Positions 1-64,000 of a stretch of DNA of 64,000 nt are shown here, piece by piece. How positions within the stretch are numbered: position 1 is the first letter of the stretch; each line of letters begins with the position of its first letter. The DNA lies in the NCBI GenBank assembly GCA_026874595.1, contig CM049306.1, positions 84,532,142-84,596,141 of the forward strand. The letters are read 5' to 3'. The translations under genes were made by a program, and so were the position numbers. The DNA is from Sipunculus nudus. Taxonomy: Eukaryota > Annelida > Sipuncula > Golfingiida > Sipunculidae. Below the pieces are notes generated by a model. The model had not been told where the DNA came from and did not search any database. It saw only the letters and a list, made by a program, of their open reading frames with translations.

Positions 1-339
1 TCTAGAATCATTGTTTTGCATATTTTTACCCCTAATGTTTTCTGATGACCCATGGGGGGGGGGGGGGGGAGACATATATCTGTTTAGCCCTTCTAGTTGA
101 TTCTGTTAAACTATTTTGACTTGAAAAACTTATCTTTAGGTTATTTGTTACAGTTTTGAACAAAACCTTGTTTTTAGCTTTAAATAGAATTTAAATTCTA
201 TTGTTAATAATTTCCATAATGTTAAAATAAATTCATTTTTGTACTATTTTAATCTTAGATTTGGTAAAGTTTGGCAAACTCTGAGGTAATGAAGCACTAT
301 TCTGACAGTGTCATGTACATCTTTGTTATTTTTTTTCAG
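1..339 (+). other. TRPV intron, 3' end; contains a poly-G tract
   Basis: This is AT-rich sequence with no coding signal, ending in the polypyrimidine tract and CAG at 339. A 16-base G run lies at 54-69. Confidence 0.6.
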
Positions 340-446
340 CTTTTTATTTCCTGTTCAGACATATAGAAGAAAAAAGCATACAAACTTTTGCTACACCAGG
401 AGATACTTTCATGCAGATGTTTCAAATGACTTTAGGAGAGTTCAAA
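340..446 (+). CDS. TRPV exon: pore helix and selectivity filter
   Basis: Acceptor TTTTTTTCAG ends at 339 and donor GTAAGT starts at 447. Two bases complete a split codon, then 35 codons read through with no stop, including [15 protein letters not shown]. The LGEF stretch is in the position of the TRPV filter. The other two frames do not join in frame to the next exon or lack family similarity. Confidence 0.8.
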
Positions 447-3400
447 GTAAGTTGTTATATTGACTGTCTTTAAAAGTTTAAATTACAGCCTGCAGATAAA
501 TGTCATTTTAGAAATTGTCTTGACTTTATTAGGGATATCAAGGGCCCAGAAATATTAACATTTTGCATGGTGTATCATGAATATAAACATTTTGTTACAT
601 CATATATGTTAATAGTTTGGGACTTCGTATATCACATTTTTCAGACACTTGGAGCCCCTGAATATCAGTATTTCTTTACACTTTTCATTTCAGGGACAAG
701 ATCCTGTTTTACATGCAAACTAGCAGATAGTGTCATTGATTGATTAGCTAAATACATAAAAAGAATCCCAGGCAAATATATTAAGTTGTGCCTGGTCATT
801 TGATGAGAAGGATTACCTCAGGGCATCAATTTTTTTATGATAGCGCCAGTACTTATGCTCATAAATATATACAAAAAATGGTAATATGTGCAAAAATTAA
901 TATTCATGAACCTTTTATTTTTTAATTGAAATGTATGATATAAAAACAATTTAAAGAACAATATTCATGAGTCCTTACAAGTCTTCTGCACTGTGATAAC
1001 AGTTCATGATGGATTTCACATAAACACTTATAAATGAGGTTTCCCTTTAAATTGACATGCCATATATGTCAAAATAAAAAACTCCAGAATCAAAGCTATG
1101 GTAAGTGTCCTAAAAATTACAAAACCAGATACCAGATATATTCTTTAATGTAGTGTTTTCACCAACAGACATTAACTACTCATTTTAGGGAGTATAGGTA
1201 GAAACATCTTAATCACATAATATTGATACTGAGTATGATTTACTTAATGTGATTCCTATGCACAATATATGATTTTCCATGACTTAAGATATAGGTCTGT
1301 GTTATTAAAAGGGAAAGCCCTGGCAGCCAGTTACTTATTCTGAGTTATATACAAATAAAAGGTTTGTGAGGAATAGCTATTTTCCCACAGTGTAACTCTG
1401 TCATTTCAAACTGCAGTTCTGTTGCATATATGTAGTATTGTTCCCTTCAAACATAACTACTGAATCTGATTAACTGTTAATCAAAGTCTCGTTGTACACC
1501 AGTTCATAAACAAAACTATTTCGACATTTAATATATAAACATATTTTTGTATGAAATTGCAGTATTCATTTCATATCATTGTTTTATTATGAGCATAATC
1601 AGAAAAAAATGACATCATAAGTGCCCTTCTGAATTATAGTATTAAAATATAGAGACATTGTAATGATAGGTTAAATTGAGATGGGAAGACCAAAATTGCA
1701 GAGGTGAAATTTCAGAGTAATCTTGGTTTTAATTACTTTCAGACACCCTAAGTATGTATATCTATTTGTTTTTTAACATGTAACTTCAGATAGGGAAAAA
1801 TTAATTGATTGAAGTATGAAAGTTTTATGTTCACTTGTAAAAAGTCAACAAGTCATGTAAAAACAAAAAAAATGGTGTTTTTGACTTTCTTCCTTTCATG
1901 TAAGACAACCACGATTGAAACCCATGAAATATAGCCAGACAAGGTTGCAGTTATTGATTTTTGGTGCGGCTTTTGCTGCAAGAAATATTAGTTTGCTGTG
2001 AGTGTAGAGCTTTCGGTCTTTCTGCTTGTCTTATGAACACGGCAGATTGATTTTGGCCAGGAAAATATACACAGTGATTGATGTGGGTGAACAACTTAAC
2101 ATTAACATTGCCTGGTGTGTATACGAAGAAAACTGAAGCCTGGGTGGGTTAATCAATGGCTATGTTGGCTTTGCTTCCACACATTGACATAGGGTAGATT
2201 GGTCAATAGTGTAACCATAGTGATATGGTTGAGAAACAAAGCAAGCAGAGTTATTCAGAGCTGCTCTTATGGGATATTTGGTTCTTAAATATAACTTTAT
2301 ATTTTTTTATATAATATAATATTTTATCAACTAAGATTAAGTAAAAAAAAATACTTTTTTTTTAATTTACAAGATGACTCATCAGAACTTATTGTAATAT
2401 AGGCTTCCCATATCAGTATTAGATAAAACATTTATGAACATTTGCCTTTAAGTAATCATATTTTGGATATGTGACCAGTAAAGACATTATGGATATATAT
2501 TATTAACTGTCCTTGCCTGGCTGTAAAGACATTTAGAGTTAATTGATGAATTTGTCTCTTCATTTGTATGCTTAAAATTTAATTTGATTACATTCAGCCA
2601 AGCTCATTATTTGCAGTGGAATTGTACTTTCACTGTGTGCAAAACTGTGCTCAATTTTCTATTTGCAGCATGCAGACATGGGCACTTCCAACTTTAGTTT
2701 CACATTTAGAAATTTTTATCCATTTATTTAGTCTGCATAATTATTACTTGTATAAAAACCATCTAAATATGTATAAATGTTCTCTTCTGTGAACATTAGA
2801 AATATTTATATATTTATCTAAACTTTTTTCCATCATCCTTGTCCAACTGATTTTATGAGATACATCTTTCAAATGTATTTGTTAGCTACAAAGCTTCAAA
2901 TTTTATCACTCGAGTAAATATGGTGATCTATGACAATTTAAAGTGCCAAAAAAAATATGTTTACTTTGTTAAGTGGGGCAACGTTGAATAGTCTTAAAGG
3001 AGCTGCAAAAATGATGGTTTGATTAGAAGTGGCCATACCTGTTTCTCAATGGCATGTAATATGAGAGACGTATGTGTGACATCACAAGTGTTACATTACC
3101 CCTGAGAATCATAAATGTATAGGTTAAAATCTTCAGCTTATGCCATAAAATACATATGTCAAAATACTGTATATCTGTTTATGGTCACATTGCATATTGA
3201 AGTAATATCACATGGAATCCATACATGGGAGAGTATTATTTTGCTGTCAGATAATACTTTTTTTACATTTTTCTGACTTGCCTTTTAGGCAGATAAATGA
3301 AAACCTCGAGAACATTTAACAAAAAATATTGCTAAAAAGGGTGGATAGGTTAAATTGAATGGAGTATATAATTATATACCTACTTTCCTGTGATAACTTC

Positions 3401-4617
3401 ATCCAAGATTTGATGCCGCACTAAACAGTACATTCAGACATTGAAGGACAGCAAGTAAACTGTACTGTGATATAAAAAAGGTGTTGTGTGAAATCTCCCA
3501 GTAAATGCTCCTACATTTCTGTATGCTGTCAGTCAAATGCAGGTCATACAACAGATTGAACTGCTTCATGTAATAATGCTGAAAGATCATAGGTTCATTG
3601 TTTCTCATCTTGCAGTAGAATGAAACCCTCAAGGTTTCATAATGTGTATGAAGATAAGAATATATGACATCCCCCTCCCCCAAGGATGAAACATAATGCA
3701 GTGATTTGATAAGTCAGAAATATTAGGATTTACAGTGATACCTCATATTCTTATCAATGACATCTGGTGGTCATGCTTTGAATTTCTCTCTAGATCTATG
3801 CTATTCATCTGATCAAAATTGGTTCGATCATGACCTTATCTTCATTGCAAGATCAATGAATCATTAATAAATTGTCATGCAGTAAAATTAATTCAGTGTG
3901 TCCATTTTGCCGGAGTATCATTTGATGTGAAATTGATTTGAAGGACAATGCCCTACTTTTTTTTCTATTGTCTCTTAAAAGTTGATAAAAAATTTATACT
4001 GCATTATGCTTCATGTGTATGGAAATTTCAGGAAACAAAAATTAAACTTCAGCCATTACCAGCATTAGGGTTGTGCCATTATGGACACTGTATTTCTATA
4101 AGTGTTCTTTTATCACCTTTTTACACTTTTCTTACTGAGATAAATTGTACTTATTAGTGTACTTATGATGAATTAGATTCAATCATTTTGTAAATAATTA
4201 TAAAATAACTTAAAACAATTCAGGTAAGTTTCAATATGTATACTTTAGGACATTTAATAGGGGATCAGTGACAGCTGTATGAAGTGTAGCTTGTGCAGCC
4301 AGTTTTACCCCATTTAGCTACCCTGTAGAACTCACCCTACCCCATTGTTGCTTGCATGGAATCAACCAATCACTATATGGAACACCTGGTGTACACATTA
4401 TCTTTATATATTGATACCGATGTGTGTATAGTCCATTCCAACACTTGGCATCCACAGGCTTTCAGCAGAAATACAATATGCCTTGGGCAATCATGCAGGT
4501 TAGACTTATTTGTGATCTGTTTAGTCTTTAATATGAAATACAGTGACTATTTTAATATAAGTTTATGCAAGTCATGCCAGGAGTTTGAATGCCCTGAAAA
4601 GACAAATTGTGGAGAAA

Positions 4618-4681
<64 letters not shown>

Positions 4682-5992
4682 TCCATTATGATAACAAAGG
4701 TATCCCAAATCACACAATTATGAACACTTCTAGTTCACTTCAAAATTTTTGTAATAGATAAAGAATTGGAAAAAAATACTGAAATCTGTGGATTCCTGGT
4801 GATGGTTTGAACAAAAGACCACAATATACCTACCAGTATGATTTCATAATGACTAACATAATAACCCACATGTACTAATCAGCTCACTGTGGTTTGGTAT
4901 ATCATTTTAATTGTTCAGATGTCCAAAGGAGAGTTATCAGTTCAGGTGATTTGTACAACTGATTGAATCTTTATTCTTTATTCTTTTCTCAACTGTCCTG
5001 TGACATGATAAGCTTCAGTGGACAGAAAAACAACAATAGCAGTTTGTGTCTCTTTTTGTGACAGCGGTATTCCAGCATATTGGGCATACATCTTATTCTG
5101 GGTAATGTTGGAATAATTTCCTAAATAGTTTAATAAAGTTGAAAAACATAAATTTTGAATGAAAGTTGCACTGCTTTTTGTATTATTTGCCTCATCCCTT
5201 GTAGAATTTTATTTTGTATGAATACTTATGGTAGTAGTAGTCACATTGTAGATCTTTATGGTAGCAGAAGTCACATGACCCAAGTTGTCTCCAAGCAGTT
5301 TTCAAAAGCAGCCAGATTTGAACACCAATTGCATGGTCATATCCCTAGTTCTTGTGAATATGACTGAATTTATCTGTTGGTACTATGGAAAAAGTTTCAT
5401 TTCTGTGCATATTTTCAGATAAACTCTAATTGTAATTTGTCACTAATGTAGATGTGATTAGACTAGTTTTCCATAGAAATATGTTTGCATTACATAGATT
5501 GTTTTCTTCTTAACCTTTTTTTGTTATCCCCTCATTCTCTTTTTGTTAGATTCTGTTTGCTGTTAGTGTGAAATTAAAGTGTTCACTTTCATTTTAATGT
5601 ACAAATTACTTGAATCTGAATGGTAACCAGTGACTTATATTGTATGTAAACTGGCTGCACAAACTCTACATTAAATGTGCAATTTGTTTTGTGAAATAAG
5701 TAGCATGCATGATTCTCTCCACTCTTGCTAGAAATTTTGGGGATTCTAACATAGGCAAACCTTTGTTTTCAATTATATACTCAGGTGTACAAACTGAGAA
5801 ATACCTGGAATTTTCATCACAATCTGTATGTCCAGTATGCTGGAAATGTGCTCCTTATTGTGATATTTAATATATCAACTACTCACATTTTGTTCTAATT
5901 GAGCTATATGTGTGAATGAGTGTGTACTTTTGAAATCTTTTAATTCCTTTTCATAACAATGGGTATCATTTAATATTCTATAATCAGTACAA

Positions 5993-6048
<56 letters not shown>

Positions 6049-9000
6049 TTAACACAGTGTTTAACTCTCTGTACTGTTAAAATTTAACTTCTAAAATTCT
6101 TCAAAAAGAAGCTTTTTTAGGTTTATATTTTATTTGTGAATTTTAACTGGTCTTTTTAGCAGACCTGTGAGCATATGCGATAGTGTGCCATTCACCGTCC
6201 TTACATTAACCCATATTATCTCAAAAACAGCAAGAGCTATAGCATCACCAAATTTTATGAAAAAAAATCAGTCATCTAAAAAACTCTCAGATTTTGCTTA
6301 TTTTTCGTTATCTGCATTAACTTGGTAGATTTTAAAGACAAAAAGCTAAAAAAAACTTTTAAAATCTTCTAATTAAAAAAATGTCCAGACAAATCGTTAA
6401 ATATTTCACAGAAATAAATTCTGAAAAAATCTCTCTTAAGTTTGTTCAAATGGTTCCAGTTCGTTGAATTTAGGGTGAGTTTTGGGAAGCTGAACTGAGT
6501 CATTTGGCCAAAAAAGGATATTAAAATTACAATATCAGAAACAGTTAGAGCATCACAAAATTTTTGGCAGATTTTGTCACATGACTCATATTTGAAATTG
6601 AGGTATTGGTGGCACCATTTGCATCAACCTTTTTTGAATGAGGGATCATCAGTCGTCAGTACATTAACCCATAATTTCTCAAGAATAGCGTAAGCTAGCA
6701 TCCCCAAATTTCATGCAAAAACCTGTCACATATCAAATGTTGTGGTATTGAGCTTTTTGTGGTGCCAACTGCTTTAACTTGCATTTATGGGAAAAAGCTA
6801 AAAATCTTTTAAAAATCTTCTTCTCTGAAATCATTCAGTGTTCAATATTTCACTGAAATGATCCCAATTAAAGACCAGCTCTCTCAAGTTTGTTCAAATA
6901 TTTTGGGTTTGATTAATTTTGGCCAAGTTACAGGAATTTGAACGGAGTCATATGGGCAAGTGAGCATACTAACAAAACAATATAGGAAACTACACAAACT
7001 ACAAACAAAGTTTTGTGCAGATGTTAGTCACATAATGATTCATATTTGAAATTGCAGTTTTTGTGGTGCAACCTACATTGACCTTTGTTTTATGGGCAAA
7101 AACCTCATAATTTTAGTCTCTTTCAGCTTAAAAATGACTATGATGAAATTGTCAAGCTGAATCATTTAATTTTTCACAAGAATACTGTGGTTGGCTTTAT
7201 ATTCGCGAGGCTGAAATTTCGCGATTTCTTCATTTTGAGCGTTTCGCGAGGGTTTCATTTTCGCGATTGTAGCAGAACATATACCATCTAAGCACAGCAG
7301 TATACATATACATTGAATTTGTATTTATTTTAGTTTAGAACAAATCCTACAATAGCTCACTAATTTCAGGTTCTGTCATTCACTTATGACTTGTGTAACA
7401 GTTTATATATTTCATGTGATTACCGCGTGTTTCAGTACTGATTTGTTTTCTGATTATATTGTTTCTGTATGTGGGATAACTCTTCCCTTCCCCTCTTGTT
7501 CATCTTGGTTGATCAGGCTTTTTATTCCCGAGGGTTTAATATTCGCGATTATTTAATATTCGCGAATATCGTGAAAATAAAACCCTCGCGATTAAAAAGG
7601 CAACCACAGTAATCCTAGGGTAAGGTAGAAGTGTATATCCCTGCTTATGTTTTATGAGATTTTTGACATATCAGCTAGAAATTGGGCATATTTATACATC
7701 TCAGATAGCTTTGTCATATAGAAGACTTGTGGCACCACCTACAGTTGTTTTTGGTTTCATACATCTGTGCCTATGGTTCAAGAGTGTTTTGAAGTATCTT
7801 CCTGGAATTTTACATGTTCATACATCTTCGATGACTTTCTCATACACAAGACATATAGTGACACCTATTATCATTTTTCTGTTGTTCAGGTTTGCATTAA
7901 GCCTGTAAGCCTTGGTTTTAATATCAGGGTTTTCTGACTTATCTACTGTGGTTATCACATTCAGATATTTCCTACACCTCTCCCTAAAAGTGAAGGGTAA
8001 TGATAAAATTAACAACAGATATGAAATTATTCAAAGTCAAACTCATTCCAACAAATATGTAACAATTAATTATTAATATCAGTATTATATTAAACTTGTG
8101 ATTAATTTTTTTCTTCATTTGTCATAATCTGATTGATAGTTAAGATTTTATTTTCAAGAAAGCAGGTATTTAATATTGTATCAATAAAATGTATCTATTA
8201 AGGGGCATTGCATTCTGCTGTCTTGCAAATGTAACAAGAATCTGTATCTGGTACTAATAATAATTAACTGCATCATGAAACCATAAGCACCAAAGAGATA
8301 CTTAATACTTAAGCATTGGGATACAGGTTAGTTCTAAATTAGTAATGTGGAATTTCTGTTCAGTTTTACTAAGCCTAAGTCAGTAAACTTGATCATGAAC
8401 TGGAGTATTAGTAAATTTAGTTGTTTGGCATTAGCATATTTGAGACTGGTCTTATTTTACACTGGATGAATGATTTTTTTTACTTAGATTCTGTGAAACT
8501 TTTCCATGTATTGTGGTTAACATGTATATTTTGTTTTTATAAATGTTCCCTTCAGTTGGTAAGTAGGTGATTTGAAATAAGCTAAAATTGACCCAGATTC
8601 CTACATGCTTACCTGCCAAACATCATGTGATCATTTGTTGTTGATCTGATTGGTCATATCTACATTTCTGAAATAAAGATGCCTGTTAAAACAATAATTA
8701 AATTGTAGCACCATTAACATATCCGCCTTTTGATAGAGATTCTGATTTGATATGTCAAGAGATTGAAATGATTTTAGTTTTTAGCGAACCTGTGAGCTTA
8801 TGCGATGGTGCGTCGTCGTGCTTCGTGTGTCGTCTGTCGTGCGTGGTGCATTGTCCGTACGTTAACCATAGCTATCTCAAAATTGGCAGAAGCTAGCATC
8901 ACCAAATTTTTTGCAAATATTCATTCATCTGAAAAACTCTATTGGATTTTGTTTTTCTAACTGCATTTTCTTAGATTTTATAGGGAAAAAGCTAAAAAAG

Positions 9001-12000
9001 CTTTAAAAATCTTCTTCTCCAAAACTGTCCAGCCAAATTGTCCAATATTTCACAGAAATGATCCCTGGAACAATCTTTCTCAAGTTTGTTCAAATGGTTC
9101 CAGTTCGTAGATTTTTGGTCGAGTTACAGGAGGTTGAACTTAGTCATCTGTCCAAAAAAGCACACTAAAATTAAAATCTCAGAAACGGCTAGAGCTATAT
9201 TGACCCAATTTTATACCAATGTTTGTCACATATGTCATATCTGAAATTGAGGTATTGATGGCGCCACCTACATTGATGTGTTTTTTACAAGCGAAAATGT
9301 AATTTTAAACTCTTCTAGCTAATACACTGATTTATGATGAAACTGTTAAGCTGATTGGTTTAAACTTTACAAGAATTATTCTATGGTAGGGTTCTGCCGG
9401 TTTTATAAGAATAGATTGGGTAAATACAGCTTTAAAATAAAGCATTGTAGTCAATTAAAAAAGGCTTTTTGTGTTTGAAAACAGATTTGACAACATGCTG
9501 ATTTTCAGCAGCCAAGTCAAGAGGTCACTCAGTACAAACAGGTGGGGTCCAGACCTCACCATGGCAACTGACCTGGCTCTGGCGGGTGTCTAGACAATGT
9601 GTCTAGAAGTCTAGACACAGCTTCTAGGTGTCTAGACACGATGTCTAGATGCTGAATTCCTAGATTATTGGAACTATATCTTTCAACTGTTTGAAAAAAC
9701 TTGGTTTGCATTTTAAGCGAATCAGGTTTATTATTAGGTCACACGTGAACTGCTGCGCCCTCATTTTTGGTTGACCTCTGACCTTTCATTGCTGCCCAGT
9801 GTCCATTTGTACGTCTGTTTCCACACATAAACCCACATATCTCAGGAACCGTTTGACCAATCAGGCTAACAATTTTGCACAAATGTAGCCCTTTGATAGC
9901 TTTATAACATACATTAAAAATGACCTGCAACCATTTTTGCACAGCATCCATCTGTTCATCTGCCTTGGGATAAAATCACTCATATCTCAGCAGTGGTTTG
10001 ACTTTTCCACCTGAAGTTTTGCAGGTTTATACATCCTGGACAGCTTTCTCGATTTCATGACAGGTGGCGCCACCTACATTCAGGTTTACTCTGCAGACAT
10101 CCAAGCTCATATCTCAGGAACCGTTTGACCGTTTGGGCCAGAATTTTGCATGTGTATGGATCTCACATAGCTCTTCATCATAGGCAAAACTGGTGGCGCC
10201 ACCTGCAACCATTTATGCACAGCGTCCATATGATCATCTGCCTTGGGATAAAATCACTCATATCTCAGCAGTGGTTTGACTTATCCACCAGAAAATTTGC
10301 AGGTTTATACATCCTTGACAGCTCTCTCGATTTTATGACAGGTGGCATCACCTACATTCAGGTTTACTCTGCAGACATCCAAGCCCATATCTCGGGAACA
10401 GTTTTTAGCTCAGCTGACTATAAGTCATCTGAGCTATAGTCGTGGTCCATTGTCCGTCGTCCGTCCGTCTGTCCGTCCGTCTGTCCGTCCGTCCGTCCGT
10501 CCGTCCGTCCGTAGATGTGGCACGTTTTGAAACCATAAGACCTAGGAATCCAAAATTCAGCATAATGTTAGATGTCCCCAAGATCTCCTACCAAGCCGAA
10601 AAATGGGTCTTTGCGACTTCGTTCCTTTGAGAAATTAAGGAAAAACCTCAATTTTTTATTAAAATCCTATTTTCACACTTCAGGACTGCCTAATATAAAA
10701 ACCACTCATCTGTTTTTCCTCATATTTACCATAAATATTCCTCTATATACTTCCTATGAACATGCCAGAAATTAAGTCTGTAATGTATAAATTCTTTAAG
10801 TTATGGGCCCAAACAAAATGGACTTTGTAAAAAATCAGGAAAAATAATAACTCACTTAACATGAAAAATTTTGAAACTAGAGTCTATTTTCTCAAGTATA
10901 TAACTATGTTTAATTAAGATTCAATTGTTAACCCAAAATTAGATCTGAATTTTGTAAATTTTTTAAGTTATTAGCATAAAAAATAAATCAGTACCTTAAA
11001 TTTTGCCCATCTTTGACCATGGCACGTTTTTTACCTGTAAGCACCATTGATTTAATTTTCACAGCATATTAACATAAATATTTAGTGTGTCTAAATCTGA
11101 AATTTGAAAATAAAAGCTTAAAAAATTAAGTTAGTTATTGATTTTTTTTCTGTAGTCACTTGCTTTGATTACAGATGCAGGGTCCCACTCCAGGTCACTG
11201 GAAGTCAGCTATGCCAGGGTTTCTGATTTGTTACAGTCACTGGGGGAGATCCCCTGCTGTGACAGGTGTACAGTTATTCTCATATCACCACCCCAATCAC
11301 ACCCCCACCCCCCACCCCCCACGCAAACCCAACCCACCAAGTGTTATGCGGTAATTGTTATTGTTTTCACTGTATCTCCTTAATTGTAATGCTGTTTCCA
11401 CTCCGATATGCAAAAACTTTCCTTGAAAAAATAATGCAAGGTGTAATCCAGAAGATGCAATGTTGTGTAATGTAGCATTTTTAAAGAAATCAATGATTTT
11501 AACAAATATAATTGAACCCATCAGTATGCTTAAATTATTATAAAATATGAAGCACATTATGGATAAATAAAGACACAATTAAAAATTGTGAAATCTAAAT
11601 CAAGTATTATTTTTAGATATTTATTGTTTTGCAGATTTAAAAGATATATTTTTGTGGTAAAAAATAAATGAACATTTGTATGCATGATGTGGTGTTATCT
11701 GACAAGATTGAGATTTATGATGATGCAATTGAGAATTATGAATCAACTTTTATATTCAGATATATATGTTAAATTTGAAATGTATAGAAATTTAAACTTA
11801 AATTAGAAAATAATTGATGTGATAAAAAAATCAGGATTTAATACAAACATTTGTTCATTATTTTCCTGCCTCAGCAGAATTTGAGATCAGGCTTTGTTTG
11901 CCCTGTTTTATGTTGTTAATTAGCTATATTTCAACTGTATACATTTCATAAAAAAATACATATATATTTAATAATATATATTATACAAAAAAATAGATTC

Positions 12001-14720
12001 AATTGAACAAATGTGTAAACTACTGAAATGTCAACAGGTAATCGAAAAACCAACTAATGATCATGTTAATAGTACAGATCATTTGTTCACAAACTGCTCA
12101 CATGCTTTAGTTTCAACAGTAGAAAACACATGGTCAGGTCACAAAATATTTTTTGCAACAATTTCTTGCTCATCAATACAAACCAATCATATAAACCAAC
12201 CATGGCCTTTATTACTCTTCCTCTTACACTTTGTCTCCATTTGATATTATTTTAGATTTTTACCTTCAAGGTTAACGTCAGCTGAGCACAGTGACCCATA
12301 GGTCCCTTGTTTACGATTGGGCGAAATTTTTGCATGTGTATAGATCTCACATAGCTCTTCATCTTTGGCAAAACTGGTGGTGCCACCTGCAACCATGTAT
12401 GCACAGCGTCCATCAGTTCATCTGCCTTGGGATAAAATCACTCATATCTCAGCAATGGTTTGACTTATCCACCTGAAATTTTGCAGGTTTATACATCCTG
12501 GACAATTTTCTCGATTTTATGACAGGTGGCACCACCTACATTCAGGTTTACTCTGCAGACATCCAAGCTCATATCTCGGGAACTGTTTGACCAATTGGGC
12601 CAAAATTTTGCATGTGTATAGATCTCACATAGCTTTTCATCATAAGCAAAACTGGTGGCGCCACCTGTTAACCACTTATGCACAGTGTCAACCTGTTCAT
12701 CTGCCTTGGTATAAAATCACTCATATCTCAGCAGTGGTTTGACTTATCCACCTAAAATTTTGCAGGTTTATACATCCTGGACAGCTTTCTCGATTTTATG
12801 AAGGTGGTGCCACCTACATTCAGGTTTACTCTGCTGACATCCAAGCTCATATCTCAAGAACCAGTTGACTGATTTGGCCAAAATTTTGCTTGTGTATAGA
12901 TCTCACATAGCTCTTCATCATAGGCAAAACTGGTGGCACCACCTGCAACCACTTATGCACAGAGTCCATCTGTTCATCTGCCTTGGGATAAAATCACTCA
13001 TATCTCAGCAGTGGTTTGACTTATCCACCTGAAATTTTGCAAGTTTATACATCCTGAACAATTTTCTTGATTTTATGACAGGTGGCACCACCTACATTCA
13101 GGTTTACTCTGCAGACATCCAAGCTCATATCTTGGGAACTGTTTGACCAATTGGGCCAAAATTTTGCATGTGTATAGATCTCACATAGCTCTTCATCATA
13201 AGCAAAACTGGTGGCGCCACCTGTTAACCACTTATGCACAGTGTCAACCTGTTCATCTGCCTTGGTATAAAATCACTCATATCTCAGCAGTGGTTTGACA
13301 TATCCACCTAAAATTTTGCAGGTTTATACATCCTGGACAGCTTTCTCGATTTTATGAAGGTGGTGCCACCTACATTCAGGTTTACTCTGCTGACATCCAA
13401 GCTCATATCTCAAGAACCAGTTGACTGATTTGGCCAAAATTTTGCTTGTGTATAGATCTCACATAGCTCTTCATCATAGGCAAAACTGGTGGCACCACCT
13501 GCAACCACTTATGCACAGAGTCCATCTGTTCATCTGCCTTGGGATAAAATCACTCATATCTCAGCAGTGGTTTGACTTATCCACCTGAAATTTTGCAAGT
13601 TTATACATCCTGGACAATTTTCTTGATTTTATGACAGGTGGCACCACCTACATTCACGTTTACGCTGCAGACATCCATGCTGATATGCAACACACCTCAC
13701 TCTATTCCCCTTGGCACTTAATCCATGCCTCACTTCACCCATCCCACTCTGATTTCTGCGGATACACATAGTCGCTTGTTGACTACCCATATTCTAGTTT
13801 TAAAATGTCCTAGACTGAAACTTTCAGGTCCGAAACATCCATTTTGCTGAAATCATAATGACTAAGGTAGATATGCAAGACTTAAGAGGATCAATATTAA
13901 ATTTAAAAAATAAACCTCCATTCATACTCCCAAACTTTGCACAGGTTTGCATTAGGCCTGTAGGCCTTGTTTGGAATTTACATAAAAAAATCACCACCAG
14001 TTGTCTCCAGTGCAGTCTTATTTCTAATTTTTTTTTTTGCTCCTTAATCATAAGAAAAAGTTTTAGGTATAAAGTAGTATATATTTACCCATTATACATC
14101 CTAGAAGAGCAGTGTATTAATGACCTAAATGCAAGACTAAACTTGCAAACTGGTCTGTATAATATATCTTAATAGGATGACCTCTGGTGGTGATCACATG
14201 AACTTGAAAATGAAGAATGTAGTGTTGTGGAAGCTGAACCTGATTAGTGGAAATATTTTTTAACCATAAAAAAAAAATAAGTTGAAAAATAGTTTAATTG
14301 TATCCAATCGATATTAACAGAAATATCTAATTTTTCCATTTTGTCAGGGAATAGACATTTTAATGAATACTTAACATTTTTACACTTATATATTATCATT
14401 AACTTAATGACATCGCACTCTTAAAAATTACTTTTTTACTAAACATTCAGAGAAAATGTGTATGTATGTGACTGGTATTCAGTATTTATTTGCAAGGGTT
14501 TGAATGAATCAGTGAGAATACAGTTTGTGTGATCAACAGTTAACCAACAGTTTTTTGTATACTCTTCATAAGAATATATTGAATTACGCTTTTATGTTCT
14601 CTCTCTGTATTATACTATGTTATAGCCTGTGTTATTTCCATGATATAATCGCTTACTCTTCCCCTCTGATTCTGTTCTTCAGTGCTTGTACTGTCCTCAG
14701 TTTCCACTCCTCTGTGCTTT

Positions 14721-14756
<36 letters not shown>

Positions 14757-15452
14757 ATTATTGTTGTGTTTTTGGTATTTTACTTGTTGTAGTATGTTGC
14801 AATAAGAAATTAAGCATTAATGAAAAACATTGCAGTATCTACATTACAGTGGACTTTACCTGGTTCCAGTGATTTTAGTGGTGACTTGATCAGCTCTGAG
14901 CTACTTGATTTTGCTGTTTTTACAGTCAAATACTAATTTTATGTTTGTTCAATCTGTACAGTGGTACCATTAAACATTGTAAGATGATGCTTAATTGGTT
15001 GGCAGATCTTGTGATGGTAGTTACTCCCTCCCCTCTCTCTTCCCCTTTTCCCATTTTATAGGGGCTTGGGGGGTGCAAGTGTGTGCCTTTTGTGGGGGGG
15101 GGGGCTTTTAAGACTTTAATTTAGTCTGGTATCAGGTCTTGATTACTTCAACTGGTAATGTAATTTGGTTAACAAGTCATTAAAACAATAAACAAATGCA
15201 GTCTGATTACAAAATGTTCAGAAATTTCAGGGCTCATGCAGTTATTTATGTAACAACAGTTGGTGTCACTACTTCTTTGATAGTGTTTTCAAGTTGCATT
15301 ATTAACCTATGGCCAGAGGCCAACATCTTTACACAGGTAATATTAATATTTTGGAGTGCTTTAAAGTAAGCAAATGTTCAGTTTCTTTTAATAGAATAGA
15401 AATGATGGCTTCCCTTTGCATGTATATTTTAATACAAATGAAGATTATGTAC

Positions 15453-15530
<78 letters not shown>

Positions 15531-18500
15531 TATTGGTGTGTACCTTAGGACATATTTTGATACTTGTGTTCAAGTCAGGTAGCACTTAAAAAGTACTCAA
15601 GCCCTAAATTTACTACCCATTTAGCCATGCAAAGTAACATTGATTCCACATGCTTGGTTCACGTGGACTTTTTATTTACCCAACAGTGTCAGCTACCATA
15701 AAAAATCATTGTTATATCGACCATGCCTGGGGGTGTCTCATGTTAACATCCTTTAACAGCTTCAATGTGAAGGGGTGTCTGTTTTTTGTAACAAACTCAC
15801 ACATCCAGCACCACCCTGTTTGCTATTATGGGTGTAAAAAAAATACAGTTCTGGCACTAAACTCCATTTGATAGCCCTACTCTATATGTACAGGAGTTAT
15901 AACAAAACGAAAATCATTACACATAAAGTGATACCCATTTTTGCATTCAGAACATCAGGCATAGCCGTTTGGTGATCAGTGACGGACTTTAGTAGGTAAA
16001 ACACAGGGTACATTCATTTGCTGGAAAGTACTTATACTGTGTTTACTCAAAACAAAAAGTGGTTCTTAGTTTTGAGTGGTGCTACATGTACACTTTTTCT
16101 GGCTAAACTATCGGTTACAGAGGCATTGTCAGACAAAAGGAATAGTAAGAGTGCCCAGTTATTGTTGTGTCATTGATTGGCACTCATGAATGGCCAACTC
16201 TGTTTGGTAGCAGAATGGTGGGCATGGAAGCCTGAACCACAATAGTCCTAGAGCCCTTGTACCTACAGTCACCCTCAATGCATGGTTGCTATGGAATATT
16301 TATCCTTTCTTAAGATCTCTTACAGTGATTGACACACTCCATACGTCATTGGTTTGTTTAATTCTTTACCTTGACATCAGCATAAGAAATTTTAATGTGA
16401 TTCCTGCAGAGTCAATAACAGGATAAATATTTACTGTTGATTTTCAAAAAAGAGACATATATATACTTATGATTATAATCAGACAAAGCAGATTCTTAAA
16501 TTAACTTCACTTAAACCCAAAGTATCTCACCTGTAAAAGTATGAGATCTATAATAATAGGTAACCCACAGCATACACTTTTAAATGAAAAGAAAACTGTA
16601 GAAAACAATAAAATATTGCCTATCCAATCCTTACTTTATGTATCAGATATCCAGAAATACTAGTAAACATTATTGTACTTCATTTAAGGGTTTCTAATTA
16701 TGCTTTGTTATTGTTTTCTTACAGTATGATGATTTTAACTACACGAGACACCCTGTGTTGACAAAAGCTGTGTTTGCTGTGTTTGCAATACTTGTGCCCA
16801 TTCTGCTGTTGAACATGCTGATTGCTATGATGGGAAACACATATCAACAGATCATATCCAGATCAGCCAAAGAGTGGAGGAGACAGGTAGGTTGAAGGCT
16901 ATGATGATACATAGCACATATCAACAAACTGTATTCAGACCAGCTAAAGAGTGGAGAAGACAGGTAGGTTGAAGGCTATGATGATAAATAGCACATATCA
17001 ACAAACTGTATTCAGACCAGCTAAAGAGTGGAGAAGACAGGTAGGTTGAAGGCTATGATGATACATAGCACATATCAACAAACTGTATTCAGACCAGCTA
17101 AAGAGTGGAGAAGACAGGTAGGTTGAAGGCTATGATGATACATAGCACATATCAACAAACTGTATTCAGACCAGCTAAAGAGTGGAGGAGACAGGTAGGT
17201 TGAAGGCTATGATGATACATAGCACATATCAACAAACTGTATTCAGACCAGCTAAAGAGTGGAGGAGACAGGTAGGTTGAAGGCTAAGATGATACATAGC
17301 ACATATCAACAAACTGTATTCAGACCAGCTAAAGAGTGGAGGAGACAGGTAGGTTGAAGGCTATGATGATACATAGCACATATCAACAAACTGTATTCAG
17401 ACCAGCTAAAGAGTGGAGGAGACAGGTAGGTTGAAGGCTATGATGATACATAGCACATATCAACAAACTGTATTCAGACCAGCTAAAGAGTGGAGGAGAC
17501 AGGTAGGCTGATGGCTATGATGATACATAGCACATATCAACAAACTGTATTCAGACCAGCTAAAGAGTGGAGATTCGAAGACAGATAGGTTGATGGCTGT
17601 GATGGGTAACGCATATCAACAAATCATATCCAGATCAACTGAAACTTGTTTTATTTACACCTTGTGTGTTTTAAGAAGCAAGATTACTGTGCTTGCCGTG
17701 TTATTTTAATATTAGGCAAACTTAAAATCAACAATGAACTTAATTATTGAAATTTATATCATCCACATTAGTTATAGAGGTCACATTAAATATTAATTCA
17801 GTAATATCAAGATCAGAATTCATATTTATTCAGCGTATTTTCTTTATGCACTGTGTTTTGATTTATGAACATACCAGGTTATATTAATCAGTCATTTCAA
17901 AATATGTATTTTTTAATCATAGCATTGTCTAAAATGAAACAATAATGTGTCTGATTAATCTCATGAGAGATATTGTGTGTAAATTATTTTTCCAGTGGGC
18001 AAAAATTGTGATAGTTCTGGAGAGGACATTTTCTAGACAGCAGCTACTTAAGTACCAGGAAGAATACTCGGTTAAGCTCCTTGGGCGGGAAAATGACAGA
18101 GGTCTTATGGTGATCAAAACATCTGCAAAGACCAAAGCACGGCAACGTAAAGGGGCAATCTCTAACTGGAAGGTAAGTCACCAAGTTATCTTCACACTTG
18201 TAAGTGGATTTGTATATTTCTATTTAGAATGTTCATTACATGAGCTTGATATTTGGTATATTAGGAAAATAATCAACTTGGCTATATGTTCCTGTTTAAA
18301 TGCATGATACCATGACATGTTGTAAGAACAGTGAAACAAAAGAGCCTCTAGTGCCTTATCAAGAGAAAGAAAATTGCACCAGTCAAAAACTTCTTGTAAA
18401 GCAACCATGTAGGTTTGTGTAATTTAAATTTATTCTGGGTTTTGTTTCAGAAATTGGTTAAAGAGATAAAGGATCTGATCAAAGACCAGAAGAAGAAAGG

Positions 18501-19212
18501 TCGTGCAGGTCCTATAGATCTGACATCACAGGAGGTGGCTCTACACCAGCAGCGCAAACGTCAGTCCAAGATGGACCGCCAGTTGCTGGGGGCAGGGAGT
18601 GATGACTTATCAGCTTCAGCGGACGGGCTTTTATCGGCGATGACCCAGCTGGCATGGGAGAAAGACATCGATTTGATGAAAGCACCAAAGAAGGAAATTC
18701 CAGAGGAAGAGATAGCTGAATTAGAACAATCAATTCTAAAAGAGGATACAAGGACTGAATCTGTAAAATGTTTACCTAGCCCTCCGTCATCTAAGCTGGG
18801 CAAAGCTAGTTTGTCACAGGATAGTTCTCCTCTTAAGTCAGACAATACAAAACATGAGCAGGTCGGGATGAAGGAACTCCGAGGAGGTCATAGGTCAAAT
18901 AAAGTTGCACCGCAAGAGAAAGTGTCCTCAAAGAGTCCTACATCAGCTGATTCAGCATCACCAGTACCAGGTGATAATCCGCCACAAAAACACAATGCTT
19001 CCAATGTGATTGTCCCCAAGAAAAAGAAACCTCTTTTGCCGAAGAGTGCCAAACAAAGAAGTGGTTCAGGAGAATCCAAAGACTCTGCATTTTCAGAAGG
19101 AAAGCCAAAACCTTTGAAAGCTATGGATTCTAGAACAAGTTCTAATTCAGCATCTTCTCTGACTTCTTTGTTAAATGCGTGGGATGATAAACCACAAAAC
19201 AGCGATGTATGA
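340..19212 (+). CDS. TRPV cation channel, Inactive/OSM-9-like, C-terminal part (gene span, 4 exons)
   Basis: Joined exons 340-446, 16725-16886, 17996-18172 and 18451-19212 give 401 residues ending at a TGA. In order: a pore helix and filter segment ([17 protein letters not shown]), a hydrophobic S6 ending [14 protein letters not shown], the TRP box region ([16 protein letters not shown]), a conserved stretch ending [15 protein letters not shown], then a 250-residue tail. The [11 protein letters not shown] gate is typical of TRPV channels, and the post-TRP-box block resembles the insect Inactive / nematode OSM-9 branch rather than Nanchung; the subtype is from remembered family features. Such channels pass cations in sensory cells of ciliated type, usually as heteromers with a Nanchung/OCR-type partner. 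The ankyrin repeats and S1-S5 must lie upstream of the window. The gene converges on MCM2, 22 kb away. Confidence 0.85.
4622..4676. repeat. (TA)n microsatellite
   Basis: About 55 bases of uninterrupted TA dinucleotide. Confidence 0.98.
5995..6045. repeat. (AT)n microsatellite
   Basis: About 50 bases of AT dinucleotide just before the family C element at 6155. Confidence 0.98.
6155..7914 (+). mobile_element. Family C Helentron-like element, copy C1, carrying a nested MITE
   Basis: It starts in a T run with GCAGACCTGTG (6159-6169), a one-base variant of the family C 5' repeat GCGAACCTGTG. It ends with a diverged form of the 3' hairpin region (around 7897-7914). The body holds two or three diverged copies of a module containing ATCTCA...CACCAAATTTTATG and a GTGGTGCCA / GTGGCACCA block. 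The element is interrupted at 7183-7611 by a MITE. Confidence 0.65.
7185..7609. mobile_element. MITE with TIR CTGTGGTTG, TA target duplication, nested in C1
   Basis: Left end reads TA-CTGTGGTTGGCTTT and right end AAAAGGCAACCACAG-TA. The inverted repeats match over about 14 bases with one mismatch, and TA flanks both sides (7183-7184, 7610-7611). The interior is rich in TTCGCG and CGCGA motifs in both orientations. The empty site predicted by removing it reads like the intact family C element near 27700 (AAGAATTATC). TA duplication suggests a Tc1/mariner-type mobilising enzyme (inference). Confidence 0.8.
8778..9565 (+). mobile_element. Family C element, 5' portion (copy C2)
   Basis: The canonical 5' repeat GCGAACCTGTG lies at 8784-8794 after a T run, followed by a CGTCGTCGTG-type head. 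The body aligns by eye with the copy at 25523 to about 9395 and more weakly to 9565 (AAACAGATTTG, then TCAAGAGGTCACTCAGT). It then meets the family A element. The isolated family C 3' terminus at 13941-13972 may be its other end. Confidence 0.6.
9588..9650. repeat. 21-bp tandem repeat x3 with GTCTAGAC palindromes
   Basis: Perfect GTCTAGAC at 9588, 9609 and 9630, exactly 21 bases apart, each followed about 13 bases later by GTCTAGAA, a degenerate copy, and GTCTAGAT. There are five TCTAGA hexamers in 61 bases. Confidence 0.9.
10405..12310 (+). mobile_element. Family B Helentron-like element (copy B1), inserted in A1
   Basis: The 5' arm GCTCAGCTGAC (10408-10418) follows a T run, then a (GTCC)n head at about 10445-10512. 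Near the 3' end the arm is inverted as GTCAGCTGAGC (12277-12287), followed by a hairpin GACCCATAGGTC (12293-12304) and CCTTG|TTT. Removing it rejoins the family A unit text across the break (GGGAACAGTTT then ACGATTGGGC). The insertion is inside a T run. It contains no open frame that looks coding. Confidence 0.8.
10445..10512. repeat. (GTCC)n/(GTCT)n microsatellite head of B1
   Basis: This is a run of CCGT tetramers with a few GTCT variants, just inside the 5' arm. The same position is GTCC-rich in other family B copies. Confidence 0.95.
13941..13972 (+). mobile_element. Solo family C 3' terminus
   Basis: CAGGTTTGCATT, then GGCCTGTAGGCC and TTGTTT match the family C 3' end at 30226-30258. 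It may be the displaced 3' end of copy C2 (8778), with A1 plus B1 nested between; this needs an alignment. Confidence 0.6.
14721..14754. repeat. (CT)n microsatellite
   Basis: About 34 bases of CT dinucleotide. Confidence 0.97.
15455..15533. repeat. (TA)n microsatellite
   Basis: About 75 bases of TA with one CATA interruption near the end. It causes an artefactual open frame of alternating Ile-Tyr. Confidence 0.98.
16725..16886 (+). CDS. TRPV exon: S6 helix and start of TRP box
   Basis: Acceptor TTCTTACAG ends at 16724 and donor GTAGGT starts at 16887. It has 54 codons in phase 0, from [14 protein letters not shown] through the S6 [18 protein letters not shown] to SAKEWRRQ. The last 63 bases of this exon are the source of the 77-bp tandem array that follows immediately. 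Confidence 0.9.
16887..17646 (+). repeat. 77-bp tandem array derived from the preceding TRPV exon end plus its splice donor
   Basis: GTAGGTTG recurs at 16887, 16964, 17041, 17118, 17195, 17272, 17349 and 17426, with GTAGGCTG at 17503: exactly 77 bases apart. A ninth unit carries a 6-base insertion, followed by ATAGGTTG at 17585. Each unit matches the last 63 bases of exon 16725-16886 (GCTATGATG, CACATATCAACA, AAAGAGTGGAGGAGACAG) joined to the donor. A tenth partial copy at 17596-17646 is closer to the exon (GTGATGGGTAAC, ATCATATCCAGATCA). Reading into the array from the exon meets TGA at 16893-16895, so it is not coding. Confidence 0.95.
17647..17995 (+). other. TRPV intron, remainder after the 77-bp array
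   Basis: This is AT-rich sequence ending in the acceptor TTTTTCCAG at 17995. Nothing else is seen. Confidence 0.6.
17996..18172 (+). CDS. TRPV exon: TRP box and proximal C-terminus
   Basis: Acceptor TTTTTCCAG ends at 17995 and donor GTAAGT starts at 18173. It has 59 codons in phase 0, [18 protein letters not shown] to [15 protein letters not shown]. The invariant TRP-box tryptophan is its first codon. Confidence 0.9.
18451..19212 (+). CDS. TRPV last coding exon: basic, Ser/Pro-rich cytoplasmic tail
   Basis: Acceptor TTTGTTTCAG ends at 18450. There are 253 codons and a TGA. It begins [18 protein letters not shown], a charged probable helix, and continues as low-complexity Ser/Lys/Pro sequence with a basic cluster [15 protein letters not shown] near 19010-19060. 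It ends [18 protein letters not shown]. Tails of this branch vary in length and sequence, so function cannot be read from it; the basic cluster could bind phospholipid or calmodulin (inference). Confidence 0.85.
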   Translation, partial: KLVKEIKDLIKDQKKKGRAGPIDLTSQEVALHQQRKRQSKMDRQLLGAGSDDLSASADGLLSAMTQLAWEKDIDLMKAPKKEIPEEEIAELEQSILKEDTRTESVKCLPSPPSSKLGKASLSQDSSPLKSDNTKHEQVGMKELRGGHRSNKVAPQEKVSSKSPTSADSASPVPGDNPPQKHNASNVIVPKKKKPLLPKSAKQRSGSGESKDSAFSEGKPKPLKAMDSRTSSNSASSLTSLLNAWDDKPQNSDV

Positions 19213-19850
19213 AACAGTGTTTCATTGATACTTGATATTTTGTATGCAAAGCAACTGTACCTTCATTCATGTATTTTTGGTCATACACATACTGATATTT
19301 TTGACTACTTCCTAAGAATCAGGAAAATAATTTTGTGATATTTTCATTTCTAGTTGTGTATTGGAGACATTCCAACTGTATATTCAGTATATCAAGAGAA
19401 GTCCTTCTTGTGGTCAATCCATGCATGTATTTTTTGCTAGAGAGGTATGGTAGTTACTTTAGAAGTTTTTATGTGTGCAAGATGGCTTGACCTAAGGTCA
19501 TAGTCTCAGTGCCAAATATTTAAACAGACACCAAACCAAGTTACTTTGTATTTTTCAGCTTTAATGTTGATAACATGTCCTTTTTTTCATCTGATAATCA
19601 TAACCTTGTACCCCTACATTAACAGAAAGTTGTTTTATTCTGGCTATGGGGGCCATATTATACTATATCATTGACTGTGATATTACCCATATAATAAACT
19701 TAAGTGTATCCTGCTGATTGGCTGTATATAATATAATTTGTTTTAATTAGTTTTTGTTTAAGCTCTTGTGAAAATAATGCAGTTAATGCCAAATATATGT
19801 GTGTATAATGAAACTGATTGCTAATAAATACTCGAACAATAATTCAGGTT
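19213..19850 (+). other. Probable TRPV 3' UTR with polyadenylation signals
   Basis: This AT-rich non-coding stretch follows the TRPV stop. Canonical AATAAA hexamers lie at 19693-19698 and 19823-19828. The second is followed by T/GT-rich sequence. The end at about 19850 is an estimate. Confidence 0.5.
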
Positions 19851-20347
19851 TGAGTCCATATTTTTTCAGTCTTGCTACTTATTGTATTATCTCTCTTTTT
19901 CTTGAAGAATGCTTCCATCATATAATTTTGCAAATGTTCAGCTGAACTGGTAAAATAATTTTCACAACTACCCAATTTATTTTCGTTCGTAACTAAAAAA
20001 GCATCATTTCTCCATGTTTTTATGTCCTCATAAATGCGGTTGAACATGTTATTTATTGCCAAGGTCCAGTTTTCACAAATTTTTGCAATAAAAAAATCAA
20101 ACAAAACTTTACATGAACAAGAGTCAACATTGGTCATGGCTGAATGCCCAACCTGTAGTGCATTTTATTTTGCTGACGCAGGTCCGTTGTATCATACTAT
20201 AATTACTGTGCAAACAATGCCCTTGCAAAAACAACCCTCAGAGAGGCATTAATCAAACATATCTTCTGTACTTGTCGAAGTGGTAATTCTCTGAACATTC
20301 TCAAAATGACCATTTCTAAAAATAATCATGAGACCTGCTTGAAATTA
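19851..20347. other. Intergenic, no recognised feature
   Basis: Short open frames occur on both strands, but none has splice context or recognisable similarity. Confidence 0.4.
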
Positions 20348-20650
20348 AAAACAAAAGACCCATGGGTCATGAAGCTCAGCTGACCAGCATGAGATTTTAG
20401 CCTAACATTCACAACAGGCATTTTTTCATCTGAAAGCCCAATAGAGATTAACCTCGGAAGCATTGACCTTTGACCTTCTGGCACTTAAGGTCTCATGATC
20501 GTCAAACAACCAGGTTTCTTGCTTAAGTGATGGGTCAGACTGAATCCAGTCATGGATGGTCTATACAGGTTGTAAAAGAGAAGAATAAGATCTGGGTCAA
20601 CGTCACCTATTTTCAAACTTCTCTGAACTCGAATGAAACAAAACTGCTTT
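20348..20650 (-). mobile_element. Family B fragment, 3' end at left
   Basis: Reading left to right it begins AACAAAAGACCCATGGGTC and then GCTCAGCTGACC, the reverse complement of the family B 3' terminus (inverted arm, GACCCATGGGTC hairpin, TTTTGTTT). The right border is uncertain. Confidence 0.55.
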
Positions 20651-20791
20651 TTTTTTTTAGCTCAGCTGACTATAATTCATCTGGGCTACAGTCATGGTCC
20701 TGAATCTAAAATTAAACATAAAATGAGATGTCCCTATGTTCTCTACCACACTGACAATCAGGACAATGCAACTTTATTCCTTCGAGAAATT

Positions 20792-20819
20792 GGGGGGGGG
20801 GGGGGAGGGGGGGGGGGGG
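20792..20819. repeat. Poly-G tract
   Basis: A 28-base run of G with one A. Confidence 0.97.
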
Positions 20820-20850
20820 TGTCCTCCTTTAACCAACGACCTTTTTTTTT

Positions 20851-22716
20851 ATGCCCCCGCCACAAAGTGGCCGGGGCATATAGTTTTACCCATGTCCGTC
20901 ATTCCGTCCTTCCTTCATTCCAAAATCAAACAGTTGAACGGACTTTTTTCGCAATGCCTGCAGATATTGGCCTGATTTTTTATGTGTTGGCAGATAATGA
21001 CCAGTTACAGATCGAGTTCACGTTTTGTCCCATTTGACCTTTTTACAGCTCCGAAACTTAGAAAATTTCATGAAAAATAGAAATTTTCATGACAAATACA
21101 CATGTACGGACTTTATTTCGCAATGCCTGAAGATATTGGCCTGATTTTTGGTGTGTGTGCAGATATTGACCAGTTACAGATCGAGTTTGCGTTTCGTCCC
21201 GGTTGACCTACTTTTGACCATTAACAGCTCCTTAATGTAGAAAATTTCATGAAAAATATATATTTTCATGACAAATACACATGTATGGACTTTTTTCGCA
21301 ATGCCTGCAGATATTGGCCTGATTTTTGATGTGTATTCAGATAATGACTAGTTACACATCGAGTTCGCATTTTGTCCCAGTTGACCTACTTTTGACCGTT
21401 TTACAGCTCCTAAACATAGAAAATTTCATGAAAAATAGAAATTTTCATGACAAATACACATGTACGGACTTTTTTTCGCAATGTCTGCAGATATTGGCCC
21501 GATTTTTGGTGTGTGGACAGATAATGACCAGTTACAGATCGAGTTCGCGTTTCGTCGCGGTTGACCTACTTTTGATTGTTTTACGGCTCCTAAACATAGA
21601 AATTTTCATGAAAAATATAAATTTTCACGACAAATGTATATGTACAGCCGTTTTTAGCCCTCAGCTCATAGGCTGATGGGCTATTGTCGTCACCCAAGAT
21701 GTCCGTCTATCCGTCCGTCCATCTGTCTGTCGGGTGCATGTCCGTCCGTCCGTCCGTTCCGCATCTGTTAACTTTTACCTTGTGAGCGGGATATCTCTAA
21801 AAGGATTCACCGTTGGAATTTTATTTCATCAGTGAAGATGTATATCGATAAAATCTCGGTCAAGTTCGAAGATGGGTGACCTTGACCCATTTATCTACAT
21901 TTTAGAGCTGATTATAGAAAAACACTCAGAAGCTTATATCTCAGGAACCATTGTGTGGATTTTCACAAAACTTACTATGATCATTGGGACTGATGGTCTG
22001 TACGTGCTACACAATTTTGGTGGCGTCACCTGCAATTTCTGATTTTTTAATGAAATTTTATCGGATTTTTCAATTTTGGCCTTTTGTGCAGGATATCTCC
22101 AAAGGTATTCAACTAAGGAACTTCATAACCTCAGTGCTTTTGCATCATATTTACAAAATCTTGGTCAAGTTCAAAGATGGGTGGTCTTGACCTACTTTTC
22201 AAGGTCACAGAGCTTAGTATAGAAAAAAACTTAGGGGGATATTTCTCAGGAAGCATTTGATGGATTGTTATAAAACATGGTACATACCTCTCCAATTTAA
22301 ATTTATAGCTGATTATTAGCTTTTGCTAATATTCTAGTTTCGCAATGCAATGCTTACAGATACTGGCCCAATGTTTGGTCTGTGGGCGCATAATGACCAC
22401 TTACAGATCAAGTCTGCGTTTCGTCCCAGTTAACCTATTTTTGACCATATGACAGATCCTGAACATAGAAAATTTCATGAAAGACAGAAATTTTTATGAA
22501 AAATGCACATGTATGGACTTTTTTTCACAATGCCTGCATACTGGCCTGATTTTTGGTGTGTTGCTTGATAATGATCCGTTACAGATCGAGTTTCATTTTG
22601 CCCTTCTTGACCTACTTTTGACCATACAACACCTGAACATAAAAAAATTTACAAAATTTAACAAATATTTCTAATTTGCCCCAGGCGGGGGCATTCGTGT
22701 CGTTCCGACACATTTG
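20851..22716 (+). mobile_element. Family D Helentron-like element, nested in B3 and itself carrying element E
   Basis: After a T run the 5' arm is ATGCCCCCGCC (20851-20861). The arm is inverted as GGCGGGGGCAT (22684-22694), followed by a perfect hairpin GTGTCG-ttc-CGACAC (22697-22711) and ATTTG|TTTT. The interior is a tandem array of about 180-bp units starting GCAATGCCTG (about 20950, 21119, 21298, 21478, then after the E insertion near 22352 and 22531). Each unit has TTTCATGAAAAAT-type palindromic text. Confidence 0.85.
21656..22337 (+). mobile_element. Element E, Helitron-like, inserted in a D repeat unit
   Basis: The 3' end has hairpin TATTAGC-tttt-GCTAATA (22314-22331), then TTCTAG|TTT with CTAG at 22334-22337, matching the Helitron 3' pattern. 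The 5' side begins AGCCCTCAGCTCATAGG in a T run, followed by a GTCC-rich head (about 21710-21760). Flanking D text rejoins across the break (GTACAGCCGTTTTT then TTTCGCAATGC). A diverged GGTGGCGTCACC lies at about 22019. Confidence 0.75.
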
Positions 22717-23446
22717 TTTTAGACAAATCTTATGCATGACACCCGTTGAACCCTCCCTGCAAAAAATCCTGGATCTGCCGCTAGGTTAGGCCCACTGCCT
22801 CCCCAACCTATTACATAACCCACTTCACTCCTGGCTCCCTTAGCCCAGCTGAGTCTAGGTTCCCCTCAGTTGCACATTTTTGCCTGTAAGCTCTGTTGGT
22901 TTAACTTCATAGGATGCACTTATATGGATTTAAGTTTTTAAGATCTTAAATTTGAAAGCAAATGATAAAAATTGGAGCTTTTATCCAAGTTTTTAGAAGA
23001 CCATGTCATAAAAATAACTGCTGTTTACATCAGGCATAGCAGCAGCATAGAAGTTAATGCTCATCGAGCAGCTACAGGTTGCTGTGGTCAAGACCTCAAC
23101 CCTGCGTGCTCCCTAAGCATGTTCTCTGAGCCAACAGCCCTTTTATACTTGCAGTTTCGGCCATTTAGAAGGGCAATCCGTCTCGAAACACTGTCGTTCA
23201 CAAGATAGGGTTCGGCTTTCGAATGGCATGGCTGGGTCTCCGCTGCTGGGATCGGTAGAGGGAATGTAGGTTGCTTCTGCCTTTGCGGCTGTGGATGCTG
23301 TAGCTTTCCTACAAAATCACCGGTTCGGGATGTACGGTAGCCTATGCCAGAGGTGGTGTACGTGGTCACCTTGGATTGTTTAGGTAACAGTTGACAGGTC
23401 GAATAAGCAAGATGAATCATAATTTCAATGTTAAGTTTTTTGCTTT

Positions 23447-24081
23447 TTTAGCTCAGCTGACTGTAAGTCATCCGAGCTATAGCGATCACTCTTTGTCCGT
23501 CGTCCGTCCGACCGTCTGTCCATTAACAGGGCACAAATCGTAACCACTGGACTTGGAATCTTCTAACTTTAAATCGAGAGAGATTCATGAAAAATCTCCT
23601 TGGAAACCTGGAATTAGGTCTCTGTTACTCATATCCTTCAAGCTATGGGGCTCCAAAGTACCCCCAAGAATAATGAAAAATTTGATACAAAATCTCAAGT
23701 ATCTGAACAACTAATGCATTGATCACCATGATTCTTTGCATGCATATTGATCATGGAGTGTTCCATCAGTTTCTGCAGACTGTTGGCGCCACCTGTATTT
23801 TTCGATTTTTTACGATATTTTCCCCTCTTTTTTGAGACCTTTAAAGATGTGACATTTGTTCACAGGGCACAAATTATAACCGCTGGACCTGGAATCTTCT
23901 CACTTTAAATCCTGAGAGGTCCATGAAAAGTCTCCTTGGAAATCTGGAAAATAATGCAATGATCATCATGATTCTTTGCATGGATATTGATCATGGAGTG
24001 TTTCATCAGTTTTTCCAGACTGGAAGGACTTATTGTCAACATGTCAGTCGGCTGAGCGTCATGAATCCTGGGTCACTTGTT
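23447..24081 (+). mobile_element. Family B element, short copy with both ends (B4)
   Basis: 5' arm AGCTCAGCTGACTGTAAG (from 23450), with a GTCC head. The inverted arm near 24044 reads GTCAGTCGGCTGAGCGTC, then a degraded hairpin GAATCCTGGGTC, CACTTG|TTT. The interior has two partial copies of a unit with GGCACAAAT, GGCGCCACCTG and TTGATCATGGAGTGT. Confidence 0.75.
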
Positions 24082-24446
24082 TAAAACAAAGTAAATTTCA
24101 GGATTTGAATCCTAAGCCTGAAATATTGCAAATTTATTTTATTAATTATTTATGTAATATTCAGATGTGATTGAATATGTAATATATGTGCTAATTGACA
24201 CGTTTAAAATATAATAATTATGGTGTAACTAGTCTACTAAGTAGCATTTCATTCTTATCTCTTAAAGTTTGTTAGACTTTGCTACGAATAACACTGGTAC
24301 ACTCAATCATGAATATAGGGCAAAGTTCATGGGATTTAATTTTTAGCTCACAAGACCATATATTTAACTGTTGAGAACTATTAAAGTTACACATTTTTTG
24401 TTTTTGAAATGTATTTTTTTCATATAACACTTGGGCCCATTTCTAT

Positions 24447-24765
24447 TTTTAGCTCAGCTAACTATAAGTTACAGGGCCCGTTTTGAAACCGTTAGACCTA
24501 TGAGACCTACCTAAGTTTTCTTACCAAACCTGAAGCAATTTGTGTGTAAAAATGATAGGGGGTATGCAATACCTCCAAAATAATCATGTTCACAAGATAT
24601 CCGAAAAATTATGTATTATAATTCGGCTGATTTTACCTTTGGTGACAGAAATGCACGCCAGATGAAACCACAGTTGTAAAACTGATACCGTCAATGTAAT
24701 TTGGCAGTCATAAAGAAAGAAAAACAAGGGACCAATGGGTCACAGCGCTCAGCTGTTATTTATCA
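24447..24765 (+). mobile_element. Family B fragment(s)
   Basis: It starts TTTTTAGCTCAGCTAACTATAAG, a family B 5' end. At its right edge, AAACAAGGGACCAATGGGTC then GCTCAGCTG is the 3' end of a family B copy in the opposite orientation. It is probably two abutting fragments. Confidence 0.5.
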
Positions 24766-25522
24766 TCACAAAATTTGATTTGGAAGAGGAGGTAGGCAAA
24801 GGCTGGTTTTTAAGCTCTATTATGAGTTGATGGTGTTTAACTCAAGTTATGTAAGATTTTGATTATATCCGTTGAGACAGGGAAGAGGATTGATGTCATT
24901 GATATTATTTACAGTTGGAAATGGTATCCTTTCATCACAAAGGTTTTGACTTGGCCATAAAACTTTACCTACATTGCAGAATTATTTGAAAAGTTAAACT
25001 ATTGATTAAAATTAATAACAAGTATTGTGTCAAGTATAATTTAAATTAAAAATGATAACAGTATCACCTGTTTTTTTCATCAAAGATTTTTTTATGGTAT
25101 TGTCGAAATAAATGATTATTAAAATAATATTACAGAATATATTCATGAATGCATTAGTATTCAAATACTTACATTTTTACCTGTATTCCTATCCTTATAC
25201 ATGAAATTATGGAGTACATATTCATATTTGCATTCAAATACATTTGCAAAGTACTGCACCATGTCTGGTATTTATTCAGTTTCAGCCAAACAAAGTTCTT
25301 GAGAATCCAGAATAAATAAATATAACAAATTTAAATAATGATCATAAGTACCTGGTTTTATGAATTTTATTTATATTAAAAAAATAAAACTATAATATTC
25401 ACTTTGGACCACCTTTACATCAATCTACACTCTAGACATAGCAAGAGTCTTATGACAATTATTAACATTACAGAAATCATAATGAGAACTTGTCTCAGAT
25501 CTGATTTTTTATCATATTCAAT
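24766..25522. other. Intergenic AT-rich, nothing recognised
   Basis: No coding signal, no element ends. Confidence 0.4.
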
Positions 25523-28079
25523 TTTTTAGCGAACCTGTGAGCTTATGCGACGGTGTGGCGTCGGCCGTCGTCTGTCGTCTGTACGTTTACCCATACTATC
25601 TTGAAAACGGCAAGAGTTAGCATCAAGAAATTTTCTGCAAAAAATTAGTCATCTAAAAAACTCTCTATCGGATTTTGCTTATTTTTTGGCTAACTGCATT
25701 TTCTTAGATTTTATAGAGAAAAAGCTATAAAAACTTTTAAAATCTTCTTCTCCGAAAGTGTACACCTGAATTGTCCAATATTTCACAGAAATGATCCCTG
25801 GAACAATCTCTCTCAAGTTTGTTCGAATGGTTTAAGTTTGGTGATTTTTGGCCGAGTTACAGCTAGTTGAACTTAGTCATCTGTCCAAAAAAGCATACTA
25901 AAATTACAATCTTAGAAACGGTTGGAGCTGTCATCACCAAATTTTATGCCAATGTTGGTCACATGAGTCATATCTGAAATTCAGGTATTGGTGGCGCCAC
26001 CTGCATCGGCCTTTTTCTGAACGGATCATCAGTGCCAGTATCGTACTGACAGCTACAAAAAACTTCTTCTCTGAAACCATTTGGCCATAATATCGCACAG
26101 AAATGATCCTAGGGTAGTGCGTTCTGAAGTTTGTTCAAATGTTCTCAGTTCAGTGACTTTGGGCTGAGTTATGAGAAGCTGAATTTAGTCAAATGCTATA
26201 ACAGCCCATTTTAGCTCAGTTGCTACAAAGATCTTCTTCTCAAAAACCACTGGGCCAAATTCTTAAATCTCACACATTAATTATCCTTAGATGTTGATAT
26301 TTCAAGTTTGTTCAAATGGTTTTGGTTCAGTGATTTTTGGCTGAGTTATTGGAAGCTTAACTTAGCCATTTTGCTTTATTTTCTCCTATGAATTATAAAC
26401 CTGCAAAACGTTTTTTAACTGACGCCACTGAGGCAAATTTGTTTAAAATTTTACAAGAATAATCCCCTGAATAATTCTGATAATAATTGTGTTTTATGGT
26501 TCCAAAGAATGAATTTTGGCTGAATAATAAAGATTGAATTGAGTCATTTTACCATATATGTTAGCTGTGTGAAAAAGATACATCTAGCCTGGAACCAGTT
26601 TATCAGCATCCTTTACATCATGCCTCGATCCAGACATTTAGATTTCAGGTTATCTTTGGTTAATATTGATAAGAATGTTTTTTAAAAAACTTTTTTAAAA
26701 ATGTAGATTTATGATTTTAGATATTCCTAATGCCAGGCAATGTTTACAATCACAGGTATACGTTAACCTATACTATTTCGAAAAGGACTTGAGCTAGCAT
26801 CATGAAATTTAATGCAAAGAATTAGCCATCTGAAAAAAATCTGCATTTTCTTAGATTTATAGAGAAAAAGCTAAAAACCTTTAAAATCTTCTCCTCTGAA
26901 ACGGTCAAGCCAGTTTGTTCAATATTTCACAGAAATAATCTTTTATACTATCTCTCTCAAGTTTGTTCAAATGGTTCAAGTTCTGTGAATTTTGGCCGAA
27001 TTACAGGAAGTTGAACCTAGTCATCAGTCCAAAAAATCATACTAAAATGACAATCTCAGAAACGGCTAGAGTTATCGACAACAAATTTTATGCCAGTGTT
27101 GGTCACATGAGTCATATATGAAATTCAGGTATTGGTGGTGCCACCTGCATTGACCTTTTTTTGTACAGGGGTCATTGGTCATCTGTATATCAACCATAAT
27201 TTCTCAGGAATTGCAGGAGCTACCATACCCAGATTTTATTCAATTATCTGTCACATATCAAATGTTATGGGATTCAGCTTATGTTTTTTGCTATCTGCAT
27301 TTACTTAGATTTTATAGGGGAAAAGCTGAAAAACCTTTAAAAGTCTTCTTGTAAACGGTCCAGCCAAATTGTTCAATATTTTACAGAAATGATTCGAGAG
27401 GCAAGCACTCTCAAGTTTGTTCAAATGGTTTGCATTTGATGAATTTTAGTGGAGTTAAATGAATTTGAACGGTCATTTGGCCAAGTAAGCATACTGACAT
27501 AGTTATCTCAGAAATGACAGAAGCTATCATTACCAAGTATTGTGCAATTGTTGGTCACAGGACTCGTATTTGAAGTTGCAGATTTTGATGTGCCACCTAC
27601 ATTGACTTGTTTTTATGGGCTGAAACCTCATAATTTTAGCCTCTTTCAGCTTAATATTTTTATGATGAAACTGTCAAGTTGAATTGTTCAATTTTTCAAA
27701 AGAATTATCGTAGGACATGGTTCTTTCAATAATATCAGAAAAACTTAAGTTGGTCTTATGGCCATTATTATGTCTAACTCAAACTGAGGACTGCAAAACT
27801 GTTCTACAAAATTATTGTTTCAATTATAACTTTTGTTACATGGCACAAAAATTATTCTTAGGTGGCCTTTGTTCAAGTTTACTTGAATGATTTTTGGCAG
27901 AATTATTGGACCTTTAACAATGAAAGAACTGAATCTTTTATTTTTCTAGATATTTTGATAAAAAGTTTATGAATATTTCAGCTTGAAAAAAAAGCATTTT
28001 AGCCAAAGTCTTTCAGTATGTGTAAACAGATTTGCCAACAGGCCAGATTGTGTCTGTATATTTACATAAGTTAAGAAAC

Positions 28080-28400
28080 TGCCAACTGTTTCAGATTTGG
28101 CAAGAGATCAAGAGTTCATTCCGTGCAGCCAGATATAGGTCAAGAGTTCAGTCAGTGCAGCCAAGCACAAGGCATGTGATCCCCTCATGGGTGGCATGTG
28201 AACACCTCATGGGCACCATGTGATCACCTCATGGGTGTCATGCCCCTCAGGGCTGCATGTGGAGCCAATCTCTTTATAGCTTTGGCAGACTGCCAACTGT
28301 ATCAGATTAGGCAACAGGTCAAGAGTTCACTCAGTGCAGCCAGGTACAGGTCAAAAGTTCACCCAGTCTAGCCAGGTGCAGGTCATGAGTTCAATCAGTG
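28080..28400. repeat. Minisatellites inside C3
   Basis: There are three or four imperfect copies of AGGTCAAGAGTTCACTCAGT plus about 12 bases, and three or four imperfect copies of a 24-26-bp unit CACCTCATGGGxxCCATGTGAT. The inverted copy at 36820-37340 has the same blocks in a different copy number. Confidence 0.7.
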
Positions 28401-28856
28401 CAGTAGCCTGAGCTAGCATATGTGTCACAGTTCACTCGGGGCAACTGCCTTTCTCACCTGAGCGTGGTCAGCCACATGCATCAGACGTGAGGTATGTTTG
28501 ATGTATTGGCCTAATATTTTGACCTGTCTATGTGTCTTTGATGTGTTTCTCGTTCACAAGACAGGTGTCACCACCTACAATGACATTTGCACAATGTGTG
28601 ACTTTTGTGCCTGCTTATTTCTATAAAGGAATTTGATATATCATCCTGAAATTGGGCATATTTATACCTATCGTATTTTAATTATTGTATACTTGTCGTA
28701 TGCAAGACTGCTGGTGCCACCTACAACATTTTTTGCACAGTATGTGTCCCTGCTTATTTCTCAGGAGGGGTTTGATATATCGGTCTGAACTTGGGCATAT
28801 GTATATATCTCTGAAACCTTTTTGTATACAAGACTGGTGGTGCCAGCTACAATCAT

Positions 28857-30077
28857 TTTTAGCTCAGCTGACTGTAAGTCAACTGAGGTATAGGAATGGT
28901 GCTTTGTCCGTCGTCCGTCTGGACGTCCGGCCGTCCGTTAGCAGGGCACAAATCAACATCCAGGGAGGTCAATTAAAAATTTCCTTGGAAACCTGAAATT
29001 AGTTATGGGGCTTGAAAGTACCCCCCAGAATAGTAAAAAAATTTTAATGCAGAACCTCCAATATCTTGATAATTAATGCATGGTTTGTCATGAATCTTGC
29101 CTTGAATATAGACCATGACTAGTTTTGTCAGTTCCTGAAACGTGGTGATTTTCTTATTTTAACAAATATTTTTCTATTTATTTACTATAAAATGACAACA
29201 ATCATGTCAGTTTCTCAGCTGTCATTACATCTGGTGTCCCAAAACCTGGTGTGTTTATTGATCACAAGTGGATGTCCTATACTAATCACCCTGTCTGTCA
29301 GTCTGTCTGTTTGTATGTCTGTCTGTCTGTCAATCCGTCCATCCACACTAATTAGTTTCCAGATGATAACTCCAGTTAAGTTTGATATATTAGTTTCAAA
29401 CTTAACTTATAAATGGCCCACCACTAAAGTAAGAACCATGTTGATTTTGCGGTCCAACGGTCAAAGGTCAAGGCCACAGGACCCAAAACTTAAAAAGGAA
29501 TGTGTATGCATTTGAAGCCTAACTTTTCATCGCAAACCTTCCATCTTCAAGGTATTGCTAACCTGCCACTAGGGGAAGATTGTTTGATTTTTGGGTCATA
29601 GGTCAAAGGTCAAGGTCACAGGGCCCATCCATTCACAAATAAGTTTATGGATGATAATTCTGCTTTGGATAAACAGACTGGCTTCAAACTTGATTTAATA
29701 ATGACCAACCACATATGTAAATTCATTTTGATTTTCAGGGTCCAGTAATCTAAGTTGAAGGTCACAGAAGCCACATCTTTAAAAAGATTGTGGATGCACT
29801 GTAGATCAAACTTTTCATCCTGAACTTTCCAACGTTCACACATGGCTTACTTGCCCAAAGTGAGAAAACCTGTAGAGGTTATCTGGTCAGAGGTCAAGGT
29901 CACTTTTTAAAAGATTGTTACAATAATCCTAATGCTGCAAGTTCAAGGATATTAAGTTCTATGATTTTATGGTTACAAGGTCATTGGTTAAGGTCACAGG
30001 ACTGTCATTCTGAAAAATTTCTTCCAAAATATCCTTATAGACAAATTCAACTGAGCGTTGAGACCCATGGGTCCCTA
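28857..30077 (+). mobile_element. Family B element nested in C3, with an F-type core
   Basis: 5' arm AGCTCAGCTGACTGTAAG at 28861 after TTTTT. At the 3' end, AACTGAGCGTTGAGACCCATGGGTCCC (arm, then perfect GACCCATGGGTC palindrome) ends at about 30077. Flanking C text rejoins when it is removed (compare the C4 stretch near 36390). The core from about 29290 holds roughly 150-bp units with AGGTCAAAGGTCAAGG-type strings, related to the array at 61598-64000 rather than to the B1 core. Confidence 0.75.
29293..29340. repeat. (GTCT)n microsatellite
   Basis: A run of GTCT/GTCA tetramers at the start of the core repeats. Confidence 0.85.
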
Positions 30078-30255
30078 GTTGTGTTGTGTGCACCCATGGC
30101 AGAATTTCAGCAGTGATGTTTGTGTAATTGTTTCTTATTCAAAATGTTAAGTACTTGCATTGTTCATATACATGAGAAGTCATGGTCCAGCATTAGAGCA
30201 TTATACCTGGTGTATTTTACAATGAACAGGTTTGCATAAGGCCTGTAGGCCTTGT

Positions 30256-30865
30256 TTTAATTTTAAAAAATGTATAAAAAAAATTGAAGTATCTCAGCTA
30301 TGAAACCATTATATGTGTAAAAAAAAATAACCCTATAAGAACACCCTATAAATTAAACAAGGTGAAAACTAGAGATGGGCAAGTATAATTTTATTAACTG
30401 AAATATAGGAACCAGTAATATAAATTTTGATTATTTACATAGTCTTGTGACAGCTGTTACAGCCACGTGTCTGAATGTCATAAGTGAAACATATTGACAT
30501 CTTTAATCAATTTGTCTGAGTAAAATTTAAAAATTTTCACATTTTAATTTTTTTTTTTAAATTTTGAAATAAATATAAATAAACAAGCTGAAAAACTTGG
30601 AAAAGACCTGGGAATTTAGATTTATATTATAAACTGCATCTTTGTAAATCATATAATTTTCTTCATATAATCCCTAACCGTACATAACAATATAATTTAA
30701 TTATTTTTTTTCCGTTATTAAAACTGAAGCTGGGTTGGACACCTGGATCAGCTGTGGGGAGCAATAAGTATATGCCACACATCATGCGTGCATAATTGGC
30801 AGGAAAGGTCAAGTAGAAGACATACAGGTGACTGAATAGGGCCTGGGTAGAGCATGGATCTGACA
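30256..30865. other. Intergenic, nothing recognised
   Basis: AT-rich, without a supported gene or element end. Confidence 0.4.
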
Positions 30866-32299
30866 TGGTGTCAGAAAAATTTTAATAAAAGCTACAGTTT
30901 TTGGCCAATTTCTTTCAACTTTCAAAACTAAAAAGCTGAAATCCTTATGTGTGCATGATATGAAAATTATATAATTATTATAACAGTGCTCACGGGAAAC
31001 AAACGTGCCATGGTCACAGTTGGGCAAAATTTAAGGTACTAATTTTATATTTATACTAATAACTTATAAAATTTGAAAAATTCAGAACTAATTTTGGGTA
31101 TTCAATTGAATCTTGATTAAATAATGTTATATCCCTGACAAAAAAAAATCTCTGGCTTCAGCAATTTTCATGTTAAGGGAGTAAACATATTTCTTGTTTA
31201 CAAAGTGCATAATGTTTGGGCCCATAACTTAAAACAATTTCGCAATACTCACATCCTTTCTGACATGTGCATAGCGTATAAATAGTAGAACTTGTATATT
31301 TTATATGATCAAAGTCAGATCAGTGGTTTTGATATTAGGCAGTCTTGTGTAACAATGGGTTTTTAATTGAAAATTAAAGTTTTTTTCTTAATATCTCTAA
31401 GGAATGAAGTTCTAGTGACCAAACTTTTGGAATGGTAGGGGGGTTTGGGGGACATCTAACTGTATGCCAAATTTTGGGAGCTGAGAGGTGGCCTGGGAAG
31501 CTGGGGAGCTGAGCTCTAGCAGACTGCATAACATTTGCTTGTTCTAGACAATACTATACATGGTGCTTGAAAACTTGAATAAAATCTACAGTTTTTGATC
31601 AACTGGTTTCAAATTTCAGATGTTTAGAGATGAAATGCTTATGGTAGCATGCTGTGAAAATTAAATCCACAGCAGTTACAGGAAAAAATGTGCCATGGTC
31701 AAATCTGGGCAAAATTTAAGTTACTGATTTTATATTTATGCTAATAACTTATAAAATTTGAAAAATTTAGATCTTATTTTGGGTATACAATTGATCTTGA
31801 TTAAATATAGTTATATACCTGAATGAAAGTCTCTAGCTTCAGCAATTCTCAAGTTAAAGGAGTAAATATATTTCATGAATTTTTTCAAAGTGCATTATAT
31901 TTGGGCCCATTACTTCAAGTATTTAAAAAATATTGAAGTAATTTCTGGTATGTATATAGGAAATATAAAGAGAAATTAATATATTAAAAATGGTCAATAT
32001 CAGGTGAGTGGTTTTGATATTAGGCAGTCTTGAAGTGTAACAATGGGTTTTAAATGGAAAACGGAAGTTTTTCTTTAATAATTCGAAAGAACGAAGTCCT
32101 AGCGACCCAATTTTCGGTATGGTAGAAGATAGTGGAGACATCTAAAGGTATGCCGAATTTTAGATTCGTAGGTCCAATGGTTTCAAAACGTGCCAGTTTA
32201 ACGGACAGACGGGCAGACGGACGGCAGGACGGACGGGCAGCGGACGGACAAAGGACCACGACTATAGCTCAGATGACTTATAGTCAGCTGAGCTAAAAA
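30866..32299 (-). mobile_element. Family B element (copy B6), 5' end at right
   Basis: The right end reads CTATAGCTCAGATGACTT, then GTCAGCTGAGC (32283-32293) and TAAAAA, the reverse complement of the family B 5' end with its GTCC head (32200-32255). The interior has two roughly 700-bp units (TTATATTTATACTAATAACTT near 31050, a near-identical version near 31730) shared with B1. The left end is not defined. Confidence 0.65.
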
Positions 32300-32762
32300 T
32301 TGCATAAAAAAATACAGGTTGCGCCTCCAGTCTTCAGGAACTGGCTAGGATCAATAAGTGTGCAAGGTTTCAGAACACTAGGTGAACAACAGCTGAGAAA
32401 ATGATACGACAGTGGTCATTATAAGGTCTAAGGAATAAGAGGGGAAAATGGATTTTAAAAAATCAGGTGGCGACACCAATCTGCAGCAACCGATGTAACT
32501 AGTCATGATCATTCAACATATCAGGTTTAAGGACACTAAATGAAAACCACAAGTGAGAAACAGGTACCACTTACGTTATTTGGCAGTCTAAAATAAAAGA
32601 AAAATGAGTTAAAGTTGAAAAAATTACAGGTGGCACCAGCAGCCTTCAGGAACTGATTAAACTTATCATGATCAGTATATAAACCAGGTTTAAGGACACT
32701 AGATGATACCACAGCTGAGAAACGGATAGTATTACTGCCATATGACGGTCTCACAAAAAGAA
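32300..32762 (-). mobile_element. Family B-type core sequence, borders unclear
   Basis: It has units with GGTGGC(G/A)(A/C)CACC, CTGCAG and ATCATGATCA-like text, as in B4 and at 56740, but no clear ends. Confidence 0.4.
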
Positions 32763-33544
32763 AGTAGGGACCCATGGATCTCGACGCTCGGCCGAATTTG
32801 TAAAAAAGGGATATATTAATGAGCTCTTTCAAAATATGGGTCCTGTGATCAGTTCGAAGCCAACCTGTTTTCCCAAACTGGAGTTGTCATCCATAAACTA
32901 ATTTTTGAATGGATGGGCCTTGGTTACTTTGACCTAGTGACCCCAAAATCATCAAAGGGAACCTTCGCCTATTGGGAGATGAGCAATATCTGGAAGACGG
33001 AAGGTTTGGGATGGATTGGGTAATTACTTAAGGGCATCCACTTATGATCAATAAGCACACCAGGTTTCAGGACACCACATCTGAGAAACTGACATGATTG
33101 CTGTCATTTTATAGTCTAAAATATAGAAATAATCGTAAAAAATTAGAAAAAAATACAGGTGGCGCCACCAGTTTTTGGGAATTGACAAAACTAGTCATAC
33201 TCGATATTCAAGGCATGATTCATGACAGCCCATGCATAATTATCGAGATACTGGAGGTTATGTATCATTTTTTTTTAAAATTATTCTGGGAGAACTTAAA
33301 TTGCTCAAAGGATATAGGTCACAGTGGCCTAATTCTGGGGGTACTTACAAAGTTCGAAGGATATAGGTCGCAAGACTTAATTTCAGGTTTCCAAGGAAAT
33401 TTTATATTGATCTTCATTGGTTTTAACTTTGAAGCTTCTATGGTCAGCGATTACGTTTTGTGCCTGGCTAACGGACCAGACGGACGACGGACAAAGCACC
33501 ATACCTATACCTTCGTTGACATTCAGTCAGCTCAGCTAAAAACG
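32763..33544 (-). mobile_element. Family B element with both ends (copy B7)
   Basis: The left end GGGACCCATGGATCTC then GCTCGGCCGAA is the 3' terminus (hairpin then degraded arm). The right end has GTCAGCTCAGCTAAAAA (33526-33542) beside a GACGGACGACGGACAAAG head. It is about 780 bp, with GGTGGCGCCACC at about 33160. Confidence 0.65.
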
Positions 33545-33731
33545 AGTTTAATTGAAAAAAAATGCAGGTGGCGCCACCAGTCTGCTCATATGGATATGTC
33601 TCTGATCAATAAATGAAGCAAGAATCATGATATTCCATGCGTTAATTATTGAGATACTTGAGCTTTTTATATTGTTTAACAATTATAATTGGATGTACAA
33701 CCAAACTCCCAATAGGCAGATGATATAAGAT

Positions 33732-34590
33732 AGCAAGAATACGGGTAGTCAACAAGCGACTACGTGTATCCGCCAAAATCAGAGTCGGACGGGTGAAGTG
33801 AGGCATGGATTGAGTGGCAAGGGGAAAGTTAGAAGTGTTACATATTAGCATGGATGTCTGCCAACTAAACATGATTGAAGGTGGTGCCACCTCTTATTTG
33901 AACGAGAAACTATCCAACATGTATAAACATGCAAAATTTCAGGTGGAAAAGTCAAACCACTGCCGCGATATGAGTGATTTCATCCCACAGCAGCATAGCA
34001 GATAGACTCAAAAATGGTTGCAGGTTGCGCCACCAGTATCTTATAGCTATGTGAAATCCAAACACATGCATAAATTCAGCTAGGTAAGTCAAACTGTTCT
34101 GGAAATATTGGCATGGATGTCTGCAGCATGAACGTGAAAGTAGGTGGCACCACATGTCATCAAATCAATTTAGCTATCTAGGATGTATACGCATGCCAAA
34201 TTTTAGGTGAATATCCACTGCAGAGATATGAGTGATTTTAACCCAAGGCAGACGAACAGATGGACGCTGTGCAAAAATGGCTGCATGTGGCGCCACCATT
34301 TCTGTGTATGTTATAAAGCTATCCAAAGGCTACATTTTTGTAAAAAAAAAAATTCCTGATTGGTCAAACGAGTCCGATGATATGCAGGTTAATGTGTCAA
34401 ATCAGACGCACAAATGGACGCACTGATGAGAGGAAAGGTCAGAGGTAAACGCCGAATGGTTAGGCACCGGTTCACATGTGACCCGATAATTGGTGTAAGT
34501 TTCAGAAAATTGGTCCAGTAGTCTCAGGAAAGTTTTCCGGAAACGAACGCGGCGGCGGCGGAACCCGGTCAAAACATAGTATCCGTAATG
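33732..34590 (-). mobile_element. Family A element (copy A2), 3' end at left
   Basis: Left: degraded CTAG, AATACGG, hairpin GTAGTC-aacaagc-GACTAC (33745-33763), arm TGTATCCGCCAAAATCAGAG (33765-33784). About 2.5 repeat units follow. Right: GGAACCCGGTCAAAACATAG then TATCCG; the 5' arm itself is lost. Confidence 0.75.
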
Positions 34591-34810
34591 ATTCTGGGGT
34601 GCAAAAACAAGCCCGGATAAGGCAGAGGATATTGTGACCTAATTTCATGTTTCCAAGGAGATTTTTATGGGCCTTCATTGATGGTTAGTAAGAGTCCAGC
34701 AGTTATGATTTGTGCCCTGCTAACGGACTGACAGGCGGCACAACGGATGGAAGGATGACGGACAAAGTGATAAAGTGATCGCTACAGCCCCCCCCCCCCC
34801 CCATGACTGA
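34591..34810 (-). mobile_element. Family B 5' fragment ending in a poly-C tract
   Basis: CTAACGGACTGACAGG, then GATGACGGACAAAG and GATCGCTACAG match the family B head in reverse. The arm is replaced by a run of 17 C at about 34785-34802. Confidence 0.5.
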
Positions 34811-35170
34811 AAGAAAAGATAACAGATGACGCCACCAGTCTCACGTACAAGATATTCGGTCGACCTGATTTTGGACGAGTCAATTAAAAAGTTTTTGTGA
34901 TTTTCTCCAAAAATGAGACCCATTTAACGTGACAGTCACTCTTTCAGTAAAGGTTATGGCCCCAGTTTGATTAAGCTTCGTCCTCTTATCCATATCTATA
35001 CACATGTCACGTTTGATAAAGATCAGTGAAATGTTTCTCGTGCTAAACCATAGTGTCTCCGGTTTTTGTCTGGGGATACAATAATTATTTGTGAAGCTGT
35101 GCCATGTCAGATGTTAAACCTTCACAAAGCCAACATATCAGGTTATATGGTTCATTTTAGTTCAAGGTCC

Positions 35171-35226
<56 letters not shown>

Positions 35227-36202
35227 TTCAGTCAACAGTCATTTGAGCAGAACCACTTGAACTATCCGTAACAAAGACAGCCTACGAATATTTTTTGTGC
35301 AAAATGAAAGAATGCAGTTTTGCAGTAGCCCTCAGTCTGACAAAGCTTACTCGGCGACAAGACACAGTTCAGCACTCCATGACGCTACGTTACCATAAGG
35401 CGTAAAACAAGGCGAACGTTGCAAACCGTTCCCCGGCGTGTTTCCAAATAAGTGTGATGCGACACAGGATTAATAGTCCTTTATGCACAATTACGTAACA
35501 GAAATGTTGGTTTCATGTGGTGAATTTTGTATAAGATAACAAAGATGTATTGCAGAATTGAGGCATGTTCGAATGTATTTATTTGAAAATGAAGAATATG
35601 TCCCTCGACATACTTAATGTTAATTTCCCACTACGTCCCGCATTTCCATTGTCACACGTTGCTAATAAATTAAACGTCCTTGAGATAGAGAACGGTGACA
35701 TCGTATAAACAGTGCCTTTCATTTATATATTCCACCTATGTCTCCACATCACCATCACTGGCCACCGTCTGTGTCTTCAGCAAGAGGACTTTGCTTAAGG
35801 TACGTGATTTAAATACAGGGCTTCCCTCCCTTCCTTTTTGTTATTTTAGGTATGTCTACGTGAATGCCGCGCCACAGAACCCTGAATCGCCACCCGAGCG
35901 ATTAAGAAAATCGCGCTCACGCATTTGGAAATACTATAGTGAATAAAACCCTCTCATATAATCAATTTTTAACCCGCACATGTTTGCTCTCGCGCTTATC
36001 GAAACGCGGCTTAACCAAAAATCGCCAAACCAAGGACCCTTCCTTAACACTTAAAAGCACTACCCTAAGATCGTTCTTGGAAAATCAGTATTTAACAATT
36101 TTACTTAAAAGTTAAAAGTTAAAATCAATGGTTGAAAGAGAACAAAATTGTTAGTCTTACTTGCTAATGCTCGTTTCTGGGATAAGTTCTGTGACATTTT
36201 AA
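34811..36202. other. Intergenic, no gene recognised; holds a TA microsatellite
   Basis: An 83-codon open frame at 35695-35946 has no recognisable similarity. It shares short text (CACCATCACTGGCCA) with 53355-53370, suggesting an unclassified repeat. The (TA)n run is at 35176-35224. Confidence 0.4.
35176..35224. repeat. (TA)n microsatellite
   Basis: About 49 bases of TA. Confidence 0.97.
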
Positions 36203-38682
36203 AAAAGGCCTGCAGGCCTTATGCGAACCTGTGCAATGAAGGATACACCAGGTATAATGCTTCAATGCTGGACCATTACTTTTCAAGTACAGGTAAAATG
36301 TATACGAACAATGCAAGTACTAAACATTTTGAATAAGAAACAATTGCACAAATATCACTGCTGAAATTCTGGCTTGGGTGCACACAACATTGTAGCGGGC
36401 ACCACCAGTCTTGTATACAATGAAGCTATCTTAGATATATACATATGTCTAATCTGACAATGATATATGAAACAACTCCTGAGAAATAAGCAGGGCTATA
36501 CACTGTGAAAAAAATTATTGTACGTGGCAACACCAGTCTTGTATATGACAAAGCTATCCGATATGTATAAATATGCCCAATTTCAGGCTGATATATCAAA
36601 TACCTCTGTAGAAATAAGCAGGCACATACAATGTGCAAAAGTCATTGTAGGTGGTGACACCTGTCTTGTGAACGAGACATCAAAGACACATAGACAGGTC
36701 AAAATATCAGGCCAATACAACAAACTTACCTTGAGTCTGATGCACTAGGCTGCCCAAGCTAAGGTGAGAAAGGCAGTTGCCCCGAGTGAACTGTGACAAA
36801 TTGCTGACTCAAGCTACTGCATTGAGTGAACTCTTGACCTGCACCTGGCTAGACTGAGTGACATTTTGACCTGTATCTGACTGCACAGAGTGAACTCTTG
36901 ACCTGTTGCATAATCTGACACAGTTGGCAGTCTGTCAAAGCTATAAATAGATCCAGGCTGAACTTTGGTGCCATATCTGATTCAGTGGACAGTCTGCCAA
37001 AGCTATAAATAGAATGCAGCTACTGCACTGAGTGAACTCTTAATCTATACCTGGCTGCACTGAGTGAACTCTAGACCTGTTGCCTAATCTGATACAATTG
37101 GCAGTCTTCCAAAGCTATAAATAGATCCAGACTGACCTTTGGCCTGTTGCCAAATCTGAAATAGCAGTCACACCATTGCATAAGCTCACAGATTGGCTCC
37201 GCGTGCAGCCCTGAAGAGCATGACACCTATGAGGTAATCAGATGCTACCCATGAGGTGATCACAAGGTGCCCATGAGATGTTCACATGACACCCATGAGG
37301 TGATCACATGCCTTGTGTCTGTCTGCACTGATTGAAATCTTGACATATATCTGGCTGCACTGAATGAAATATGTTGACCTGTTGCCAAATCTGAAACAGT
37401 TGGCAGTTTCTCAACCTATTTAAAGATACAGATCTCAATCTTGGCCTGTTGGTAAAATCTGTTTACACACACTGAAAGACTTTGGCTAAAATGCTTTTTT
37501 TTCAAGCTAACATATTCATAAGACTTTTTATCAAAATATCTTGAATAATAAGATGAGTCCTTTCATTGTTAAAGGTCCAATAATTCTTCCGAAAATCATT
37601 TAACAAAGGCCACCTAAGAATAATTTTGGGCTATGTTACAGAAGTTATAATTGAAGCAACAATTTTGTAGAAGAACACTATTGCAGTCCTCAGTGTGAAA
37701 TAGACTTAATAATGGCCATAATAGCAACTTTTTTTACGACTCAACAAAAAATCAACACACTCAATCTTACATGATTGAAAGAACCATGTCTTAGGATAAT
37801 TCTTGTGAAAAATTGAACGATTCAAATTGACAGTTTCATCATTAACATTTTTCAGCTGAAAGAGGCTAAAATTATGAGGTTTTTGCCCATAAAAAACAGC
37901 TCTATGTAGGTGGCGCCACAAAATCTGCAATTTCAAATATGAGTCATGTGACCACCATTGGCACAATCCTTGGTGATGCTAGCTCCAGTCATTTCTGAGA
38001 TTGCTGTGTCAGTATGCTTACTTGGCAAAATGACTTAGTTCAAATTCGCTTTACTCCGCCAAAATTCATGAAACGCAAACCATTTTACTTGAGAGGGCTC
38101 GCCTCTGGGATCATTTCTCTAAAATATTGAACAATTTGGCTGGACTGTTTACAAGATGAAGACTTTAAAAGGCTTTTCAGCTTTTCCTGTACAAAAAAAG
38201 GTCAATGCAGGTGGCGCTACCAATACCTGAATTTCATATATGACTCATGTGACCAACACAGGCATAAAATTTGGTGATGATAGCTCTGGCCTTTTCTGAG
38301 ATTGTCATGTTAGTATGGACAGATGACAAAGTTCAACTTTCTGTAACTCGGCCAAAAATTCACGGAACTTGACCCATTCGAACAAACTTGAGAAAGAAGG
38401 TATGAGAGATAATTTCTGTGAAATGTTGAACAATTTGGCTAAACCGTTTCGGAAAAAGAGATTTTTGAAGTTTTTTTTAGCTTTTTCTCTATAAAATCTA
38501 AGAAAATGCAGTCAGCCAAAAAATAAGCAAAATCCGATAGAGTTTTTCAGATGGCTAATTTTTTGCATAAAATTTCGTGATGCTAGTTCCTGTCGTTTTC
38601 GAGATAGTATGGGTTGACATATAGACGACAGACGATGGGCGACAGACGACGCCACACCATCGCATTAACTCACAGGTTCGAG
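36203..38682 (-). mobile_element. Family C Helentron-like element, copy C4, inverted relative of C3
   Basis: The left end is its 3' terminus: AAAA, hairpin AAGGCCT-gc-AGGCCTT (36205-36220) and a perfect arm GCGAACCTGTG (36223-36233). The right end is the 5' arm CACAGGTTCG (38671-38680) with CATCGCATTA beside it. The interior mirrors C3: GTGCACACAACA, the minisatellites at about 36820-37340, AAAGACTTTGGCTAAAATGC near 37480 and GGTGGCGCCACA near 37909. Confidence 0.8.
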
Positions 38683-38859
38683 AATAATGTGGCGCGAGTG
38701 TAAGACTAGGGTTACTAGGCTTTGCCGTTAAATGAAAGTTAATGCATGGAAGACACAAAACCCTTAATCCCACACCGTTTGACATGCGACTGCTTTTCTT
38801 GTATAAGATTAAAAATTGCTAGCTCCTGCCATTCCTAGATTAATCAGGGATAATAAACG

Positions 38860-38908
38860 GTCAACAGACAATCCCGCACCATCACATAAGCTCACAGGTT
38901 CGCTAAAA
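38860..38908 (-). mobile_element. Second family C 5' end fragment
   Basis: ACCATCACATAAGCTCACAG then GTTCGCTAAAAA is a family C 5' terminus in reverse (arm 38893-38903), separate from that of C4 220 bases to the left. Confidence 0.6.
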
Positions 38909-39119
38909 ATGCATACAAAAGGCTGGATTTCTCGAGAACTGCTCTATTTGTGACTGTCATGAAATTTGGTGCGCTAACTGAATTTGACTTAGAAGACATT
39001 CACCAAGTGCCACATACAATTCCCATGTTATTAATTTTTACTTATTTTTGAAAATGGTAGATTTCAACCATTGGTTTCTCCATCAACAGGTCACAAATGG
39101 TACAGTTAGCGCCTAGGCA

Positions 39120-39440
39120 GTTTAGTTTGACATATTGATAGATACTTCAACATATTTGTGCTATAGCTTTGTAGTATACAAGACTTTAGGGCCACCTACA
39201 ATTAGTTTTGCATTGCTTGCTGAATACTCATGGTTTTACGTATAGCCTATGCCTTGAAATTTTGAATGTCCATGCTTACATCTTCGATGGCTTTCTTGTA
39301 CACAAAGACGAGTGGTGCCACCCAACAATCATTTTTGCATAGTGAATATCCATGCTAATATCTCAAGAGTGATGTTTGTGTAACCGGAGCTTGTTCTAAT
39401 GTTCAAAATTTTTAGTACTTGCTTTATTCATGTACATGTC
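39120..39440 (+). mobile_element. Family C interior fragment
   Basis: ATATCTCAAGAGTGATGTTT, TTTTTAGTACTTGCTTTATT and TATACAAGACTTTAGGGCCA match text before the 3' end of C3 (28750-28830, 30100-30170). Confidence 0.5.
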
Positions 39441-40233
39441 ACACGTTCTTATACATGTCGCACACATGGAAACGTAATCAATTACTTTTCAAATAGACGA
39501 CCAGAGGTCGAGGGCTTGCCAGAAATGATTTGGAAACATTCATATGAATAAGCCATGATGAAGAAGAAGAAAAGGAGCCATAGTTTGTGAAGATAGGACC
39601 AAAATTGACAAATTTATGAGGAAAATAAGATTTTGACGTGTTTTGATGACCTTGACCTTTAATCTATTACAAAAATATACATACAGCTTCTAGAAACGTC
39701 CCAATATAAATGTTTCCTTACAAAGTGATTCCTGCAGAAGTATGGCCTATACAATGCTATGTCATGCGCAAGAACCAGCAAAATGGCAAAACTGAGGACA
39801 ACTGACAAAAGGGCAGACATATCAAGTGACACAAAGTCGTGGCCAGTTGACTAGACCATTTCATGAAGAAGACAAAGAGGAAGAAAATGAGCCAGGACTT
39901 CTGGTTGTCAATCAACTGTGAAATTTAAGTGATTGCTGCAAATTTTGGCCTGTAGAGTGGACACAAACAGATATAGAACCAACCAACATGCTGATTTCCG
40001 GCAAGCAATAATGGTCATGTTTGTTATTAGGGAAGGATATACCAGATGTTTATCCAATCGCACAGGTTCACATTCGGCCAATATGCCTCATTTTTTTACC
40101 CTATGAACGGATGGACATGTATGATATCACAGTAATACTGGACTATATATCCCCCCTTTTTCTGGAGCCTTTGTATAATTATGTATATATTTTCATTTAT
40201 TTTACAGGTGTTCCAAGTTGCCGACATAAAGAA
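39441..40233. other. Intergenic, nothing recognised
   Basis: No open frame with support. GATGACCTTGACCTTTAATC near 39645 resembles the half-site string of the right-edge array. Confidence 0.4.
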
Positions 40234-41024
40234 CTAGAATATGGGTAGTCAACAAGCGACGTGTATCCGCCAAAATCAGAGTGGAACAGTTGAAGTGAGG
40301 CATGGATTGAGTGGCAAGGGGAAACAGGGTGAGGTGTGTTGCATATTAGCATGGATGTCTGCAGCCGAAATGTGTATGTAGGTTGCACCACCTACCACAG
40401 AATCCAGAAAGTTGTATACATATGGATAATTTTAGGGAGATAAGTCAAACCACTACATGTATATGAGTAGATATATATATACAGAAGGACTTGTGCAAAA
40501 ATGGTAGCAGGTGGCCCCACCAATTTTGTGTATGATTAAGAGCTATGTGAGATCTATACAAATGCAAAATCTCAGGGGGATATGTCCAACCTGTCCTAAA
40601 ATGTCTGCAGCATTAATGTATAAACCTGCAAAATTTTAGGCAGATATGTCAAACCACTGCCCAGATACAAGTGACTTTTTCCCACAGCAGAAAAGCAGAC
40701 GCTATGCAAAAATGATTGCAGGTGGCATCACCATTTTTTTGTGTATGTTATAAAGTTATCCAAGAGCTACATTTGTACAAATTTTTTTCCTGATCAGTCA
40801 AACGGTTCCTGAGATATGTGTGGAAACAGATGCACAAATGGATTCTGTGCAGAGAGAAAAGGTCAGAGGTTAACGCCAATTGGTTAGGCATCAGTTCACA
40901 TGTGACCCGATAATTTGTTGCAATCAATCCAGTAGTCTCAGAGGAGTTCTCCAGAAACGAATACTGCGGCGCCGGAACCCGGTCAAAAACATAGTATCCG
41001 CAAAACTTCGTTTTGGCAAATACA
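40234..41024 (-). mobile_element. Family A element (copy A3), 3' end at left
   Basis: Left: CTAG (40234-40237), AATATGG, half of the hairpin (GTAGTCAACAAGCGAC, distal TAC lost), arm TGTATCCGCCAAAATCAGAG. Right: AGTATCCGCAAAACTTCG then TTTTGGCAAATACAA, a slightly decayed 5' arm and its own hairpin. About two repeat units lie inside. Confidence 0.75.
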
Positions 41025-41740
41025 AATAACTGCACCATAATATTACAGTTGGGAAGAGTTTGAACACATTGTCATGGACCAGTGAAACTTGACGTTAACA
41101 ATCACCATGCAATCAGGTTTGCCAAGTAGTTTTTAAGTTTAATTACTTAAAAATTTTTTTTCGTGACTCTACGTATTTTTACAAATGTAACTGAAGAGTG
41201 TGAAAGCATGCCTTAAGCTCCATATTCTTGGAGAAAAGTCAACCCTATTGGTCTTTTCTTGAGTGTGTTCAAAGTAAGCCTGTAAACCAGTCCAAAGAAG
41301 GTGGAAGGTCACAGACTTGTGTAAAATAGCAAGACCAGATATTTTGAAATTAAATAGTAAAATAGAATGTTTATACTTTAAGCAATTCCTGAGGCTTTAC
41401 CATATCAGTAGGCATCTATATGTCAATATTTTTTTCATAGAACATAAAATTGGACCATATCAAGTCACACAACAAGATCAAGATTGTGAAAGCAAATGCG
41501 GCACTTGTTTTTTGTGAAGGTTAAAACCTTTAGTTACCCTAAATGTTTTTATTTACTCTGACACTAAATCACAAACTTGTTCTTTCAACTGTTATGTTAT
41601 GAAAAATATATTTATATACAATTTGTATGAAGTATTGTCATGGCCCATGGACCACTAGTTGTATAAGCCAATCATGAGGCTGACTTCCCAAGAACCCACT
41701 TGGCAGCCAATAAAACAAGTGAATAAGTGAAATTTAAGTG
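41025..41740. other. Intergenic between family A copy and the MCM2 3' end
   Basis: No supported gene. Confidence 0.4.
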
Positions 41741-42034
41741 TGAGACATTTATTTCAGTATTACATCAGAATACAAATAATATATATTTATATATTATATA
41801 CATTTTACTAGAAACAAAAAAGTCTTTAGATCCAAATTACTTGACCTCTTTGATCAGTGAACAGGAGCATCACACTATAGAGTTCTAGGACATATATACA
41901 TTTTACAGTTTGATCACTCTGTCAACCACACAGATTTCCTGGAGTACAGATGTAGAGAAATCAAATCCAGGCCAAGGCTTTTGTTTCCTTGATACAGAGT
42001 TAACACAGCTGTCGGTGATTCTTTGTTTGCAGTC
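41741..42034 (-). other. MCM2: Probable MCM2 3' UTR
   Basis: The minus-strand non-coding sequence after the stop at 42035 has an AATAAA signal (plus-strand TTTATT) at 41748-41753. The end position is an estimate. Confidence 0.5.
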
Positions 42035-56206
<14,172 letters not shown>

Positions 56207-56257
56207 CTGAAAAAATTACAATTCAGTGAACTTAAACGGAAACTCACCACAAGAACA

Positions 56258-57010
56258 ACAAGGGACCCGTGGGTCATGAGGATCATATGAAACTGATTGT
56301 GAGAATATTTTTTTTTTAAAAACCTAACCTATGGAAATGTGGCAACAGCTAGCCTCCCCATGATTACATATTTGTATTTGTATCTGAACTAAGTGACTGT
56401 AATATGCATGTAAATTATAACAAGTGACCCAGGGGTAATGAAGTTCAGTTGACTAGGAAGACATTAAAAAAAGAAATTTTATCATCTGAATGCAAAATTT
56501 TGTAGGTGGTATTCCCATTCAACTGAAACACAGCTCAGAGGATATGGGTAACAGACCGCCAGGTTTCCAAGGAGATTTTTCATGGACCTCCCTGGATGTC
56601 AATCAAGAAGATTCTAGGTGAATGGCTATGATTTGTGCCCTGTTAACCGACGACCGCATCTTTGAAGGTCTAAAAATTCTTCAAAAAGTTGAAAGAAAAT
56701 GCGTAAAATTTGAAAATGTAGGGGGGGGGGGGCCACCAGTCTGCAGGAACTGATGAATCACTCCATGATGAATGTGCATGCAAAGAATCATGGTGATGAA
56801 TGCATTATTTGGTTAGTAACTGGAGGTTTTGTATCAAAATTTTTATTATACTGAGGCATACGTACAAGCTCTACAGCTCCAAGCATATGAGTAACAGAAA
56901 CCTAACTTTAGGTTTCCAAGGAGATATTTCATGGACCTCCATGCATGTTAAATTTGATACTGGAGCTTTTATCTGTAAAAAAAATCTCTAGTAACAACAA
57001 AATTTCTCAA
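56258..57010 (-). mobile_element. Family B fragments, 3' end at left
   Basis: AACAAGGGACCCGTGGGTC at 56259 (hairpin GACCCGTGGGTC) and a second AAGTGACCCAGGGGTAATGA at about 56421 are family B 3' ends in reverse. Text at 56560-56960 (CCAAGGAGATTTTTCATGG, CATGCAAAGAATCATGGTGA) is the reverse of the B4 core. A G run lies at 56721-56732. Confidence 0.6.
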
Positions 57011-57220
57011 GTTAAAGGCCCAGTTCCGGTATAAAAGGAGAAGTGGAGCCACAGCCGAGCCAGTATACAACCTGTCACCGCAGTGCTCGAACAAACCTGG
57101 CTTCAGGAGCTTTACTGTGGATTTTATCAAAAATTACTAACCTGTTTGTCCCCAAAAATGTCTGTGAGAAACATCTCTTGGAAAGATATCATTTTATTCC
57201 TTCCTTAAGCACAAAGGATT

Positions 57221-57419
57221 AATATAAGGCTGTTGCTATTGGTCCGGGCCCGGACCCATTATGCAGCCGGCTATTCGTCCGGCACTTCCTGTGCACATGC
57301 GCAGTGAGCAGTTGCACCGTAATGCAGAAGTGCCGGGCGCAGACTACGCGAAGCTAATGGTCCGGCACTCTTAGAATCTGGCTCAGTACCGGTACTTCAT
57401 ATGATATACGCACGGCACG
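57221..57419. repeat. GC-rich palindromic block flanking the 73-bp array
   Basis: It contains a perfect 16-bp palindrome GGTCCGGGCCCGGACC (57241-57256) and GCTATTCGTCCGGCA, the same core as the array units. Confidence 0.8.
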
Positions 57420-57800
57420 GCAGTGAGTGCCGGACCCGCAACAATTGAGCTATTGTCCGGCAGTTTTATTTTATGTCACTTATAAAGCAAAAAAGACACT
57501 GCCGGATCCGCATCAATTGAGCTATTCGTCCGGCAGTTTTATTTTATGTCACTTAAATAGTAAAAGAGACGGTGCCAGACCCGCAACAACTGAGCTATTC
57601 GTCCGGCAGTTTCATTTTATGTCACTTATAAAGCAAAGAAAACACTGCCAGATCCGCATCAATTGAGCTATTCGTCCGGCAGTTTTATTTTATGTCCCTT
57701 AAATAGTAAAAGAGACGGTGCCAGACCCGCTACAACTGAGCTATTCGTCCGGCAGTTTTATTTTATGTCACTTATATAGTAAAAATAGTCAGTGCCGGAC
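57420..57800. repeat. 73-bp tandem array of alternating subtypes
   Basis: GAGCTATT(C)GTCCGGCAG recurs at 57447, 57519, 57592, 57665 and 57738 (72-73 spacing). Linkers alternate: CACTTATAAAGCAAA then CACTTAAATAGTAAA, then the first again. Each unit has an inverted repeat, TGCCGGAC (or TGCCAGAC) and GTCCGGCA, about 20 bases apart. Confidence 0.93.
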
Positions 57801-58200
57801 AGGTCACCAACCACGACGGCAGCCATAGCGTTTGAAACGTTTTGTCATTCTCGATGCTGGATGCTGTTTCTGCAATGCCGTACGCAGAAATGGAGGCTGC
57901 TTTTTGAGGCCTAATTTAACAGCTTATTCACAGCCATTTTTGCGGGAGAACGCCGTCGCTGGCACAGCACGGCTCAGTTTGGCTGTACCAGTCAAAACAA
58001 GATGCCCGTTTCCGGTTATCTGCGCAGTACGCCACTGCGCATGTAAACCGGAACTAGTACGGAATAATAGCTGCACGGCAGTATTCACGGGTCCGGAGCT
58101 CTAGACACTTCGTTAATTTAAAGTGAAAATTCCTAAGTTTTGTACACAGCAGCCAACACAAATTTGAATTTACCGGTCCTAACTTTGGGGTATCCAGTAT
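57801..58200. other. GC-rich block after the array, unclassified
   Basis: It contains TGCGCAGT-acgcc-ACTGCGCA (58019-58039), an 8-bp stem. A 90-codon open frame (57832-58104) has no recognised similarity. It is probably part of the same repeat element as the array. Confidence 0.4.
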
Positions 58201-58462
58201 CACAACAGAGGCACACATGTGACAGCTTGGAAACCCCCTTTCCCTTGCTTACTGCACAAACCACATGCCAGACACTAAGACAGGCCTTGCTCTGACCCAG
58301 CCATCATCTTATCACAACAGAAGCTCAGCTGCTGATAAGGCTGGCTACTACAGTTTATATAACAGTCATAATGGCATGATAATGCAGACAGAGTAGTACT
58401 TGATGAATTAATGTGTTACTATGTAAAACATATGTCTTTGATATTGGCAGTTTTATTATTCT

Positions 58463-58923
58463 GTATTAGATCCATTTGTGACCCATGTCCCTACTCATAT
58501 ACACTGGAGCATGAAGCACTGTGATTGTTCAGCTGACAAACTGAGGGCAAACATGGGAGGCCTTGTAGAACATTATAAGGGGAACCATGCTAACTGCTTT
58601 CCATCTACTAGATGCAAGGAAGAAGGTGCCCTTTATGAAACAAAATGTTTGATTACAGATCAAAAAGCAGAGCAGATGCTAATGAAAGCCATCACAGGCC
58701 TCAGGGTGTACAAGAATGCTGAAGACTTTATATTGTGCCAGAACACCCATTATGTTGAGTCCTTTAACAATGCATGCTTAATTTAACATGATAAAATAAT
58801 AAGGATCTCATTTGGCTATGATGAGTATCAACGCCGCAGCAACATGTCAGTAATTGAGTGGAATGAAAACATGGACAGAGAAAGTACATCAGTGTCTAAC
58901 AGAATGTCTGTTAAAAACCCATG
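58463..58923 (+). pseudogene. Decayed transposase-like / element-encoded reading frame
   Basis: One frame reads DPFVTHVPTHIHWSMKHCDC, then GNHANCFPSTRCKEEG, LITDQKAEQMLMKAITGLRV, YVESFNNACLI, a TAA at 58784-58786, and continues in the same frame as HDKIIRISFGYDEYQRRSNM to SVKNP. The conserved look of His/Cys spacing (HYKGNHANC...RC) and of YVESFNN recalls uncharacterised repetitive proteins in marine invertebrate genomes; I cannot name the family. It has no convincing start, one internal stop, and a possible acceptor (GTATTAG) just before. It reads as a fragment of a mobile-element or expanded-family gene. Confidence 0.5.
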
Positions 58924-59375
58924 AAGACAACAGGGACAGAAAATTTTAAAAGAAAAACAATTAACTTGCATTCTTTGACACAATTTGGGAACATGTGATA
59001 ATGTAAACACACTTATTATGACAGTTATATGCATAAACAATGAAGTTTTACACTTGGAATATATTTGTATAAAATGTTAAAAAATGTCCACACATTAAAT
59101 CCACATGGTACAGGTACATGATTATTTTTACTTTTTTTAAACAGCTTGCAAACAAAGCAAACAATATCCCCTTCATTAGCTTTCTATCCCTGGTCCTCAG
59201 TTTTACACTGATACACAGAGGTGACATTGATATACCCAATGCAGCCAGGCTGGGAAATTCCCTAAGCTGCCCCAAGGCACACTGGATCATTAATCACATG
59301 GTCAGCCTCAACCAGCTTCACTTGGGATGGGATCACTTGGGAATTGGGCCTGTAAGTGAGCAAACATCTTTCCTG
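58924..59375. other. Intergenic or MCM2 5' intron, nothing recognised
   Basis: AT-rich; overlapping open frames on both strands are unsupported. Confidence 0.35.
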
Positions 59376-59785
59376 TATTTTTACAAAGTGCATTATAATC
59401 TGGCCGACAACTTCAAGAAGTTACACAATACTAACCTAATTTCTGGTATGTACATAGGAAATATATAGAGGAATGGTTATGTTAGCCATGATGAATATCA
59501 GGTCAGTGGTTTTTGATATTATGCAGTCTTGATGTGTAACAATGGGTTTTTAATGTAAAATTGAAGTTTATCCTTAATATCTCAAAGGAACTAAGTTGTA
59601 GTGACCCAATTTTTGGTATGGTAGGAGATTTTGGGGTCATCTAACTCTACATTAATTTTAGATTTGTAGGTCTAACAGATTCAAAAGTGCCCTATTAACT
59701 GATGTCCAGAAAGACAAAGTACAAAGAAACATGACTATAGCTCAGATGACTTACAATAAGTTATATTCAGCTGAGCTAACCAACA
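59376..59785 (-). mobile_element. Family B 5' portion
   Basis: The right end ACTATAGCTCAGATGACTTA then TTCAGCTGAGCTAA is a family B 5' end in reverse. The interior matches B6 (TGTGTAACAATGGGTTTTTA; GACCCAATTTTTGGTATGGT). Confidence 0.7.
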
Positions 59786-61597
59786 AATTTCAGGGAAGGG
59801 GGAAAGCAAAATCTAACCTGGTTGAAAAGAAGTTGAAGTGCCAGAAATCCAACTTTGTATATTGTTAACAGTAGATAACCACAAAAATGTTCAGTGGAAT
59901 TATCAATATTGTGAGAGTCATAACTTCAAATATATCTCAAAAGTCTGGCCATCATTATCATCAGCAAGTGGTATTTCATAAAACCACATTAATTAATGTC
60001 ACAATTTTATAAATTTATGGCTCACTTTGGATAATTTCTAGAAATGCTAACACTGTGTTAGGCACAGGTTATGTACACTGTGTGCAGTTGCTGCCCACAT
60101 ATGGCATAAAACAAGAACCAAATCAAGGTCCTTCCTATGCTTAAAGCAATTTCCTGTAATCCTATCTTTTCTATTTCCTACATTACTGTATGTCATCATA
60201 TCATTCTTGAAAAGTTTATCAACAACAAAATATGACATTAAGACCTTTAAATGGGTATTAAAACTCAAATTTGTTTATAAAAAAAAGGTGATATTAAGAC
60301 CTATTCATTGGTAAAAACCCAGTCCAAGGACACTAACATTACATATGTTGTAAAGTATAGTATCTATATTCAACTGAATAGCTACCTATACACCAGCGGA
60401 TATCCATGCAGCCTATCTGTATGCGAGTCCTCTGATTTATAATGTTTCCTTCTCCTGCCTGTTTAATTAAGAATGACCTTCCTGTGGTTAAGGAAGCTGT
60501 AAAAACACAGCATTGAAGTTCTGCTATAAAAAACTCTGAACTGCCACAGGGCTAATTAAATTATTAAGGAGCCATTGTAAAATTCTAGATTGGCTTTTAC
60601 AGGCTGAAAAAAAGAGATGCCCCTAATGTGCTTGACATTTCATGTCTGTTCTATTTTGGCTTTCACCAGAACATGCACTATAATGACATGCACTAGAATG
60701 GCATGCATATAATGAGCTTTCACCATGTTGACTAATCAGAATGAGAATATTTCATATGTACTTCAGATAGTGTTCAAAAGCAAAATAGGGAACATTTAAT
60801 AAAGAACAAACACCCTTTACAAGGTGAATGTTCAATTCAACATAAATCTCAGTTTTTTGTAAATCATGGAAAGTGTAAAATAGTCGAAGTAAAAATTTAA
60901 CATATTATGTCAGATTAAAGATACATTGTGGCTGTGCATGAAAACATTGATATGTGATCATATATTGCACATTGGATATTCAGAGGCAGTGGGTGTAAGT
61001 AAACTGATTAACCAAATCAATTAAAACAGCTGCCACTAACAGATGAATGAACTGCCCCTATCAAGACAACCAGCTTATAATATCATGTTTTCAGTTTCCC
61101 TATAACTCACACAAGACTATTGAGCATCGATTGCCAGGGTATAAGGGTCTGATAGATATAATCAGCTCATGCTCAAAAAATTATTTCTCACCATGCAGAA
61201 TGTTGCAAATGACTTTGTAAATTTCCTGACAACAAGAGCCAATTATACATCAGTTAGTGGGCATTCTTGTGGTCATTTTACAATACCTGGAAAGTCAGTT
61301 GCACGATCATAGTATTTAGTGTGACATTAGAAATATAAAGATCCTTAAGAGGCATCTCCAGATGGTTACAACATCCGTAAATATAGATTTACTATCAGAG
61401 TTAAATGACTTCAAAGATTGAATATGTACCTCATATCTGACATGTGATGAGGTTAAAATACTCATTAATTTATTATATATACTGACTTTGCAATAAGTAA
61501 AGATGTGAACTTTGAATTTTTCCTTATTTCTGCATACTTTTATTCATTTCATGTTTCAATTCATTTTGAGTTGTACTGTGCTTTATTGTACAAATAA
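59786..61597. other. No gene recognised
   Basis: This is AT-rich sequence without element ends. It could contain intron or upstream region of MCM2, whose N-terminal exons must lie at higher coordinates or beyond the window. Confidence 0.35.
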
Positions 61598-64000
61598 CTA
61601 GACATTTCTTGGCACCGCAGGTGCCAGAGTATCCCCAGACATAGTAGGCCCCCCTTCTTCAAGAACAGACCCCCATTTTTAGCAGCATATACTGACACTT
61701 GGCATATTTATTGTTTATTCCATCTAACGATCCACAATCTTGTTGAAGATGTTGGTCCTGTGACCTTGATCTTTTAAAAGATGTGTCCTGTGACCTTGAC
61801 CTTTGATCTCATAACCCCAAAATCAATTTGGGTCTTGCTTTTCCAATGGGACATATGCAAGTCAAGTTTGAAATCTATATATCAATAAAGCAGGAATTAT
61901 CATCCAGAAACTTATTTTTGGATAGATGGCTCCTGTGACCTTCACCTTTGACCTCAAAATTGATAGTGTTCTTCCTCTCTTGGCAGGAGAACTATATGTG
62001 CAAGATGAAAGATATGAGATAAAATGTTTGGCTGAAAATGCATCCACATCTTTTTAAAGATGTGTCCTGTGACCTTGACCTTTGACCTCATGACCCCAAA
62101 ATCAATTTTGGTCTTACTTTTCCAATGGGACATATACAAGTCAAGTTTGAAATCCATACATCAATAAAAGCAGGAATTATCATCCAGAAACTAATTTTTG
62201 GACATATGGCTCCTGTGACCTTCATCTTTGACCTTGTGACCTCAAAATTGATAGGGGTCTTCCACTCTTGGCAGGTGAACTATATGTGCAAGAGGAAGGA
62301 TCTGAGATGAATTGTTTGGCTAAAAATGCATCCACAATCTTTTTAAAGAGGTTTCCTGTGACCTTGACCTTTGACCTTATGACCCCAAAATCAATTTGGG
62401 TCTTGCTTTTCTAATGGGTCAATAACAAAGCCAAGTTTGAAATCCATACATCAGTAAAAGATGGAATTAAAATCCAGAAACTAATTTTTGGACAGATGGC
62501 TCCTGTGACCTTCACCTTTGACCTTGTGACCTCAAAACTGATAGGGTTCTTCCTCTCTTGGCAGGTGAACTATATGTGCAAGATGAAAGATCTGAGATGA
62601 AATGTTTGGCTGAAAATGCATCCACATCTTTTTAAAAGATGTGACCTTGACCTTTGACCTCATGACCCCAAAATCAATTTGGGTCTTGCTTTTCCAATGG
62701 GACATATATAAGTCAAGTTTGAAATCCATACATCAATAAAAGCAGGAATTATCATCCAGAAACTAATTTTTGGACATATGGCTCCTGTGACCTTCACCTT
62801 TGACCTTGTGACCTCAAAATTGATAGGGGTCTTCCACTCTTGGCAGGTGAACTATATGTGCAAGATGAAAGATCTGAGATGAATTGTTTGGCTGAAAATG
62901 CATCCACAATCTTTTTATAGAGGTTTCCTGTGACCTTGACCTTTGACCTTATGACCCCAAATTCAATTCCGGTCTTGCTTTTCCAATGGGTCAAATACAA
63001 GTCAAGTTTGAAATCCAAACATCAATAAAAGAAGGAATTATCATCCAGAAACTAATTTTTGGACAGATGGCTCCTGTGACCTTCACCTTTGACCTTGTGA
63101 CCTCAAAACTGATAGGGTTCTTCCTCTCTTGGCAGGTGAACTATATGTGCAAGATGAAAGATCTGAGATGAAATGTTTGGCTGAAAATGCATCCACATCT
63201 TTTTAAAGATGTGACCTTGACCTTTGACCTCATGACCCCAAAATCAATTTGGGTCTTGCTTTTCCAATGGGACATATATAAGTCAAGTTTGAAATCCATA
63301 CATCAATAAAAGCAGGAATTATCATCCAGAAACTAATTTTTGGACATATGGCTCCTGTGACCTTCACCTTTGACCTTGTGACCTCAAAATTGATAGGGGT
63401 CTTCCACTCTTGACAGGTGAACTATATGTGCAAGATGAAAGATCTGAGATGAATTTTTTGGCTGAAAATGCATCCACAATCTTTTTAAAGAGGTTTCCTG
63501 TGACCTTGACCTTTGACCTCATGACCCCAAAATCAATTTGGGTCTTGCTTTTCCAATGGGACATATATAAGTCAAGTTTGAAATCCATACATCAATAAAA
63601 GCAGGAATTATCATCCAGAAACTAATTTTTGGACAGATAGCTCCTGTGGCCTTGACCTTTGACCTTGTGACCCCAAAATTTATATGGATCATCCATTATT
63701 GGCAAGTGAGCTATATATTCAAGATGGTAGACCTGGGATGAAAGTTTGGCTTAAAATGCATCCACAGTATCTTTTAAAATGCCAGTCCAGTGACCTTGAC
63801 CTTTGACCTCATGACCCTAGAACCTATAGGGTTCTTACTTTAGTGGTTGGCCATACATAAGTCATGTTTGAAATCCATATGGCTATCAACACTGGAGATA
63901 TCATAAAAGGTGTGTGATATTCACCATATATGGCAATATTCAAGGTCAAGGCAACTATCATAGGAAAGGTCATGACCCCAATTTAAATAAGCATCATCCC
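61598..64000 (-). mobile_element. Element F: Helitron-like 3' end plus a roughly 290-bp tandem array running off the window
   Basis: On the minus strand it ends with hairpin TGGCACC-tgc-GGTGCCA (plus 61610-61626), AGAAATGT and CTAG (plus 61598-61601) followed by T. To the right, units of about 285-290 bp repeat to the window edge (ACTAATTTTTGGAC at about 62190, 62480, 62765, 63050, 63340, 63620). Each is made of two diverged halves of about 145 bp, both starting GTGACCTT(G/C)ACCTTTGACC. Outer units (61630-61900 and 63640-64000) are more diverged than central ones. Confidence 0.8.

Follow-up and report, generated by a model that had tools for sequence, protein, structure and literature searches.

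Locus and gene structure

The window, that is, the whole stretch of 64,000 nucleotides that was analyzed (G+C 36%), carries on its plus strand exons of a TRPV channel gene and, at the start of one of its introns, a tandem array built from the end of the preceding exon. The parts of the gene are as follows.

16725..16886, plus strand: S6 exon of the Inactive/OSM-9-type (TRPVA) TRPV gene, 162 nt in whole codons, assigned by phmmer, Pfam and the open joined frame
16887..17995, plus strand: intron 3' of the S6 exon, 1,109 bp, from donor CAG/GTAGGT to acceptor TTCCAG/TGG
17996..18172, plus strand: TRP-box exon (WAKIV...), 177 nt, followed by donor AAG/GTAAGT
18451..19212, plus strand: third coding exon with the stop codon, in frame with the preceding two

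The translation of the S6 exon begins YDDFNYTRH..., the exon ends at CAG/GTAGGT, and the three exons (16725-16886, 17996-18172 and 18451-19212) join into a single open frame ending in a stop. A phmmer search of PDB with the S6 and TRP-box exons as one query matched insect Inactive (9nvn_B, E = 1e-37) without a gap across the junction, with Nanchung (1.4e-15) and TRPV4 (3e-9) both behind it. Judged by similarity, the gene is of the Inactive/OSM-9 (TRPVA) type, its S6, TRP box and following region being closest to Inactive among solved structures. Pfam recognized Ion_trans in the S6 exon (1.4e-07), gave a single weak, sub-cut-off match for the TRP-box stretch (E = 0.061) and assigned no family to the third coding exon at 18451-19212; with no useful Pfam match for the two following exons, the TRPVA assignment of the TRP-box exon comes from the PDB search. 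For the Pfam search and the self-BLAST described below, the TRP-box exon interval was taken from 17993. The match to Inactive and the open joined frame bear out the first-pass annotation in placing the array in the intron that follows a TRPV S6 exon. Inactive-type TRPVA genes are described in molluscs and cephalochordates alike (PMC9664204).

Searches for the upstream TRPV exons (ankyrin repeats and S1-S5) returned no PDB match from three X-masked plus-strand frames of 1720-16720 or from one frame of 12720-16719, and no Pfam match in two of the three frames of 5000-16701; as a control, a shorter query containing the known exon did match. The preceding intron may be very long, or the upstream exons may have been missed or may lie outside the window. 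Contig L001, filed under a gammaproteobacterial MAG, has at 3080-3187 a TRPV-like coding stretch with 44% identity to the S6 exon, perhaps through eukaryote contamination. Among viral contigs, the S6 exon had no relative and one repeat motif no match.

Anatomy of the array

TRF reports a single array at 16838-17572 with a period of 77, 9.5 copies and 97% matches. Aligned on the donor, it resolves into the following copies.

16887..17502, plus strand: units 1 to 8, exactly 77 bp each, consisting of GTAGG and 72 nt that go back to the exon end and include a 3-bp insertion; each ends in CAG
17503..17584, plus strand: unit 9, 82 bp, donor GTAGGC, exon-like states at two columns
17585..17643, plus strand: edge copy, the tenth, partial and diverged; its donor is lost (CAG/ATAGG), and the 3-bp insertion and the last exon bases are absent

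An earlier description of nine 77-bp units of exon end plus donor holds for the nine donors and for eight of the lengths; unit 9 carries a private 5-bp insertion near its end. Between any two of units 1 to 8, 0-3 of the 77 positions differ (mean 1.04), units 1 and 3 being identical to each other, and likewise units 4, 5, 7 and 8; several unit variants follow one another in an ordered pattern. The tenth copy begins at about 17585, and its far end depends on the query, BLAST alignments stopping at 17637 with the exon and at 17643 with exon plus array. The mean difference of about 1% suggests that units 1 to 8 were amplified or homogenized comparatively recently. To judge by the exon-like columns of unit 9 and the shortened tenth copy with its lost donor, the array seems oldest at its far edge.

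Origin from the S6 exon end

The repeat derives from the final 69 exon bases (16818-16886) together with the first five bases of the intron, GTAGG. The proposed origin from the 3' end of the exon plus its donor is therefore supported, as far as the window can tell, with an exon part six bases longer than the 63 first claimed. The TTG that follows GTAGG in GTAGGTTG is also exon-derived, which corrects the earlier reading, because unit 9 has CTGATGG and the tenth copy TTGATGG at the place where the exon has CTGATTG. With 69 exon bases and GTAGG in each unit, the segment duplicated originally would have been about 74 bp long, and the 3-bp insertion turns this ancestral unit into one of 77 bp.

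The match between exon and array is not due to chance. The best local score is 34.5 both for the exon against the tenth copy (shuffle maximum 15.5, n = 1,000) and for the exon against the whole intron (shuffle maximum 13.0, n = 500), far above the shuffles in each case. Elsewhere in the window, scanned up to its last ~1.7 kb, the exon end reaches 13.0 at best and the unit stays below 22. Self-BLAST covered seven exon intervals, the three of the TRPV gene and four open frames treated as exons of MCM, three of which overlap Pfam hits. It found copies of the S6 exon only, and across the whole window no further copies of this exon appeared at E <= 1e-4. A closer match of the units to some sequence other than the exon, which would speak against the proposed origin, was thus looked for within the window and not found. 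An origin from a dispersed repeat or transposon was considered and rejected, with nothing similar in the rest of the window.

The relation between exon, units and tenth copy was examined over the 57 columns that they have in common. The exon and the tenth copy agree at 47 of these, the exon and the unit at 42, and the unit and the tenth copy at 44; the difference between 47/57 and 42/57 is not significant (Fisher P = 0.37). Where the three differ (19 columns), the unit has a private state in nine cases and the tenth copy in four, and in six the exon stands against both copies. Of these six, one falls at the junction of the duplication; of the remaining five, our reading of the alignment makes four synonymous in the exon. 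These four may consequently be changes that the exon acquired once the duplication was in place, and this would speak for an old event. The suggestion that the tenth copy preserves the first duplication is supported in that this copy is nearer to the exon (modestly, given the above P value) and is free of the 3-bp insertion; but since the six columns also unite it with the units, an edge copy that escaped amplification is a better reading than an untouched first duplicate.

The unit departs from the exon in 16 of 74 aligned columns. Despite differences in 15 of 72 columns overall, the last 18 bases of the exon are identical to the consensus of units 4 to 8 (P = 0.007 under an even spread of the differences), while units 1 to 3 and 9 have one difference within the same 18 bases. 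Plain neutral decay does not account for this identity, which might reflect exchange with the exon, or selection or constraint on the neighborhood of the donor.

Donors, reading frame and acceptors

Two features bear on splicing.

16887..16892, plus strand: authentic donor GTAGGT (donor 1); identical donors at 16964, 17041, 17118, 17195, 17272, 17349 and 17426, and GTAGGC at 17503 (donor 9)
16893..16895, plus strand: in-frame TGA, which would be read by any transcript spliced from donors 2 to 9

The nine GTAGG sites follow each other in exact 77-bp steps, and the eight further GTAGG(T/C) donors announced by the first-pass annotation are thus all present, at 16964-17503. Donors 1 to 8 read CAG/GTAGGTTG and donor 9 reads CAG/GTAGGCTG. 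Paired with the 5' end of U1, donors 1 to 8 have a predicted duplex of -11.4 and donor 9 one of -10.7; among the 69 GT sites of exon and intron, the best after these reaches -6.2. Over the whole window, 11 of 3,476 plus-strand GT sites, donors 1 to 8 among them, pair with U1 at least as well as the authentic donor. Since donors 1 to 8 have equal predicted pairing and nearly equal exonic context, sequence alone gives no preference for the first. In classical experiments with duplicated donors, the one nearest the acceptor was often favored.

The reading frame does distinguish the donors. From donor 1 alone is the exon at 17996 reached in an open frame; donors 4 and 7 preserve the phase yet include the TGA, which sits 68-607 nt upstream of the junction for donors 2 to 9. 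The earlier statement holds that a transcript from any donor beyond the first would run into the TGA at 16893, truncating the channel immediately ahead of the TRP box (WAKIV...), and the frame check agrees with it. Judged by the frame, donor 1 is probably the one in use.

Pseudo-exons inside the units were also considered and rejected as unlikely, because the AG sites there are weak acceptors, scoring no higher than -1.56, whereas 16725 reaches 6.0 and 17996 reaches 1.74. These scores come from a coarse acceptor model, in which a site outside the array, 17716, scores 1.88 and so lies slightly above 17996.

A predicted hairpin around the donor

16873..16946, plus strand: predicted RNA hairpin enclosing donor 1, MFE -20.0, z -3.1 (1 of 200 shuffles as good)

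This 74-nt predicted hairpin has the arms GUUGA/UCAAC, GCUAUG/CAUAGC and ACAG/CUGU. The same fold is predicted at donor 4 (17104-17177, MFE -20.5, z -3.9, 2 of 200 shuffles as good) and a close variant of it at donor 9, while the matching stretch of the exon (z +0.5) and the tenth copy (z -0.9) have no predicted hairpin. As DNA, the unit gives z -3.6 on the plus strand and -1.4 on the minus strand. The fold of the whole array as RNA has z -6.1 (20 shuffles), to which we give little weight because shuffling destroys the repetition; the single-unit folds were used instead.

Several of the unit-private changes appear by eye to build the hairpin arms. Variants randomized at the changed positions folded as well in 81 of 3,000 cases, and random mutants did so in 468 of 3,000, so the gain of the hairpin is suggestive only and modestly unusual. 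On the strength of this one case and of predicted folds, the hairpin may explain, through hairpin-aided slippage, why the amplified unit expanded and its sister, the tenth copy, did not. Since the amplified copy is predicted to form the hairpin and its unamplified sister is not, the two together suggest, in a form open to testing, how one duplication may turn into a minisatellite. The hairpin is predicted equally at donor 1 and is therefore no mark of decoy donors.

Comparison with known systems

The closest counterparts are the "mirage" minisatellites of lancelets, tandem units that extend across exon-intron boundaries and include splice signals, reported for Adh3, BflGb6/BflGb9, troponin C and PGBD5 in PMC3087553 and PMC3902484. 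According to the same papers, 3' exon boundaries are also affected (BflGb9), unit lengths range from 10 to 160 bp, and length instability together with undisturbed splicing has been observed; in the BflGb6 mirage of amphioxus the inner units are homogenized and the edge units excluded (PMC3087553). The TRPV unit likewise crosses the exon-intron boundary, with its 69 exon bases and GTAGG. As in mirages, where many but not all units have AG/GT, nine donors including the authentic one are intact and that of the tenth copy is lost, and units 1 to 8 are homogenized (0-3 differences) beside a diverged unit 9 and tenth copy. Unlike the lancelet cases, in which splicing and length instability were studied, the array has nine donors at exact 77-bp steps and lies in a TRPV gene. 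By its structural features, the TRPV array is a further case of the mirage kind, which is itself already named and published. If the host is not a lancelet, mirages would extend beyond the group for which the literature surveyed uses that name.

Outside lancelets, the relevant cases that we came across are IFI6, human internal repeats and intron gain by tandem duplication, and there may be others; the passages of PMC2206037 consulted do not mention boundary repeats. In the human IFI6 (6-16) minisatellite (Turri et al. 1995, as cited in PMC4526556), the repeat gives several consecutive donors, and use of two downstream repeat units leads to three mRNA species encoding different isoforms. The TRPV repeat resembles it in supplying consecutive donors. 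The extra repeat units of IFI6 make an in-frame insertion, whereas the TGA directly after TRPV donor 1 means that later donors would truncate the protein rather than add a readable in-frame segment. For human segmental duplications, PMC2812944 describes internal tandem repeats at exon-intron boundaries, whose minisatellite expansion can alter splicing, and checks 27 intron and 53 exon modifications, including novel introns, against transcripts; no new intron is evident in the TRPV array as read from DNA. The model of Rogers for intron gain by tandem genomic duplication, as given in PMC3443670, involves copying of a stretch containing AGGT, as happened here; unlike in that model, where the duplicated AGGT furnishes a new intron with donor and acceptor alike, the frame-keeping acceptor at 17996 lies outside the array, the internal AG sites are weak and, again, an intron has not evidently been gained.

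Interpretation

We favor, with a probability of roughly 0.78, the reading of the array as a mirage-type minisatellite, an old tandem duplication of about 74 bp that was later amplified and homogenized and is spliced out from donor 1. Long ago, a tandem duplication of the last 69 exon bases and first five intron bases would have left the intron opening with another exon end and donor, a duplicate that was free to diverge. One descendant copy would then have acquired the 3-bp insertion and the donor-enclosing hairpin, and its recent amplification and homogenization, by unequal exchange or slippage, would have produced eight or nine units while the edge copy decayed. The array would be intronic in nearly all transcripts, with splicing from 16887 to 17996, and occasional use of donors 2 to 9 would yield early-stop mRNAs that are cleared by quality control. 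Such a silent array is supported by published mirages, which are reported not to disturb splicing (PMC3087553 and PMC3902484). The lancelet PGBD5 gene model, which annotates repeat sequence as exon (PMC3902484), counts against a wholly intronic array.

Regulation by decoy donors is possible. The eight extra donors could compete with donor 1, so that the share of TGA-bearing transcripts, and with it the number of repeats, would tune channel dosage. The donors are equal and their exonic context is common to them, and with any extra donor the stop would precede the junction by 68 nt or more, farther than the 50-55 nt usually required for premature-stop decay. Human IFI6 does use extra repeat units as donors (PMC4526556), but the mirages are reported without aberrant mRNAs (PMC3087553 and PMC3902484), and apart from the identical last 18 bases we found no signal of selection on the array that its recent amplification would leave unexplained, which leaves such dosage tuning unlikely. 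An extended version of this scheme, in which the donor array, through an inherited and perhaps somatically variable copy number, controls mechanosensory-channel dosage, decoy stops cause decay in proportion to the repeats, and the hairpin of one diverged copy both wraps the donors and drives expansion, is in our estimate very improbable. The same stop, only two codons past the exon, and the location of S6 and TRP box on separate exons would also permit a truncated isoform, ending in VG after S6 without TRP box and tail, to act as a dominant-negative subunit; with the stop 68-607 nt before the next junction, decay of its mRNA would be expected, and we regard this as scarcely credible.

Two further explanations concern the array itself. 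The number of units may have been inflated or collapsed by assembly in an otherwise real duplication, as identical units (1/3 and 4/5/7/8) make copy number hard to assemble and the BflGb6 mirage of lancelet was seemingly misassembled in a draft genome (PMC3087553). Such an error would alter the count, but it cannot create the ordered variants, the private 5-bp insertion or the diverged edge copy, and we consider it quite unlikely. That the array is a remnant of a decayed, once-functional duplicated (mutually exclusive) exon would fit the exon-like open frame of the tenth copy and its freedom from the 3-bp insertion of the units. The likeness is confined to the last 69 exon bases, however, with neither the acceptor nor the exon start copied, and of the 18 codons that were compared in exon and tenth copy, eight differ, five of them with a change of amino acid, so that this origin is hardly plausible.

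Eight donors of the same sequence, in nearly the same exonic context, and a ninth, placed at exact steps before one acceptor, constitute a natural experiment on how the spliceosome chooses by position alone.

Other features of the window

The window gave no Rfam match at gathering scores, no tRNA and no 20-mer reported in at least four separate places. TRF found other long-period arrays at 12314-13686 (278 bp), 21033-21635 (180 bp), 49109-50508 (280 bp), 57426-57800 (73 bp) and 61769-63817 (289 bp), which suggests that this genome often forms such arrays; by coordinates, none of the five overlaps the seven exon intervals used for self-BLAST. Exons of an MCM helicase gene, which we take to be MCM2-like, lie on the minus strand at ~48510-55640 and match the Pfam MCM P-loop, OB and N-terminal domains. 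The span of this gene encloses the 280-bp array at 49109-50508.
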